A stretch of DNA of 64,000 bases from Microbacterium fluvii. Lineage in GTDB: Bacteria; Actinomycetota; Actinomycetes; Actinomycetales; Microbacteriaceae. Shown here in pieces: positions 1-64,000 of the stretch; within the stretch, counting starts at the first letter, position 1, and the number at the start of each line of letters is the position of its first letter. Below the pieces are notes generated by a model, which was not told where the DNA came from, ran no database searches, and saw only the letters and a program-made list of their open reading frames with translations. A program made the translations under genes and the position numbers. Location: contig NZ_JAOPFX010000002.1 in assembly GCF_025515205.1 (NCBI RefSeq), forward strand, positions 310,001 to 374,000, in the 5' to 3' direction.

Positions 1-1
1 G

Positions 2-502
2 GGCGCCGACGGCCTCGTCGCCCAGCAGTCCGCCCGCGTGACCGTGGTCACCGACATCGATGCCGACGACATCCGTGAGCTGTTCGAGCTGCGCCGCGCC
101 CTCGAAGAGACGACCGCGCGACTGGCCGCCGCCCGGCAGCGCGACCGGACCCCTGCCACGGCCGACGTCTTCTCGGGATTCGCTGCGGAGTTCGCCGCGG
201 TCGACCCCGTCGCCGATGCCGACGCCTACTACGGCGTCATCGCCCGCTTCGACGCCGCTCTCGACGCGGCCGTCGCCAACGACTACCTCACCGCGGCCCT
301 GCGGACGGTGCGCACCCACCTCGTGCGGGTGCGCCGGCTCGCCCGCGACAATCCCGACCGTCTTTCGGCCTCCGTGGCCGAGCACCGGCTGATCGCCGCG
401 GCGATCGCGGCCGGAGACACCGACCTGGCGGCCCACGCCACGCACGTGCACCTGCACAACGCGCTCACCAGCATCCTCGATTCTCTGGAGGCAGCATCAT
501 GA
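2..502 (+). CDS. GntR-family regulator, C-terminal FCD domain (5' end outside window)
   Basis: The reading frame is open from base 2 to a TGA at 500-502, so the N-terminal winged helix lies upstream of the window. What remains begins as the end of a wHTH wing ([10 protein letters not shown]) followed by an all-helical FCD ligand domain, with the conserved pattern [14 protein letters not shown], then [14 protein letters not shown], then HVHLHNAL near the C-terminus. In FCD proteins three His and one Asp often bind a metal; here the usual F-H of the second motif reads F-D (ARFDAAL), so one ligand may be missing. The stop overlaps the prpD start (ATGA at 499), which makes it the probable local regulator of the methylcitrate genes. 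The family is clear; the ligand is inference. Confidence 0.85.
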
Positions 503-2019
503 CCATCACCCACCACCTGCGTGTGCACCGCAGCGACGAGAACCTGGCCCGCGAAGGCCAGCTCGCGTGGCATCTCGCCGAGATCGCCGCCGACCCGGTC
601 GCCGTCGACGACGACGTCGTCGAGATGATCATCAACCGTGTCATCGACAACGCGTCGGTGGCCGCCGCATCCCTCACCCGCGCACCCGTCAGCGCCGCCC
701 GCCAGCAGGCGCTCGACCACGCCGTGTCGGTGTCGGGATCGGGCGCCACGGTGTTCGGCTGCTCCCTCGACCGCAAGACGAGCCCGGAGTGGGCGGCGTG
801 GGCCAACGGAGTCGCGGTGCGCGAACTCGACTACCACGACACGTTCCTCGCCGCCGAGTACTCGCACCCCGGCGACAACATCCCGCCGATCGTCGCGGTC
901 GCCCAGCACGTCGGCGCCGACGGCGCGGCGCTCGTGCGCGGCATCGCCACCGGCTACGAGGTGCAGATCGACCTCGTGCGCGCCATCTCGCTGCACAAGC
1001 ACAAGATCGACCATGTGGCACACCTGGGCCCCTCGGCGGCCGCCGGCATCGGGACCCTGCTCGGCCTCGACGTCGAGACGATCTACCAGGCGATCGGCCA
1101 GGCCCTGCACACGACGACGGCGACCCGCCAGTCGCGCAAGGGCGAGATCTCGACGTGGAAGGCGCACGCCCCGGCCTTCGCCGGCAAGATGGCCGTCGAG
1201 GCGGTCGACCGCGCGATGCGCGGCGAGACCAGCCCGTCGCCGATCTACGAGGGCGAAGACGGCGTGATCGCGTGGATGCTCGACGGCCCCGACGCGTCGT
1301 ACGACGTGCCGCTGCCGGCCGCCGGCGAGCCCAAGCGCGCGATCCTCGACTCGTACACGAAGGAGCACTCGGCCGAGTATCAGGCGCAGGCGTGGATCGA
1401 CCTGGCGCGCAAGCTCCACAACGAGGCCGCCTTCGACCCGGCCGATGTCGAGGCGATCGTGCTGCACACGAGCCACCACACGCACTACGTGATCGGCTCT
1501 GGGGCGAACGACCCGCAGAAGTACGACCCGACCGCCTCCCGCGAGACGCTCGACCACTCGATCCCGTACATCTTCGCGGTCGCTCTGCAGGACGGCGGCT
1601 GGCACCACGTCGACTCGTACCTGCCTGAGCGGGCGGGCCGTGAGGACACCGTCGCGCTGTGGCACAGGATCACGACGGCAGAAGACCCGGAGTGGACGCG
1701 CCGCTACCACTCCGAAGACCCGAACGAGAAGGCCTTCGGCGGTCGCGTCGAGATCCGCCTGACCGACGGCACCGTGATCGAAGACGAGATCGCCGTCGCC
1801 GATGCGCACCCGCTCGGCGCCCGCCCGTTCGCCCGCGAGGACTACGTGCGCAAGTTCCGCATCCTCGCTGAGCCGGTGCTCGAGCCCGAAGAGATCGAGC
1901 GCTTCCTCGAGCTCGCCCAGCGCCTGCCCGAGCTCAGCGCCGACGAGGTGCAGCAGCTCACGATCGTCGCGAAGCCCGGCCTGCTGCTCGGTGCCCCCGC
2001 GCCGAAGGGGCTCTTCTGA
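499..2019 (+). CDS. prpD: MmgE/PrpD family, 2-methylcitrate dehydratase
   Basis: 506 residues, full length for the MmgE/PrpD family. PrpD dehydrates 2-methylcitrate to 2-methyl-cis-aconitate in the cytosolic methylcitrate cycle, which oxidises propionyl-CoA to pyruvate. The family's signature region is present at about residues 108-130 ([10 protein letters not shown], then SHPGDN). The ATG overlaps the stop of the upstream GntR gene, so translation is probably coupled. prpB and prpC follow, and this context decides PrpD over other MmgE/PrpD activities such as cis-aconitate decarboxylase. The 3' end is followed directly by a block of family A inverted repeats. Confidence 0.92.
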
Positions 2020-2027
2020 TGTCGGGC

Positions 2028-2134
2028 CGTTTCGTCTCGCTGCGCTCGCTCAACGACCGGAAGGCGTCGGGCCGTTTCGTCTCCCGGAAGCACCCGGTCG
2101 TTGAGCGAGGGAGCGCAGCGACCGAGACGAAACG
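2028..2134. repeat. Palindromic repeat family A, inverted pair between prpD and prpB
   Basis: A unit CGTTTCGTCTCGCTGCGCTC (2028-2047) running on to CAACGACCGG is followed by a short partial copy (2073-2087). A full inverted copy at 2095-2134 ends in GAGACGAAACG. Transcribed, the pair could fold into a long hairpin between prpD and prpB. The same unit recurs at 9297-9454, 13453-13535 and 41640-41676, where it lies inside coding sequences. No transposase or flanking insertion-sequence ends are seen. Confidence 0.85.
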
Positions 2135-2164
2135 CTCGCAGCTCTCGACGACGGGGGCCCGCTG

Positions 2165-3064
2165 ATGCTGTACTCCACCGTGCCGGCGCACTCCAAGCGC
2201 CGCGCGTTCCGCGAACGACTGGCGACGGGTGAGCTGCTGCGCTTTCCCGGGGCGTTCAATCCGCTGAGCGCCCGGCTCATCGAGCGCAAGGGGTTCGAGG
2301 GCGTCTACATCTCGGGTGCCGTGCTCTCGGCCGACCTCGGGCTCCCCGACATCGGCCTGACGACACTCACCGAAGTCGCCGGGCGCGGGCAGCAGATCGC
2401 GCGGATGACCGACCTCCCCGCCCTCATCGACGCCGACACCGGCTTCGGCGAGCCTATGAACGTCGCCCGCACGATCCAGACCCTCGAAGACGCCGGGATC
2501 GCCGGCGCTCACATCGAAGATCAGGTCAACCCCAAGCGCTGCGGTCACCTCGACGGCAAGGCGGTGGTCGACGAAGGCACGGCGCTGAAGCGCATCCGCG
2601 CCGCCGTCGATGCCCGCCGCGACGACAACTTCCTCATCATGGCGCGCACCGACATCCGCGCCGTGGAGGGGATGGATGCCGCCACCGACCGCGCCAAGGC
2701 GCTCGTCGACGCGGGGGCCGACGCGATCTTCGCCGAGGCGATGCGCACGCTCGAGGAGTTCGCCGCGATGCGGGCGGCGGTCGACGTGCCGATCCTCGCG
2801 AACATGACCGAGTTCGGAAAGAGCGACCTCTTCTCGGTCGACCAGCTGCGCGACGTCGGGGTCAACATCGTGATCTGGCCCGTGTCGCTGCTGCGGATCG
2901 CGATGGGCGCAGCATCCCGCGCACTCGATACGCTCACCGACGAGGGGCACCTCACCTCCAAGCTCGGCGAGATGCAGCACCGCGCCGACCTCTACGACCT
3001 GATCGACTACGAGGACTACAACCACTTCGACACGAGCGTCTTCAACTTCCAGATCGAGCGCTAG
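2165..3064 (+). CDS. prpB: Methylisocitrate lyase
   Basis: 299 residues, the usual length. It cleaves 2-methylisocitrate to pyruvate and succinate, the last step of the methylcitrate cycle. It belongs to the isocitrate lyase / PEP mutase superfamily (TIM barrel, Mg dependent). The lyase signature KRCGH is at residues 124-128, with Cys126 as the catalytic acid/base. The metal-binding DADTGFG stretch is at 89-95 and the substrate-binding SGA at 50-52. The gene begins 145 bases after prpD, the gap being filled by family A repeats, and ends 9 bases before prpC. The ribosome site is weak, and translation may depend on the upstream genes. Confidence 0.95.
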   Translation: MLYSTVPAHSKRRAFRERLATGELLRFPGAFNPLSARLIERKGFEGVYISGAVLSADLGLPDIGLTTLTEVAGRGQQIARMTDLPALIDADTGFGEPMNVARTIQTLEDAGIAGAHIEDQVNPKRCGHLDGKAVVDEGTALKRIRAAVDARRDDNFLIMARTDIRAVEGMDAATDRAKALVDAGADAIFAEAMRTLEEFAAMRAAVDVPILANMTEFGKSDLFSVDQLRDVGVNIVIWPVSLLRIAMGAASRALDTLTDEGHLTSKLGEMQHRADLYDLIDYEDYNHFDTSVFNFQIER

Positions 3065-3073
3065 GAGCACCGC

Positions 3074-4258
3074 ATGACCGACATCAAGAAGGGCCTCGCG
3101 GGAGTCGTCGTCGACTACACCGCGGTCAGCAAGGTCAACCCCGAGACCAACTCGCTGCTGTACCGGGGCTACCCCGTGCAGGAGCTGGCGGCCACGCAGC
3201 CCGCCGACGCCGTCGCGTACCTGCTGTGGAACGGCGAGCTGCCGACCGCCGAGCAGCTCGAGGCGCAGCGTGAGGACGGCAGGCCGTGGCGGGCGCTGGC
3301 GCCCGAGGTCAAGGCCGCCATCGATGCGCTGCCGCTGGACTCGCACCCGATGGACGAGGTGCGCACCGCCGTCAGCGTCATCGGGGCGCTCGACCTCGCC
3401 GGCATCGAGAACGTGCTGGATGCCGTCGGCACCGTCGAGCAGAACCGCGAGCGCAGCCTGCACCTCTACGCCGCCCTCCCCGCCATCGTCGCCTACGGGC
3501 AGCGCCGCAGGCACGGGCTCGAGCCGATCGAGTGGCGCGAAGACCTCGACTACGCGGCGAACTTCCTGTGGATGACCTTCGGTGAAGAGCCCGACCCCCT
3601 CGTCGTCGACGCGTTCAACCGGTCGCTCGTGCTCTATGCCGAGCACTCGTTCAACGCCTCGACTTTCACGGCGCGCGTGATCACGTCGACCCTCAGCGAC
3701 CTCTACTCGGCCGTCGTCGGGGCGATCGGCGCGCTCAAGGGGCCGCTGCACGGCGGGGCGAACGAGGCCGTCATGCACATCTTCGACGAGATCGGCGAGG
3801 CGTCGAACGTCGTGCCGTGGCTCGACGAGGCACTCGCCTCGAAGCGCAAGATCATGGGCTTCGGGCACCGCGTCTACAAGCGCGGCGACTCGCGGGTTCC
3901 CACGATGCAGGCCGCGTTCTATTCGCTCGTCGAGCACTACGACCGCGCAGACATCCGCGAGCTCTACGACACCCTCGAGGGCGAGTTCGTGGGGCGCAAG
4001 GGCATCTACCCGAACCTCGATTACCCCTCTGGGCCCGCCTACAACCTCATGGGCTTCGACACGCTCACCTTCACGCCGCTGTTCGTCGCGGCGCGCGTGG
4101 TCGGGTGGACGGCGCACATCATGGAGCAGATGGCCGCCAACGCACTCATCCGCCCGCTGTCGGAGTACAACGGCCCCGACGAGCGCCACATCGAGGGCTA
4201 TGTCGCCGACACCGCGACACTCGAGGCGCTCGAGCGGCCGGAAGAGGCCGCGAGCTGA
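3074..4258 (+). CDS. prpC: 2-methylcitrate synthase / citrate synthase 2
   Basis: 394 residues, the normal size for a Gram-positive-type (dimeric) citrate synthase. It condenses propionyl-CoA with oxaloacetate to 2-methylcitrate. The catalytic triad is visible: His226 in GPLHGGANE, His265 in [11 protein letters not shown] and Asp316 in LDYPSGPAY. The prpD-prpB-prpC order and the near absence of spacing identify it as the methylcitrate enzyme rather than the housekeeping citrate synthase, though side activity with acetyl-CoA is common in this family. Its TGA overlaps the ATG of the next gene by one base. Confidence 0.93.
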
Positions 4259-5034
4259 TGGCCGAGTACGAGACGATCCTCGTCGAGCAGCGCGGCCGCG
4301 TCGGCTGGATCACCCTCAACCGTCCGCAGGCGCTGAATGCGCTGAACTCGCAGCTGGCCTCCGAGCTGGCGGCGGCAGCATCCGCCTTCGACGACGACGA
4401 GGGTGTCGGCGCGATCGTGCTCACCGGCAGCGAGCGGGCGTTCGCGGCGGGCGCCGACATCAAGGAGATGGCCGACAAGTCGGCGCACGAGATGTCGATG
4501 CAGAATCCGTTCGCGGGCCTCGAGACCTTCTCGCGGCTGCGCACTCCCGTCGTCGCGGCGGTCGCCGGCTATGCCCTCGGCGGCGGGTGCGAGCTCGCGA
4601 TGATGTGCGACGTGATCCTCGCCGCCGACACCGCCGTGTTCGGCCAGCCCGAGATCAACCTCGGGGTCATCCCCGGGCTCGGCGGAACGCAGCGGCTGCC
4701 GCGGGCGATCGGCGTCTACAAGGCCGCCGAGCTCGTGCTCACGGGGCGCACCATGGATGCCGCCGAAGCCGAGCGCGCGGGCCTCGTCTCGCGCGTGGTG
4801 CCGGCCGCCGAGCTGCTGGACGAGGCGGGACGGGTCGCCGAGGTGATCGCGTCGAAGTCGCTGCCGGTGGTGTATGCCGCCAAAGACGCCCTGCGCGCCG
4901 CGCAGCAGACGACGCTGGCCGAAGGGCTGCGGCTCGAGTCGCGCGTCTTCGCCTCGCTGTTCGCCCTCGACGACCAGAAGGAGGGCATGGCCGCCTTCCG
5001 CGAGAAGCGGGCCCCCGAGTTCCGCCACCGCTGA
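4258..5034 (+). CDS. Enoyl-CoA hydratase (crotonase family)
   Basis: 258 residues, the canonical monomer length. It hydrates trans-2-enoyl-CoA to 3-hydroxyacyl-CoA in beta-oxidation. Both catalytic glutamates are in place: Glu112 in [11 protein letters not shown] and Glu132 in [12 protein letters not shown]. The oxyanion-hole segment [11 protein letters not shown] is at 61-71. It is the last gene of the prp operon (1-base overlap with prpC), so the operon can also feed short-chain acyl-CoA towards propionyl-CoA. Substrate chain length cannot be read from the sequence. Confidence 0.93.
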
Positions 5035-5097
5035 GCGCGCCGCGCGCGGGCCGCGCACGCGGCGATCTCCACGGACCCGGGGTCGCCGCATCCGATC

Positions 5098-5161
5098 ATT
5101 CGGTCGTCACATATGGCGACCTCGAATGACAGTTCGGTCGCCGTTTACGACGACTGAACGG
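5098..5161. repeat. Palindromic repeat family B, copy 1
   Basis: A 64-base imperfect palindrome with left arm GGTCGTCACATATGGCGAC and right arm GTCGCCGTTTACGACGACTG. About 17 of 22 arm positions pair, the outer GTCGTC and inner GGCGAC being perfect. It lies between two convergent genes (the enoyl-CoA hydratase and the alcohol dehydrogenase fusion), where a hairpin could serve as a bidirectional terminator, although there is no T tract. Copies with the same arms are at 5183-5245, 23326-23382 and 23410-23466. Confidence 0.85.
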
Positions 5162-5182
5162 AGGGGGTGGATGCTGCGCGGG

Positions 5183-5245
5183 CTTCGGTCGTCACGTATG
5201 GCGACCTTGAGGGGCTTCGGGTCGCCGTTTGTGACGACTGAACGG
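5183..5245. repeat. Palindromic repeat family B, copy 2
   Basis: The second family B palindrome, in direct orientation 85 bases after copy 1 and with a different loop: left arm GGTCGTCACGTATGGCGACC, right arm GTCGCCGTTTGTGACGACTG. Both arms differ from copy 1 at a few positions that tend to keep pairing (for example GTGACGAC opposite GTCGTCAC), which suggests selection for the hairpin. Confidence 0.85.
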
Positions 5246-5265
5246 GGCGGGTGCCGGCCGCGCGG

Positions 5266-6918
5266 TCAGAGGGCGAGGTCCCCGGAGCGCTCGAGCACGA
5301 AGAAGTACGACCCGGGGGCGGCGGTGCCGCGGCCGGTCATGACCCCCAGCACCGCGTCGGGCCCGATCCGGGTGAAGCAGTCGACGATCGGCTGCCCGTC
5401 GTAGAGCATCGCGGCCGTGGTGATGCCGTCGTGCACGACGGTGCGCAGGCTCGCGCCGCCGCGGGCGGTCTCGACGTCGGCGAAGGGCGCGTCGTTCTCG
5501 TCGAGGCCCACGATCGGGGCGACGTCGTCGTCGCCGCGGAAGAGCTTGCCGATCCAGCGGTGCCGCACCAGCAGGCGGTGCGCGGGGTGGGAGGCCGTCA
5601 GGCCGGTGCCGCGCCAGAAGCCGCGCAGCTCGGCCGGCGACACCGGCGGCAGGGAGCGCCACAGGGCGGGCAGGTCGTCGGCAGGTACGGCGCCGCTGCG
5701 CAGCAGGGCTGTCAGTTCGGCGGGTGCTTCCCCCAGCGCGTCCCCGGCGGGCACCCGCGCCGCATCCGCCCCGAGCGCGGCCGCCGCATCCGACGTGCGT
5801 GCGGCGCTCGCGCTGTACGCCCCCGCTCCGGCCGCTGCGGGCTCGACCATGACGACGGCCTTGACCACCTCGCCGCTGCGCGCGTCAGCGATGGCGGCGT
5901 CGAGGTCGTCGAACGAGTACCGCCGGATCAGCCGCTCCACCGGCAGCCGCCCGGCGTGCCACAGCGCGACCAGGCGCGCGATGTCGCGGGGCACGTCGGC
6001 GTCGCCCTCGATGACGCCGCGCAGGCCCCGCCCCCACAGCAGTCGCGACTGCGACACGAGCACGGGGTTCTCGCCGGGCTTGAGCGCGATCGTCGCGCAC
6101 ACGCCGCCCTGCGCGAGCGATTCGAGTGCCGCGTCGACCGTGCCCTGCGTGCCGACGGTGTCGAGGGCGTGGGTCGGGCGCACCGAGCCCCACGCGGCAC
6201 CGAGGTCGGCGGGCGCGACCGCCCGCGTCGCGCCGACCTCCAGGGCGAGCGCGCGTCGTTCGGCGACGCTCTCGCACACGACGATCTCACCGACTCCGCG
6301 GTGGGCGGCGGCCATGACGGCGGCGAGCCCGGTCGTGCCCGCCCCGATCACGAGCAGCACGTCGCCGGGCCCCGGTGCGAGCACGTTGAACACGGTGCCC
6401 GCGCCGGTGAGGATGCCGCAGCCGAGCGTCGCGGCGACCTCCCACGGCACGTCGGGCGCGATCACGGCGGCGCTGCGCTCGCGCACGATCACCCTGGTCG
6501 CCCACGACGACTGCGCCATCCACGCGGTGCGCACCGGCTCGCCGGTCGCATCCACCGCCAGGTCGTCGAGGCGGCCTCGGTAGTTCAGTGCCGCGAAGCG
6601 CGCGCACGAGGCCGGATGGCCTCCGCGGCACGCGTCGCAGAAGCCGCACGAATCGAAGCCCAGCACGACATGGTCGCCGGGGCGGATGCGGTCGACCCCT
6701 GTTCCGATCGCCTCGACGACCCCGGCGCCCTCGTGGCCGAACACGGCCGGGAACACGTCGCCTGCGCCCCCGTCGATCGCGAACAGGTCGGTCGGGCACA
6801 CGCCGCTCGCGGCGATCCGCACGAGGATCTCGCCCTCGCCGGGCTCGCGCAGCCGCACCGCCGTGAGCGCGGCGGATCCGCCGCGCTCACGGACGAGGGC
6901 GGCCACAGCATCCGTCAT
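5266..6918 (-). CDS. Zinc-dependent alcohol dehydrogenase fused to a DUF4334 / GXWXG-like domain
   Basis: 550 residues, about 190 longer than an ordinary MDR alcohol dehydrogenase. Residues 1-360 form a complete enzyme: catalytic zinc ligands Cys41, His62-Glu63 and Cys167, structural zinc cysteines 91, 94, 97 and 105, and the NAD motif GAGTTGLAA at 192-200. It resembles aryl/benzyl-alcohol dehydrogenases. After an Ala-rich linker, residues about 400-550 match the DUF4334 pattern: LWRSLPPVSPAELRGFWRG, then RWIGKLF, then YDGQPIVDCF and GVMTGRG. That domain has no agreed function, and fusing it to a dehydrogenase is unusual. The gene is convergent with the prp operon and lies 4 bases downstream of the acyl-CoA ligase, so the two are probably co-transcribed. 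Confidence 0.88.
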   Translation of the reverse strand: MTDAVAALVRERGGSAALTAVRLREPGEGEILVRIAASGVCPTDLFAIDGGAGDVFPAVFGHEGAGVVEAIGTGVDRIRPGDHVVLGFDSCGFCDACRGGHPASCARFAALNYRGRLDDLAVDATGEPVRTAWMAQSSWATRVIVRERSAAVIAPDVPWEVAATLGCGILTGAGTVFNVLAPGPGDVLLVIGAGTTGLAAVMAAAHRGVGEIVVCESVAERRALALEVGATRAVAPADLGAAWGSVRPTHALDTVGTQGTVDAALESLAQGGVCATIALKPGENPVLVSQSRLLWGRGLRGVIEGDADVPRDIARLVALWHAGRLPVERLIRRYSFDDLDAAIADARSGEVVKAVVMVEPAAAGAGAYSASAARTSDAAAALGADAARVPAGDALGEAPAELTALLRSGAVPADDLPALWRSLPPVSPAELRGFWRGTGLTASHPAHRLLVRHRWIGKLFRGDDDVAPIVGLDENDAPFADVETARGGASLRTVVHDGITTAAMLYDGQPIVDCFTRIGPDAVLGVMTGRGTAAPGSYFFVLERSGDLAL

Positions 6919-6922
6919 CGCA

Positions 6923-8494
6923 TCACACCGCAGACGGCTCGCGGTCGGCCGCGCGCAGCGCGACCTTGTTGACCTTGCCCGCCGCGTTGCGGGGGAGGGC
7001 CGGCACGATCACGAGCGCCTTGGGCTGCTTGAAGCGGGCGAGCTTGTCGCTGAGCCACTCCTGCAGCTCCTCGATCGTGAGCTCCTGCTCGGGCTGGAGC
7101 GCGATCGCGGCGACCGGCACCTCGCCCCAGCGCTCGTCGTCACGGCCGTAGATGGCCGCTTCGAGCACCTTGGGGTGGCCGAACAGCACGTTCTCGACCT
7201 CGGCGCAGTAGACGTTCTCGCCGCCGGTGATGATCATGTCTTTCTTGCGGTCGACGACGTAGACGAAGCCCTCCTCGTCCTGTCGCACGAGGTCGCCGGA
7301 GTGGAACCAGCCGCCCTCGAAGGCCTCGGCCGTCTCGGCGGGCTTGCGCCAGTAGCCCTGCATGAGGTTGGGGCCGCGGTAGAGGATCTCGCCGACCTCG
7401 CCGGGCGCGACATCGCTGCCGGCGGCGTCGACGACGCGGTACTGGATGGTCGGGATGGGCCGGCCGACCGACCCGATCTTGCGGAGCGAATCCTCGCCTC
7501 GGAGCGCGCACGTGATGGGCGAGAGCTCGGTCTGCCCGAAGACGGCGACGTTCAGGGCGTTCGGGAAGGCGTCGGCCATCGCGTGCAGCACCGTCGTCGA
7601 GGCGGGGGCCGCGCCCCAGCTGATGATGCGAAGGTGCAGATCGCGCTCGTGGATGCCGGGGACGGCGCAGATCGCCTGCCACTGCTGCGGCACGTTGAAC
7701 ACGACCGTCGCCTTCTCGGCCTCGTAGGCGTCGAGCAGAGCCACCGGGTCGAAGGCGCCGAGCGGGTGGATCACCGTCGGGATGCCGATGATGAAGTTCG
7801 GGGCGATCGACCCGAGACCGGCGATGTGGAAGAGCGGCGCCGTCATGAACGAGATGTCGTTCTCGGTGAACACCTCGTTGACGCGGATGCAGGTGATCGC
7901 CTGGCTGAACAGGTTGATGTGGTCGAGCATCGCGCCCTTGGGGCGCCCCGTCGTGCCGGAGGTGTACATGATGAGGCAAGTGGTGTCTTCCGGCACGTCG
8001 GGGGCCTCGAAGTCGCCGACGGGCTCGGCGAGCAGATCGGTGAAGCTCTCCTGGCCCTCGCCCGCGGCCCCGAACACGATGACGCGCGTGAGGCGGTCGG
8101 TGAGCTGGCCGACGGCCCCGACCAGCGGCGCCAGCTGCGCGTCGACGAGGATGATGTCGGCATCCGCGTCGTCGACGATGTAGGCGATCTCGGGCGGGGT
8201 GAGTCGCATGTTGATGGGCACGGCGATCGCTCCCAGGCGGTTGATGCCGAAGACGGCCTCGACGACGCCGGGGTGGTTGAGGGTGAGCAGCAGCACGCGG
8301 TCGCCGAAGCCGACGCCCCGGCGCTGCAGGGACGCGGCGAACGCATCCATGTGGTCGGCCGCCTGCCGCCACGTCGTCACGACGCCCTGGAACTTGAACG
8401 CCGTGGCGTCGGGCTTCATCTCGGCGTGCGTCGTCACCTGGTTCATCCAGTGGTTGCGACGCAGGGATGCGGGGATCAGGGTCTGCTCTGACAT
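6923..8494 (-). CDS. Acyl-CoA synthetase (AMP-forming, FadD-like)
   Basis: 523 residues with all core motifs of the ANL superfamily: the P-loop IMYTSGTTGRPKG at about 172-185, YRGPNLMQGYW near 371, the hinge DRKKDMIITGGENVY near 411, and the C-terminal catalytic lysine in NAAGKVNK near 501. It activates a carboxylic acid to its CoA thioester with ATP. The neighbouring TetR regulator, beta-oxidation genes and SDR/ACAD/kinase trio suggest a short or medium acid, possibly a 4-oxo or 4-hydroxy acid (inference). A ribosome site AAGGTGA precedes the ATG. It diverges from the tandem TetR gene. Confidence 0.93.
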   Translation of the reverse strand: MSEQTLIPASLRRNHWMNQVTTHAEMKPDATAFKFQGVVTTWRQAADHMDAFAASLQRRGVGFGDRVLLLTLNHPGVVEAVFGINRLGAIAVPINMRLTPPEIAYIVDDADADIILVDAQLAPLVGAVGQLTDRLTRVIVFGAAGEGQESFTDLLAEPVGDFEAPDVPEDTTCLIMYTSGTTGRPKGAMLDHINLFSQAITCIRVNEVFTENDISFMTAPLFHIAGLGSIAPNFIIGIPTVIHPLGAFDPVALLDAYEAEKATVVFNVPQQWQAICAVPGIHERDLHLRIISWGAAPASTTVLHAMADAFPNALNVAVFGQTELSPITCALRGEDSLRKIGSVGRPIPTIQYRVVDAAGSDVAPGEVGEILYRGPNLMQGYWRKPAETAEAFEGGWFHSGDLVRQDEEGFVYVVDRKKDMIITGGENVYCAEVENVLFGHPKVLEAAIYGRDDERWGEVPVAAIALQPEQELTIEELQEWLSDKLARFKQPKALVIVPALPRNAAGKVNKVALRAADREPSAV

Positions 8495-8553
8495 GACTCA
8501 CCTTCGGGACTGTCGTCGCCCGCGCCTCATCGCGCGGGCCGCTGCTGGTGTCG

Positions 8554-8583
8554 AGTATGTCACCGGAGGAGCGGGTTTGTCAC
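8554..8583 (-). promoter_or_regulatory. Candidate promoter of the acyl-CoA ligase operon
   Basis: On the minus strand, GTGACA (8578-8583) and CATACT (8554-8559) are separated by 18 bases, upstream of the ligase ATG at 8494. A split TTCAC/GTGAA inverted pair (8602-8606 and 8626-8630) lies just upstream and may be a regulator site. Read by eye; moderate support only. Confidence 0.4.
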
Positions 8584-8654
8584 GCGTTTTGTTAACCATG
8601 ATTCACGTATTTCGAGTGGGCCGAAGTGAACACGGAATCCCTCCGGCCGTCCCC

Positions 8655-8674
8655 GGTCGCACTAAAGTGTGACC
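8655..8674. promoter_or_regulatory. Candidate TetR operator and leaderless promoter of the tandem TetR gene
   Basis: The sequence GGTCGCACTAAAGTGTGACC is a 20-base palindrome with one mismatch between its 9-base arms, ending one base before the ATG at 8676. It contains a -10 hexamer TAAAGT (8663-8668) placed 7 bases from the start codon, so the regulator probably has a leaderless mRNA and represses itself by covering the -10. The divergent ligase promoter is about 100 bases away and may share the control. Confidence 0.6.
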
Positions 8675-8675
8675 C

Positions 8676-10040
8676 ATGTCGACGACGGCTCCCGAGCGCA
8701 CCCGGCCGCGCGACCGCAAGCAGCGGATCGAGGATGCCGCGGCCCTCGCCTTCGCCGAGCACGGGTATCACGGCGTGGGCATGAGCGACGTCGCCGCGGC
8801 CGTCGGCATCTCGGCGCCGGCGCTGTATCGGCACTTCCCGAACAAGTACGCCCTGTTCGTGCGCACCGCCCTCGCCCTCGCGCATCGACTCATCGAAGAC
8901 ACCGACGCCGCCGCGGCGCTGCCGCTGGACTCGCCGGGCGAGGCCCGTGCGGCCATCGACGCTCTGCTCGACGCCGTGATCTCGACGACGATCCAGCTGC
9001 GCGCCACCGGCGGCATCTATCGCTGGGAGGGTCGCTACCTCGAGCGCGACGACCGCGATCGGCTGACGGCAGAGTTCACGCGGCTGCGAGGTCGGTTCGA
9101 GGTCGCGCACCGCGTGCTGCGGCCGGAGGTCGACGAGACCGACCGGCGGCAGCTCGTGCTAGCGGCGCTGAGCGCCGTGGCCAGCATCACGGCGCACCAC
9201 ACGGTGGTCGCCGCCAAGTCGCTGCGGATGCTGCTTCGCGGCGCCGCGTGGCGGGTGCTCGAGGCCGATCTCCCGGCGGCGTCGTCGGCTGGGGGCGTTT
9301 CGTCTCGCTTCGCTCGCAGGGCGCCCGGGGAGGTCGAGGACGTTTCGTCTCGCTTCGCTCGCTCAACGCCCGGAGAGGTTTCCGCCCCCGTTCGCGAGGC
9401 GCCCGATGAACCGGTTCCGGGCGCCCCGCGAGGAGCGCAGCGACGAGACGAAACGCAGCAATCCCACTCCGACGAATCGCCCCTGCCCTCCACCCCCCGC
9501 CGCGAGCAGCTGGTCGAGAGCGCGATCCGCCTGTTCGCCGCGCGCGGCTACAACGAGGTGACGATCGAAGACCTCGCGACTCAGGTCGGGCTCACCCCGT
9601 CGGGCATCTACCGGCACTTCGAGGGCAAGTCGGCCCTGCTGCTGGCGGCCTGCGACCGGGCGGCGGTCGAGCTCGAACGCGCGGTGCTGCGCGAGCGCGA
9701 GGCGGCAGCATCCGCCGACGACGCCCTGGCGCGCCTCTGCCGCGCCTACGTCGACCACACCTTCGCGCACCTCGGCCTCATGCGCGTGTACTTCTCCGAG
9801 ATCGGCAACCTCGCCCCCGACGAGCAGCGGCGCCTGCGCGCGCTGCAGCGCGCGCACATCGCCGACTGGGTGGCGCTGCTGCAGGCCGTCCGGCCTGAAC
9901 TCAGCGGCCGAGAGGCCGCCGTGCTCGTGCATGCGGGGCTGGGCGTCGTCGCCGACCAGGCTCCGCTGCTCGAGCACCGCGACGCGTCGGCCGCCGTGCG
10001 CCTCACCCACCTCGTCGAGGTCGTGCTCGGCGTCGCGTGA
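8676..10040 (+). CDS. Tandem TetR/AcrR regulator (two TetR modules in one chain)
   Basis: 454 residues, twice the normal TetR length. The first DNA-binding HTH is at about residues 13-60 (FAEHGYHGVGMSDVAAAVG, ALYRHFPNK). A second complete one is at about 275-322 (FAARGYNEVTIEDLATQVG, GIYRHFEGK), each followed by a helical ligand domain. The linker, about 208-260, is the translation of three family A repeat units (VSSRFARRAPGE, VSSRFARSTPGE and the inverse form GAQRRDETQ), a low-complexity insert that keeps the frame. Its position opposite the acyl-CoA ligase suggests control of the acid-catabolic genes. Two-module TetR proteins of about 400 residues are known in actinobacteria. Confidence 0.88.
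   Translation: MSTTAPERTRPRDRKQRIEDAAALAFAEHGYHGVGMSDVAAAVGISAPALYRHFPNKYALFVRTALALAHRLIEDTDAAAALPLDSPGEARAAIDALLDAVISTTIQLRATGGIYRWEGRYLERDDRDRLTAEFTRLRGRFEVAHRVLRPEVDETDRRQLVLAALSAVASITAHHTVVAAKSLRMLLRGAAWRVLEADLPAASSAGGVSSRFARRAPGEVEDVSSRFARSTPGEVSAPVREAPDEPVPGAPRGAQRRDETQQSHSDESPLPSTPRREQLVESAIRLFAARGYNEVTIEDLATQVGLTPSGIYRHFEGKSALLLAACDRAAVELERAVLREREAAASADDALARLCRAYVDHTFAHLGLMRVYFSEIGNLAPDEQRRLRALQRAHIADWVALLQAVRPELSGREAAVLVHAGLGVVADQAPLLEHRDASAAVRLTHLVEVVLGVA
9297..9454. repeat. Palindromic repeat family A, three units inside the tandem TetR gene
   Basis: Two direct units begin at 9297 and 9340 (each CGTTTCGTCTCGCTTCGCTC plus the following bases), and one inverted unit at 9417-9454 ends in GACGAGACGAAACG. 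All three are translated in frame as the interdomain linker, without a stop codon. The arrangement, direct units then an inverse one, matches 2028-2134. Confidence 0.88.
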
Positions 10041-10047
10041 TCGGCGC

Positions 10048-11541
10048 TCAGCGGCCCTTGCCGTGCAGCATCGGAATCATGCGGTCGACCAGGTGCATGT
10101 CGCGGTCGCTGCGCTCGAGCGTGAGCAGATTGAGGGCTCCTTTGCGGGTCTGCCGGGCGATCGACTTGGGCACGCTGAACTCGCGCAGCCCGTCGGCGCC
10201 GTGGATGCGGCCGAAGCCCGATCCCTTGCGTCCGCCGAAGGGCAGAGCGCCGATCGCCGCGAACCCGAGCACCGAGTTGATCGTCACGACGCCGGCGACC
10301 AGCTGCGCGGCGACCTTCTCGCCCTTGCGCGCGTCTTTCGTGAAGACGGCGGCGCCGAGGCCGTAGGCGGTCGCGTTGGCCCGGGCGACGGCCTCGTCGA
10401 GACCCGCGACGGTGTTGATGACGACGGTGGGCCCGAAGGTCTCGAGCTGCACGGCGTCGGAGTCCTCCGGTACGTCGACCAGTACGACCGGGCCGATGCG
10501 GCGGCCGGCGACCGACTCCTCGCCGCCGAAGGCGGCCTTCCCGCCGCGGGCGAGGGCGTCATGCACGTGTGCCGCGACGACGCCGGGCTGGGTGCCGAGG
10601 GTCATCGGGCCGTAGGTCGCGGTGTCGCCGTCGACCTCGATGCGCTTCGCGCGCTCGACGACCTTGGCCACGAGCGGGTCCCGCACGGGCTTCTCGACGT
10701 AGACCCGCTCGACGCCGACGCACGTCTGCCCCGCGTTGCCGAAGGCGCCGAACGCGATGAAGTCGGCCGCGGCGTCGAGGTCGGCATCCGCCGCGACGAT
10801 GAGTGCGTCCTTGCCGCCGCACTCCGCCACGAGGGGAGTGAGGTTCTCGGCGCAGGCGGCCATGACCTTCTTGGCGCTCGCCGTCGAACCGGTGAAGGCG
10901 ACCTTGTCGACCCCCGCGCGCACCAGGGCGTCGCCGGTCGTGCGGTCGCCGGTGACCACCTGGAAGACGGGCTTCGACGAGACGGTGCGCCACTTCGCCG
11001 CGAGCCACTCGGCGGTGCCGGGGGTCAGCTCGCTCGGCTTGAAGACGATGGCGTTGCCGGCGGCGAGGGCGTACGAGATCGACCCCATCGGCGTGTAGAA
11101 CGGGTAGTTCCACGGTCCGATGACCCCGACCACGCCGTAGGGCTCGTAGCCGAGGCTGCCGTGCTGGTTGTAGTTGGCCAGCCCCGCCTTCACCTTGCGG
11201 CGCTTGAGCACGTGCTCGGCGTTCTTGGCCGCCCAGTCGAGGTGGCCGAGGGTGAGCATGACCTCCAGCAGTGCGTCGCCGGCGGGCTTGCCCGTCTCGC
11301 GGGCGATGACGTCGGCCAGGCCGTGCGCGTCGCGGGCGATGGCGCCCTTGAATGACAGCAGCAGCTTCTTCCGCCCGTCGAAGCCCTGGGCCGCCCACCA
11401 GCGGGCGGCCTCGCGGCCGGCGGTCACCGCCGCGGCCACGGCGGCGGCATCCGCCACCGGATAGGTCGCGATGACCGTGCCGTCTTTCGGGTCGGTGGTG
11501 GTGAGCGTCGTCGCGGCGGCGCCGTCTGCGAGCAGGGACAT
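10048..11541 (-). CDS. NAD(P)-dependent aldehyde dehydrogenase
   Basis: 497 residues, one complete ALDH-superfamily chain. The general-base Glu240 lies in LVAECGGKDAL and the nucleophile Cys274 in NAGQTCVGVERV, 34 residues apart as is typical. Cofactor motifs GPWNYPF and FTGSTASAKK are present. It resembles succinate-semialdehyde / coniferyl-aldehyde-type dehydrogenases, but the substrate is not determined; next to the alcohol dehydrogenase fusion, a primary alcohol-aldehyde-acid route before the acyl-CoA ligase is plausible. Ribosome site GAGAGG. The stop is 7 bases from the convergent tandem TetR stop. Confidence 0.93.
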   Translation of the reverse strand: MSLLADGAAATTLTTTDPKDGTVIATYPVADAAAVAAAVTAGREAARWWAAQGFDGRKKLLLSFKGAIARDAHGLADVIARETGKPAGDALLEVMLTLGHLDWAAKNAEHVLKRRKVKAGLANYNQHGSLGYEPYGVVGVIGPWNYPFYTPMGSISYALAAGNAIVFKPSELTPGTAEWLAAKWRTVSSKPVFQVVTGDRTTGDALVRAGVDKVAFTGSTASAKKVMAACAENLTPLVAECGGKDALIVAADADLDAAADFIAFGAFGNAGQTCVGVERVYVEKPVRDPLVAKVVERAKRIEVDGDTATYGPMTLGTQPGVVAAHVHDALARGGKAAFGGEESVAGRRIGPVVLVDVPEDSDAVQLETFGPTVVINTVAGLDEAVARANATAYGLGAAVFTKDARKGEKVAAQLVAGVVTINSVLGFAAIGALPFGGRKGSGFGRIHGADGLREFSVPKSIARQTRKGALNLLTLERSDRDMHLVDRMIPMLHGKGR

Positions 11542-11569
11542 GTCGGGTCCTCTCGTCGTTGAGCAGGAA

Positions 11570-11614
11570 GTGAACAGCGATTCACAGTATCGCCGGTGCC
11601 GACGGCGCGCACAA
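11570..11614 (-). promoter_or_regulatory. Promoter and palindromic operator of the aldehyde dehydrogenase gene
   Basis: On the minus strand, TTGTGC (11609-11614) and GATACT (11586-11591) are spaced by 17 bases. Immediately downstream, over the expected transcription start, is the palindrome GTGAACAGCGATTCAC (11570-11585) with perfect 5-base arms. A repressor bound there would block initiation. The divergent TetR gene at 11780 is the natural candidate. Confidence 0.6.
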
Positions 11615-11681
11615 GGCTTGCGCGGAAGTTTTTCGAATCCCCGTTAGAATGAGGCCCGCGGGGCGAATCGCTTCACCCCCA

Positions 11682-11748
11682 CCCCGCAAGTTGGCAGTTG
11701 TGGTCGCTCGCGTGCGGGTCGAACCGGCAGAAGGTGCCAAGTTGCGGG
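11682..11748. repeat. Palindromic repeat family C, copy 1
   Basis: A 67-base imperfect palindrome upstream of the TetR gene, with outer arms CCCCGCAAGTTGGCA and GTGCCAAGTTGCGGG. It lies in the 5' region of the TetR gene, where a hairpin could affect its expression. Related copies are at 12402-12467, 23630-23693 and 23935-24000. Confidence 0.82.
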
Positions 11749-11779
11749 CGGGGAGCGGCGGTCGGAACGGGAGGCGCGG

Positions 11780-12388
11780 GTGAGCGAAGGACAGGACGGC
11801 GCGACGGCGAAGTCGCAGCGCACCCGTCAGCGCATCCTGGATGCCGCAGCCCAGGTGCTCAGTCGCAAGGGCTACGCCGGCACGCGCCTCACCGACGTCG
11901 CCGAGGCCGCCGGAGTGCAGGCGCCGGCGATCTACTACTACTTCGGCTCGCGCGACGACCTCGTCGAAGAGGTGATGTGGGCGGGGGCCCACCGCGTGCG
12001 CGTGCACGTCGAGGAGGTGATCGCGGCCGCCGCCCCGTCGGCGACGCCGATGGACCGCATCCTCGCTGCCGTCGACGCCCACCTGCGCTACGAGCTGCAG
12101 ATCTCGGACTACACGACCGCCTCGGTGCGCAACGCGGGGCAGGTGCCCGAGCACCTGCGCGTGCGGCCCGCCGCCGAGGAGGCGGCCTACAGCCGCATCT
12201 GGCGCGACCTCTTCCACGCCGCGCAGGATGCCGGCGAGCTGCGGCCCGAGATCGACCTCAACATCTTCCGCCTGCTGCTGCTGGGCTCGATGAACTGGGC
12301 CGTGGAGTGGTGGAACCCCCGCACCCGCACCCTCGACGAACTCGTGCGGGCGACGCAGGACATGGTGCGCTTCGGTGCCGGCGCCTGA
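11780..12388 (+). CDS. TetR/AcrR family regulator
   Basis: 202 residues, the normal length. The N-terminal HTH is at about 13-60 (RILDAAAQVLSRKGYAGTRL, then TDVAEAAGVQ and IYYYFGSRDDL). The GTG start is chosen because a GGGAGG ribosome site lies a few bases before it. It diverges from the aldehyde dehydrogenase gene, and a clear palindrome covers that gene's promoter, so it is the likely repressor of that enzyme. The effector is unknown. Confidence 0.9.
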   Translation: MSEGQDGATAKSQRTRQRILDAAAQVLSRKGYAGTRLTDVAEAAGVQAPAIYYYFGSRDDLVEEVMWAGAHRVRVHVEEVIAAAAPSATPMDRILAAVDAHLRYELQISDYTTASVRNAGQVPEHLRVRPAAEEAAYSRIWRDLFHAAQDAGELRPEIDLNIFRLLLLGSMNWAVEWWNPRTRTLDELVRATQDMVRFGAGA

Positions 12389-12401
12389 CCCGCTTCTCCA
12401 T

Positions 12402-12467
12402 CCCGCGACTTGGCACCTTCTGTCGCTCCAGCTCGGGGCGCAGCGGCAACAGATGCCAAGTCGCGGG
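12402..12467. repeat. Palindromic repeat family C, copy 2, between convergent genes
   Basis: A 66-base palindrome with perfect 14-base outer arms (CCCGCGACTTGGCA and TGCCAAGTCGCGGG). It fills most of the 84 bases between the convergent TetR and nitronate-monooxygenase-like genes. It could act as a bidirectional transcription barrier, though there is no T tract. It is the best-preserved family C copy in the window. Confidence 0.85.
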
Positions 12468-12472
12468 GTGGT

Positions 12473-15743
<3,271 letters not shown>

Positions 15744-15748
15744 GTCTC

Positions 15749-16957
<1,209 letters not shown>

Positions 16958-16971
16958 GGGTGTCTCCCTGC

Positions 16972-18123
16972 TCACAGGCCGAGGTCGCGGCCGACGATCT
17001 CTTTCATGATCTCTGTCGTGCCGCCGTAGATGGTGGTGATGCGCGCATCCTGGTAGTCCTGCGCGATGCGGTATTCGAGCATGTAGCCGTAGCCGCCATG
17101 CAGCTGCAGGCACCGGTTGACGGTGGTCACGAGCTGCTCGGTCGTCCAGAACTTGGCGGCTGCGGCATCCGTCGCGCTCAACGCGCCCGCGCAGTGCTGG
17201 CGGATCGCGGCGTCGATGTAGGCGCGGCTGACGGCCGCGGCCGTCGACATCTCGGCCAGCTCGAACCGGGTGTTCTGGAACGATCCGATGGGCTTGCCGA
17301 ACGCGGTGCGCTCGGTCACGTAGCCGAGGGTGCGCTCGATGACGCCTTCGGCCGAGGCGACGGCGGCGGCCGCGATCGAGAGGCGCTCCTGCGGCAGGTT
17401 GCGCATGAGTCCGAGAAAGCCCGAGCCCTCGTCGCCGAGCAGGTTCGCCGCGGGTACCCGCACGTCGGCGAAGACGAGTTCGCTCGTGTCCTGCGCGTGC
17501 AGGCCGATCTTGTCGAGGTTGCGCCCGCGGGTGAACCCCGGCATGCCGTCTTCGACGACCAGCAGGCTGAGGCCGCGGTGCGGGTCGGCGCTCGTGCGCA
17601 CCGCCACGACGACGAGGTCGGCGTTCTGGCCGTTGGAGATGAAGATCTTCGAGCCGTTGACGACGTAGTCGTCGCCGTCGCGCACCGCCGAGGTGCGGAT
17701 GCCGGCCAGGTCGCTGCCGGTGCCGGGCTCGGTCATGGCGACCGCGACGATCTTCTCGCCGGCGGCGATGCCGGGCAGCCAGCGCTGCTTCTGCTCGTCG
17801 CTGGTCAGCTCGGTGAAGTAGGGGATCACGATGTCGTTCGACAGCGCGATGCCGGCCATGCCGCTCGAGACCGGGTGGCGGGCGAGCTCTTCGCCCATGA
17901 TCGCGTTGAAGCGGAAGTCGTCGGCGCCGCCGCCGCCGTACTCCTCGGGGATGCCGAAGCCGAGGATGCCCGCCTCCGCGGCGGCCGTGAACAGCTCGCG
18001 GTCGACCTTGCCCGCCGCGTCCCACCGCTCGACGTTCGCGCGGGCGTGCTTGTCGACGAAGTCGCGCACGATCTCGCGGAACTGCTCGTGCTCCTCGTCG
18101 TACAGGTCTCGGGTCAGCGCCAT
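16972..18123 (-). CDS. Acyl-CoA dehydrogenase
   Basis: 383 residues from the chosen ATG ([14 protein letters not shown]). A start 12 codons earlier at 18159 is possible, but a GGAAGG site lies about 10 bases before the chosen one. It is a full ACAD fold with the flavin segment [14 protein letters not shown] in the middle and a C-terminal [18 protein letters not shown]. It oxidises acyl-CoA to enoyl-CoA, passing electrons to ETF (etfB-etfA are 3 kb away). It is the first gene of the minus-strand beta-oxidation operon. Confidence 0.94.
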
Positions 18124-18166
18124 CGCCGGCATCCCTTCCGCGCCGCGTCGATGCGGCATCCGTTTT

Positions 18167-18195
18167 TATTATGCATTCAAAAGCGCAGGATGCAA
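18167..18195 (-). promoter_or_regulatory. Promoter of the acyl-CoA dehydrogenase / thiolase / fadB operon
   Basis: On the minus strand, TTGCAT (18190-18195) is followed by an AT-rich -10 region, CATAAT/ATAATA (18167-18173), with a spacer of 16-17 bases. This is one of the most AT-rich spots in the window. The 160-base interval also serves the divergent SDR gene, so both arms of acyl-CoA catabolism may be controlled together. No clear operator could be assigned. Confidence 0.6.
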
Positions 18196-18283
18196 GTGGG
18201 CTTCGGTTCTCTGTATGTGTGGCGCTTGCGCGCGGCGCCGAGTTTAATCAAGATGAGAAAATCCGTGGATCGAAGGAGATGCC

Positions 18284-19045
18284 ATGACCGAGGCGGAGTT
18301 CGCCGGAAAGGTCGCCGTCGTCACCGGCGCGAGCCGGGGCATCGGGCTGGCGATCGCACAGCGCCTCGCCGCAGGCGGTGCGTCGGTGTGCCTCACGGCC
18401 CGTCGCGCCGAGGCGCTCGCCGAGGCGGTCTCGGCGCTGCCCGAGGGGCGCGCGATCGGCGTCGCCGGTGGGGCGGACGACCCCGCCCATCGCGAAGAGG
18501 TGTTCGCCGAGGTCGACCGCGCGTTCGGCCGCCTCGACATCCTCGTCAACAACGCCGGCATCAACCCCGTCTACGGGCCGCTCGCGGAGCTCGACCTCGA
18601 GGCCGCGAGAAAGATCCTCGAGGTCAACGTCGTCGGCACCCTCGCCTGGACGCAGGGCGCACTGCGCAACGGCCTCGGCGCTCACGGCGCCGGCGCCGTG
18701 GTCAACCTGTCGTCGGTCACCGGCGACATGCCGTCGGCCGGCATCGGCTGGTACGGCGTGAGCAAGGCGGCCGTCAGCCACCTCACCCGCACCCTGTCGG
18801 TCGAACTCGCCCCCTCGGTGCGCGTCAACGCCGTCGCCCCCGCGGTCGTCAAGACCCGCTTCGCCCGCGCGCTCTACGAGGGGCGGGAAGACGACGTGGC
18901 GGCGGAGTATCCGCTCGGCCGGCTCGGGGTGCCCGAAGACGTCGCCGAGACGGTCGCGTTCCTGTGCTCGGAGCGGTCGTCGTGGATCACGGGGCAGGTC
19001 GTCACGCTCGACGGCGGGCTGCTCAACGCGGGAGGGACGGCATGA
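18284..19045 (+). CDS. Short-chain dehydrogenase/reductase, candidate 4-oxoacyl-CoA reductase
   Basis: 253 residues, a classical SDR. The cofactor motif TGASRGIG is at 14-21, followed by NNAGIN and the catalytic Tyr157-x3-Lys161 in WYGVSKAA. A strong ribosome site AAGGAG is 5 bases before the ATG. Its stop overlaps the next acyl-CoA dehydrogenase (ATGA), and that gene overlaps an APH-like kinase. The SDR/ACAD/kinase order parallels LvaD-LvaC-LvaA of levulinate catabolism, in which the SDR reduces 4-oxoacyl-CoA to 4-hydroxyacyl-CoA. That function is inferred from context; a 3-hydroxyacyl-CoA dehydrogenase role is also possible. Confidence 0.85.
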   Translation: MTEAEFAGKVAVVTGASRGIGLAIAQRLAAGGASVCLTARRAEALAEAVSALPEGRAIGVAGGADDPAHREEVFAEVDRAFGRLDILVNNAGINPVYGPLAELDLEAARKILEVNVVGTLAWTQGALRNGLGAHGAGAVVNLSSVTGDMPSAGIGWYGVSKAAVSHLTRTLSVELAPSVRVNAVAPAVVKTRFARALYEGREDDVAAEYPLGRLGVPEDVAETVAFLCSERSSWITGQVVTLDGGLLNAGGTA

Positions 19046-20247
19046 CGACGGATGCTGCCACCGCCCTCGCGGCCCGCACACGCGCGTTCGTGCGCGAGGT
19101 CGTGATCCCCGCCGAACCCGGGTGGGGCGAGACCCTCGGCGCCGATGTGCTCGACGAGCTGCGCGCGGCCGCCCGCGACGCGGGCGTCTACGCGCCGCAC
19201 GCCCCGGTCGCCTTCGGCGGGCTGGGGCTGCCCCTGACCGACTGGTCGCCGGTGTTCCAGGAGGCCGGGTACTCGCCGATCGGCCCCGCCGTGCTCAACT
19301 GCATGGCTCCCGACGAGGGCAACATGCGCCTGCTCGAAAAGGTCGCCACCCCCGAGCAGCAGGAGCGGTGGCTGCGGCCGCTGGTGGCGGGGAGCATCCG
19401 CTCGTCGTTCGCGATGACCGAGCCGCACCCGGGCGCCGGATCCGACCCCGACGCGCTCGCCACGACGGCGCGGCGGGTCGAGGGCGGCTGGGCGATCGAC
19501 GGCGAGAAGCGGTTCATCTCGGGAGCAGAGGGGGCGGGCTTCGCGATCGTGATGGCCCGCACCGAGGCCGAAGGCGACTTCGAGGCCGGCGCGACGATGC
19601 TGCTGACGCCGCTCGATGCCCCCGGTATCACGATCGGCCCGTCGATCCGCACGATCGAGGCGGCGATCGCGGGCGGCCACCCGCACGTGCGGTTCGACGG
19701 CGTGTTCGTGCCCGACGCAGAGGTGCTCGGCGACCCCGGTCAGGGCTTCCGCTACGCGCAGGTGCGGCTCGGGCCCGCCCGCCTGACGCACTGCATGCGG
19801 TGGCTGGGGCTCGCGCGCCGCTCGTTCGACATCGCGCTCGACCGCGCCAACGCCCGCGAGCTGTTCGGGTCGCCCTTGGCCGACCTCGGCGTCGCGCAGG
19901 CGCTGCTGGCCGACAGCGCGATCGACCTCGAGACCGCCGACGCGCTCATCGACAAGGCCGCCCGGGTGCTCGAGACCGACCCCCGAGCGGGGGCGGCGTT
20001 GTCGTCGATCGCGAAGGTGCACTGCTCCGAGGCGGTGTGGCGGGTCATCGACCGCGCCGTGCAGCTGTGCGGCGGCGACGGCGTGAGCTCGGGCCTGCCG
20101 CTCATCCAGTACCTCAACGAGGTGCGGCCGTTCCGCATCTACGACGGCTCGAGCGAGACCCACCGCTGGGTGATCGCGCGCCGTGCGGCGCGGGCCCGTG
20201 CCCGCGAGGTGGCCGCCGGCGAGCCGCGGCGAGACGAGGTGTCGTGA
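19042..20247 (+). CDS. Acyl-CoA dehydrogenase family protein (LvaC/ACAD10-11-like by context)
   Basis: 401 residues, full-length ACAD. The flavin segment FAMTEPHPGAGSDP is at about 126-139 and the C-terminal motif YDGSSETHRWVIARRA. It overlaps the SDR upstream (4 bases) and the kinase downstream (GTGA). In the known 4-hydroxyacyl-CoA pathways (bacterial Lva, mammalian ACAD10/11) the partner dehydrogenase acts on a 4-phospho-acyl-CoA, eliminating phosphate and moving the hydroxyl to C3. The gene order supports such a role, but an ordinary alpha,beta-dehydrogenase cannot be excluded from sequence alone. Confidence 0.88.
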   Translation: MTTDAATALAARTRAFVREVVIPAEPGWGETLGADVLDELRAAARDAGVYAPHAPVAFGGLGLPLTDWSPVFQEAGYSPIGPAVLNCMAPDEGNMRLLEKVATPEQQERWLRPLVAGSIRSSFAMTEPHPGAGSDPDALATTARRVEGGWAIDGEKRFISGAEGAGFAIVMARTEAEGDFEAGATMLLTPLDAPGITIGPSIRTIEAAIAGGHPHVRFDGVFVPDAEVLGDPGQGFRYAQVRLGPARLTHCMRWLGLARRSFDIALDRANARELFGSPLADLGVAQALLADSAIDLETADALIDKAARVLETDPRAGAALSSIAKVHCSEAVWRVIDRAVQLCGGDGVSSGLPLIQYLNEVRPFRIYDGSSETHRWVIARRAARARAREVAAGEPRRDEVS

Positions 20248-21302
20248 GCGACGACGTCGCCCTGACGCGCGCCGACGCGCAGAGGATGCCGCATCCGCCC
20301 CTCTTGGTGATCGAGTCGCTGCGCGAGTATCTGTCGTCGGTGGGGCTCTCGGGCGACCTGTCGTGGGCGCGCATCGGCGACGGGCACTCGAACGTCACCT
20401 ACGGCCTCGATGTCGGCGCGCGGCGGCTCGTGCTGCGCCGCGGACCGCGCCCGCCGCTGCCGCCGACGACGCACGACATGCTGCGGGAGGCGCGGGTGCA
20501 GCGGCTGCTCGCCGATGCCGGCGTGCCGGTGCCGCGCATCGTCGCGGTGTGCGACGACGAAAGCGTGCTGGGCGTGCCGTTCTATCTCATGGAGCGGCTC
20601 GACGGGGTCGTGGTGACGGATGCGGTGCCTGCCATGTCCGCGTCGGACCCCGCCGCGATCGCGTGGGCCGCGGTCGACGCCCTCGCCGACCTGCACGCGG
20701 TCGACGTGTCGCAGGGCGAGCTCGCGACGCTCGGCCGCCCAGACGGCTATCTCTCGCGCCAGGTGTCGCGGTTCGCGTCGCTGTGGCCGACGGTGTCCAG
20801 GCGGTCTTTCGTCGAGGTCGACCGGCTGGCGGAGGGGCTCGCGACGCGCGTGCCGACGTCGGCGCGCGCGTCGGTCGTGCACGGCGACTATCGCATCGGC
20901 AACCTGATGCTCGCGCCGGAGGCGCCGGTGCGGGTGCAGGCGATCCTCGACTGGGAGATGGCGACCCTCGGCGATCCGCTCGCCGATCTCGGCTATTTCC
21001 TCGCGACCTATGCCGAGCCCGGTGCCGCCGTGACGCCGCTGGAGCTGACGCCGGTCACGCGAGGGGAGGGATTCCCCTCGCGCGCGCAGCTCGCCGAGCG
21101 CTACGCCCTGCGCACCGGCGCCGACCTCGGCGCGCTCGGCTGGTATCGGACGCTGGCCCTGTTCAAGGCCGCCGTGTTCTGCGAGGCGATCTACACCCGC
21201 TGGTGCGACGGCGAGCGGCCGGGCGACGAGTTCGCGCCCCGGCTGGCAGAGGGCGTTCCCCTGCTGCTGCGGGAGGCCGAACGCGAGGCGCGGGGCTCGT
21301 AG
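20244..21302 (+). CDS. APH-like phosphotransferase, candidate 4-hydroxyacyl-CoA kinase
   Basis: 352 residues with the aminoglycoside-phosphotransferase / choline-kinase fold. The catalytic loop is HGDYRIGN (His213, Asp215), and the metal-binding DFG equivalent is LDWE (Asp236), followed by GDPLADLGYF. The N-terminal ATP lobe begins GDGHSNVTYGL. This subfamily is the kinase part of ACAD10/ACAD11 and of bacterial LvaA. No separate partner like LvaB is seen nearby. GTG start overlapping the upstream TGA. Antibiotic resistance is unlikely in this context. Confidence 0.88.
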   Translation: MSDDVALTRADAQRMPHPPLLVIESLREYLSSVGLSGDLSWARIGDGHSNVTYGLDVGARRLVLRRGPRPPLPPTTHDMLREARVQRLLADAGVPVPRIVAVCDDESVLGVPFYLMERLDGVVVTDAVPAMSASDPAAIAWAAVDALADLHAVDVSQGELATLGRPDGYLSRQVSRFASLWPTVSRRSFVEVDRLAEGLATRVPTSARASVVHGDYRIGNLMLAPEAPVRVQAILDWEMATLGDPLADLGYFLATYAEPGAAVTPLELTPVTRGEGFPSRAQLAERYALRTGADLGALGWYRTLALFKAAVFCEAIYTRWCDGERPGDEFAPRLAEGVPLLLREAEREARGS

Positions 21303-21304
21303 TC

Positions 21305-21345
21305 GGTGCGACTGAGTCTCAAGAAATGCGAGACTGGGTCGCACC
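21305..21345. terminator. Hairpin F between the kinase gene and etfB
   Basis: The arms GGTGCGACTGAGTCTC and GAGACTGGGTCGCACC pair at 14 of 16 positions across a 9-base loop. The hairpin begins just after the kinase stop and ends before the etfB -10. It has no T tract, so it may be a mRNA 3' end, a transcription barrier, or a member of the palindrome families seen elsewhere in the window (only one copy found here). Confidence 0.5.
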
Positions 21346-21348
21346 TCC

Positions 21349-21373
21349 TAGAATGAAGATCCCCCAGAAGGAG
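21349..21373 (+). promoter_or_regulatory. -10 box and ribosome site of etfB
   Basis: TAGAAT (21349-21354) is a good -10 element. A strong ribosome site AAGGAG (21368-21373) lies 5 bases before the etfB ATG. The -35 region would fall inside hairpin F, so readthrough from the upstream operon and local initiation are both possible. Confidence 0.55.
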
Positions 21374-21378
21374 AACCG

Positions 21379-22155
21379 ATGAAGATCGTCGTGCTGGTCA
21401 AAGAAGTCCCGGATACGTACGGAGATCGCAAGCTCTCGCTCGAGACGGGGCTTGCCGACCGCGAGGCGTCTGACCGGGTGCTCGACGAGATCGGCGAGCG
21501 TGCTCTCGAGGTGGCGCTGTCGTACGCCGACGCCAACGCGGGCACCGAGGTCGTCGTGGTGTCGATGACGCCGGAGGCTTCTGCGGCGACGGTGCGCAAG
21601 GGACTCGCGATGGGTGCTGCATCCGCCCTGCAGGTCGTCGACGGCGCCCTCGCCGGTGCGGATCTGTCGCTGACCGCCGAGGTGCTGGCCGCCGCGGTGC
21701 AGCGGGTCGGGTTCGACGTGGTGATCACGGGCAACCAGTCCACCGACGGGTCGGGCGGTGTGCTGCCGGCGATGCTCGCCGAGCGCCTGGGTGTGCCGCA
21801 GGCGACGGCGCTGACGTCGGTGTCTCTGACCGATTCGGCCGTGTCGGGAACGCGGGCGACCGACTTCGGGGTGGCGCAGGTCGAGGCCGCGCTGCCGGCG
21901 GTGATCTCGATCACCGAGGCGCTGCCCGATGCGCGGTTCCCGAACTTCAAGGGGATCATGGCGGCCAAGAAGAAGCCGTTCGAGACGGTGTCGCTGGCCG
22001 ACCTCGGCGTCGATGCCGAGCGCCTGGATGCGCCGCGGTCGATCATGACGGCGGTGGCCGAGAAGCCGGCGCGCGGCGCGGGCGTGAAGATCGTCGACGA
22101 GGGCGATGCGGGCGACAAGCTCGCCGCCTTCCTGATCGAGAACCGACTGGCGTAA
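21379..22155 (+). CDS. etfB: Electron transfer flavoprotein, beta subunit
   Basis: 258 residues, the standard length, with the AMP-binding fold of EtfB. It begins MKIVVLVKEVPDTYGDRKL and contains GNQSTDGSGGVLPAMLAE and the C-terminal helix ending KLAAFLIENRLA. With EtfA it forms the soluble FAD/AMP heterodimer that takes electrons from acyl-CoA dehydrogenases. Two ACAD genes lie within 5 kb upstream. etfA follows after 6 bases. Confidence 0.96.
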   Translation: MKIVVLVKEVPDTYGDRKLSLETGLADREASDRVLDEIGERALEVALSYADANAGTEVVVVSMTPEASAATVRKGLAMGAASALQVVDGALAGADLSLTAEVLAAAVQRVGFDVVITGNQSTDGSGGVLPAMLAERLGVPQATALTSVSLTDSAVSGTRATDFGVAQVEAALPAVISITEALPDARFPNFKGIMAAKKKPFETVSLADLGVDAERLDAPRSIMTAVAEKPARGAGVKIVDEGDAGDKLAAFLIENRLA

Positions 22156-22161
22156 GGGGTC

Positions 22162-23154
22162 ATGGCGATGGGTTTTGCTGCAGATGCGGTTCTCGTTCTT
22201 CTCGAGGTGACCCCCGGGGGCGAGCTGGCGAAGTCGTCGGCCGGGCTGCTGGGCGCCGCCGCATCGGTCGGGTCGCCGGTGGCTCTGGTTGTGGCCGGCG
22301 AGGCGCGGCATGAGGCGCTGGCGGCGGATGCTGCCGCCCTCGGCGCCGCCTCGGTGCTGGTGGCGGGCCTGGGAGGCGCCGACACGGCGCTGACGGTGCC
22401 GCTGGTCGACGCACTGTCGGCGGCGCACGCGCTGGTGGCGCCGGATGCGGTTCTGATCTCGAACTCGATCGAGGGCCGCGATGTCGCCGGCCGGTTCGCG
22501 GCGCGTGCGGGGCTCGGGATCGCGGTGGATGCGGTGGGTGTGATCCGCGACGACCTCGGCGTGCTGGCGCAGCACTCCGTCTACGGCGGCGCGTACAACG
22601 TGGAATCCTCGGTGACGTTCGGGGCCCCGGTGATCACGATGCGTCAGGGTGCGATCGAGGCGCGGGCCGACGCGCAGCCGGTGGTGTCGCAGGTGCTGGA
22701 GGTGGCGGCATCCGGGGCGCCTGCCGCGACGATCGTGTCGTTCGACGAGGCCGTCGCGACGTCGTCCCGGCCCGAGCTGCGCGGTGCGGCGAAGGTCGTC
22801 TCGGGCGGGCGAGGCCTCGGCTCGGAGGAGAAGTTCGACCTCGTCGGGCAGCTCGCCGACGCGCTGGGCGCCGCGGTGGGCGCGTCGCGCGCGGCGGTCG
22901 ACGCCGGCTACATCCCGTACGCGCACCAGGTCGGACAGACCGGGGTATCGGTGTCGCCGCAGCTGTATGTCGCGCTCGGCATCAGCGGTGCGATCCAGCA
23001 CAAGGCGGGCATGCAGACGGCGAAGACGATCGTCGCGATCAACAAAGACGCCGAGGCCCCGATCTTCGAGATCGCCGACTTCGGCGTCGTCGGAGACCTG
23101 TTCACCGTCGTACCGCAGCTGATCGCGGCGCTCGAGGCGAAGAAGAAGGCCTGA
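22162..23154 (+). CDS. etfA: Electron transfer flavoprotein, alpha subunit
   Basis: 330 residues. The conserved FAD-binding C-terminal domain is complete: [13 protein letters not shown], then [20 protein letters not shown] and the signature [17 protein letters not shown]. It carries the redox FAD of ETF. A second in-frame ATG two codons in may be the true start. The next gene, a membrane b-type cytochrome, starts 3 bases after the stop, which is unusual and suggests an electron route from ETF to the membrane. Confidence 0.96.
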
Positions 23155-23157
23155 CCT

Positions 23158-25011
23158 GTGGCGACCTACGGTTCCGCGCTGCGCCGCGGGCTGCCCCGCG
23201 TCGCCGCCGGCGACCCCTGGCCGCCGGCAGGCGTCGCGCCGGTCGCTGCCCAGTCGTCATCTTCTGCGGCCGCGGAGGCAGCCGAGTCGCACTATAGGGC
23301 GACCGACGCCGCGGTGCCGGCGGCTCAGTCGTCACAGATGGCGACCGCGGATGCTGCGGAGTCGCCGTTTACGACGACTGAAGCGAGCGTGCCGGCTGGT
23401 CCCTCGGTTCAGTCGTCACAGATGGCGACCGCGGATGCTGCGGAGTCGCCGTTTACGACGACTGAAGCGGCAGCCGCTGCTCCCGTGACCGTGCGTCGTG
23501 GGCTGCCCCGGGTGCCCGGCGGCGAGCCGTGGCCGCCCGCGTCGTTCGCGGCGGTCGGGGCGGCAGCATCCGCATCTGTCTCCGCAGCCGATCCGCCCGC
23601 TGCCGTCGCAGCTTCCGCTCCCGACACCTCCCGCGACATGGCGGCTTCGGTCGTTGCGGACGCCGCGCAGCGACGGGAGGTGCCATATCGCGGTGCCGAT
23701 GGCGAGCCACAGGCGGCGGATGCTGCCGACGCTCCCGCGGTGCGCCGCGGGCTTCCGCGGGTGGCCGGTGGCGAGCCGTGGCCTCCGGCGGAGTTCACCG
23801 CGCGGCGGCCAGGTGCGGCAGCATCCGCCGTCGCATCGACTGTCGTCGCAGGGACCGAGACCACTTCCGCCGCCCAGACCACCGCTCCGGCCGCGCCCGC
23901 AGCACCCGCCGCAGCACCCGCCGCCCCCCAAACGCCCGCGGAGTTGGCAGGTTCGGTCGCCGCTGAGGCCGCGCAGCGGCAGGAGGTGTCAACTCGCGAG
24001 ACCGAGACGACGGCCGTCGCGACCGTGCGCGAGCCGCTGCCGTTCACGCCCACGGTGTGGGCGGGCGCGAACGCGTTCACACGCCCCGCACCCAAGCCCG
24101 AGCCGAGGCGCATCGGCCCGTTCACGCGCCTGCAGTGGGCGGGCGCAGTCATCATCGGCGGCGCCGGGATGCTGTTCGCCGCGGCGATGGTGGTGTTCTT
24201 CGTCCGCTGGTTCATCTCGCTGGAGTTCATGCAGGACTTCCTGACGACCTACCCCGGCGAGTACCACCTTCCCGAGACGGCTCCGGTGGGGCTTCCCGCG
24301 TGGATCGGCTGGCAGCACTTCTTCAACGTGTTCCTGATGGTGCTGATCATCCGCAGCGGCCTGCAGGTGCGGAACGAGAAGCGCCCGTCGGTGTTCTGGG
24401 CGCCCAAGAAAGACCCCAAGGGCAAGATCAGCCTCGCGCTGTGGTTCCACCAGGGCCTCGACATCCTGTGGCTGGTCAACGGGGTCGTGTTCGTGGCGCT
24501 GCTGTTCGTCACGGGGCAGTGGATGCGGATCGTCCCCACCAGCTGGGAGGTCTTCCCCAACGCGATCAGCGCCGCCCTGCAGTACGTGTCGCTGGACTGG
24601 CCCACCGAGAACGGCTGGGTCAACTACAACTCGCTGCAGCAGCTCGCCTACTTCACGACCGTGTTCATCGCGGCGCCGCTGGCCGCGATCACCGGCTACC
24701 GCATGACGAAGATGTGGCCGAAGAACGCCAAGACGCTCAGCCGCATCTATCCGGTCGAGTGGGCGCGGGCCGTGCACTTCCCGGTGATGATCTTCTTCGT
24801 GCTGTTCATCATCGTGCACGTCACGCTCGTGTTCGCCACGGGTGCCCTGCGCAACCTCAACCACATGTACGGCGCGCAGGATGCGGTCAATTGGACCGGA
24901 TTCTGGATCTTCGCCGCATCCATGCTGGTGATCGCGGGCGGCTGGGTCGCGGCGCGCCCGCTCGTGCTCGCCCCCATCGCCCGCCTGTTCGGAAACGTCA
25001 GCGGTCGCTGA
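23158..25011 (+). CDS. Membrane b-type cytochrome with a long repetitive N-terminus carrying palindromic repeats
   Basis: 617 residues. Residues 1-300 are Ala/Pro-rich and probably disordered. They carry a motif RRGLPRVxGGEPWPP near 8, 112 and 195, with a degenerate form near 290. Between these are in-frame translations of family B palindromes ([19 protein letters not shown], twice) and family C palindromes ([30 protein letters not shown]). The C-terminal 310 residues have about six membrane helices, with candidate haem histidines in WQHFFN, WFHQGLD, VHFPVM and IVHVTLV, as in the cytochrome b561 / formate dehydrogenase gamma group. It starts at GTG 3 bases after etfA, so it may pass electrons between ETF and the quinone pool (inference). 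Confidence 0.82.
23326..23466. repeat. Two near-identical family B palindromes in frame inside the cytochrome gene
   Basis: Units at 23326-23382 and 23410-23466 are direct repeats with an 84-base period. Each runs from CAGTCGTCACAGATGGCGAC to GTCGCCGTTTACGACGACTG. The period is a multiple of three and both copies are open in the translated frame. A degraded third copy may precede them (23251-23304). The intergenic copies are at 5098-5161 and 5183-5245. Confidence 0.88.
23630..23693. repeat. Family C palindrome in frame inside the cytochrome gene, copy 3
   Basis: The outer arms CCCGCGACATGGC and GTGCCATATCGCGG correspond to the intergenic family C elements at 11682 and 12402, with a variant loop. 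It encodes [20 protein letters not shown] in the cytochrome N-terminus. Confidence 0.78.
23935..24000. repeat. Family C palindrome in frame inside the cytochrome gene, copy 4
   Basis: The arms GCGGAGTTGGCAGG and GAGGTGTCAACTCGCGA pair imperfectly. The translated stretch [18 protein letters not shown] is clearly related to copy 3, so the two copies share ancestry at DNA level in the same reading frame. Confidence 0.75.
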
Positions 25012-25028
25012 GACCCGCCCTCCATCCG

Positions 25029-25095
25029 CCGAAACCCACCTCCCAGACCGAGACCGCGCCCGCAGGGGTGGGTTTCGCTCTGAAAGTTGGGTTTC
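25029..25095. terminator. Hairpin E downstream of the cytochrome gene
   Basis: Perfect 10-base arms GAAACCCACC (25031-25040) and GGTGGGTTTC (25067-25076) enclose a 26-base loop, and a third partial arm GTTGGGTTTC follows at 25086-25095. It begins about 20 bases after the stop of the etf-cytochrome operon, so it probably marks the mRNA end. There is no strong T tract. Confidence 0.55.
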
Positions 25096-25224
25096 GCGGA
25101 TGCGGGGCGCACATGCACCGGGGCGGGCGTCGGCGGATGCGGGGGTCGGCCGGGGGATAACCCCACCGCAATCGTCCGGCCACCCCCGAGGCGCGGCGGC
25201 GGCCCCGCGGCCTACCGTGGGGGC

Positions 25225-26493
25225 ATGACTTCGGAAACCACCGCCCGACCACCCCGCACCGTCACGTCGCCACTCGCGATCGCGGGCGCCGTGGCGCAGC
25301 TCGTGGCCGTCGGCGTGGTCGGATCGGTCGCGTTCGGGATGCTGTTCCTCCTTCTCGGACTCGGCCTCGGTCTTCTCCCCGTGCTCGGCATCGGCCTGCT
25401 GCTGCTGATCGCCCTCGTCTACGCGATGTACGCCCTGGCCTGGGTCGAGGGCGCCCGAGTGGAGGGCCTGTACCGCTTCGGCATCCCGCCGCTGCGGGCC
25501 CGCCACAGTGGTCGCCCCGGGTTCGGCGGGTTCCTCCGCACGATCTGGCAGCAGTTCATTGACCCCGGCATGTGGCGGGGCATCGCGAACGCCGCCGTCT
25601 CGACGATCCTCGGCGTCATCACGCTGTCGCTGACCACCCTCGTCTTCTCGGGTCTCGTTCTGGCACTGGCGCCCGCGATCGCCGAGACCGACACCGTTCG
25701 GCTCTATCGCCCCCCGATCGACGTGCCCACCGCCTGGGCGACGGTCATCGGGCTCATCATCGCGATCGTCGCGTTCGCCGCCGTCGTGGGTCTCGCGATC
25801 GTGCACGGCGTCGTCTCGCGGGCGATCCTGGTGCCCAGCCGCGAGGCGCAGCTGACCGAGCAGGCCCGCACTTCGCAGACCCAGCGGGCCGGCGCCGTGC
25901 GTGCCGCCGAAGTCGAGCGCACCCGCATCGAACGCGATCTGCACGACGGAGTCCAGCCCCGGCTCGTCTCGATCGGCATGACCCTGGGCATGGCCCAGCA
26001 GAAGGTCGACTCCGATCCCGACGCGGCCAAGGCGCTCATCGCCGAGGCGCACACCTCGACCAAAGCGGCGGTGACCGAGCTCCGGCAGCTGGCCCGCGGC
26101 ATCCACACGTCCGTCCTCGACGACCGCGGCCTCGACGCGGCGCTGTCGGCGCTCGCCGGCCGCTCGCACATCCCCGTGGCCCTCGACGTGCGCCTCACCG
26201 AGCGCTGCAGCCGGGCCGCCGAAGCCGCCGTGTACTTCGTCATCGCCGAGGCCCTCACCAACGCCGCGAAGCACTCGCGGGCGGGCGAGGTGCGCGTGGT
26301 CGTGCGTCAGCGCGACGGCGGGATGCTGTGGGCCAAGGTCGAAGACAACGGCATCGGCGGCGCCCAGATCGCCGCAGGCGGTGGCCTCGACGGCATCGCG
26401 AACCGCGTGCTGGGGGTGGGCGGCACGTTCCGCCTCGACAGCCCCGTCGGCGGCCCGACCACGGTGGAGGTGAGCGTGCCGTGCGCATTCTGA
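25225..26493 (+). CDS. Membrane sensor histidine kinase (NarL/HisKA_3 type)
   Basis: 422 residues. The N-terminal 210 residues hold about four hydrophobic segments. The dimerisation box RIERDLHDGVQPRLVSIGM contains the phosphorylated His240. The ATPase domain has the N-box EALTNAAKHS and VEDNGIGGA. The ATG is placed 6 bases after TACCGT (25213-25218), consistent with a leaderless mRNA. The 3' end overlaps the response regulator by 13 bases. With the DUF4097 gene downstream, it is likely an envelope-stress type system (inference). Confidence 0.9.
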   Translation: MTSETTARPPRTVTSPLAIAGAVAQLVAVGVVGSVAFGMLFLLLGLGLGLLPVLGIGLLLLIALVYAMYALAWVEGARVEGLYRFGIPPLRARHSGRPGFGGFLRTIWQQFIDPGMWRGIANAAVSTILGVITLSLTTLVFSGLVLALAPAIAETDTVRLYRPPIDVPTAWATVIGLIIAIVAFAAVVGLAIVHGVVSRAILVPSREAQLTEQARTSQTQRAGAVRAAEVERTRIERDLHDGVQPRLVSIGMTLGMAQQKVDSDPDAAKALIAEAHTSTKAAVTELRQLARGIHTSVLDDRGLDAALSALAGRSHIPVALDVRLTERCSRAAEAAVYFVIAEALTNAAKHSRAGEVRVVVRQRDGGMLWAKVEDNGIGGAQIAAGGGLDGIANRVLGVGGTFRLDSPVGGPTTVEVSVPCAF

Positions 26494-27152
26494 TCTGCGA
26501 AGACTCCGTGCTGCTGCGCGAGGGGCTCGTGCGGCTGCTCGAGGACTCCGGCCACGAGGTGGTCGCCGCCCTCCCCGACGCGACGGCCCTCGACGAGGCG
26601 GTCGGGCAGAGCGACCCCGAGCTGTGCATCCTCGACGTGCGCCTCCCCCCGACCCACACCGACGAGGGCATCCGTGCGGCGCTCCGCCTGCGCGCCGCCC
26701 GCCCCGAGCTGCCGGTGCTCGTGCTCTCGCAGTACGTCGAAGAGCGCTACGCCGCCGACCTCATCGCCGGCAACGGCGGAGCGCTCGGCTATCTGCTGAA
26801 AGACCGCGTCGCCGACGTCGCCGAGTTCGTCGACACCGTCGAGCGCATCGGCGCGGGGGCCACCGTGTTCGACCCCGAGGTCGTCGCGCAGCTGCTGAGC
26901 CGTCGTTCTCTCGACGAGCGGATGCGGCGACTCACCGACCGCGAATCGACGGTGCTCGCCCTCGTGGCCGAGGGCAAGTCGAATCAGGCGATCGCCAAGG
27001 CGCTGTTCGTCACCGAGGGCAGCGTCGAGAAGCACATCACCTCGGTGTTCCAGAAGCTCGACCTCGAGCCCGACGACGGCAACCGCCGCGTGCTGGCGGT
27101 GCTCGCCCATCTCGAGCACGGCGGCACCCCCACGACAGGAGACCAGCGATGA
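26481..27152 (+). CDS. NarL/LuxR-family response regulator
   Basis: 223 residues. The receiver domain has phospho-acceptor Asp52 in LCILDVRLPP and the Lys of YLLKDRV. The C-terminal LuxR HTH is complete (LTDRESTVLALVAEGKSNQA, then GSVEKHITSVFQKL). The GTG start at 26481 (VRILICEDS) lies inside the kinase coding sequence, so the pair is translationally coupled. The stop overlaps the ATG of the DUF4097 gene, a likely target as well as an operon partner. Confidence 0.93.
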   Translation: MRILICEDSVLLREGLVRLLEDSGHEVVAALPDATALDEAVGQSDPELCILDVRLPPTHTDEGIRAALRLRAARPELPVLVLSQYVEERYAADLIAGNGGALGYLLKDRVADVAEFVDTVERIGAGATVFDPEVVAQLLSRRSLDERMRRLTDRESTVLALVAEGKSNQAIAKALFVTEGSVEKHITSVFQKLDLEPDDGNRRVLAVLAHLEHGGTPTTGDQR

Positions 27153-28021
27153 CCACGATCACCCCTCCGCCCGTTCCGCCGCTGCCGCCGCAGGTCGATC
27201 GACCGCAGGAGGCCGCGCCGAGTGGGCGCCCGCATCCGGCCGCCACGGTGATCGCGGTGCTCGCGATCGTGCTCGGCGCGCTCATCGTCGCGGGGGCGGC
27301 GACCGGCGCGATCGTCGGCGGGATCGCCGCCGCGAGCGTGCGCACCGACACCCGCACCGTGACGGCGGCGGGCCTCGGCGACCTCGACCTGGACGTGTCG
27401 GCAGGAGATGTCAGCGTCGAATACGGCGACGTCGCCGAGATCACCCTCGACGTCACGAGCACCCTCGGCGCCGACGCCTGGACGTTCGAGCGCGACGGCG
27501 AGACCCTGCGGGTGCGCACCCCCGACGGCTTCCTCGGCCTTGCGTGGGTGTTCGGCGGCAACGGCAGCGCCGTGATCACTCTGCCCTCGGCGCTCGAGAC
27601 GCAGCTGCTCGACGCCGATCTCAACCTGTCGGCCGGCTCTTTGACCGCCGCGGGCACCTTCGGCACGCTCGACGCGACCGTCAGCGCCGGCAGCCTCGAG
27701 GTCGACGGCGCGGTGAGCTCGCTCGCCACCGACGTCAGCGCCGGCAGCGCGCAGCTCGAGCTCGCCTCGGTCGACGACGCCCAGCTGTCGGTGAGCGCCG
27801 GCGAGCTCGTCGCCGAGTTCACGGGCACGGCGCCACGCTCGGTCGCCCTCGACCTCAGCGCGGGCTCGCTCGAACTGACCGTGCCCGACGAGGTCTACGA
27901 CGTGCAGGTCGACGTGTCGGCCGGCGAGCTGCGCAACCATCTCGACACCTCGGTCGGCTCGGGGCACCAGATCACCGGTCAGATCTCGGCCGGCGACGCC
28001 GTGCTGCGCGCCGGCAGCTGA
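27149..28021 (+). CDS. DUF4097-type beta-repeat membrane protein
   Basis: 290 residues. A Pro-rich cytoplasmic tail (1-28) is followed by one membrane helix (about 30-55) and an extracytoplasmic domain of short beta repeats, recognisable by recurring DVSAG / NLSAG / TVSAG turns (at least seven). DUF4097 domains of this kind accompany stress-sensing two-component systems. It overlaps the response regulator by 4 bases. No catalytic residues are evident; a scaffold or sensor-partner role is inference. Confidence 0.85.
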   Translation: MTTITPPPVPPLPPQVDRPQEAAPSGRPHPAATVIAVLAIVLGALIVAGAATGAIVGGIAAASVRTDTRTVTAAGLGDLDLDVSAGDVSVEYGDVAEITLDVTSTLGADAWTFERDGETLRVRTPDGFLGLAWVFGGNGSAVITLPSALETQLLDADLNLSAGSLTAAGTFGTLDATVSAGSLEVDGAVSSLATDVSAGSAQLELASVDDAQLSVSAGELVAEFTGTAPRSVALDLSAGSLELTVPDEVYDVQVDVSAGELRNHLDTSVGSGHQITGQISAGDAVLRAGS

Positions 28022-28144
28022 CCCGACGCGGGCGCCGCGGCCACACAGGTCGCTGACCTTTCTGCCGGCGCGCCGCGTGGGCAGGGCGAGGCGCGGGGTG
28101 TCGCCCAAGATCTCAGTGAGTTGTGCGGCTGGCGCGGCCCGGGG

Positions 28145-28933
28145 TCAGTCGCCGTCGGCCTCGATGCGGGCCGACTCGAAGCCGTCGGCGTAGCCCTCCT
28201 CGTAGCCCTCTTCGCGCGCCTCGTCGGCGCCGAGGCGGAAGAAGTCGCGCTCAGCGGGTCGCACGACCGAGCGGGCGCCGGGCAGATCGAGCGCCCCGAC
28301 CAGGTCGGCGCGCCCCCGCACGACGGCGACCGGCAGTCGCGCGGCCTTGCCCTTGACCAGATCGGATGCTGAGGCCAGCTCGTCCGCCACGCACGGCTGC
28401 GTCACGAAGAGCGGCCGGCCCTCGGCATCCGTTCCGCCGCGGAGGTCGTCGAACACGTGCACGCCGCCGGCGCCGATCGCGTTGTCGGTCTGGCCCTCAC
28501 GCCAGGCCCTGCCATGAGTGTCCGAGACGATGACGCCGATCTCGACGCCCAAGAGCTCCCGCAGGCCCGTCGCGAGCGCCCTCGCCGACGCGTCGGGGTC
28601 GACCGGCAGCAGCAGCACCGTGCCGTGCGGGGTGTTCGACGCGTCGACGCCCGCGGCCGCCGCGACGATGCCGAGGCGGTTCTCGACGATGCGGGTGGTC
28701 TGCCCCGTCGGCGACGTGCGCGAGGCGACGATGCGCACCGTCTCGGCGGTGATCGCGTCTTCACGGTCGGAGGCCGACACGAACCGGCCCTCGGCCTTCG
28801 AGACGATCTTCGAGGTCACCACCAGGATGTCGCCGTCGCGCAGCGCATCGCCGGCCGCGTCGGCGATGAGGGCGACGAGGTCGTCACCCTCCCGCACTTC
28901 GCCGATGCCCTCGAGGGCCCAGATCTGCAGCAC
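28145..28933 (-). CDS. cofE: Coenzyme F420-0:L-glutamate ligase
   Basis: 262 residues, a single-domain CofE (no fused nitroreductase-like FbiB domain). It adds glutamate to the lactyl-phospho side chain of F420-0 using GTP. The family pattern is present: [18 protein letters not shown], then [16 protein letters not shown], then [20 protein letters not shown]. The GTG start follows 2 bases after the GNAT stop. The last 25 residues are acidic and low-complexity. An F420-type oxidoreductase at 61580 is a possible user of the cofactor. Confidence 0.93.
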
Positions 28934-28935
28934 GG

Positions 28936-29442
28936 TCAGCGGACGAACCGCACCTCGGTCAGCGTCTCGCCCAGGAACGGCTCGGTGTGCGAGGCACCAT
29001 CGAGGGCGAAGCCGTTGCGCGTGTAGAAACGGTGCGCGCGGGGGTTGTCTTCGGCGACCCACAGGTAGAGGGACTCGCCGTCTTCTGCGACGGCGTCGAA
29101 CAGCTTCTGTCCGATGCCGGTGCCGTGCCAGGCGTCGAGCAGATAGATGAAGTAGAGCTCGCGGTTGCGGGGCGCGTCGCGGTCGCGCGCGGGTCCCGAT
29201 CCGGCGAAGCCGACGATCTCGCCGCCGACGAGCGCCGCGAAGATGCGGAAGTCGTCGCCCTGCTGGGCCCAGTGGGTCCACAGCTCCGCGAGGCGCTTGG
29301 GAGAGACGCGCTCGAGCGCGGCCTTCGAGATGACGTGGTCGTAGGTCTCGTGCCAGCAGGTCGCATGCACGCGGCCCAGGGCCTCGGCATCCACATCCCG
29401 CACCGGACGGACCACGATGTCTGTCTGCAGTTCGGCTTCCAT
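28936..29442 (-). CDS. GNAT-family N-acetyltransferase
   Basis: 168 residues with the GNAT fold. The N-terminal [20 protein letters not shown] is followed by the acetyl-CoA loop [13 protein letters not shown] and the C-terminal [13 protein letters not shown]. The ATG is 7 bases after a TAGAGT element (29450-29455, minus strand), suggesting a leaderless mRNA. It precedes cofE by 2 bases, so they share an operon, but no functional link to F420 is known to me. The substrate is unknown. Confidence 0.9.
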
Positions 29443-29575
29443 GGCCAGGACTCTACGTCTGGCCAGGGGATTCGCGAAATCGCACGGGCCGTGACAAGTC
29501 CTGCCGCACCGAAGCTGTAGAACCTCCACAGTCGGGTTCGCCGAACACCTTCTGATCTCGCTAACATCGCGCTTC

Positions 29576-30136
29576 GTGAACGTGCTGTGGCGAACCCTTC
29601 TGACGATCTGGCGCGCGAAGGTGATGCTGCGGCGCAAGGGCGCCGTGCCCCCGACCTCGGTCGGCCGCATCCGCGTGCGCACCCTTCCCACCGACATCGA
29701 TCTTCTCGGCCACATGAACAACGGCCGCTACGGTTCGCTGTTCGACCTCGGCCGCTTCGACCTGCTGATCCGCACCGGCATGTGGGATCTCGTGGAAGAG
29801 AAGGGCTGGTACGCCGTCGTCGCCAGCGAGACGATCACGTTCCGCAAGTCGCTGCAGCTGTGGCAGCGCTTCACGATCGAATCGCGTCTGCACGGCCACG
29901 ACGAGAAATCGGTGTACCTGCTGCACCGAGCCGTCGTCGGCGGCGAGGTCTACGCCGAGATGCTGGTGCGGGCGCGGTTCCTGCGCAAGGGTGGCGGCAT
30001 CGTGCCGCTCGACGAGCTGTTCGAGGCCCTGCACCGCCCAGACGATCTGCCTCCCCTCGAGCCGTGGATCGCGCAGTGGGCTGCCGCCTCTGCGCTGCCC
30101 TCGACCAAGAGCCCCGCGCCGAGCGTCTGGCGCTGA
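29576..30136 (+). CDS. Hotdog-fold acyl-CoA thioesterase (4HBT-like)
   Basis: 186 residues. The hotdog signature is in IDLLGHMNNGRYGSLFDLGR at about 41-60, followed by a beta sheet with FRKSLQLWQRFTIESRL. Proteins of this type hydrolyse acyl-CoA to free acid. A GTG start is used, 8 bases after TAACAT (29562-29567). putA begins 34 bases downstream on the same strand with its own promoter-like element, so the two need not be co-transcribed. Confidence 0.82.
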   Translation: MNVLWRTLLTIWRAKVMLRRKGAVPPTSVGRIRVRTLPTDIDLLGHMNNGRYGSLFDLGRFDLLIRTGMWDLVEEKGWYAVVASETITFRKSLQLWQRFTIESRLHGHDEKSVYLLHRAVVGGEVYAEMLVRARFLRKGGGIVPLDELFEALHRPDDLPPLEPWIAQWAAASALPSTKSPAPSVWR

Positions 30137-30170
30137 TCGGCGGGCGGGTGCCCCGACGTACTCTGGACGC

Positions 30171-33100
30171 ATGGCGAGCGCAGAACGCACCCCCCACCCG
30201 AACGATCTCGCCGACAGCGCGGTCGCGCTCGCGCGGGTGTGGGTGGGCGAGAGCGCAGAGGTGGCCGCCGATGCGGCCGCGCAGCGCCTGGCCGGAGTGC
30301 TGAAAGACCCCAACGGGCTGCCCTTCACGATCGGGTTCGTCGACGGCGTCATGCGGCCGGAGAGCTTATCGGCGGCGGCCTCCCGGCTGCACCGGGTCGC
30401 CGACCTCGTGCCTGGGTTCCTTCCCTGGTACCTGCGAGGCGCCGTGCGTGCGGGCGGCGCGATCGCGCCGGTGCTGCCGACACCCACCGTGCCGATCGCG
30501 CGGCGCGTGCTGCGCGAGATGGTCGGGCACCTCGTGGTCGACGCCCGCCCCGACAGGCTCGGACCGGCCATCGCTGCACTGCGGGCAGACGGCGCCCAGC
30601 TGAACCTGAACCTGCTGGGCGAGGCCGTGCTCGGCGAGGGCGAGGCACGGCGCCGACTCGAGGGCATCCACGACCTCATCCGTCGCGACGACGTCGACTA
30701 CGTGTCGGTGAAGGTCTCGGCCATCGCCTCCCATATCTCGATGTGGGCGTTCGACGAGACCGTCGACACCGTCGTCGAGCGGCTGCTGCCGCTGTATCTG
30801 ACCGCGGCCGGGCAGCCTCTGCCGACCTTCATCAACCTCGACATGGAGGAGTACCGCGACCTCGACCTGACGATCGCCGTCTTCACTCGCCTCCTCGAAG
30901 ACCCCCGGCTGCAGCAGCTCGAGGCGGGCATCGTGCTGCAGGCCTATCTTCCCGACGCGCTGCCGGCGCTGCAGCAGCTCACCGCCTGGGCGCAGCAGCG
31001 CGTCGGCGCGGGGGGAGCGCGCATCAAGGTGCGCCTGGTCAAGGGTGCGAACCTCGCCATGGAGACGGTGGATGCGGTCATGCACGGGTGGCCGGCGGCG
31101 CCCTACGCGACCAAGCTCGACACCGACGCCAACTACCTGCGGTGCCTCGATTTCGCGCTGGATGCCGGGCGCACCGCGGCGGTGCGACTCGGGGTCGCAG
31201 GGCACAACCTCTTCGACGTCGCCTATGCGTGGCTGCTGGCGGGGCTGCGCGGCGTGCGCGACGACATCGAGTTCGAGATGCTGCTGGGCATGGCCCAGGG
31301 CCAGGTCGCGGCGGTGCGCCGGGAGGTGGGCTCGGTGCTGCTGTACGTGCCGGTGGTGCGCCCCGACGAGTTCGACGTCGCGATCAGCTACCTCGTGCGG
31401 CGGCTGGAGGAGAACGCGTCTGACGAGAACTTCCTCTCCGCCGCGTTCGACCTCGTCGACGAGCCCGCGCTGTTCGACCGCGAGCGCGATCGCTTTCTCG
31501 CGTCGGTCGGGCGCGCCGCCGACCCGGCGCTGGAGCTCGGTCCGAACCGCACGCAGGACCGCTCGTCCGATCAGGCGTCGGGCCCCGGTCGCGCCGAGAC
31601 GAGAGCACTGCGCGCTCCGGCAGCGGCCGATGCCGACCTCACGCAGGCGGTGCTCGAGATCGCGCGAGGGTCGACCGTCGATCCGTCCGAGACCGTGCCG
31701 ATCGCCCCCGTCTCCGACGCACAGCTGTTCGGCGGCGTCGCCTTCGTCGAGACGGCGGTGTTCGCCCCCCGTGAAGACGACCTGCAGGCGCAGGGCGCCC
31801 CCGGGTTCCGCAACGCCGCCGACACCGACCCGGCGCTGCCGGCCAACCGCGCGTGGGCCCGTCAGGTGCTCGAGCGCATCGACGACTCGCGACTCGGCGA
31901 GGCGACAATCGCCGCATCCGTCGTCGACGACAGGCGCACTCTCGAGGCGATCATCGCGCGTGTGCGGGATGCCGGGGCCGCCTGGGGCGCGAAGCCTGCG
32001 GCCGAGCGCTCGGCCGTGCTGGCCGCCGCCGCCCGCGTGTTGGAGGCGCACCGTGCCGACCTCATCGAGGTGGCCGCCGCCGAGACCGGCAAGGTGTTCG
32101 CCGAAGCCGACGTCGAAGTGAGCGAAGCGGTCGACTTCGCCGCCTATTACGCGGCGACCGCCAGGGAGCTCGACCGCGTCAGCGGCGCGGTGTTCGAGCC
32201 GGCGCGGCTGACGGTCGTGGCACCGCCGTGGAACTTCCCCGTGGCGATCCCGGCCGGCGGCGTGCTGGCGGCGCTCGCGGCCGGCTCCGGCGTCGTGTTC
32301 AAGCCGGCCCCTCAGGCCAGGCGCTGCGCCGCCGTGGTCGCCGAGGCGCTGTGGGAGGCGGGGGTGCCCCGAGACGTGCTGGCCCTCGTCGACCTCGACG
32401 AAGACGCCCTCGGCGCGGCGCTGCTCGCCCACCCCGGCGTCGACAGGGTGATTCTGACGGGCTCGTGGGAGACGGCGGCGCTCTTCCGCTCGTGGCGGCC
32501 CGAACTGCCCCTGCTGGCCGAGACCAGCGGCAAGAACGCCATCGTCATCACGCCCTCCGCCGACCTGGATCTTGCGGCATCCGACCTCGTCAAGAGCGCC
32601 TTCGGCCACGCCGGACAGAAGTGCTCGGCGGCGTCTCTGGCGATCCTGGTCGGGTCGGTCGGGCGCTCGAAGCGGTTCGCGCGGCAGTTGCAGGACGCCG
32701 TGCGATCGCTGCGCATCGGGCCGCCCTCTGCAGCGACGAGCGAGGTGGGGCCCGTGATCGAGCAGCCCACCGGCAAACTGGCGTGGGCGCTGACCACCCT
32801 CGACGACGGCGAGCAGTGGCTGGTCGAACCGGCCCTCCTCGACCGCGGGCGCGCAGGCGAGGGGCGGTACTGGTCGCCCGGCATCCGCGTCGGCGTGCAG
32901 CCGGGGTCGCGCTTCCACACCGAGGAGTTCTTCGGCCCCGTGCTCGGCATCATGCACGCGCACTCGCTGGCGGAGGCGATCGAGTTGCAGAACGCCGTCG
33001 CCTACGGCCTCACTGCCGGGCTGCACACGCAGAACCCCGACGAGCTGCGGCTGTGGCTCGAGCAGGTCGAGGCGGGCAACCTCTACGTCAACCGCGGCAT

Positions 33101-33884
33101 CACCGGCGCCATCGTGCAGCGCCAGCCCTTCGGCGGATGGAAGCGCTCGGCGGTCGGGCCCGGCGCCAAGGCGGGCGGACCCAACTACCTCATCGGGCTC
33201 GGCAGGTGGCGTCAGAGCGCGGGCGGTGCGCCATCGGCGACGCTCCACCTGCGCGGCCTCGACTCGCGCATCACCTCGATCATCGAATCGGCCCAGCCGA
33301 GCCTGGACTACGAGTCGTTCGAGTGGCTGCGCCGCGGTGCGCTGTCCGATGCCATCGCGTGGGACAGGGAGTTCGGCCGGGTCAAAGACGTGTCGCGGCT
33401 CGGCGTCGAGCGCAACCTCTTCCGCTATCGGCCGGTGCCGCTGGTCGAGGTGCGCGCGACCGGCGATGCACGGTGGCACGAGCTGCTGCGCGTCGTCGTG
33501 GCGGGGGTGCGCTCGGGTGCGCCCTTCGTGCTGAGCGTTCCCGTGGGGCTTCCGGCCGAAGTGCGCAGGGCCCTCGGTGAGCAGCAGATCCCGGTGTTCG
33601 TCGAGACCGACGCCGAGTTCGCCGAGCGCCTGGCTGCGCCGCACGACGAGACCGGTGCCCCCGAGGCCGCGCGCGTGCGTCTCGTCGGGGCCTCCGCATC
33701 CGTCGCCGCGGCCCATCGCGCGCTCGCCGAGGCGGTCGCCGGCAACCCCGACATCGCCGTGTACGACAACGAGGTGACCACGGCGGGGCGACTGGAGCTG
33801 CTGCCGTTCCTGCGCGAGCAGGCGATCGCGATCACGGCCCACCGGTTCGGCAACCCCGACCCCTGGTCGCAGGCCGTCATCTGA
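30171..33884 (+). CDS. putA: Bifunctional proline dehydrogenase / glutamate-semialdehyde dehydrogenase
   Basis: 1237 residues. The FAD-dependent proline dehydrogenase barrel occupies about 60-440, with the signature YLVRRLEENASDENFL. The P5C dehydrogenase of the ALDH superfamily is at about 530-1020, with Glu in LLAETSGKNAIV and Cys818 in FGHAGQKCSAASL. A C-terminal extension of about 200 residues follows. No ribbon-helix-helix DNA-binding domain is present, so this is a purely catalytic PutA. It converts proline, or P5C made by RocD from ornithine, to glutamate. The ATG lies 6 bases after TACTCT (30159-30164), so a leaderless mRNA is likely. Confidence 0.95.
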   Translation: MASAERTPHPNDLADSAVALARVWVGESAEVAADAAAQRLAGVLKDPNGLPFTIGFVDGVMRPESLSAAASRLHRVADLVPGFLPWYLRGAVRAGGAIAPVLPTPTVPIARRVLREMVGHLVVDARPDRLGPAIAALRADGAQLNLNLLGEAVLGEGEARRRLEGIHDLIRRDDVDYVSVKVSAIASHISMWAFDETVDTVVERLLPLYLTAAGQPLPTFINLDMEEYRDLDLTIAVFTRLLEDPRLQQLEAGIVLQAYLPDALPALQQLTAWAQQRVGAGGARIKVRLVKGANLAMETVDAVMHGWPAAPYATKLDTDANYLRCLDFALDAGRTAAVRLGVAGHNLFDVAYAWLLAGLRGVRDDIEFEMLLGMAQGQVAAVRREVGSVLLYVPVVRPDEFDVAISYLVRRLEENASDENFLSAAFDLVDEPALFDRERDRFLASVGRAADPALELGPNRTQDRSSDQASGPGRAETRALRAPAAADADLTQAVLEIARGSTVDPSETVPIAPVSDAQLFGGVAFVETAVFAPREDDLQAQGAPGFRNAADTDPALPANRAWARQVLERIDDSRLGEATIAASVVDDRRTLEAIIARVRDAGAAWGAKPAAERSAVLAAAARVLEAHRADLIEVAAAETGKVFAEADVEVSEAVDFAAYYAATARELDRVSGAVFEPARLTVVAPPWNFPVAIPAGGVLAALAAGSGVVFKPAPQARRCAAVVAEALWEAGVPRDVLALVDLDEDALGAALLAHPGVDRVILTGSWETAALFRSWRPELPLLAETSGKNAIVITPSADLDLAASDLVKSAFGHAGQKCSAASLAILVGSVGRSKRFARQLQDAVRSLRIGPPSAATSEVGPVIEQPTGKLAWALTTLDDGEQWLVEPALLDRGRAGEGRYWSPGIRVGVQPGSRFHTEEFFGPVLGIMHAHSLAEAIELQNAVAYGLTAGLHTQNPDELRLWLEQVEAGNLYVNRGITGAIVQRQPFGGWKRSAVGPGAKAGGPNYLIGLGRWRQSAGGAPSATLHLRGLDSRITSIIESAQPSLDYESFEWLRRGALSDAIAWDREFGRVKDVSRLGVERNLFRYRPVPLVEVRATGDARWHELLRVVVAGVRSGAPFVLSVPVGLPAEVRRALGEQQIPVFVETDAEFAERLAAPHDETGAPEAARVRLVGASASVAAAHRALAEAVAGNPDIAVYDNEVTTAGRLELLPFLREQAIAITAHRFGNPDPWSQAVI

Positions 33885-33942
33885 GACGGCCCTCGCCCTG
33901 GCATGACGCAGAGCCCGGCCGAGGGGTGGCAGGATCGCTCTC

Positions 33943-35181
33943 GTGCGTGAGACGAACTGGGCGGGGAACGTCGCGTACCGCGCACGCGTCGTCGCCCCCC
34001 GCACGATCGACGAGCTCGCCGAGACGATCGCCGGAGCAGACCGGGTAAGGATGCTGGGCAGCCGGCACTCGTTCAACCGGCTCGCCGACAGCGATGGGCT
34101 GCTCATCTCGCTCGCCGCGCTCGCCGACGAGCCCGTCGTGTCGCACGACCGCACGAGCGTGCGGGTGCCGGCCGGACTGAGGTACGGCGACCTGGTGCCC
34201 ACGCTCGAGGCGGAGGGCCTCGCCCTGGCGAACCTCGCCTCGCTGCCGCACATCAGCGTCGGCGGAGCTGTGCAGACGGGCACCCACGGCTCGGGCGACG
34301 CCATCGGCACCCTCGCGACGCAGGTGCGCGCGCTCGAGCTGATCGCCGGCTCAGGGGAGCGGATGCGATTCTCCCGCGGCGAGGAGGGGTTCGCCGGCGC
34401 CGTGGTGGCGCTGGGCGCACTCGGCGCCGTGACCCATCTCGAGATCGACGTCGAGCCCGCTTACGAGGTCGCGCAGACGGTCTACGAGGATGCGGCGTGG
34501 GATGCGATCCTCTCCGACCTCGACGGCGTCACCTCGGCGGGTGACAGCGTGAGCCTGTTCACGACGTGGCGCAGCGCGCAGCGCGTCGACCAGATCTGGG
34601 TCAAGCGGCGCGCCGACCGAGGGCGACCGGCGCCCGCCGTCGCCGGTGCGTCGCGCGCCGCGGGGAAGCGGCATCCGATCCCCGGCATATCGCCGGATCC
34701 GTGCACGTCGCAGGGTGGGGTGCCGGGGCCGTGGTTCGACCGGCTGCCGCACTTCCGCCTCGCCTTCACCCCGTCAGTGGGTGCCGAGCTGCAGAGCGAA
34801 TATCTCATGCCGCGCGACGACGCGCCCGCGGCGATCGAGGCGCTGCGCGGCCTCGCCGATCGGATCTCGCCGCTGCTGTTCGTCTGCGAGGTGCGCACGA
34901 TGGCCGCCGACGACCTGTGGCTGTCGGGGGCATACGGCAGCGCGACGGTCGGCCTGCACTTCACCTGGCACCCCGACGAGCCGGCGGTCGCTCGCCTGCT
35001 GCCGGAGATCGAGGCGGCACTGCCGTCGACGGCCCGCCCGCACTGGGGCAAGATCTCCTGGGTCGAGCCGAGGGAGATCACCCGGAGGTACCCCCGATGG
35101 CGCGATTTCACGGATCTTCGGGCTCGCTTCGACCCGGATCGCCGGTTCGTCAACGACCACCTGACGCGATTCGGACTGTGA
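33943..35181 (+). CDS. FAD-binding oxidoreductase of the alditol / aldonolactone oxidase type
   Basis: 412 residues, VAO-family flavoprotein. The FAD-binding N-terminal half has GSRHSFNRLAD (about 39-49), SLPHISVGGAVQTGTHGSG (about 101-119), and a C-terminal HWGKISWVEPREI that matches the alditol (xylitol) oxidase / D-arabinono-lactone oxidase group. The His of GSRHSF is where this group often attaches FAD covalently. It would oxidise a sugar alcohol with oxygen. GTG start, 6-7 bases after an AGGAT-containing -10-like element. The TetR gene downstream is convergent. Confidence 0.87.
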   Translation: MRETNWAGNVAYRARVVAPRTIDELAETIAGADRVRMLGSRHSFNRLADSDGLLISLAALADEPVVSHDRTSVRVPAGLRYGDLVPTLEAEGLALANLASLPHISVGGAVQTGTHGSGDAIGTLATQVRALELIAGSGERMRFSRGEEGFAGAVVALGALGAVTHLEIDVEPAYEVAQTVYEDAAWDAILSDLDGVTSAGDSVSLFTTWRSAQRVDQIWVKRRADRGRPAPAVAGASRAAGKRHPIPGISPDPCTSQGGVPGPWFDRLPHFRLAFTPSVGAELQSEYLMPRDDAPAAIEALRGLADRISPLLFVCEVRTMAADDLWLSGAYGSATVGLHFTWHPDEPAVARLLPEIEAALPSTARPHWGKISWVEPREITRRYPRWRDFTDLRARFDPDRRFVNDHLTRFGL

Positions 35182-35305
35182 GCGGAATGTACCGCGCGGT
35201 TCGGTAACAGTTTTCTCTGGATTTACCTGCGCGTCGCGAGGATCATCTCTGGCACGGACGTGTCGAGCGGGTTGGGGGCAGCGCGACGACCGTCTGTGTG
35301 GAGGG

Positions 35306-35335
35306 AAAACCGCTGGGGAGCTGCGGCCCCGGTTT
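35306..35335. terminator. Bidirectional hairpin between convergent genes
   Basis: AAACCG with GGGG on the left pairs with CCCC and CGGTTT on the right around an 8-base loop, with a 2-base CT bulge. It lies at the end of the TetR gene, between it and the oxidase. The flanking A and T runs make it the most terminator-like hairpin in the window. The rest of the 153-base gap (35182-35334) shows nothing else. Confidence 0.45.
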
Positions 35336-36072
35336 CAGGACGGCTCTTGTCCTGAGCCGGTGGCCGCTTCCGCAGCTGAGGGGTCCTTCGGCACGAAGAA
35401 GCTGTCGGCCAGCGCCCGCACCGCCAGGCCGAACAGGCTCCACTGGCCGGGGGCGAGCTCGTCGCCCTCGGCGATCTCGTAGGTGGGATGGATGAGTCCC
35501 TCGGCGGCGCGCACCGCAAACCCTTCACCGAGTGCGGCGAGCACCTCGGCGAAGTCGTCGACGGTCAGCGGCGTGCGCATGCGATAGCCGAATCCCTCCA
35601 TCAGCTCGGCGTACATCGCGGCATAGGCGGCGACCGACTCGGCGTGGCGCTGGGCGCTGGCTTCGCGCAGCTCGGGCCAGGCGCCGGCCGCGGTGCGCAG
35701 CGCGAGCGCCGTCGTGAACGCGTGCGAAGCTCGCGACTCGGGCTCGAGGTGGAAGAGCTCGGCGTTCGAGACGTGCTCGCGGGTCGCCGCGCGGATGACG
35801 TCGTCCATCGATGCGGCGTCGGCGATCGCGGCCGCCACGTTCGCCGTCGGCGAGGCGAAGCGCAGCCGCACCATCGCGATCGCGAGGTCGCGGTGGTACT
35901 CGGTCTGGTCGGCCCAGATGCGATACGCGGCGCCCGTGGTCAGTCCCACGTTGCGCAGCACCTCCTGCAGCCGGATGTGCTGCACCCCCGCCGACGCGCC
36001 GCGTTCGAGCAGCAGCTGGAGGCCCGCGTCGAGGAGGAGCCTGCGGGTGTCGTCTGCGGTGCGGCGCGCCAT
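35335..36072 (-). CDS. TetR/AcrR family regulator of the ddaH-rocD genes
   Basis: 245 residues, somewhat long for TetR. The HTH is at about 7-55 (RRLLLDAGLQLLLERGASAG, then RLQEVLRNVGLTTGAAYRIW). The ATG is 6 bases after a -10-like CAATCT (36079-36084, minus strand), suggesting a leaderless mRNA. It diverges from ddaH-rocD, and a near-perfect palindrome lies in the intergenic region, so it is the probable regulator of arginine/ornithine breakdown. The effector is unknown. Confidence 0.88.
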   Translation of the reverse strand: MARRTADDTRRLLLDAGLQLLLERGASAGVQHIRLQEVLRNVGLTTGAAYRIWADQTEYHRDLAIAMVRLRFASPTANVAAAIADAASMDDVIRAATREHVSNAELFHLEPESRASHAFTTALALRTAAGAWPELREASAQRHAESVAAYAAMYAELMEGFGYRMRTPLTVDDFAEVLAALGEGFAVRAAEGLIHPTYEIAEGDELAPGQWSLFGLAVRALADSFFVPKDPSAAEAATGSGQEPS

Positions 36073-36078
36073 GGGTCC

Positions 36079-36161
36079 AGATTGGCAAAGGTTCGGCCCG
36101 TGCGACAATGGACGCGGCGTGCCCGGGTCGTCCCCTGAGATCACTGTTCCCGAGGGAACAG
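36079..36161. promoter_or_regulatory. Overlapping divergent promoters and palindromic operator of tetR / ddaH
   Basis: For ddaH (plus strand) there is TTGGCA (36082-36087) with GACAAT (36104-36109), spacer 16. For tetR (minus strand) there is TTGTCG overlapping that -10, with CAATCT (36079-36084), spacer 18. The two promoters face each other and share bases, so only one polymerase can bind at a time. Downstream of the ddaH start is CTGTTCCCGAGGGAACAG (36144-36161), perfect 8-base arms around GA, the likely TetR operator. Confidence 0.6.
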
Positions 36162-36223
36162 CCTGAGTCGAAGGTCCGCCGGGCCACAGGACAGCGTCCG
36201 CCATCCCCTCCTACAGGAGCGAA

Positions 36224-37099
36224 ATGACGCACAACATCGCGCCGGCGGCTGAGTCCGCCACCACCCGCACCGCCCACCGCCGCCGTTACCTGATGTGCCG
36301 CCCCGAGCACTTCACGGTGAGCTACACGATCAATCCGTGGATGGAGCCGGCCAACCCGACCGACACCGCCAAGGCCGTGCGGCAGTGGGAGGCGCTGTAC
36401 GACGCCTACCTCGGCTTCGGCCACGAGGTGCACCTGATCGACCCCATCGAGGGCCTGCCCGACATGGTCTACACCGCCAACGGCGGCTTCGTCATCGACG
36501 GCACCGCGTACGGCGCGAAGTTCCGCTTCGCCGAGCGAGGCCCCGAGGGCCCGGCGTTCATGGACTGGTTCCGCGACAACGGCTTCACGGTCGCCGATCC
36601 CGTCGAGGTGAACGAGGGCGAGGGCGACTTCCTGCTCGTGGGCGACGTGATCCTGGCCGGCACCGGCTTCCGCTCCACCGGCGACAGCCACCGCGAGGTC
36701 GGCGAGGTGTTCGGCAAGGAGGTCGTCTCGCTCACGCTGGTCGACCCGCGCTTCTACCACCTCGACACGGCCATCGCGGTGCTCGACCCCGTTCAGGGCG
36801 TCGAGAACGGCGGGCCCGAGAAGGCCAACATCGCCTATCTGCCGCACGCGTTCGACGAGCGCAGCCGCAGCATCCTGGCCGAGCGCTTCCCCGATGCGAT
36901 CCTGGTCTCCGACGACGACGGCGCCGTGTTCGGGCTGAACTCGTCGAGCGACGGATACAACGTGATCATCTCTCCCCGCGCCGTCGGCTTCGAGGCGCAG
37001 CTGCGCGAGCGCGGCTACAACCCCGTCATGATCGACCTGTCCGAACTGCTGCTGGGCGGCGGCGGCATCAAGTGCTGCACGCTCGAGCTGCGTCGCTGA
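36224..37099 (+). CDS. ddaH: Dimethylargininase / guanidine-modifying enzyme
   Basis: 291 residues, amidinotransferase superfamily (beta/alpha propeller). The catalytic residues are visible: His179 in FYHLDTAI and the nucleophile Cys284 in GGGGIKCCTLEL, with a second Cys beside it. DDAH hydrolyses methylated arginines to citrulline; relatives with the same fold are arginine deiminases and arginine dihydrolase. The next gene, rocD, uses ornithine, so an enzyme that yields ornithine from arginine would fit better than classical DDAH (inference). An AGGAG ribosome site precedes the ATG, and rocD starts 11 bases after the stop. Confidence 0.88.
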   Translation: MTHNIAPAAESATTRTAHRRRYLMCRPEHFTVSYTINPWMEPANPTDTAKAVRQWEALYDAYLGFGHEVHLIDPIEGLPDMVYTANGGFVIDGTAYGAKFRFAERGPEGPAFMDWFRDNGFTVADPVEVNEGEGDFLLVGDVILAGTGFRSTGDSHREVGEVFGKEVVSLTLVDPRFYHLDTAIAVLDPVQGVENGGPEKANIAYLPHAFDERSRSILAERFPDAILVSDDDGAVFGLNSSSDGYNVIISPRAVGFEAQLRERGYNPVMIDLSELLLGGGGIKCCTLELRR

Positions 37100-37110
37100 G
37101 AGGAACCACG

Positions 37111-38334
37111 ATGACTCCGGCACCCGCCCTCGACACGACGACGCTGAAGATCATCGACGTCGAAGACACCCACCTCGCCCACAACTACCACCCGCTGCCG
37201 GTCGTGATCGCCCGCGGCGAGGGCTCGTGGGTCACCGACGTGGAGGGCAGGCGCTACCTCGACCTGCTCTCGGCGTATTCCGCGCTCAACTTCGGGCACC
37301 GGCATCCTGCCCTCCTCGACGCCGTCACCGAGCAGCTCGGCCGCGTCACGCTCACGAGCCGCGCCTTCCACAACGACCGCCTCGGGGCGTTCGCGGCGGC
37401 GCTGGCGCAGTTGTGCGGCAAAGAGCTCGTGCTGCCGATGAACACCGGCGCCGAGGCCGTCGAGACCGGCATCAAGGTCGCGCGCGCGTGGGGCTACCGG
37501 GTCAAGGGCATCGCGGCGGATGCGGCGACCATCGTCGTGGCGGACGGCAACTTCCACGGCCGCACGACCACGATCGTCGGCTTCAGCGACGACCCCTCGG
37601 CCCGAGAGGGCTTCGGACCGTTCACCCCCGGGTTCGTCTCGGTGCCCTTCGGCGACGCGGCCGCGATCGAGGCGGCCATCACGCCGTCGACGGCGGCCGT
37701 GCTCGTCGAGCCCATCCAGGGCGAGGCGGGCGTCATCATCCCTCCGGCGGGCTACCTCCAGGCGGTGCGCGAGATCTGCTCGCGGCACAACGTGCTCATG
37801 ATCGCCGACGAGATCCAGGCGGGCCTCGCCCGCGTCGGCACGACCTTCGCATGCGAACGCGAACAGGTCGTTCCCGACGTGTATCTGCTGGGCAAGGCCC
37901 TGGGCGGCGGCATCCTGCCGGTGTCGGCGGTCGTCGCGAACGCCGACGTGCTCGGCGTGATCGCCCCCGGGGAGCACGGCTCGACCTTCGGCGGCAACCC
38001 GCTGGCGGCGGCCGTCGGCCTGCGGGTGGTCGAGATGCTCGCCTCGGGCGAGTTCCAGGCGCGTGCCGCAGCCCTCGGCGAGCACCTCGAGACGCGCCTG
38101 GCGGCGCTCGTCGGCCACGGCGTCACCGCCGTGCGCGTGGCCGGGCTGTGGGCCGGCGTCGACATCGACCCCGCCGTGGGCACCGGGCGCGAGGTCGCGG
38201 AGCGGATGCTGGCGCGCGGCGTGCTCGTGAAAGACACCCACGGACAGACCATCCGCATCGCCCCGCCGCTGGTCGTGCGTGCGACCGAGCTCGACTGGGC
38301 CGTGGAGCAGCTGAAGCACGTACTGGCCGGCTGA
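37111..38334 (+). CDS. rocD: Ornithine--oxo-acid aminotransferase
   Basis: 407 residues, class III aminotransferase of the ornithine delta-transaminase group. PLP is held by Lys262 in LLGKALGGGILP. Other hallmarks are NTGAEAVETGIKVAR and EPIQGEAGVIIPP. It converts ornithine and 2-oxoglutarate to glutamate semialdehyde/P5C, the substrate of PutA encoded 3 kb upstream. Co-transcribed with ddaH. The stop is 6 bases from the stop of the convergent molybdopterin oxidoreductase gene. Confidence 0.94.
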   Translation: MTPAPALDTTTLKIIDVEDTHLAHNYHPLPVVIARGEGSWVTDVEGRRYLDLLSAYSALNFGHRHPALLDAVTEQLGRVTLTSRAFHNDRLGAFAAALAQLCGKELVLPMNTGAEAVETGIKVARAWGYRVKGIAADAATIVVADGNFHGRTTTIVGFSDDPSAREGFGPFTPGFVSVPFGDAAAIEAAITPSTAAVLVEPIQGEAGVIIPPAGYLQAVREICSRHNVLMIADEIQAGLARVGTTFACEREQVVPDVYLLGKALGGGILPVSAVVANADVLGVIAPGEHGSTFGGNPLAAAVGLRVVEMLASGEFQARAAALGEHLETRLAALVGHGVTAVRVAGLWAGVDIDPAVGTGREVAERMLARGVLVKDTHGQTIRIAPPLVVRATELDWAVEQLKHVLAG

Positions 38335-38340
38335 CCCCGG

Positions 38341-39864
38341 TCAGGCCACGCTCACCTGCACGGCGTGCCATCCGGTGGCGCCGTCGGGTGCGGGAGGGGC
38401 GACCTGCGCGGTCTGCACCTCGCCCTCGGCGCTCATCGCGCGGCACCGGAGCGTGTGATCGCCCGAGGTGGCCCGCCACGGCAGGCTCCACTGCACCCAC
38501 GTGTCGTCCGAGATCGCCGTCGCCAGTGCCGCCGGCATCCAGTCGCCCTCGTCGATCTGCACCTCGACGCCGGCGACTCCGGTGTGCTGCTGCCAGGCGA
38601 CCCCGGCGATCACGGTGTCGCCTGCGGTCACGCGGCTGCCGGCCCGCGGCACGTCGATGCGCGACTCCAGCTTGACCGGGCCGCGCGCCGACCAGCCGCG
38701 GTCGGTCCAGTACGCCGTCGCGGCGTCGAACCGCGTGACCTCGAGCTCGGTGACCCACTTGGTCGCCGACACGTAGCCGTAGAGGCCCGGCACGACCATG
38801 CGCACCGGGTACCCGTGCTCGGCCGGCAGCGGCTCGCCGTTCATCCCGACCGCGAGCACCGCGTCGCGGTCGTCGGTGAGCACTTCCAACGGCGTCGACG
38901 CCGTGAAGCCGTCGATCGAGCGCGAGAGCACCATGTCGGCCTGCGCCGTGGGCTTCGCGCGGGCGAGCAGTTCGCGGATCGGGTAGCCGAGCCACACGGC
39001 GTTGCCGATGAGGTCGCCGCCCACCTCGTTCGACACGCACACGAGGGTCGTCGCGCTCTCTTGCAGGGGGAGGGCGAGCAGCTCGTCCCACGTGAGGGTG
39101 AGCTCGTGCTCGACCATTCCGTGGATGCGCAGGGTCCAGGTCTGCGCCTCGACGGTCGGCACGATCAGCGCCGTGTCGATGCGGTAGAAGTCGGAATTCG
39201 GGGTGACCACCGGCGCGAGCCCGTCGATGCCGAGGTCGGCCGTGGCCGGAACCGGTGGCATGGTCTTCGCGGGGCGGGGCAGCGTGATCGCCTCGCGCAC
39301 GGCGGATGCGGCCTGCCGCCCGCTCTGCAGGGCCGCGGCTCCGAGGGCTGCCAGCACACCGGCGGCGGCCGCGGCGCCGCCGTAGACGAGGAACCGGCGG
39401 CGGTCGATCCCCGGCTGCTCGCCGGCGTCGGACTCCGCCTCGGTCAGCCGCACGAGGGGCCTCAGGGCGAGGGCGGCCGTGAGCGCGGCCACCGCCGACG
39501 GCACCCACCAGAATGTGCCCGCGTCGGGCCTGGTCGGGGCGATCAGCGCTCCGACGGCGCCGAGAGTCAGCACGGCCACGCGGCCCCACGGGGGGAACCG
39601 TGCCTCGAGCAGGCCGGCGGCGGCCGCGACGAGCCCCAGCACGAGCGCGATGCCGACCACGAGCGCGAGCTTGTCGGCCGTGCCGAACAGGCCGATCGCC
39701 GCATCCTTCGCCCAGGCCGGCGCGGCATCGATGAGGGCACCGCCGATGACGGCGATCGGGCTCGCACCGGGCACGAACAGGCCGGCGACGAGCTCGCCGA
39801 CGCCCGCGCCGAGCACGACGGCGGCGACGCCCGCCGCCGCAGCGAGAACGCGCGGCCCGGCCAT
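38341..39864 (-). CDS. Membrane-anchored molybdopterin-dependent oxidoreductase (sulfite oxidase family)
   Basis: 507 residues from the ATG at 39864. A GTG at 39936 would add 24 residues, but TACGCT lies 6 bases before the ATG, fitting a leaderless start. About four membrane helices (1-125) precede a Tat-like DRRRFLVYGG (near 145) and another hydrophobic stretch. Then comes the extracytoplasmic Moco domain with the molybdenum ligand Cys276 in TLVCVSNEVGGD, and a C-terminal dimerisation domain. The electron donor is unknown; YedY/MsrP-like or sulfite-dehydrogenase roles are possible. It diverges from the ATP-grasp gene. Confidence 0.9.
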   Translation of the reverse strand: MAGPRVLAAAAGVAAVVLGAGVGELVAGLFVPGASPIAVIGGALIDAAPAWAKDAAIGLFGTADKLALVVGIALVLGLVAAAAGLLEARFPPWGRVAVLTLGAVGALIAPTRPDAGTFWWVPSAVAALTAALALRPLVRLTEAESDAGEQPGIDRRRFLVYGGAAAAAGVLAALGAAALQSGRQAASAVREAITLPRPAKTMPPVPATADLGIDGLAPVVTPNSDFYRIDTALIVPTVEAQTWTLRIHGMVEHELTLTWDELLALPLQESATTLVCVSNEVGGDLIGNAVWLGYPIRELLARAKPTAQADMVLSRSIDGFTASTPLEVLTDDRDAVLAVGMNGEPLPAEHGYPVRMVVPGLYGYVSATKWVTELEVTRFDAATAYWTDRGWSARGPVKLESRIDVPRAGSRVTAGDTVIAGVAWQQHTGVAGVEVQIDEGDWMPAALATAISDDTWVQWSLPWRATSGDHTLRCRAMSAEGEVQTAQVAPPAPDGATGWHAVQVSVA

Positions 39865-39970
39865 TCGCCCAGCGTACGTCGGGTCGTGGCGCCGTGGGCC
39901 GTTCGCGCCGCGCAGCCGGGCAGCATCCGTCGTCACACTTCCGAAACACGCCCCGGGCTAGGCTCTCATC

Positions 39971-41695
39971 ATGGGTGATCTGTTCGACGGCTACGGCTCC
40001 ACGCTGGCGCCGCGCAAGACCGTCTCGGGCACCCCCGCGTTCGACGAGATGTTCGGCAGCCCGTCGCACCCCGGGGCGCCGGCCGAGTCCAGGCAGGCCT
40101 ATCGCGAGCTCTACCAGGCACTCGCCCAGATGACGCAGGAAGAGCTGCGAGGGCGCACCGATTCGCTCGCCAGCTCGTACCTCGCCCAGGGTGTGACCTT
40201 CGATTTCGCCGGCGAGGAGCGCCCGTTCCCGCTCGACGCGGTGCCCAGGGTCATCGAGTTCGACGAGTGGTCGCGCATCGAGGCGGGCGTCAAGCAGCGC
40301 GTGCACGCGCTCGAGGCCTTTCTCGACGACGCCTACGGCCACCAGCACTGCGTGCGCGACGGCGTACTGCCGGCCGCGCTCATCGCGAGCTCGCAGTACT
40401 TCTATCGCCAGGCCGCCAACATCCATGCGGCCAACGGCGTGCGCATCCAGGTGTCGGGGATCGACCTCATCCGCGACGAGCACGGCGAGATGCGCGTGCT
40501 CGAAGACAACGTGCGGGTGCCGTCGGGCGTCAGCTACGTCATCTCGAACCGGCGGGTCATGGCCCAGACGCTGCCCGAGCTGTTCGTCTCGATGCGCGTG
40601 CGCCCCGTCGGCGACTACCCCAACAAACTGCTCGCCGCGCTGCGCGCCTCGGCGCCGGCCGGCATCGACGACCCCAACGTCGTGGTGCTCACCCCCGGCG
40701 TCTACAACTCCGCCTACTTCGAGCACACGCTGCTGGCGCGGCTCATGGGCGTCGAGCTGGTCGAGGGGCGCGACCTGCTGTGCATCGGCGGCAAGGTGTT
40801 CATGCGCACCACGCGCGGTCCCAAGCGCGTCGACGTGATCTACCGCCGCGTCGACGACGAGTTCCTCGACCCGCTGCAGTTCCGCGCCGACTCGATGCTC
40901 GGCGCCCCTGGGCTCATGCTCGCCGCGCGCCTGGGCAACGTCACGATCGCCAACGCCGTGGGCAACGGGGTCGCCGACGACAAGCTGCTCTACACCTACG
41001 TGCCCGACCTGATCCGCTACTACCTCGCCGAAGAGCCGATCCTCAAGAACGTCGACACGTGGCGGCTCGAAGACCCGGGCGCGCTCGAAGAGGTGCTCGA
41101 CCGCCTCGACGAACTGGTGGTCAAGCCGGTCGACGGCTCGGGCGGCAAGGGGCTCGTCGTGGGTCCGGATGCCTCGCGCGACGAACTCGACAAGCTGCGC
41201 ACGCGCCTGATCGCCGACCCGCGCGGCTGGATCGCGCAGCCCGTGGTCATGCTCTCGACCATCCCCACGCTCGTCGAAGACGGCATGCGGCCGCGGCACG
41301 CCGACCTGCGCCCGTTCGCGGTCAACGACGGCGAAGACGTCTGGGTGCTCCCGGGCGGCCTCACCCGCGTCGCCCTGCCGGAGGGCCAGCTCGTGGTCAA
41401 CTCGAGCCAGGGCGGCGGATCGAAAGACACCTGGATCGTCGGCGGCGCGGCCCCCGGCCACGTCGAGTACGGCCAGGGCGTCGGCGTCGGCGGGCTCGTG
41501 GCCGACCAGGCCGCGACCATCACCGCCGCCATCCCGATCATCTACGACGACCAGGACGAGGTCACCCACTCCCCGCAGGACCGCCCGCGCTCGCGGGTCG
41601 AGCAGCAGGAGCAGCAGCAGCAGTCCGCCGAGGGTGCGGGCGTCTCGTCTCGCTTCGCTCGCTCGACGACCGAAAGCGGGGCGGACGGATGCTGA
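39971..41695 (+). CDS. Circularly permuted ATP-grasp protein (CP_ATPgrasp_2)
   Basis: 574 residues. It is the first member of a conserved trio with alpha-E and transglutaminase-like proteins, proposed in comparative genomics to make or modify a peptide. Hallmarks are the N-terminal YGSTLAPRKTVSGTPAFDEM, the central VLEDNVRVPSGVSYVISNR and the ATP-binding LVVKPVDGSGGKGLVVGP. The ATG is 6 bases after TAGGCT (39959-39964), so a leaderless mRNA is likely. The last ~20 residues (VSSRFARSTTESGADGC) are a translated family A repeat unit, after a Gln-rich tail. The stop sits in ATGCTGA at a duplicated junction. Confidence 0.92.
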   Translation: MGDLFDGYGSTLAPRKTVSGTPAFDEMFGSPSHPGAPAESRQAYRELYQALAQMTQEELRGRTDSLASSYLAQGVTFDFAGEERPFPLDAVPRVIEFDEWSRIEAGVKQRVHALEAFLDDAYGHQHCVRDGVLPAALIASSQYFYRQAANIHAANGVRIQVSGIDLIRDEHGEMRVLEDNVRVPSGVSYVISNRRVMAQTLPELFVSMRVRPVGDYPNKLLAALRASAPAGIDDPNVVVLTPGVYNSAYFEHTLLARLMGVELVEGRDLLCIGGKVFMRTTRGPKRVDVIYRRVDDEFLDPLQFRADSMLGAPGLMLAARLGNVTIANAVGNGVADDKLLYTYVPDLIRYYLAEEPILKNVDTWRLEDPGALEEVLDRLDELVVKPVDGSGGKGLVVGPDASRDELDKLRTRLIADPRGWIAQPVVMLSTIPTLVEDGMRPRHADLRPFAVNDGEDVWVLPGGLTRVALPEGQLVVNSSQGGGSKDTWIVGGAAPGHVEYGQGVGVGGLVADQAATITAAIPIIYDDQDEVTHSPQDRPRSRVEQQEQQQQSAEGAGVSSRFARSTTESGADGC

Positions 41696-41748
41696 GCCGC
41701 ATTGCCGATGGTTCGACACGCGCGCTGCGCGCGCTGCTCACCAACCAG
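41640..41748. repeat. Family A unit and 71-base duplication at the ATP-grasp / alpha-E junction
   Basis: A family A unit (41641-41676, CGTCTCGTCTCGCTTCGCTC onward) is followed by ATGCTGAGCCGCATTGCCGA at 41689-41708, repeated exactly at 41760-41779. Between the copies is a second palindrome-like unit (41708-41748, GGTTCGACACGCGCGCTGCG with inverse end GCTCACCAACC). The first copy starts a 25-codon reading frame (41689-41766). Its ATG overlaps the ATP-grasp stop and its own stop overlaps the alpha-E start, each within ATGCTGA. Confidence 0.85.
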
Positions 41749-41759
41749 GAGGTCGGCTC

Positions 41760-42692
41760 ATGCTGAGCCGCATTGCCGAATCACTGTTCTGGATCGGGCG
41801 CTACATCGAGCGCAGCGACGGCACCGCGCGCATCCTCGACGTGCACCTGCAGCTGCTGCTGGAAGATCCCTGGATCGACGAGGACACCGCGTGCCGGTCG
41901 CTGCTGAGCGTCATGGGCACCTTCGCGCCGGAGGGCGTCGACAACGTCACCCGCGCCCACGTGCTGCAGGGCCTGGCCGGCGACCGGATGAACCCGGCAT
42001 CCATCTCGTATTCGCTGTCGGCGGCGCGCGAGAACGCCCGCCGAGCGCGCGAGATCGTCTCGACCGAGCTGTGGGAGTGCCTCAACACGACCAATGCCCG
42101 CATGCCGCGGCGACTGCAGACCGAGAAGGCGCACGAGTTCTTCCAGTGGGTGCGCGAGCGGGCGGCGCTGGCAGTGGGCATCGTGGATGCCTCGACCAGC
42201 CGCGATGAGGCGTGGCAGTTCTTCACCCTCGGGCGCTCCATCGAGCGCGCCGACATGACGGCGCGCATGCTCGCCACCCGCTCGCTGACCGAGGCGTCCG
42301 GCCCCTCGTGGACGACGATCCTGCGCTCGTGCGGCGCCTACGAGGCGTACCTGCGCACCTACCGCGGCATGCCCAGCGCCCGCAACGCCGCCGAGTTCCT
42401 GCTGCTCGATCGGCTCTTCCCGAGGTCGATCATCTACTCCATCCAGCGCGCAGAGGACTGCATGAGCGCCATCGACCCCCGCGCCGACCGCGTCGGCCAC
42501 TCCAACACGGTGCTGCGCGCGCTCGGCCAGATCCGCAACGACCTGGAGTACCGCCCGATCAGCGAGATCCTCGCGGAGCTTCCGGCCGACATGCGCCGCG
42601 TGCAGAAGGTCACGCGTGAGGCGTCGGAGGCGATCCGCCAGCGGTTCTTCCCCACGCAGGCCGAGCCGAGCTGGATCGGAGAGATCTCGTGA
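41760..42692 (+). CDS. Alpha-E domain protein
   Basis: 310 residues, all-helical alpha-E family. It begins MLSRIAESLFWIGRYIERSD and contains FFTLGRSIERADMTARML and FLLLDRLFPRSIIYSIQRAE, recognisable pieces of the family. Alpha-E proteins always accompany circularly permuted ATP-grasp and transglutaminase genes; the biochemical role is unknown. The start codon is the second copy of a duplicated 20-base junction. It overlaps the transglutaminase gene by 4 bases (ATGA). Confidence 0.93.
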   Translation: MLSRIAESLFWIGRYIERSDGTARILDVHLQLLLEDPWIDEDTACRSLLSVMGTFAPEGVDNVTRAHVLQGLAGDRMNPASISYSLSAARENARRAREIVSTELWECLNTTNARMPRRLQTEKAHEFFQWVRERAALAVGIVDASTSRDEAWQFFTLGRSIERADMTARMLATRSLTEASGPSWTTILRSCGAYEAYLRTYRGMPSARNAAEFLLLDRLFPRSIIYSIQRAEDCMSAIDPRADRVGHSNTVLRALGQIRNDLEYRPISEILAELPADMRRVQKVTREASEAIRQRFFPTQAEPSWIGEIS

Positions 42693-43534
42693 AGCGCCTC
42701 CGGATCGAGCACCAGACCGGCTTCTCGTACCAGGGCGACGTGTCGGCCTCGTACAACGAGGCGCGGATGCTGCCCGGCTCCACCGACAGTCAGTTCGTGC
42801 TCAACTCGACCCTCGACATCGAGCCGTCGACCTCGGTGAACCAGTACGTCGACTACTTCGGCACCCGCGTCGCCGCGTTCGATGTGCTCTCGCCGCACAG
42901 CGACCTCGTCATCACCGCACGCTCGCTCGTCGAGGTGCGCCCGCGGCCCATCGAGCACGTCGACATCACGTGGGAGCAGCTGGCCGAGCGGGCCTCGCGC
43001 TCGATCGAGACCGTCGAGCAGCTCGGGCAGACCGGCCGCACGCGTCCGCATGCCGAGGTCGCCGAGCTCGCGCGCTCCATCGCCGCCCAGCACGACCACC
43101 CCGGCGAGGCCGCGCATGCGATCTCGATCGCGATCGGCGACGCCGTCGAGTACATGCACGGCATCACCGGAGTGCACTCGACCGCGAGCGAGGCGTGGGA
43201 GGCCCGCAAGGGCGTCTGCCAGGACATCGCGCACATCACCCTCGGTGCGCTCCGAGAGGTCGGCATCCCGGCCCGCTATGTCTCGGGATACCTGCACCCG
43301 CGGCCGAATGCCGACGTCGGCGTGGCGGTCACGGGCGAGTCGCACGCATGGATCGAGTGGTTCGCGGGGGAGTGGACCGGGTTCGACCCCACCAACAACA
43401 TCGAGATCGGCGATCGCCACGTGCTCGTCGGCCGCGGCCGCGACTACGGCGACGTGCCGCCGCTGCGCGGCGTGTACGCGGGCCCCTTCAAGAGCCACCT
43501 GCACGTCAAGGTGACCATCACGCGAGAGGCGTGA
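42689..43534 (+). CDS. Transglutaminase-like cysteine protease family protein
   Basis: 281 residues. The N-terminal beta region is followed by the papain-like core with triad Cys177 (GVCQDIAH), His219 (ESHAWIEW) and Asp233 (GFDPTNN), all present, so it should be catalytically active. Third member of the ATP-grasp / alpha-E / transglutaminase set, in which it is thought to cleave or release the peptide made by the ATP-grasp protein. No signal peptide. A MarR gene follows 30 bases downstream. Confidence 0.93.
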   Translation: MKRLRIEHQTGFSYQGDVSASYNEARMLPGSTDSQFVLNSTLDIEPSTSVNQYVDYFGTRVAAFDVLSPHSDLVITARSLVEVRPRPIEHVDITWEQLAERASRSIETVEQLGQTGRTRPHAEVAELARSIAAQHDHPGEAAHAISIAIGDAVEYMHGITGVHSTASEAWEARKGVCQDIAHITLGALREVGIPARYVSGYLHPRPNADVGVAVTGESHAWIEWFAGEWTGFDPTNNIEIGDRHVLVGRGRDYGDVPPLRGVYAGPFKSHLHVKVTITREA

Positions 43535-43564
43535 GCGGCTGCCCCATGGGGCAGGATGGATGCT

Positions 43565-44056
43565 GTGAGCGAGAGCGACCAGTCGGGCGAGGGCTATTGG
43601 TACCCCGGCGACGAATCTCCCTCGACGAGCGTGCTCGAGGCGCTGCGCGCCTACCGCGCGGCTGAGACGGCGATGCGCCGGCGCACGCGGCAGTCGATGG
43701 AGATGGGTGAGAACGAGCTGCTCGTGCTGCGCTATCTCGCCCGCGCCAAGCGCCGCGGCGAGGGCGTGACGCCCGTGCACCTCAGCCGCTACCTCGGCAT
43801 CACGTCGGCCTCGACGACGGCTCTGCTCGACCGGCTCGTCAAGAGCGGCCACATCGCGCGGGTGCCGAACCCGGGCGATCGGCGCAGCATCCTGATCACC
43901 TCCAGCGAGCACGCGGAAGAGGAGATCCGGCAGACCCTCGGGGCCATGCACGAGCGCATGATGTCCGTCGTGCAGCCGATGACCGAACAGGACCGCGCCG
44001 CCGTCATCTCGTTTCTCGACGGAATGCGCGCGGCGGTCGACCAGATCGACGGGTGA
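43565..44056 (+). CDS. MarR-family regulator 1
   Basis: 163 residues from the GTG at 43565 (MSESDQSGEG). An ATG three codons upstream is possible, but CAGGAT (43552-43557) lies 7 bases before the GTG as in other leaderless starts here. The winged helix is at about 40-110 with LSRYLGITSASTTALLDRLV and the wing NPGDRRSILIT. The convergent MarR gene 6 bases downstream has nearly the same recognition helix (SRHLEITSASTTALLDRLER), so the two may see similar DNA. Effector and targets are unknown. Confidence 0.9.
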   Translation: MSESDQSGEGYWYPGDESPSTSVLEALRAYRAAETAMRRRTRQSMEMGENELLVLRYLARAKRRGEGVTPVHLSRYLGITSASTTALLDRLVKSGHIARVPNPGDRRSILITSSEHAEEEIRQTLGAMHERMMSVVQPMTEQDRAAVISFLDGMRAAVDQIDG

Positions 44057-44062
44057 GCCGCC

Positions 44063-44539
44063 TCAGCGGGTGAGCACGCCCGCGGCGGTCGCATCGGCGG
44101 CGTCGGCGAGGGCCGTGAGGTAGGCCGCGACGTTGCGTCGCTCGGCCTCATCGAGGCCCGACGCCAGCTCGGCCAGTCGCCGATCGAATTCCTCGATCGT
44201 CTCGGCGAGCGCCTGTTCGGCGCGGGGAGTGGCCGCGATGAGGATGCTGCGGCGATCGGTCGGGTGACTGACCCGCTCGACCATGCCGGCGCGCTCGAGT
44301 CTGTCGAGGAGGGCCGTGGTCGACGCCGACGTGATCTCGAGGTGGCGCGAGATCTCGCTCGGCTTGACCTCGTGGCCCACCCCGCGCTCGCTGAGGAGGA
44401 AGCGGACGATGCGCAGTTCGTTGTCGGTCATTCCGGTCGCCGTGCGGATGCGCACGTGCATCGCCACATCGGCGTCGCGGAACCGGCGGTACGCCTCGCG
44501 GACGACCGTGGCCGGATCCGAGTTCTCGTTCACGCCCAT
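44063..44539 (-). CDS. MarR-family regulator 2
   Basis: 158 residues. The ATG at 44539 (MGVNENSD) is chosen because GGGAGGGG precedes it; a TTG further upstream is less likely. The winged helix contains SRHLEITSASTTALLDRLER and HPTDRRSILIA, closely matching MarR 1 in the convergent position. It diverges from the DUF7882-like gene at 44672 and probably controls it. Confidence 0.9.
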   Translation of the reverse strand: MGVNENSDPATVVREAYRRFRDADVAMHVRIRTATGMTDNELRIVRFLLSERGVGHEVKPSEISRHLEITSASTTALLDRLERAGMVERVSHPTDRRSILIAATPRAEQALAETIEEFDRRLAELASGLDEAERRNVAAYLTALADAADATAAGVLTR

Positions 44540-44591
44540 GTCCCCTCCCGACTGCTCTCGGGACAACTATACAGGTTCCAGAGTATCTCGC

Positions 44592-44621
44592 TTGACTAAC
44601 TACTTTTCTTGTGAGTAACGT
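44592..44621 (+). promoter_or_regulatory. Promoter of the DUF7882-like gene
   Basis: TTGACT (44592-44597) and TAACGT (44616-44621) with an 18-base spacer. The surrounding 60 bases are markedly AT-rich for this genome and hold repeated CTTG..AGTAA / GAGTAA sequences (44591-44631) that could be MarR sites. The region separates the divergent MarR 2 and DUF7882-like genes. Confidence 0.55.
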
Positions 44622-44671
44622 TTCGAGTAAGCCAAAACTCACTCGGCCGAACCTCAAGAAGGAGTCAGCTC

Positions 44672-45025
44672 ATGGGACGTCTCTACTACGGCAGCAGCCT
44701 CGACCCGATCGAGATGCCCGACCGCGTGCTCGCGCACGTCAAGACCGTCGCGGCGACCAAGCTCCGCCGCCTCGAGAGCTTCACACTGACGTGGACCTAC
44801 GGCACCGAGCACGAGGGCGGTCGCTCGACCGTCTGGCTGCACTGCTCGATTCCGCTGCGGTTCGATTTCGACACGCTCGAGGCTCAGCAGCTCGACCGCG
44901 ACTATCTGCAGGAGCTCGCGCAGGCGGCGTCGTCGTCAGCCGGGATCGTGCTCGACCTCACCGAGAACCTGACCGCGATCGCCGAGCCCGTCGTGCTCGC
45001 GACCGAACTGGTGCGTGCGGCGTGA
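44672..45025 (+). CDS. DUF7882-like small protein (often mislabelled DNA ligase)
   Basis: 117 residues, beginning MGRLYYGSSLDPIEMPDRVL and containing AATKLRRLESFTLTW and GRSTVWLHCSIPLRF. This pattern is common in Microbacteriaceae, alone or in front of ligase-like domains, hence the ligase label in some databases. No ligase motif is present here. Strong ribosome site AAGAAGGAG. Co-transcribed with the next gene (GTGA overlap). The function is unknown. Confidence 0.78.
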   Translation: MGRLYYGSSLDPIEMPDRVLAHVKTVAATKLRRLESFTLTWTYGTEHEGGRSTVWLHCSIPLRFDFDTLEAQQLDRDYLQELAQAASSSAGIVLDLTENLTAIAEPVVLATELVRAA

Positions 45026-45363
45026 GCGCCCCCGCGCTGACCGTCGTGCCGGGGGATTCTCGCCGCGCGACCTGGGCTCGGGTCGACTCGGGCCTGTACG
45101 TCGCCTCGCGCGAGGGCGAGTTCGTCGGCTACGTCGACACGGCCCCCGGTGGCAGCTACATCGCCTTCGACGGCCACTCGACGCCGGTCGGCCGCTACGA
45201 CGACCTTCGCGCTGCCCAGCGGGCGGTGACCTCGGTCACCAACACTCGCGAGATCACGTCTCAGCGCAAGACGCTGCAGGCCCTGCATGCCGTCGCGGCG
45301 GTATCGGGAACCGTCGCGGGCGTCATGGTGCTGGCCGCCGGCACCATGGCTCCCTACCTGTAG
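45022..45363 (+). CDS. Small protein with C-terminal membrane helix, unknown function
   Basis: 113 residues, GTG start overlapping the upstream stop. The first ~75 residues are a soluble domain with GLYVASREGEFVGYVDTA and a short charged region. The C-terminal 25 residues form one hydrophobic segment (AVAAVSGTVAGVMVLAAGTM), so it is probably tail-anchored. I do not recognise a family. Operon with the DUF7882-like gene suggests a joint role. The stop is one base from the stop of the convergent gene. Confidence 0.75.
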   Translation: MSAPALTVVPGDSRRATWARVDSGLYVASREGEFVGYVDTAPGGSYIAFDGHSTPVGRYDDLRAAQRAVTSVTNTREITSQRKTLQALHAVAAVSGTVAGVMVLAAGTMAPYL

Positions 45364-45364
45364 G

Positions 45365-45703
45365 TCAGCGAGCGCTCAGCGCGGCATCCGTCTTGTCCTG
45401 AAGGTGCTCGCACAGCCGGGCGAGCGTGTCCAGGTCATGCGCCAGGGCTGCCACGCCCGCGGCATCGAGGTCGAAGCTCTCGGGACGTGCTTCGAAGGTG
45501 ACGACCCAGTGCGGGGTGCCGTCGGTGACGACCGCCTGGATGTAGGTCACCGTGGATGCGGTGCGCAGCGACACCACGACGAGGCCTGAGTCGGGGCCTG
45601 CCTGGAAGTCCTTCTCGAGCACCGACACGTCGGTGGCGATGGGCTCGCGGCGACGGAATTCGTCCACCCACGATTCGACCGTCGCCTGATCGCGATACGG
45701 CAT
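45365..45703 (-). CDS. Small soluble protein, unknown function
   Basis: 112 residues, no signal peptide or membrane segment, rather acidic. The pattern is alpha, then beta strands (SGLVVVSLRTASTVTYIQAV, then HWVVTFEARPES), then a C-terminal helix rich in Ala and Leu. I do not recognise a family. The ATG has GAGG a few bases upstream. The codon pattern is typical of the window, supporting a real gene. Confidence 0.65.
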   Translation of the reverse strand: MPYRDQATVESWVDEFRRREPIATDVSVLEKDFQAGPDSGLVVVSLRTASTVTYIQAVVTDGTPHWVVTFEARPESFDLDAAGVAALAHDLDTLARLCEHLQDKTDAALSAR

Positions 45704-45718
45704 GGCACCTCACTCATC

Positions 45719-45741
45719 TGGGTGCCCGGGGAAGACACCCA
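45719..45741. terminator. Hairpin downstream of rhaB
   Basis: The arms TGGGTG and CACCCA pair around an 11-base GC-rich loop, in the 71 bases after the rhaB stop. It may end the rhamnose transcript before the small gene at 45365-45703. There is no T tract. Confidence 0.35.
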
Positions 45742-45774
45742 CCCATTATGCCTGGCGGGAGCGCCCGATGCGGA

Positions 45775-47211
45775 CTATGCCGTCCGGTCGGCGCGCGGAG
45801 CGTAGCGGCGGGGCCGGTGCGTGTGGGCGACGAGGTCGCGCAGGGCCTCGAGCGAGCCGCTCACCAGGCCCAGCGCCCGCGCCTGCACGAGCACATTGCC
45901 GAGGGCCGTCGCCTCGACGGGGCCGGCGAGCACCGGCATCCCGGCGCGGTCGGCCGTGCGCTGGCAGAGCAGCTCGTTGAGGGCTCCGCCGCCGACGATG
46001 TGGATCGTGCGCACGTCGACGCCGCCGATGCGACCCGCCTCGAGCGAGGCCTCGGCGAACGCCTGCGCGAGCGATTCGACGATCGAGCGCGCGTACTCCG
46101 CGCGGGTGCGCGGGGCGGCCACGTCGTGCTCGGCGCACCACGCGTCGATGCGCGCGGGCATGTCACCGGGGGCGAGGAACCGCGGGTCGTTCACGTCGAA
46201 GACCGGGACGGATGCCGCGGGCACCTCTTCGGCCGAATCGAGCAGCGTCGGCAGGTCGATGCGATGCCCCTCTTCGCGCTCCCACGTGCGCACGGCCTCG
46301 CTCAGCACCCACAGCCCCATGACGTTGTGCAGCAGCCGCACGCGACCGTCGACCCCGCCCTCGTTCGTGAAGTTGGCCGCGAGCGCCTCGGGGGTCAGCA
46401 CCAGCCGGTCGACCTCGACTCCGACCAGGCCCCACGTTCCGCACGAGATGTACGCGGCGGCATCCGCCTGCATCGGCACGGCCACGACGGCAGACGCCGT
46501 GTCGTGCGAGCCGATCGCGGTGACGTGCGCGCCGGCGCCGGCCCCGAGCGCCGCGGCGACGTCGGTGCGCAGCGCCCCGAGCGTCTCGCCGGGAGCGATG
46601 AGCGGGGGGAGGATGCTGCGGGGCACGCCGAGCGAGGCGATGAGCTCTTCGTCCCACTCGCCGCCCGGCACCCGCAGCAGCCCCGTCGTCGACGCGTTGG
46701 TCTGCTCGGCGCGCGCGACGCCGGTGAGCCAGTAGCCGATGAGGTCGGGGATCAGCAGGGCCGTGTCGGCGAAGGCGAGCACGTCTCGGGGCTCGGCGGC
46801 GAACTGGTAGAGCGTGTTGAACGGCAGGAACTGCAGTCCGTTCCGCTCGAACAGCTCGGCGTGCGGCACGCGGGCGTGCACGGCGTCGACGCCTGCCGCC
46901 GTGCGCTCGTCCCGGTAGTGGAAGGGATCGCCCAGCATCCGTCCGTCGCGGAGCAGCGCGTAGTCGACGGCCCACGAGTCCACGCCGATGCTGGTGATGG
47001 CGGGCTCGGTGCGGAACGCCTCGCGCAGGCCCTTGAGCGCCGCGCCGTAGAGGCTCAGCACGTCCCAGTGCAGACCGTCGCCGGTGGCGACGGGTTCGTT
47101 CGGGAAGCGCGTGACGAGGGTCGTCTCGAGCGTGTCGGGGCCGACGTGGCCGACGATGACCCGGCCGCTCGTCGCGCCCAGGTCGATCGCCGCGACGGCG
47201 CCCCCGCTCAT
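45775..47211 (-). CDS. rhaB: L-rhamnulokinase
   Basis: 478 residues, FGGY carbohydrate kinase. The ATP-binding phosphate 1 motif is AAIDLGATSGRVIVG at the N-terminus, and the C-terminal adenosine motif is HIVGGGALNELLCQ. It phosphorylates L-rhamnulose to L-rhamnulose 1-phosphate. ATG (MSGGAV) with AGGGC upstream. It is the last rhamnose gene and is separated from rhaEW by a family D palindrome, which may tune its expression. Confidence 0.92.
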   Translation of the reverse strand: MSGGAVAAIDLGATSGRVIVGHVGPDTLETTLVTRFPNEPVATGDGLHWDVLSLYGAALKGLREAFRTEPAITSIGVDSWAVDYALLRDGRMLGDPFHYRDERTAAGVDAVHARVPHAELFERNGLQFLPFNTLYQFAAEPRDVLAFADTALLIPDLIGYWLTGVARAEQTNASTTGLLRVPGGEWDEELIASLGVPRSILPPLIAPGETLGALRTDVAAALGAGAGAHVTAIGSHDTASAVVAVPMQADAAAYISCGTWGLVGVEVDRLVLTPEALAANFTNEGGVDGRVRLLHNVMGLWVLSEAVRTWEREEGHRIDLPTLLDSAEEVPAASVPVFDVNDPRFLAPGDMPARIDAWCAEHDVAAPRTRAEYARSIVESLAQAFAEASLEAGRIGGVDVRTIHIVGGGALNELLCQRTADRAGMPVLAGPVEATALGNVLVQARALGLVSGSLEALRDLVAHTHRPRRYAPRADRTA

Positions 47212-47225
47212 CGCAGCCCTCCACA

Positions 47226-47289
47226 CCGGTTACGGTCGCGACGCGCCGCGCGTGGCCGCGGCCGTACGGCGCGTCCCGTCCGTAAGCGG
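47226..47289. repeat. Palindromic repeat family D, copy 1
   Basis: The 23-base arms match at 20 positions: left CCGGTTACGGTCGCGACGCG, right GCGTCCCGTCCGTAAGCGG. It lies between rhaEW and rhaB within the rhamnose operon, almost filling the 91-base gap. The only other copy in the window is at 61496-61560. Confidence 0.85.
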
Positions 47290-47302
47290 AGGTGAAGGGT
47301 GC

Positions 47303-49345
47303 TCATCGCAGGAACGCCGCGGCGACGCCCGAGTCGACAGGGATGTGCAGGCCCGTCGTGCGGCTGAGCTCGGGACCCGTGAGCACGTACACGGCGTCGG
47401 CGACGTTCTCGGGCACGACCTCGCGCTTGAGGATCGTGCGGTTCGCATAGAACTGCCCGAGGTCCTCTTCGTTCACGCCGTAGGTCGCGGCGCGGTTGGC
47501 GCCCCAGCCGCTGGCGAAGATGCCCGAGCCCCGAACGACGCCGTCGGGGTTGATGCCGTTGACCCGAACGCCGTGCTCACCGAGCTCGACCGCGAGCAGC
47601 CGCACCTGGTGCGCCTGGTCGGCCTTGGTCGCCGAGTAGGCGATGTTGTTGGGGCCGGCGAAGACGCTGTTCTTCGACGAGATGTAGATGACGTCGCCGC
47701 CCATCCGCTGCTCGATGAGCGCCTTGGCGGCGGCCTTCGACACGAGGAACGAGCCCTTGGCCATGACGTCGTGCTGCAGATCCCAGTCCTTCTCGGTGGT
47801 CTCCAGCAGCGGCTTCGACAGCGACAGCCCCGCGTTGTTGACGACGAGGTCGATGCCGCCGAACGCCAGCACGGTCGCGTCGATCGCGGCCTGCACGCCG
47901 TCGGCGTCGGCCACGTTCGCGGCGACGCCGATCGCGACGTCGGTGCCGCCGAGTTCGGCGGCGGCGGCCTGCGCCTTCTCGAGGTCGAGGTCGGCGACGA
48001 CGACGCACGCGCCCTCGGCGGCCAGGCGCGTCGCGATCGCCTTGCCGATGCCGGATGCTGCGCCGGTGACGAACGCGATGCGGCCCTGGTGCGTCTTGGG
48101 CTTCGGCATGCGCTGGAGCTTGGCCTCCTCGAGCGCCCAGTACTCGATGCGGAACTTCTCGGCATCCGAGATCGGGGCGTAGGTCGACAGCGCCTCGGCG
48201 CCGCGCATGACGTTGATCGCGTTGACGTAGAACTCGCCGGCCACGCGCGCGGTCTGCTTGTTGGCGCCGTACGAGAACATGCCCACACCCGGCACGAGCA
48301 CGATGAGCGGGTCGGCTCCGCGGATCGCGGGGCTGTCGGCATCCGCGTGCGCGTCGTAGTAGGCCTGGTAGTCGGCGCGGTACTCGGCGTGCAGCTCCTG
48401 CAGGCGGGCGACGGATGCCTCCACCGACGCGTCCGCCGGCAGGTCGAGGATCATCGGCTTGACCTTGGTGCGCAGGAAGTGGTCGGGGCAGCTGGTGCCC
48501 AGCGCCGCGAGTTCGGGCGCGCGCTCTGCCGCGAGGAAGCCCGTCACGACGTCGGAATCGGTGAAGTGGCCGACCATCGGCTTGTCGGTCGAGGCGAGAC
48601 CGCGGATCGTGGGGGCGAGAGCGGCCGCCTTCGCGCGTCGCTCTGCCTCGGGGAGGGCCTCGAAGCCGGCGCGCACGCCGCCGAACGGGTCGGCCTTGCC
48701 GTGCTCCGCGATGTAGGCGGCGGCGGTCTCGATGATCCACAGCGAGTTCGCCTCGGCCTCATGCGACGTCTCGCCCCACGCCGTGATGCCGTGGCCGCCG
48801 AGGATCGTGCCGATCGCCTGCGGGTTCTGCGCCTTGATGGCGGCGATGTCGAGGCCGAGCTGGAACCCGGGGCGGCGCCAGGGCACCCACACCACCTTGT
48901 CGCCGAAGATCGTCGAGGTGAGCTCCTCGCCGTCGGCGGCGGTCGCGATCGCGATGCCGGAGTCGGGGTGCAGGTGGTCGACGTGCGCGGCGTCGACGAG
49001 GCCGTGCATCGCGGTGTCGATCGAGGGGGCGGCCCCGCCCTTGCCGTGCAGGCAGTAGTCGAAGGCCGCGACCATCTCGTCTTCGCGGTCGACGCCGGGG
49101 TAGACGTCGACGAGCGCGCGCATGCGGTCGAGGCGCAGCACCGCGAGGCCCTCGGGCTTCAGCGTCCCGAGGTCGCCGCCGGAGCCCTTGACCCACAGCA
49201 GCTCGACCGGCTCGCCCGTCACCGGGTCGGTCTCGGTGCCCTTGGCGGAGGTGTTGCCGCCGGCGTAGTTGGTGTTCTTCGGGTCCGCGCCCAGGCGGTT
49301 GCTGCGGGCGATGAGCGCCGCGACGGTGTCGTTGGTCATGCTCAT
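47303..49345 (-). CDS. rhaEW: Bifunctional rhamnulose-1-phosphate aldolase / lactaldehyde dehydrogenase
   Basis: 680 residues. Residues 1-400 are a class II aldolase domain with zinc-binding His in HVDHLHPDSGIAIA and GGHGITAWG. The SDR domain at about 430-680 has VTGAASGIGKAIA and the catalytic Tyr/Lys of YSATKADQ. It splits rhamnulose 1-phosphate to dihydroxyacetone phosphate and L-lactaldehyde and oxidises the latter to lactate, as in the Bacillus RhaEW fusion. The start ATG overlaps the rhaI stop (ATGA). Confidence 0.92.
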   Translation of the reverse strand: MSMTNDTVAALIARSNRLGADPKNTNYAGGNTSAKGTETDPVTGEPVELLWVKGSGGDLGTLKPEGLAVLRLDRMRALVDVYPGVDREDEMVAAFDYCLHGKGGAAPSIDTAMHGLVDAAHVDHLHPDSGIAIATAADGEELTSTIFGDKVVWVPWRRPGFQLGLDIAAIKAQNPQAIGTILGGHGITAWGETSHEAEANSLWIIETAAAYIAEHGKADPFGGVRAGFEALPEAERRAKAAALAPTIRGLASTDKPMVGHFTDSDVVTGFLAAERAPELAALGTSCPDHFLRTKVKPMILDLPADASVEASVARLQELHAEYRADYQAYYDAHADADSPAIRGADPLIVLVPGVGMFSYGANKQTARVAGEFYVNAINVMRGAEALSTYAPISDAEKFRIEYWALEEAKLQRMPKPKTHQGRIAFVTGAASGIGKAIATRLAAEGACVVVADLDLEKAQAAAAELGGTDVAIGVAANVADADGVQAAIDATVLAFGGIDLVVNNAGLSLSKPLLETTEKDWDLQHDVMAKGSFLVSKAAAKALIEQRMGGDVIYISSKNSVFAGPNNIAYSATKADQAHQVRLLAVELGEHGVRVNGINPDGVVRGSGIFASGWGANRAATYGVNEEDLGQFYANRTILKREVVPENVADAVYVLTGPELSRTTGLHIPVDSGVAAAFLR

Positions 49346-50508
49346 GCTCCCCATCCGGCCTGCACGCCGCCGACGCGGTCGGCCTCGATCTTCTCCTGGT
49401 AGCCGGATGCCGCGTACGCGGCCATCGGGTCGGCCGGAAGGCCGCGCGACTCACGCCATTCGGCAAGGGCCGGGCGCACGTCGGTGGAGAACGCGTCCAT
49501 GAACACGGCGTGGGCGGCGAGCACATCCTCAGCCTCCTGCGCGGCGGCGAGCGCGGCACGGTCGACCAGCAGCGCGCGGGCGGTCATCTCCTGCACGTTG
49601 AGCACGGAGCGGATCTGCCCGGGGATCTTCTTCTCGATGTTGTGGCACTGGTCGAGCATGAAGGCGACGTCGGGGTTGTTGAGGCCGCCGCCGCGGATGA
49701 CCTCGAAGAGGATGCGGAACAGCTGGAACGGGTCGGCGGCGCCCACGATGAGGTCGTCGTCGGCGTAGAAGCGGCTGTTGAAGTCGAACGAACCGAGCTT
49801 GCCCAGGCGCAGCAGCTGCATCACGATGAACTCGATGTTGGTGCCCGGAGCGTGGTGGCCCGTGTCGAGGCACACCATGGCGCGCTCGCCGAGGGCGGCC
49901 ACCTGCACGTACGAGGTCCCCCAGTCGGGAACATCGGTGTGGTAGAACGCCGGCTCGAAGAACTTGTACTCGAGCACGAGGCGCTGCTCGCCCGACAGGC
50001 GCGCGTAGATCTTCTGCAGCGACTCGGCGAGGCGGTCCTGGCGGCCGCGCAGGTCGGCCTGGCCGGGGTAGTTCGAGCCCTCGGCCAGCCAGATCTTCAG
50101 ATCGCGCGAGCCCGTGGCATCCATGATGTCGATGCACTCGAGGTGGTGGTCGATCGCCTTCTGCCGCACCTTCGGGTCGAGGTGGGTGAGCGCGCCGAAC
50201 TTGTAGTCGTCGTCCTGGAAGGTGTTCGAGTTGATCGTGCCGAGGCTCACGCCCAGGTCTTCGGCGTGCGCGCGCAGGGCGGCGTAGTCGTCGACCTTGT
50301 CCCACGGGATGTGCAGCGCGACGCTCGGGGCCAGGGCCGTGACGCGGTTGACCTCAGCGGCGTCGGCGATCTTCTCGAACGGGTCACGCGGGGTGCCGGG
50401 GGTGCCGTACACCTTGAACCGGGTGCCGGAGTTGCCGAAGGCCCACGAGGGCAGCTCGATGCCCTGGGCTTCGAGGGAGGACTGGATGTCGGGAGTCAGG
50501 ATGCTCAC
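49342..50508 (-). CDS. rhaI: L-rhamnose isomerase (RhaI type)
   Basis: 388 residues, xylose-isomerase-like TIM barrel of the Pseudomonas/Rhizobium RhaI group, distinct from Escherichia coli RhaA. Metal and substrate regions include LEYKFFEPAFYHTDV, CLDTGHHAPGTNIE and SFDFNSRFYADDDL. It isomerises L-rhamnose to L-rhamnulose. GTG start overlapping the rhaM stop (GTGA). Central gene of the rhamnose operon. Confidence 0.93.
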   Translation of the reverse strand: MSILTPDIQSSLEAQGIELPSWAFGNSGTRFKVYGTPGTPRDPFEKIADAAEVNRVTALAPSVALHIPWDKVDDYAALRAHAEDLGVSLGTINSNTFQDDDYKFGALTHLDPKVRQKAIDHHLECIDIMDATGSRDLKIWLAEGSNYPGQADLRGRQDRLAESLQKIYARLSGEQRLVLEYKFFEPAFYHTDVPDWGTSYVQVAALGERAMVCLDTGHHAPGTNIEFIVMQLLRLGKLGSFDFNSRFYADDDLIVGAADPFQLFRILFEVIRGGGLNNPDVAFMLDQCHNIEKKIPGQIRSVLNVQEMTARALLVDRAALAAAQEAEDVLAAHAVFMDAFSTDVRPALAEWRESRGLPADPMAAYAASGYQEKIEADRVGGVQAGWGA

Positions 50509-50903
50509 GATGCGTCGCTTTCGATGGTGGATGGATTCGTGGGGTCTGCGGAGTCGCCGGCGGCGGAGCCTGCGGCGGCGAGCTGGTCTTCGAGGTGGAA
50601 CACCTCGGTGAGGGGGGTGGCGGCCTGGTCGGGCCGCCCGTCGAGGCCGACGAAGAAGCGGCCCATCTCGGCCTCCCAGCGGGCGGCGACGGCGGATGCT
50701 GCCAGGTAGGCCTGCGCGGCGGCATCGTCGTCGGTCTCGTAGTAACCGACCAGGCGTCCGCCGTCGGCGAGGAAGAGGGAGTAGTTGCGCCGGCCGGCCG
50801 CCGCGATCTCGGCGAGCATCTCGGGCCAGACGGGGGTATGGCGGGCGATGTACTCGTCGAGGAGCTCGGGGCGGACCTGGAGCTGGAACGAGACGCGCGT
50901 CAT
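50505..50903 (-). CDS. rhaM: L-rhamnose mutarotase
   Basis: 132 residues, dimeric alpha+beta barrel (RhaM/RhaU). It begins MTRVSFQLQVRPELLDEYIA and has the family motifs HTPVWPEMLAEIAAAGRRNYS and RWEAEMGRFF. It interconverts the anomers of L-rhamnose so the isomerase receives its substrate. The C-terminal 25 residues are a low-complexity tail. It is preceded by a strong hairpin after the binding-protein gene. Confidence 0.92.
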   Translation of the reverse strand: MTRVSFQLQVRPELLDEYIARHTPVWPEMLAEIAAAGRRNYSLFLADGGRLVGYYETDDDAAAQAYLAASAVAARWEAEMGRFFVGLDGRPDQAATPLTEVFHLEDQLAAAGSAAGDSADPTNPSTIESDAS

Positions 50904-50927
50904 GGGAGGGGCCTTTCGGGGGTGGGG

Positions 50928-50958
50928 TGCCCGGCCGGCCCTGAGGACCGGCCGGGCA
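50928..50958 (-). terminator. Intercistronic hairpin after the rhamnose binding protein gene
   Basis: A perfect 11-base stem (TGCCCGGCCGG / CCGGCCGGGCA) with a 9-base loop, 7 bases after the rhaS stop and before rhaM. It lacks a T tract, so it probably stabilises the 3' end of an abundant rhaS mRNA or attenuates transcription, as is common after ABC binding-protein genes. Confidence 0.6.
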
Positions 50959-50964
50959 GGCGAC

Positions 50965-52008
50965 TCAGAAGTCGAAGTCGCCGATGTTGTCCGCGTCGAA
51001 CACGTACGGGTCGCCCAGCAGCACCGTCGCGTCGGCGCCGACCTCGTAGGAGCCGAGCTTGCCGGCCTCGAACGAATCGCCCTCGGCGCCGGTGATCTCA
51101 CCGGTGATCAGGGCCTGCGCGGCGTAGGCGGCGAGGTAGCCGAGGTCTTCCGGGTTCCAGAGGGCGAACGCCGTGACGGTGCCGTCTTCGACGTACTCGC
51201 GCATCTGGTTGGGGGTGCCCAGGCCCGTGATGGCGACCTTGCCCTTGTAGTCCGACGTCGAGACGTAGCGGGCTGCGGCGGCGATGCCGACCGTGGTGGG
51301 CGAGACGATGCCCTTCAGGTCGGGGTAGGTCTGCAGCAGCGCCGCGGTCTTGTCGAACGACGTCTGGTCGTCGTCGTCGCCGTAGACCACGTCGACGAGC
51401 TCGATGTTCGGGTGGTCGGAGGCCAGCAGCGTCTTCATCGTCTCGATCCACGCGTTCTGGTTGGTCGCGTTGGCCGAGGCCGACAGGATCGCGATCTGGC
51501 CCTCGTCGCCGATCTGCTCGGCGATGAGGTCGACCTGCACCTTGGCGATGCCGTCGGCGGTGGCCTGGTTGATGAACAGGTCGCGGCAGTCGGGGTTGGT
51601 GTCGGAGTCGAAGGTGACGACCTTGACGCCCGCGTCGCGCGCCTCGTTGAGGGCGTCGCAGATGGCCTCGGGGTCGTTGGCCGACACGACGAGGCCGCCG
51701 ACACCCTGCTGGGTGGCGGTGTTGATGTAGCTGACCTGCGCGTCGGGGGTCGCCTCGGCGGGGCCGACCTCGGCGAACGTGCCGCCGAACTCCTCGACGG
51801 CCGCCTTGCCGCCCTTGCTCGAGGTGTCGAAGTAGGGGTTGCCGAGGTTCTTGGGCAGGAACGTGATCGCGAGGTTCGCGTCACCGCCGGCGGCGGCCGA
51901 CTCGCTGGGCGAGCTGCTCGACCCCGTGTCGGCGCAGCCGGCGAGTGCCAGCACCGCCGTCACGGCGACGGCTGCGACAGCCGCCACACGCTTGCGTGCA
52001 AACGTCAT
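50965..52008 (-). CDS. rhaS: Rhamnose ABC transporter, substrate-binding lipoprotein
   Basis: 347 residues. The lipoprotein signal peptide has lipobox LALAGC (Cys25), followed by a Ser/Gly-rich linker and a type I periplasmic-binding fold (LAITFLPKNLGNPYFDTSSK, then GLVVSANDP and VVTFDSDTNPDC). It captures L-rhamnose outside the membrane for the RhaPQT permease. A strong hairpin follows the gene. Confidence 0.93.
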   Translation of the reverse strand: MTFARKRVAAVAAVAVTAVLALAGCADTGSSSSPSESAAAGGDANLAITFLPKNLGNPYFDTSSKGGKAAVEEFGGTFAEVGPAEATPDAQVSYINTATQQGVGGLVVSANDPEAICDALNEARDAGVKVVTFDSDTNPDCRDLFINQATADGIAKVQVDLIAEQIGDEGQIAILSASANATNQNAWIETMKTLLASDHPNIELVDVVYGDDDDQTSFDKTAALLQTYPDLKGIVSPTTVGIAAAARYVSTSDYKGKVAITGLGTPNQMREYVEDGTVTAFALWNPEDLGYLAAYAAQALITGEITGAEGDSFEAGKLGSYEVGADATVLLGDPYVFDADNIGDFDF

Positions 52009-52069
52009 TGTTCTTTCCTTTCGTGGGGTCCACCGCGGCGGGTGCCGTCGGCGGGCGGTTGCGGTCTCG

Positions 52070-53122
52070 TCATGATGCTGTGGAGACCGCGACAGGTGAG
52101 ATCCGGCCGGGGCGCCTGCGGGCCCGCTGCAGCCATCCGAGGATGCTGCCGGCGACGACCGAGAGCACCAGGAGCACGCCGGTGATGATGTTGATGACGT
52201 CGGAGGTGACGTTGGCCAGGCGCAGGGCGCTGGAGAGCACGCCGATGAGCACGGCCGCGGCGACGACGCCGTGCAGGGCGCCGCGGCCGCCGAACACCGA
52301 CACCCCGCCGAGCACGACCGCCGCGATCACCTGGAGCTCGAGCCCCGTCGCGTTGTCGCCGCGGGCGCTGCCGAACCGCAGGGTGAAGAAGATGCCGGCG
52401 AAGGCCGACACGACACCGGCGAGCACGAACAGGATGAAGCGGGTGCGCTCGACGTTCACGCCCGAGAACCACGCGGCATCCTTCGACAGGCCGATCGCGA
52501 AGATGCCGCGGCCGAACGGGGTGAAGTGCAGCAGCACGACGAAGACGACCAGCAGGATGAGGAACGGCACCATGATGTAGGGGATCGTCGTGCCGGCGAT
52601 CTTGGCCTTGGCCAGAGCCGTCCACAGCTCGGGGAAGTCGGTGACGGCCGTCGTGCCGAGAAGCCCCACCGCGAGGCCGCGGAAGAGCGCGAGCGTTCCG
52701 ATCGTGACGGCGAGCGAGGGCAGCCCCACGACTGTCACGAGGAATCCGTTGAGCGCACCGCCGACGACGCTCACGAGCAGGGCGAGCAGGGCCGCGACCT
52801 CGAAGGGCAGCCCGGCGCTCACGCCGACGCCGGTCACGACGCTCGCGAGCCCGACCATCGAGCCCACCGACAGGTCGATGTCGCCCGTGATCATGATGAG
52901 GGTCATCGGCAGCGCGATGAACAGGATCGGCGCGATGTCGAGCAGCAGGTAGTTCAGCGTGATCGGCTGGGCGAAGCCGCGCACCGAGAACGATGCGACG
53001 AGCACGACGACGATCAGCAGGGCGATGATCGCCGACTCGCGGGTGAGCAGCACGCGTCGCCAGAGCGGACGGTCGAAGTCGCGGATGACGCGAGTCGTGG
53101 CGGTGGTGGTGGCCGTGGTCAT
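52070..53122 (-). CDS. rhaQ: Rhamnose ABC transporter permease 2
   Basis: 350 residues, about nine membrane helices of the BPD_transp_2 (ribose/rhamnose) family, with the signature LIMITGDIDLSVGSMVGLAS. ATG (MTTATTT) overlapping the rhaP stop. It pairs with RhaP to form the membrane channel. A 61-base gap to rhaS follows. Confidence 0.92.
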   Translation of the reverse strand: MTTATTTATTRVIRDFDRPLWRRVLLTRESAIIALLIVVVLVASFSVRGFAQPITLNYLLLDIAPILFIALPMTLIMITGDIDLSVGSMVGLASVVTGVGVSAGLPFEVAALLALLVSVVGGALNGFLVTVVGLPSLAVTIGTLALFRGLAVGLLGTTAVTDFPELWTALAKAKIAGTTIPYIMVPFLILLVVFVVLLHFTPFGRGIFAIGLSKDAAWFSGVNVERTRFILFVLAGVVSAFAGIFFTLRFGSARGDNATGLELQVIAAVVLGGVSVFGGRGALHGVVAAAVLIGVLSSALRLANVTSDVINIITGVLLVLSVVAGSILGWLQRARRRPGRISPVAVSTAS

Positions 53123-54150
53123 GAGTGGTCCCTCGCCTCGATGAGCCGCCGTTTCTGCCGCACCGCGAGCACGCGGTCGAGCACGATGGCGCCGATGATG
53201 AGCACGCCGACGACGGCGCGCTGCCAGAAGTCGGGGATGCCGAGGATCGGCAGCGCCCGGTTGATGGTCATCAGCAGCACGGCGCCGATCGCCGCGCCCC
53301 AGACCGAGCCGACGCCGCCGGTGATGGCGACGCCGCCGATGACGGCAGCGCCGACAGCATCCAGTTCCCATCCGGCACCGGCCTGCGAGCTGACCGAGCC
53401 GTATCGGGCGGCGTAGAACACGCCCGCCAGGCCCGCAAGGGCGCCGGAGAGGATGAAGGCGGTGAGGATGCGGCGGGTCACCCGCAGTCCGTAGAGCTCT
53501 GCGGCCGAAGGGTCGGAGCCGATCGCGTAGTACTCGCGGCCGCCGCGGGTGTTGCGCATGTACCAGGCGGCGGCGGCCAGCACGACGAGGGCCACGATCG
53601 TGAGGATCGGGATCGTGAGGATCTGGCCGGTGCCCAGCGCAAGGAAGTCCTTGGGCATGTCGGACGCGTTGACGCGGTTGCTGCCGGCCCACGCGACGTT
53701 GATGCCGCGGTAGGCGTAGAGCGTCCCGAGGGTGATCACCATGGCGGGCACCTTGGCGTAGGCCACGAGCGCGCCGTTGATCAGGCCCAGCACGCCGCCG
53801 AAGAGCACCGCGAGCACGACGACGGCGATGATCGGAAGGCCAGGCACGTCGATGAACAGACGCCCCGTGAGGTAGGCCGACAGGCCCATCACCGAGCCGA
53901 CCGAGAGGTCCACGTTGCGCGTGATGATGACGATCGCCTGGCCGACCGCCACGAGCACGAGGATCGAGGGGGTCAGCAGCAGGTCGCGCCAGCCGTCGGT
54001 GCTGAACAGGAACGCGGGGTTCTTGACCGTGGCGGCGACGATGACGATGGCGAGGGCGACGAGGATGCCGAACTCGCGGGCCTTGCCGAGCGCGCCGATG
54101 CGCTTGGTCATCCCCGAGACGGGGATGCGGGTGGTGGAGGTGAAGGTCAT
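53119..54150 (-). CDS. rhaP: Rhamnose ABC transporter permease 1
   Basis: 343 residues, same family as its neighbour, with IVIITRNVDLSVGSVMGLSA and multiple membrane helices. ATG (MTFTSTT) overlapping the rhaT stop. The two permeases share the DLSVGS signature but differ elsewhere, as expected of a heterodimeric carbohydrate importer. Confidence 0.92.
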   Translation of the reverse strand: MTFTSTTRIPVSGMTKRIGALGKAREFGILVALAIVIVAATVKNPAFLFSTDGWRDLLLTPSILVLVAVGQAIVIITRNVDLSVGSVMGLSAYLTGRLFIDVPGLPIIAVVVLAVLFGGVLGLINGALVAYAKVPAMVITLGTLYAYRGINVAWAGSNRVNASDMPKDFLALGTGQILTIPILTIVALVVLAAAAWYMRNTRGGREYYAIGSDPSAAELYGLRVTRRILTAFILSGALAGLAGVFYAARYGSVSSQAGAGWELDAVGAAVIGGVAITGGVGSVWGAAIGAVLLMTINRALPILGIPDFWQRAVVGVLIIGAIVLDRVLAVRQKRRLIEARDHS

Positions 54151-55652
54151 GAGTGCTGTCCCTCTGCGTGCGTGGCGGCGTACATGACGTTCTCGCTGGT
54201 GGCGTTCTCGCGCGCGATCTCGGCGGTGATGCGGCCCTCGCGCATGACGAGCACGCGGTCGGCCATGCCGAGCACCTCGGGGAGCTCCGACGAGATCATG
54301 AGGATGCCCATGCCCTGGCCCGCGAGCTGCGAGATGAGGCGGTGCACCTCGCTCTTGGTGCCGACGTCGATGCCGCGGGTGGGCTCGTCGATGATGAGCA
54401 CAGTGGGGTTGGTGGCCAGCCACTTGGCCAGGACGACCTTCTGCTGGTTGCCGCCGGAGAGGGTCGCGGCGACCGTGTCGAGCGCGTGCGACTTGACCTC
54501 GAGGCGGCTCGCCCACTCCTTGGCGGCGCGGTTCTCCATGCCGGTGGTCAGCAGCCCGAACTTCGCGAGCTGGCGGCGGATGGCCAGCGTGATGTTCTGG
54601 CCGACGCCCGACTCGATGACGAGGCCCTGCTTGCGGCGGTCTTCCGGCACCAGGGCGATGCCGGCGCGCATGGCGTCGGCGGGCTTGCCCTTGGGCACCG
54701 TCCTGCCCGACAGGCGCACCGTGCCCTCGCGGTAGTCGTCGACGCCGAAGACGGCGCGGGCCACCTCGCTGCGGCCGGCGCCCACGAGGCCCGCGAGCCC
54801 CACGATCTCGCCGGAGCGCACCGTGAACGAGATGTCGTGGAAGACGCCGGGGCTCGTGAGCCCCTCGACCTCGAGGAGGGCCTCGCCTATCGCGGCCTCC
54901 TGCTTGGGGAAGAGGTCGGTGACCTCCCGGCCGACCATCTGGTGCACGATCTCGTCGACGGTGGTGTCGGCGATCGCGCTCGTGGCGATGTAGGCGCCGT
55001 CGCGCATCACCGTGATGGTGTCGCACAGGTCGAAGACCTCGTCGAAGCGGTGCGAGATGAAGATGAGGGCGCGTCCCTCGTCTCGGAGGCTCCGCGCGAT
55101 CGTGAAGAGGCGCTCCACCTCGACGCCGGAGAGGGCGGCGGTCGGCTCATCCATGATGAGCAGGGTCGCGTCGAGCGAGACGGCCTTGGCGATCTCGATG
55201 ACCTGCTGGTCGGCGATCGACAGGCCTTCGGCCGGGCGGTCGGGGTCGATCAGCACGCCCAGGCGCGTGAACAGGCGCTCGACCTCGTGGCGCATCGCCT
55301 TGCGGTCGATGCGGCCGGCGCGGCCGGTGGGCTGGCGCCCCATGAAGATGTTCTCGGTGACCGACAGGTCGGGGAACAGCGTCGGCTCCTGGTAGATCAC
55401 CGCGACCCCGGCGGCCTTGGACTGCGCCGTCGAGGTGAAGTCGACGTCTTCGCCCTTGAGGCGGAAGACGCCGCCGTCGCGCTGGTAGAGACCGGCGACG
55501 ATCTTGACCAGTGTCGACTTTCCGGCGCCGTTCTCACCCACGAGGGCATGGATCGACCCGGCGTCGACCGAGATGGTGCCCGAGCGCAGTGCGATCACCG
55601 CCCCGAAGGCCTTCTGCACGTCCGCGAGTTCCAGCACAGGCGCTGCTGACAT
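54147..55652 (-). CDS. rhaT: Rhamnose ABC transporter, double ATP-binding protein
   Basis: 501 residues, two ABC ATPase domains as in RbsA/XylG-type importers. The first has Walker A GENGAGKST and Walker B LLIMDEPTA; the second has the signature LSGGNQQKVVLAKW and VLIIDEPTRG. It energises rhamnose uptake. The ATG (MSAAPV) is chosen as the family start. First gene of the rhamnose operon, behind a consensus-like promoter and operator. Confidence 0.93.
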   Translation of the reverse strand: MSAAPVLELADVQKAFGAVIALRSGTISVDAGSIHALVGENGAGKSTLVKIVAGLYQRDGGVFRLKGEDVDFTSTAQSKAAGVAVIYQEPTLFPDLSVTENIFMGRQPTGRAGRIDRKAMRHEVERLFTRLGVLIDPDRPAEGLSIADQQVIEIAKAVSLDATLLIMDEPTAALSGVEVERLFTIARSLRDEGRALIFISHRFDEVFDLCDTITVMRDGAYIATSAIADTTVDEIVHQMVGREVTDLFPKQEAAIGEALLEVEGLTSPGVFHDISFTVRSGEIVGLAGLVGAGRSEVARAVFGVDDYREGTVRLSGRTVPKGKPADAMRAGIALVPEDRRKQGLVIESGVGQNITLAIRRQLAKFGLLTTGMENRAAKEWASRLEVKSHALDTVAATLSGGNQQKVVLAKWLATNPTVLIIDEPTRGIDVGTKSEVHRLISQLAGQGMGILMISSELPEVLGMADRVLVMREGRITAEIARENATSENVMYAATHAEGQHS

Positions 55653-55685
55653 CGGGGACACCACCCACTCTCATCATTGAGGGAG

Positions 55686-55742
55686 TGAATCGTTTCAGTC
55701 CCTGCCGAAGCGAGATTAGGACACGCTCCGATCCGGTGTCAA
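55686..55742 (-). promoter_or_regulatory. Rhamnose operon promoter and LacI operator 1
   Basis: On the minus strand, TTGACA (55737-55742) and TAATCT (55713-55718) with an 18-base spacer. The LacI-type box TGAATCGTTTCA (55686-55697, TGAA-NCGN-TTCA symmetry) lies about 10 bases after the expected transcription start, a position that blocks elongation or initiation. The divergent LacI gene at 55812 is the evident repressor. Confidence 0.75.
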
Positions 55743-55763
55743 GATGAGCCGGACGATCGTGCA

Positions 55764-55792
55764 TGATTCGTTTCACATCGATCGGATAGAGT
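55764..55792 (+). promoter_or_regulatory. LacI operator 2 and lacI-family gene promoter
   Basis: TGATTCGTTTCA (55764-55775), a near match to operator 1, overlaps the promoter of the regulator gene (-10 TAGAGT at 55787-55792). The repressor would therefore also control itself, and two boxes 78 bases apart could support a loop. Confidence 0.65.
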
Positions 55793-55811
55793 GCACGACG
55801 AAGGAGGACCG

Positions 55812-56816
55812 ATGGCGGTCAGCGTGCGGGACGTCGCCGACGACGCGGGAGTGTCGGTGGGCACGGTCTCGAACGTGCTCAATCGGCCCGAGAAGGTCGC
55901 CGCCGACACGGTCGCCCGTGTGCAGGCCTCGATCGCCCGGCTCGGCTTCGTGCGCAACGACGCCGCAAGGCAGCTGCGCGCCGGCCGCAGCCGCACGATC
56001 GGCCTCGTCGTGCTCGACCTGCGCAACCCCTTCTTCACCGAGGTCGCCCGCGGCGCCGAGGAGCGCGCCGCCGAGCACGGCCTGTCGGTGCTCGTGGCCA
56101 ACAGCGACGAGAAGCACGATCGCGAGGCCACCCACCTCGACCTGTTCGAAGAGCAGCGCGTGTTCGGCGTGCTGGTCACCCCCGTCGCCGAGAACCTGCC
56201 TCGCCTGAGCCGCATGCGCGACCGCGGCATCCCCACCGTGCTCGTCGACCGCGAGTCGCACGATCCGACCTTCGCGTCGGTCGCCGTCGACGACGTCGAG
56301 GGCGGGCGCATCGCCGCCGAGCACCTCCTCGCCCAGGGGCGGCGCCGCCTCGCGTTCGTCGGCGGTCCTGTCGCCATCTGCCAGGTCTCCGACCGCCTCG
56401 CCGGCGCCGAGGCCGCCGTCGCCGCGGCGGGCGGGATGCTGGAGTTCATCGGCACCGACGCCCTCACCGTCGACGAAGGCCGGCGTGCGGGGCGCAGCAT
56501 CCTGAATCGCCCCGCCGCCTCGCGACCCGACGCCGTCTTCGCCGCGAACGATCTGATCGCCCTCGGCATGCTGCAGAGCCTCGTCATGACCGGCGACGTG
56601 CGCGTGCCCGACGACATCGCGCTGATCGGCTACGACGACATCGACTTCTCGGCCGCCGCCGTCATCCCGCTGAGCTCGGTGCGCCAGCCTGCCGCGCTGA
56701 TCGGCTCGAACGCCGTCGACCTGCTGCTGGAACTGCAGCAGGGCTCGGTGCTGCAGCGCCAGCACATCGTCTTCCAGCCCGAGCTCGTGGTGCGGGCCTC
56801 GACCGTCGGGGTCTGA
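55812..56816 (+). CDS. LacI-family transcriptional repressor of the rhamnose operon
   Basis: 334 residues. The N-terminal LacI HTH is VRDVADDAGVSVGTVSNVLN, followed by a hinge and a periplasmic-binding-like effector domain. A strong ribosome site AAGGAGG is 4-5 bases before the ATG. It diverges from rhaT with two LacI boxes in between, so it represses rhamnose uptake and catabolism; the likely inducer is rhamnose or an intermediate. Its TGA abuts the stop of the convergent MFS gene (TGATCA). Confidence 0.93.
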   Translation: MAVSVRDVADDAGVSVGTVSNVLNRPEKVAADTVARVQASIARLGFVRNDAARQLRAGRSRTIGLVVLDLRNPFFTEVARGAEERAAEHGLSVLVANSDEKHDREATHLDLFEEQRVFGVLVTPVAENLPRLSRMRDRGIPTVLVDRESHDPTFASVAVDDVEGGRIAAEHLLAQGRRRLAFVGGPVAICQVSDRLAGAEAAVAAAGGMLEFIGTDALTVDEGRRAGRSILNRPAASRPDAVFAANDLIALGMLQSLVMTGDVRVPDDIALIGYDDIDFSAAAVIPLSSVRQPAALIGSNAVDLLLELQQGSVLQRQHIVFQPELVVRASTVGV

Positions 56817-58160
56817 TCAGCCGCGGACGCGCGCCTCGCGGGGGAGGGCGATCGGGGTCGTGCCGGCGACCTCGTCGGAGAACTCCGCGGGGGCGGGCGT
56901 GACGATCGCGATCGGCACGGTCTCGTCGATCGTGAGGCGGAAGCGCTTGGTCTCGTGACGGCTGATGCGGCCGGAGGCCAGCATCCACGTCGCCCCGATG
57001 GCGAACGCGACGAACGCCGCCGCCGAGCCGACGAGGATCGCGGTGCGCGGGCCGAACTCCGACGCCACCCAGCCGACGATCGGGGCGCCGATGGGGGTGC
57101 CGCCCATGAGGATCGCCATGTAGAGCGCGAGCACGCGGCCGCGCAGGGCCGGGTCGGTCGTGGTCTGCACGTAGCCGTTGGCGGTGGTGAGGGTCGTCAC
57201 GACGGCGAAGCCGGTCAGCGGGATCACCAGCGCGTAGGTGAGGTAGGTGGGCATGAACGCCGAGAGCAGGGATGCGGCGGCGAACAGTGCGGTGCCGGCG
57301 ATCACGACCCGCACCCTGGCGCGGTCGCGACGGGCCGCGAGCAGGGCCCCGGCGAGCGAGCCGATCGCGATGATCGAGCTGAGGAGGCCATAGCCGTCGG
57401 CCTCGCGGCCGAACTCGAGCGCCATCGTCGAGGCGAAGATCGGGAAGTTCATGCCGAAGGCGCCCAGGAGGAACACGACGGCGAAGATCACGACGAGGTC
57501 TGGCCGCTTCGCGACGTAGCGGAAGCCGTCGGCCAGACGCGCCGAGCCGTCGGCCTTCGCGCGGGGGATGAGGTCGTCGGTGCGGATGAGCTTGAGGGCC
57601 ACCAGCATGCCGACGAAGGTCAGCGCATTGACCAGGAACACCCACCCGGTGCCGACCGCCACGATCACGATGCCCGCCACTGCCGGGCCGATCATGCGGG
57701 CGCCGTTGAACGACGCGGCGTTGAGGGCGACCGCGTTCGACGCGTTCTCGCGGCTCACGAGGTCGGAGACGAACGCCTGCCTGGCGGGGTTGTCGAAGGC
57801 GGCGACGACGCCCAGCGCCAGAGCGAAGACGTACATGAGCGGCAGGGTCATCATGCCCATCAGCAGCAGGGCGCCGATCGCGAGGCCGAGCACGAGCAGC
57901 AGCGACTGGGTGAGCAGCAGCAGGCGGCGGCGGTCGAAGCGGTCGGCGACGTAGCCGGTGACGCCGACCAGCAGCAGCGGCGGCGCGAACTGCAGCGCCA
58001 TCGTGATGCCCATCGCGGCGGCGTCGTTGTGGGTGAGCTCGGTGAGCACGACCCAGCTGAGGGCTGTCGACTGCATCCAGGCGCCGACGTTCGACACGAG
58101 TGCGCCGATGAACCAGACGCGGTAGTTGAAGACCGAGAACGAGCGGAACATGGCGCTCAT
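56817..58160 (-). CDS. MFS exporter (drug:H+ antiporter-like)
   Basis: 447 residues with about 12 membrane helices. It begins MSAMFRSFSVFNYRVWFIGA and contains GYVADRFDRRRLLL, the loop-2 motif of the major facilitator superfamily, and DNPARQAFVSDLVSRENA, typical of the enterobactin-exporter-like group. The ATG overlaps the MarR stop, so the MarR repressor and the pump form one operon, as in drug- or siderophore-efflux loci. The substrate is unknown. Confidence 0.9.
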   Translation of the reverse strand: MSAMFRSFSVFNYRVWFIGALVSNVGAWMQSTALSWVVLTELTHNDAAAMGITMALQFAPPLLLVGVTGYVADRFDRRRLLLLTQSLLLVLGLAIGALLLMGMMTLPLMYVFALALGVVAAFDNPARQAFVSDLVSRENASNAVALNAASFNGARMIGPAVAGIVIVAVGTGWVFLVNALTFVGMLVALKLIRTDDLIPRAKADGSARLADGFRYVAKRPDLVVIFAVVFLLGAFGMNFPIFASTMALEFGREADGYGLLSSIIAIGSLAGALLAARRDRARVRVVIAGTALFAAASLLSAFMPTYLTYALVIPLTGFAVVTTLTTANGYVQTTTDPALRGRVLALYMAILMGGTPIGAPIVGWVASEFGPRTAILVGSAAAFVAFAIGATWMLASGRISRHETKRFRLTIDETVPIAIVTPAPAEFSDEVAGTTPIALPREARVRG

Positions 58161-58609
58161 GACGACGCCACCTCCCGCATCAGGTCGGCCGCGGCGGCCA
58201 GGGTCGCCAGCTGGTCGGGCGAGAGGTCGGCGAGAGCGGCCTCGAGCCACGCGTCGCGGCGGCGTGTGGTCTCGTCGACGGTGGCTTGACCGAGGTCGGT
58301 GAGGGCGATGTTGACCTTGCGCCGGTCGGCCTCGTCGGGGGTGCGCGAGAGGTAGCCGCCCTCTTCGAGGCAGTTGACCGTGCGGTTCATCGAGGGGGCG
58401 GTGACCCGCTCGCGGTCGGCGAGCTCCGAGAGGGTGTGCGGGCCGTGCACCTTGAGGGCGGCGAGCACGGCGTACTGCCCGTCGCTCATGGTGTCGACGG
58501 CCTGCTGGGCGCGCAGGCGCCGGGCGAGGCGGAAGGTCGCCATGCGCAGATCGGATGCCGCGTGGGCGAGGTCGGGGGAGGCGTCTGAGGGGGTGGTGCT
58601 CGTCGTCAT
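58157..58609 (-). CDS. MarR-family repressor of the MFS exporter
   Basis: 150 residues with the winged helix (ALKVHGPHTLSELADRERV, then PSMNRTVNCLEEGGYLSR and the DEADRRKVNIAL wing). Ribosome site AAGGA 5 bases before the ATG. It overlaps the MFS gene downstream. A 26-base palindrome directly upstream is the likely operator, so it represses its own operon until a ligand binds. Confidence 0.93.
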   Translation of the reverse strand: MTTSTTPSDASPDLAHAASDLRMATFRLARRLRAQQAVDTMSDGQYAVLAALKVHGPHTLSELADRERVTAPSMNRTVNCLEEGGYLSRTPDEADRRKVNIALTDLGQATVDETTRRRDAWLEAALADLSPDQLATLAAAADLMREVASS

Positions 58610-58617
58610 CAGAATCC

Positions 58618-58643
58618 TTAGCTTAGCTCATTAGCTGTGCTAA
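58618..58643. promoter_or_regulatory. MarR operator palindrome
   Basis: The 26-base sequence follows the symmetric pattern TTAGC-NN-AGCT-NNNN-AGCT-NN-GCTAA, every specified base matching. It begins 9 bases from the marR start codon on the minus strand and lies about 50 bases upstream of the divergent hydrolase, so it may control both. It is the most AT-rich stretch nearby, consistent with a promoter region. Confidence 0.75.
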
Positions 58644-58690
58644 ATAAATGTCGTCTCGCCCACCGCGCGGGCGGGTCCTAGAGTCGTGCC

Positions 58691-59554
58691 ATGCCCGCAT
58701 CCACCCGCTCCTTCACCGACGCGCACGGCATCGAGATCTTCTTCGACGTGCACCCGGCGGCATCCGCCCCGCGCGCCGTCGTGCAGCTGCTGCACGGCGT
58801 CGGCGAGCACGTCGGGCGCTACGCCGCGCTCATCGAGGCGCTCGTCGCCGACGGCTACACCGTCTATGCCGACGACCACCGCGGGCACGGCCGCACCGGC
58901 ATGACGCAGCACGGCGGCGATGCGACGAAGCTCGGCGAGCTCGGCCCCGGAGGGCTGCGCGCGGCGGTGGCCGCCGTGGCGCAGCTGACCGAGCTGATCC
59001 GCGCCGAGAACCCCGACCTGCCGCTCGTGCTGCTCGGGCACTCGTGGGGGTCGTTCCTGGCGCAGATGCTCGTCGACCGCGACCCCGAGGCCTACGACGC
59101 CGTCGTTCTCAGCGGCTCGTCGCTGCGCTGGCCGGGGTCGCTGAACTCGGGCGACCTCAACAAGCCGTGGAAGAAGCCGGGGGCGATGGGCACCGAGTGG
59201 CTGTCGTCCGATCTCGCGGTCGGTCAGGCGTTCCTCGACGATCCGCTCACGACGACCCGCACGCTGCCGCAGCTGTTCGGGGTGTTCGATGTGCTGCGCC
59301 TGATCGGAAAGCCCCGCAAGAGCCTCGGCCGCGACCTCCCCGTGCTGCTCATGGTCGGCCGCGACGACCCCGTTGGCGGGCCGCGGAGCGTCCACCGCCT
59401 CGCCGACGCCTACCGCACGCGGTCGGGGCTGACCGACGTGACGACCCTCGTCTACCCCGGCGCGCGGCACGAGATCTTCAACGAGGTCGCCCAGGTCGAT
59501 GTGCGCGCCGACCTGCTCGCCTGGCTCGACCAGCGCTTCGCCGCCCGCGACTGA
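58691..59554 (+). CDS. Alpha/beta hydrolase (monoacylglycerol lipase-like)
   Basis: 287 residues, serine-hydrolase fold. The nucleophile Ser118 is in GHSWGS, Asp in MVGRDDPVGG and His in YPGARHEIFNE. The cap and pattern YADDHRGHGRTG resemble monoacylglycerol lipases / lysophospholipases (Hydrolase_4). The ATG is 6 bases after TAGAGT (58679-58684), suggesting a leaderless mRNA. The physiological ester is unknown; the adjacent MarR operator may regulate it. Confidence 0.9.
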   Translation: MPASTRSFTDAHGIEIFFDVHPAASAPRAVVQLLHGVGEHVGRYAALIEALVADGYTVYADDHRGHGRTGMTQHGGDATKLGELGPGGLRAAVAAVAQLTELIRAENPDLPLVLLGHSWGSFLAQMLVDRDPEAYDAVVLSGSSLRWPGSLNSGDLNKPWKKPGAMGTEWLSSDLAVGQAFLDDPLTTTRTLPQLFGVFDVLRLIGKPRKSLGRDLPVLLMVGRDDPVGGPRSVHRLADAYRTRSGLTDVTTLVYPGARHEIFNEVAQVDVRADLLAWLDQRFAARD

Positions 59555-59574
59555 CCCGCGCCTAGGCTGGAGCC

Positions 59575-60624
59575 ATGCACGGTGAGTACAAGGTTCCTGG
59601 CGGAAAGCTCGTCGTCGTCGACCTCGAGGTCGTCGACGGTCGCATCGCCGACTTCCACCTCGCGGGCGACTTCTTCCTCGAGCCCGACGACGCGCTCGCC
59701 GACATCGATGCGGCCGTGACGGGGCTGCCCGTCGAGTCGGATGCCGCCACCATCGCCGCGGCGGTGCGCGCGGCCCTCCCCGAGGGTGCGCAGCTGCTGG
59801 GGTTCACTCCGGATGCCGTCGGCACCGCCGTGCGGCGGGCCCTCGTGACCGCACCCGGCTGGAAGGACTTCGACTGGGAGATCGTGCACGAGCGCCCCGT
59901 CTCGCCGCGGATGAACCTCGCCCTCGACGAGGTGCTCACGACCCGCGTCGGCGACGGCCGGCGCAACCCCACCCTGCGGCTGTGGGAGTGGAACGAGTCG
60001 GCGGTCGTGATCGGGTCGTTCCAGTCGCTGCGCAACGAGGTCGACCCGGAGGGGGCTGCCCGCCACGGGTTCGACGTCGTGCGGCGCATCTCGGGCGGCG
60101 GCGCGATGATGATGGGCGCGAACTCGATCGTGACCTATTCGCTGTACGTGCCGGCATCCCTCGTCGCCGGAATGACCTTCGCCGACTCGTACGCCTTCCT
60201 CGACGACTGGGTGCTGCAGGCGCTGCGCTCGCTGGGCATCGAGGCGACCTACCAGCCCCTCAACGACATCGCGTCGCCCAGCGGCAAGATCGGCGGCGCT
60301 GCGCAGAAGCGCCTCGCCAACGGCGGCGTGCTGCACCACGCGACCCTCAGCTACGACATGGATGGCCAGGTCATGACCGAGGTGCTGCGCATCGGTCGCG
60401 AGAAGCTCAGCGACAAGGGCACGGTGTCGGCCGCCAAGCGCGTCGATCCGCTGCGCAGCCAGACCGGCCTGCCGCGCGAGGCGATCATCGAGCGGTTCAT
60501 CGAGACCTTCGCCAAGCTCTACGGCGCCGTGCCCGGCACGATCTCGGCCGACGAGTACGCCGAGGCAGAGGCCCTCGTCGATTCGAAGTTCTCGACCGAC
60601 GCGTGGCTGACGCGGGTGCCGTGA
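59575..60624 (+). CDS. Lipoate--protein ligase family protein
   Basis: 349 residues. Residues about 100-320 are the biotin/lipoate protein ligase catalytic domain, with VVRRISGGGAMMMGANSIV and the lysine in SGKIGGAAQKR. The N-terminal ~95 residues resemble the small accessory domain that is C-terminal in LplA, so the order is swapped. It would attach lipoate to 2-oxoacid dehydrogenase or GcvH subunits. The ATG is 6 bases after TAGGCT (59563-59568). Overlaps the methyltransferase gene. Confidence 0.85.
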   Translation: MHGEYKVPGGKLVVVDLEVVDGRIADFHLAGDFFLEPDDALADIDAAVTGLPVESDAATIAAAVRAALPEGAQLLGFTPDAVGTAVRRALVTAPGWKDFDWEIVHERPVSPRMNLALDEVLTTRVGDGRRNPTLRLWEWNESAVVIGSFQSLRNEVDPEGAARHGFDVVRRISGGGAMMMGANSIVTYSLYVPASLVAGMTFADSYAFLDDWVLQALRSLGIEATYQPLNDIASPSGKIGGAAQKRLANGGVLHHATLSYDMDGQVMTEVLRIGREKLSDKGTVSAAKRVDPLRSQTGLPREAIIERFIETFAKLYGAVPGTISADEYAEAEALVDSKFSTDAWLTRVP

Positions 60625-61487
60625 CGGATGCTGCGCCCGGCGCCGCCCCCGCCGGCACGGTCGAGATCCACCACGGAGACAATCTCGAGGTGATCCGCGG
60701 CTTCGCCGACGCGTCGTTCACGCTGATCTACCTCGACCCGCCCTTCAACACCGGCCGCCCTCGCCACCGCGCCATCGAGACCGCCCTGCCCGCGAGCGGG
60801 GACGAGCGCGAGGTCAAGGGCGGGTTCCGGGGCGCGCAGTACGCGCGGCTGCGGGGCGACCTCCGGCGCTACGACGACCGGTTCGACGACTACTGGAGCT
60901 TCCTGGAGCCGCGGCTCATCGAGGCCTGGCGACTGCTGGCGCCCGACGGCACGCTGTACCTGCACCTCGACTACCGCGAGGCGCACTACGCGAAGGTGCT
61001 GCTCGACGCCCTCTTCGGCCGCGAGCACTTCCTCAACGAGCTGATCTGGGCCTACGACTACGGCGCCAAGAGCAAGCGCCGCTGGCCCACCAAGCACGAC
61101 ACGATCCTCGTGTACGTGAAAGACCCCACGGCCTACTGGTTCGACTCCGAGGAGGTCGACCGCGAGCCCTACATGGCGCCCGGTCTCGTCACCCCCGAGA
61201 AGGCCGCTCGGGGCAAGCTCCCCACCGATGTCTGGTGGCACACGATCGTGCCCACGAGTGGCCGCGAGAAGACGGGGTACCCCACCCAGAAGCCCGAGGG
61301 CATCCTCCGTCGCATCGTGCAGGCCTCCAGCCGCCCCGGTGATCGGGTGCTCGACTTCTTCGCCGGCAGCGGCACGACCGGGGCGGTCGCCGCATCCCTC
61401 GGCCGCCACGCCGTGCTCGTCGACGACAACGCCGAGGCGATCGCCGTGATCCGCGCCCGCATCCCCTCCGCCGTGCTCGCCCCCTGA
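60621..61487 (+). CDS. Solitary DNA methyltransferase, beta class (N4-cytosine or N6-adenine)
   Basis: 288 residues. Motif IV DPPFNTG is near the N-terminus and motif I FFAGSGTTGAV near the C-terminus, the order of beta-class amino-methyltransferases. Other conserved pieces are the post-IV region LYLHLDYRE, GYPTQKPEGILRRI and the C-terminal SAM strand. No restriction endonuclease or specificity subunit is near, so it is probably an orphan methylase acting in regulation, mismatch timing or phage defence. GTG start overlapping the lipoate ligase stop. Confidence 0.88.
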   Translation: MTDAAPGAAPAGTVEIHHGDNLEVIRGFADASFTLIYLDPPFNTGRPRHRAIETALPASGDEREVKGGFRGAQYARLRGDLRRYDDRFDDYWSFLEPRLIEAWRLLAPDGTLYLHLDYREAHYAKVLLDALFGREHFLNELIWAYDYGAKSKRRWPTKHDTILVYVKDPTAYWFDSEEVDREPYMAPGLVTPEKAARGKLPTDVWWHTIVPTSGREKTGYPTQKPEGILRRIVQASSRPGDRVLDFFAGSGTTGAVAASLGRHAVLVDDNAEAIAVIRARIPSAVLAP

Positions 61488-61495
61488 CCCCCACT

Positions 61496-61560
61496 CCGAT
61501 TACGGTCACGACGCGCCGTGCGTGCGACGCGTGCACACGGCGTGTCGCGTCCGTAAGCGG
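61496..61560. repeat. Palindromic repeat family D, copy 2
   Basis: The arms CCGATTACGGTCACGACGCG and GTGTCGCGTCCGTAAGCGG pair with few mismatches and resemble the copy at 47226-47289, 14 kb away. It lies between the methyltransferase and the F420-type oxidoreductase, both on the plus strand, and may separate their transcripts. Confidence 0.85.
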
Positions 61561-61579
61561 GATGGGGGATGCTGGGGGC

Positions 61580-62566
61580 ATGCGATTCGGAATCTTCATC
61601 CCCCAGGGCTGGCGGCATGACCTCGTCGGCATCGAGCCGGCCCAGCAGTGGCGGGTGATGAGCGAACTCGCTCAGCGCGCCGATGAAGGCGCGTGGGAGT
61701 CGCTGTGGGTCTACGACCACTTCCACACCGTTCCGGTGCCGAGCGACCAGGCCACCCACGAGGCGTGGACGCTGATGGCGGCCTTCGCGGCGGTGACCGA
61801 CCGCATCCGCCTCGGCCAGATGTGCACGTGCATGGGCTACCGCAACCCCGCCTACCTGGCGAAGGTCGCCGCGACCGTCGACCACATCTCGGGCGGCCGC
61901 GCCGAGATGGGCATCGGCGGCGGCTGGTACGAGCATGAATGGCGGGCCTACGGCTACGGCTTCCCGCCGATCGCCGAGCGGCTGGGTGCGCTCGATGAGG
62001 GCGTGCAGATCATGAAGCAGGCGTGGGAGACCGGCACGGCGACCCTCGACGGAAAGCACTTCCAGGTCGACGGTGCGATCGTGCAGCCGCTGCCCGTGCA
62101 AGAAGGCGGCATCCCGATCTGGGTCGCCGGCGGCGGCGAGCGCAAGACACTGCGCACCGTCGCGCGCTACGCCGACTACGCGAACTGGGTGCCGGTGCTG
62201 GCCGAGTTCACCCGCAAGCGCGAGATCCTCGCCGAGCACTGCGCGGCGGTCGGCCGCGACCTCGCCGAGATCACCCTGTCGACCAACTTCAACACGGTGA
62301 TCGGCGAGACCGAGGCCGACGTCGCCGAGCGGCTCGACCGCATCGAGGCCCGCGTCGCGCCCTTCCTCGGCGATGCCACCGAGGGCTTCATGCGCGATTA
62401 CCGCAACGGCACGGCGCTGGTGGGCACCCCCGCGCAGGTGATCGAGCGCATCCGCGAGATCCAGGGCGCGGGCATGACCTACGCGATCCACTACTTCCCC
62501 GAGCACGCCTACGACCGCTCGGGCATCGAGCTGTTCGAGCGCGAGGTCATCCCCGCGCTGGCCTGA
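61580..62566 (+). CDS. LLM-class F420-dependent oxidoreductase
   Basis: 328 residues from the ATG MRFGIFIPQGWRHDL, 6 bases after a GATGCT -10-like element. Luciferase-like monooxygenase TIM barrel with the F420-binding pattern (LWVYDHFHTVPV, then RIRLGQMCTCMGYRNPAYLA and GGGWYEHEW). Members reduce or oxidise carbonyl compounds with F420. CofE encoded at 28145 shows the cell can make the polyglutamylated cofactor. The stop is 3 bases from a convergent gene. Confidence 0.9.
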   Translation: MRFGIFIPQGWRHDLVGIEPAQQWRVMSELAQRADEGAWESLWVYDHFHTVPVPSDQATHEAWTLMAAFAAVTDRIRLGQMCTCMGYRNPAYLAKVAATVDHISGGRAEMGIGGGWYEHEWRAYGYGFPPIAERLGALDEGVQIMKQAWETGTATLDGKHFQVDGAIVQPLPVQEGGIPIWVAGGGERKTLRTVARYADYANWVPVLAEFTRKREILAEHCAAVGRDLAEITLSTNFNTVIGETEADVAERLDRIEARVAPFLGDATEGFMRDYRNGTALVGTPAQVIERIREIQGAGMTYAIHYFPEHAYDRSGIELFEREVIPALA

Positions 62567-62569
62567 GCC

Positions 62570-63007
62570 TCAGCCGGCGGCCCTGGCCACCAGCTCGCGC
62601 AGCGTCTTCTCGACCGCCGGGGTCACCTCGATCACGGCATACGAGGTCGCCCACATCTCGCCGTCGTCGAGCAGCGCGTCTTCTTGGAAGCCGACGGTGC
62701 CGTAGCGCGTGTCGAACTTCGAGGCGGGCTGGTAGAACACGACGACCTTGCCGTCGCGGGCGTAGGATGGAAAGCCGTACCAGGTCTTCGGGTCGAGCTG
62801 CGGGGCGACCTCGGTCACGATGCGGTGCAGCGTCGAGGCGACCTCGCGATCGGTTCCCGAGAGCGCGTCGATCGCCTCGACGCACGCCTCGAGCTCCTTG
62901 GCGAGCTTCGCAGCTCCCTTGAGTCCCTTCGAGGTGCGCAGCTCCTCGGCGCGCTGCTGCATCGCGGCGCGTTCGGCGTCGCTGAACCCGGTCTTGGTGT
63001 CGGCCAT
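62570..63007 (-). CDS. DUF1801 / YdhG-like protein
   Basis: 145 residues. The DUF1801-like core is WYGFPSYARDGKVVVFYQPA with RYGTVGFQEDALLDDG. Proteins of this type were first proposed as iron chaperones, but the function is unproven. It starts at the ATG of MADTKTG, 1 base after the stop of the VOC gene, so the two form an operon with the AraC gene and the TetR gene further up. Confidence 0.82.
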   Translation of the reverse strand: MADTKTGFSDAERAAMQQRAEELRTSKGLKGAAKLAKELEACVEAIDALSGTDREVASTLHRIVTEVAPQLDPKTWYGFPSYARDGKVVVFYQPASKFDTRYGTVGFQEDALLDDGEMWATSYAVIEVTPAVEKTLRELVARAAG

Positions 63008-63008
63008 G

Positions 63009-63422
63009 TCAGGCCCCCTTCTGCTGGATGCGGATGAGATTGCCCGCGGGATCGCGGAAGGCCGCGTCGCGCACGCCGTAGTCCTGCTCGATCGGCTCCT
63101 GCACGATGTCGGCGCCGGCCGCCTCGATGCGCGCGAACGTGTCGTCGAGGTCGTCGGTGGCGAGGTTGACGCCGAAGTAGGAGCCCTTCGCGATGAGCTC
63201 GAGAAGCATCTCACGTTCGTCGTCGGAGATGTCGTGGCCGACGCCGGGCGGATGCAGCACGATCGCGGTATCGGGCTGGCCCTGCGGTCCCACGGTGATC
63301 CAGCGCATATCGGCGTAGCCGACGTCGAGGCGCACCTCGAAGCCGAGCACATCCCGGTAGAAGGCGAGGGAGGCGTCTGGGTCGGTGTGCGGCAGGAAGC
63401 TCGAGTGAATCGTGATGTCCAT
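63009..63422 (-). CDS. VOC family protein (glyoxalase / extradiol-dioxygenase superfamily)
   Basis: 137 residues. The two beta-alpha-beta-beta-beta modules are seen as SFLPHTDPDASLAFYRDVLG and FGVNLATDDLDDTFARIEAAG, ending FRDPAGNLIRIQQKG. Members bind a divalent metal and act as glyoxalases, fosfomycin-resistance-type enzymes or dioxygenases; which applies here is unknown. TACCGT lies 6 bases before the ATG on the minus strand. Confidence 0.88.
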   Translation of the reverse strand: MDITIHSSFLPHTDPDASLAFYRDVLGFEVRLDVGYADMRWITVGPQGQPDTAIVLHPPGVGHDISDDEREMLLELIAKGSYFGVNLATDDLDDTFARIEAAGADIVQEPIEQDYGVRDAAFRDPAGNLIRIQQKGA

Positions 63423-63426
63423 GCCC

Positions 63427-63864
63427 TCACGGTACGAGCGGTGCCCCCTGGCGCGCTTCTCGATTCCTGATCGGTTTGGTGATCTGCTTGGCGATGCACG
63501 GCAGCATCCCCGGTCTGAACTCCGCGCCGCGCTCGCGGTAGACGCTCGGCGGCACGCCGACCAGCTCGGTGAAGCGCGTGCTGAAGGTGCCCAGCGACTG
63601 ACACCCGACGGCGAAGCACACCTCGGTCACCGACAGGTCGCCGCGGCGCAGCAGGGTCATGGCGCGCTCGATGCGGCGGGTCATCAGGTACTGATAGGGC
63701 GACTCGCCGTAGGCGCGGACGAACTGGCGGCTGAGGTGCCCCGCAGACAGGTGCACCCCGCGGGCGAGCGTCTCGACGTCGAGCGGCTGGGCGTAATCGC
63801 GGTCCATCCGGTCCCGCACGCGCCGCAGCAGCACGAGGGTCTCAAGATCCGGGCGGTCGGGCAT
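63427..63864 (-). CDS. AraC-family transcriptional regulator (short)
   Basis: 145 residues. Two HTH subdomains make up most of it: VETLARGVHLSAGHLSRQFV and the conserved C-terminal helix FAVGCQSLGTFSTRFTELVG. There is no N-terminal ligand domain, so it resembles short, SoxS-like AraC regulators controlled by their abundance. ATG overlapping the end of the upstream TetR gene by about 20 bases, and 4 bases before the VOC gene, which it probably regulates. Confidence 0.9.
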   Translation of the reverse strand: MPDRPDLETLVLLRRVRDRMDRDYAQPLDVETLARGVHLSAGHLSRQFVRAYGESPYQYLMTRRIERAMTLLRRGDLSVTEVCFAVGCQSLGTFSTRFTELVGVPPSVYRERGAEFRPGMLPCIAKQITKPIRNREARQGAPLVP

Positions 63865-64000
63865 CTGCCGATGATCGCACGGCCTCGCCGGGCCCGCCAG
63901 GAGCGGCGAGTGCCGAGAAGAGCGCGTCGATCGTCGCGGCCATGTCGAGGTCGGGCTCCAGCATGAACTGCAGCTGCAGTCCGTCGGCGACCGCCTGCAG
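63842..64000 (-). CDS. C-terminus of a TetR-family regulator (5' end outside window)
   Basis: Reading the minus strand from the window edge gives 52 open codons to a TGA at 63842-63844: a helical segment (LQAVADGLQLQFMLEPDLDM, then AATIDALFSALAAPGG) of the kind found at the end of TetR ligand domains, then a Ser/Pro tail. Too short for the track but with good codon use. It overlaps the AraC start, so it is likely the first gene of this operon. The N-terminal HTH is outside the window. Confidence 0.7.
   Translation of the reverse strand: MQAVADGLQLQFMLEPDLDMAATIDALFSALAAPGGPGEAVRSSADARPPGS

Follow-up and report, generated by a model that had tools for sequence, protein, structure and literature searches.

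How does a single protein-coding gene come to hold, within one reading frame, palindromic repeats of the kinds that lie between genes elsewhere in the same genome? The question arises from a cytochrome gene of Microbacterium fluvii, contained in a 64,000-nucleotide stretch of DNA that is referred to here as the window. The answer is probably that lineage-specific palindromes insert widely and, within genes, are kept only where they lie in frame inside disordered linkers or loops. The host gene and its neighbors are arranged as follows.

21379..22155, + strand: etfB (PF01012), upstream of the cytochrome gene and in the same orientation
22162..23154, + strand: etfA (PF00766, PF01012), ending 3 nt before the cytochrome start codon
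23158..25011, + strand: cytochrome ORF, GTG start, 617 amino acids, with a predicted disordered N-terminal half and a cytochrome b561-type membrane domain
23182..23226, + strand: motif 1 (15 residues), residues 9-23
23494..23538, + strand: motif 2 (15 residues), residues 113-127
23743..23787, + strand: motif 3 (15 residues), residues 196-210
24115..25008, + strand: helical membrane domain, residues 320-617, with pLDDT of 55-92 in 10-residue blocks after residue 310

The membrane domain is recognized by PF01292 at residues 387-570 (E 8.8e-9). No convincing match to it was found among PDB sequences (best E 0.47), and the cytochrome matched no NCBIfam family. The three copies of the RRGLPRxxGGEPWPP motif reported in the preliminary description are indeed present, all within the N-terminal half of ~300 residues, and the MATYG/VATYG..RRGLPR start recurs in several orthologs. 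GC3 is 0.77 in the N-terminal region vs 0.96 in the C-terminal part of the ORF. Right after the stop codon, at 25030-25096, lies an inverted repeat (CGAAACCCACCTC...GGTTTCG), a gene-end hairpin.

The palindromes of the ORF and their intergenic counterparts in the window are these.

5100..5241, + strand: intergenic family B doublet
11680..11755, + strand: intergenic family C palindrome
12398..12471, + strand: intergenic family C palindrome, between convergent genes
23245..23307, + strand: decayed third family B unit, 44/63 identical to the intact unit, ungapped, at an offset of 75
23286..23303, + strand: short palindrome GTCGCACTATAGGGCGAC; a similar one adjoins an intergenic B array (L200)
23325..23381, + strand: family B palindrome, copy 1, 57 nt
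23409..23465, + strand: family B palindrome, copy 2, identical to copy 1
23630..23693, + strand: family C palindrome, ORF copy 1, diverged
23935..24000, + strand: family C palindrome, ORF copy 2, diverged

Copies 1 and 2 of family B, described earlier as a pair with an 84-base period, are the same over all 57 nt, loop included, and that period holds. The decayed unit upstream of them was tested separately, since an E of 6e-30 obtained for this region also counts copy 1 matching copy 2. Its local alignment score against the intact unit is 37, a value reached in 0 of 2000 codon shuffles (largest, 33). A block of ~180 nt in the ORF, from ~23286 to 23464, aligns in one piece to an intergenic B array at another place in the genome (L200:5037-4869; 72%, E 2.8e-15). 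The ends of family B (TTCAGTCGTC...GACGACTGAA) are inverted repeats, and its arms carry CGTC close to the end (TCAGTCGTC); no clear GTAG/CGTC tag was seen in family C. With up to 3 mismatches allowed, a 21-nt pattern of the B arm has 5 matches in the 64-kb window against 0 in 100 shuffles, 2 of them in the ORF and the other 3 in the intergenic pair at 5100-5241.

Family B is dispersed in the 3.33-Mb genome, occupying at least 16 further loci besides the cytochrome ORF. These 16 loci are all tandem, with two units each except for one locus with three; a doublet measures ~130-145 nt. The unit period is 74-75 at most of them and 82-86 at three, and the loops differ between units at all 16, unlike the identical copies in the ORF. 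A gene caller that relies on codons only labelled every one of the 16 as intergenic, but it labelled the cytochrome copy so as well, and a flanking-frame test was therefore added. In that test the frame of a flanking gene crosses the element at 1 of the 16 loci (L008, ambiguous) and in the cytochrome. No family B sequence was found in 22 congeneric genomes at E up to 1e-5, with the own genome as positive control. One intergenic stretch of the own genome (L200:4005-5040) has several palindrome families near one another, B among them with an array of three units or more.

Family C is dispersed as well, with units of ~65-74 nt at no fewer than ~34 places in the genome, two of them in the window and one a 25-nt partial. 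The two copies claimed for the ORF, which prove to be diverged, are borne out by their alignment with both intergenic C palindromes of the window. Against genomic C sequences, the region of copy 2 gives E values of 1.9e-7 and 1.2e-6 and copy 1 gives 9.6e-5; with intergenic C as the query (E up to 0.01), neither ORF copy was among the matches listed. A gap-free palindrome scan of the window caught the C element at 12.4 kb but neither B nor the C copies of the ORF. Pattern search and alignment thus uphold the earlier statement that the palindromes of the ORF recur between genes at 5.1, 11.7 and 12.4 kb, and the genome search that it proposed places both families at dispersed sites, the copies not being chance likenesses. 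Among the congeners, 1 of 22 has a C match, a 36-nt partial (E up to 1e-5, own genome as positive control). By gene calls from the same codon-only caller, nineteen of the 27 distinct C loci checked lie between convergent genes, mostly ~50 nt or less from a stop codon, and the flanking-frame test of the 27 left 2 ambiguous. Nearly every copy of the two families is intergenic, and the cytochrome is the one known ORF carrier of B and C, with L008, L173 and L193 ambiguous.

Relatives of the cytochrome occur in each of the 22 congeneric genomes searched, and 80 loci out of 475 confirmed relatives were kept as the ortholog set. Seventy of these are complete at the 5' end and carry two or more motifs (three in 56, four in 5 and two in 9). 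Of the ten excluded loci, 8 are truncated by the contig start (6 of them lacking any motif and 2 having a single one), and the remaining 2 are complete and have one motif. When 31 proteins were aligned (that of the window and 30 orthologs), the invariant N-terminal columns were confined to the three motifs, although the orthologs had been picked for at least three motifs and the conservation of RRGLPR is thus partly by choice. AlphaFold2, run on this alignment, gave residues 1-317 no helix or strand, with a helical bundle after them, and pLDDT fell below 50 across most of residues 1-289. Invariant columns in the motifs only, together with the modelled disorder, indicate that the motifs are conserved and that the linkers, which the model predicts to be disordered, are free. 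The membrane domain is conserved among the orthologs as well. The proposed alignment of orthologs therefore shows an N-terminus that differs among them between the motifs. The preliminary description had the N-terminus assembled from palindromes that alternate with the motifs; the linkers do take up palindromes, but the motifs are conserved in orthologs and are not inserted.

The linkers of the orthologs hold palindromes of other families. At least one of eight families is matched by 34 of 79 N-terminal regions, where codon-shuffled regions give 4.95 on average, and the other 45 match none of them; F3 to F8 were chosen after the linkers had been read, so the family count is not blind, and shuffling controls composition only. 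F1 (GTCGTTGAGCGA...CGAGACGAAACG) is in 17 of the 79 regions (shuffle mean 0.9), F2 (CTTCGACARGCTC) in 9 (0.2), F6 in 4 (0), F5 in 3 (0.05), F8 in 4 (1.1) and F3 in 2 (1.95). B and C are found in the window's own region only, with shuffle means of 0.05 and 0.85. By these means, F1, F2, F5, F6 and B stand on the count of regions. F3 and C are unconvincing on that count alone and rest instead on matches in the genomes, and F8 is doubtful. Significant palindromicity was detected in 22 of 71 N-terminal regions vs 5 of 70 C-terminal regions.

Several of these families recur elsewhere in the genomes that carry them in the linker. F6, a ~75-nt palindrome of one congener (G005), has 6 other places there, one a 25-nt partial, and is also present in G021 and G022; it was not found in G001, nor elsewhere in G014, which has it in the linker. 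F3, an element of M. timonense and M. ureisolvens, has matches in both genomes and one 20-nt match in the genome of L136, with none in that of L118. F5, an element of M. schleiferi, is present in the genomes of L098 and L117 and was not found elsewhere in those of L126 and L120, despite their linker copies. More generally, the N-terminal regions of 48 of 70 orthologs match the flanks of other loci, compared with 4, 4 and 6 of 70 after codon shuffling, and those of 7 of 70 match the flank of their own locus, compared with none. A C-terminal control of this search (128 matches; 14 own-flank and 6 other-flank queries) was not used, as it is probably invalid: queries as long as an N-terminal region can overrun the gene into the target flank. 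F1 occurs in four reading frames, with 14, 2, 10 and 4 cases, and the two left unused are the one with TGA and one open frame of the other strand.

Palindromes also enter other proteins. F6 lies in an open frame in two further ORFs of G005, in the frame used in the cytochrome. In L246 it falls within the C-terminal tail, and in L241 within an N-terminal stretch that a membrane segment follows. The tail of the former, an ABC-type protein (L246:786-1718), has F2-like sequence beside the F6 palindrome (LRRAQGP...VAEPVEAS). In two genomes (L286, L288), F5 is in frame, again as in the cytochrome, at the junction of what we take by recognition to be a PxpB-PxpC-like fusion. A third F5 copy precedes a protein presumed on the same grounds to be ScpA-like (L287), where in-frame upstream starts are only 2 and 17 codons away, and its place inside that ORF is unsure. 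The PxpBC-like protein of the own genome has a palindrome of its own in frame at the same junction (L198:13149-13243), related to intergenic copies at L200:4005-4134. A further host is PutA, whose homologue in the window is given below.

30171..33881, + strand: PutA homologue, with no palindrome insert in the loop that is filled in some other species

Its best NCBIfam match is the PutA model (E 2.6e-118), below the cut-off of that model. F2 sequence occupies one PutA loop in L110, L113 and L120, and in L109 with one mismatch. Among 45 aligned orthologs, 28 have no extra residues in this loop and 17 do, most of the latter lacking a recognized palindrome. An F2 half-site occurs at the same offset in an ORF that is presumably acyl-CoA dehydrogenase-like (L118:1234-2409 and L136:1283-2458), and L118 reads GALRQAQEPRKSD there.

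The preliminary description left a choice between a protein region tolerant to insertion and a palindrome that lands preferentially in such regions. Tolerance is well supported by the variable linkers, the use of several frames by one family, the inserts in other proteins and the distinct families of different species. The density of F1a half-sites goes beyond it. Linkers have 29 of them in 51 kb (0.567 per kb), intergenic DNA 27 in 155 kb (0.174), other coding DNA 5 in 1.1 Mb (0.005) and the cytochrome domain 0 in 66 kb; copies inside one gene are not independent, and the coding and intergenic labels come from the codon-only caller that had put the cytochrome B copy between genes. F2 half-sites number 5 in linkers, 3 in intergenic DNA, 6 in other coding DNA and 0 in the cytochrome domain. 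Plain tolerance does not predict a linker density of F1a above the intergenic one. The linkers might then be more than permissive, palindromes being directed to them or kept in them above the intergenic rate, with families converging on a linker that is continually rebuilt; this seems rather doubtful. The excess is compatible with preferential landing, but copies in the gene also multiply by local duplication.

The same excess, some threefold for F1a, could be read as selection on the hairpins themselves. As DNA or RNA signals within the etfB-etfA-cytochrome transcript, they would tune processing, stability or translation between ETF and the cytochrome, and the families would be interchangeable because only a hairpin is needed. 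The folding energy per nucleotide of the palindromes within the ORF is near that of the intergenic copies, and C elements sit at gene ends in the manner of terminators, both as such a role would have it. Selection is not required, however, for the intact pairing of the ORF B copies, which are identical; the 45 N-terminal regions that match no family, and the 49 of 71 that are not unusually palindromic, speak against it; and the elements also occupy loops and linkers of PutA and PxpBC-like proteins, where no such signal is expected. A role as signals is thus unlikely to explain the inserts.

A different origin would leave the elements immobile. The gene would duplicate and convert its own repeats, namely the motifs and Ala-rich codons, and its likeness to intergenic palindromes would be due to recombination with copies between genes, following a few captures long ago. 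Such an origin suits the identity of the ORF B copies beside the differing loops of all 16 intergenic loci, as well as the repeated modules that occur inside single orthologs such as L100, L114 and L134. It fits poorly with the inserts in other proteins and with the absence of B from the 22 congeners searched, by which its arrival looks recent. A quick tree built from the membrane domain, with 8 of 28 loci of the 22-genome search added (one identical to L089), shows 12 changes for F1 and 9 for F2, gains and losses not being told apart, and the 9 changes of F2 fall in 9 rows, again contrary to a few old captures. Immobility is therefore quite improbable. That the N-terminal frame is untranslated, with the protein starting near residue 300 and the palindromes in a leader, is next to impossible despite atypical codon use and a codon-based caller that excluded most of the region from the gene. 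All three motifs show conservation at the protein level, and 70 of 80 loci have a single frame that opens with a start codon ahead of the first motif and stays open across two or more motifs and on into the membrane domain; 8 of the other 10 are cut by contig ends.

The favored account, wide insertion followed by retention in disordered segments, can be set out as a sequence of steps. Palindromes of several distinct and often lineage-specific families would spread across Microbacterium genomes, presumably by transposition, and mostly settle between genes. Within genes they would rarely be retained, the combined outcome of broad insertion and selection. The N-terminal half of the cytochrome may act as a disordered tether that keeps three short motifs but not its linkers. 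Frame-preserving inserts would survive there since the linkers are not conserved, and of the targets seen here it would tolerate them best, the motifs being all that must be kept. Local duplication inside the gene would then multiply the inserts, as the identical B copies of the ORF suggest. Each species would come to show its own palindromes at this place, the M. fluvii cytochrome having taken up B and C. Judged from sequence, the inserts are probably translated and near neutral, while the motifs may bind a partner, at a guess ETF.

Comparable systems are known. The Rickettsia palindromic elements (RPE) are dispersed palindromes located between genes and in frame within protein genes, where they are tolerated, with units of 105-146 bp, according to the available part of PMC2229807 and to Ogata 2000, 2002 and 2005 as cited in it. 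The likeness of the Microbacterium elements to RPE and to the protein-coding palindromes of Wolbachia lies in dispersed palindromes that are both intergenic and in frame, as that part of the source presents them. Palindromic repeats are present here in many dispersed copies, and copies of F6, F5 and F1/F2 lie both between genes and in frame in unrelated proteins. The units differ in length, B having 57 nt in tandem, C ~65-74 nt and F6 ~75 nt, and so does the setting, which is one orthologous gene in many species with distinct families; RPE are compared here by their description. The enterobacterial RU-1, RU-2 and RU-3 (Delihas) are MITE-like repeats fused in frame to ORFs, and their units are longer, at 103, 127 and 168 bp; no acceptor gene that recurs across a genus is mentioned for them in the same portion of PMC2229807.

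The GTAG- and CGTC-tagged repetitive extragenic palindromes (REPs) of Di Nocera 2013 are intergenic, often dimeric, and lie mostly near stop codons between convergent or unidirectional genes, as far as the accessible text of PMC3733652 goes. In that text, some are intragenic, with clusters encoding 43 to 82 amino acids, and many of the intragenic targets are DNA synthesis, repair and RNA genes. The main text of PMC3733652 contains no mention of Microbacterium or Actinobacteria. Family C resembles REPs and REPINs in lying near stop codons, with its 19 of 27 convergent loci. REPs and REPINs with a RAYT differ in that the own Microbacterium genome, the one genome searched, has no Y1 transposase (PF01797; control positive in 5 of 14 genomes), and a RAYT was rejected as the mover. 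Among the open-licence papers listed in literature searches, titles and abstract openings hold nothing on Microbacterium palindromes.

The new feature is that, across a genus, a single orthologous gene serves as the sink of several distinct palindrome families. The in-frame palindromes of Rickettsia and some other genomes are cases scattered over many genes, whereas the distinct families taken up by the cytochrome gene in different Microbacterium species number seven, perhaps eight. Its motifs mark the frame, its linkers are free, and its orthologs amount to replicate natural experiments on the entry of palindromes, the frames accepted, their decay and their duplication, and the gene would record how palindromic elements become protein. 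The same gene bears on whether palindromes move without a known transposase. It also carries a warning for annotation, as codon-based gene callers can misplace the starts of such genes, which happened here.

Two minor observations concern the material itself. The records of L144, L160 and L111 are labelled Stenotrophomonas, Planococcus and Pseudarthrobacter, and their cytochromes are 77, 75 and 77% identical to that of the window; the records are possibly mislabelled or contaminated. Long palindromes of other families also lie in the window at 2045-2109, 47226-47289 and 61488-61568 (CTCGCTCAACGACCGG...; CCGGTTACGGTCGCGACGCG...).
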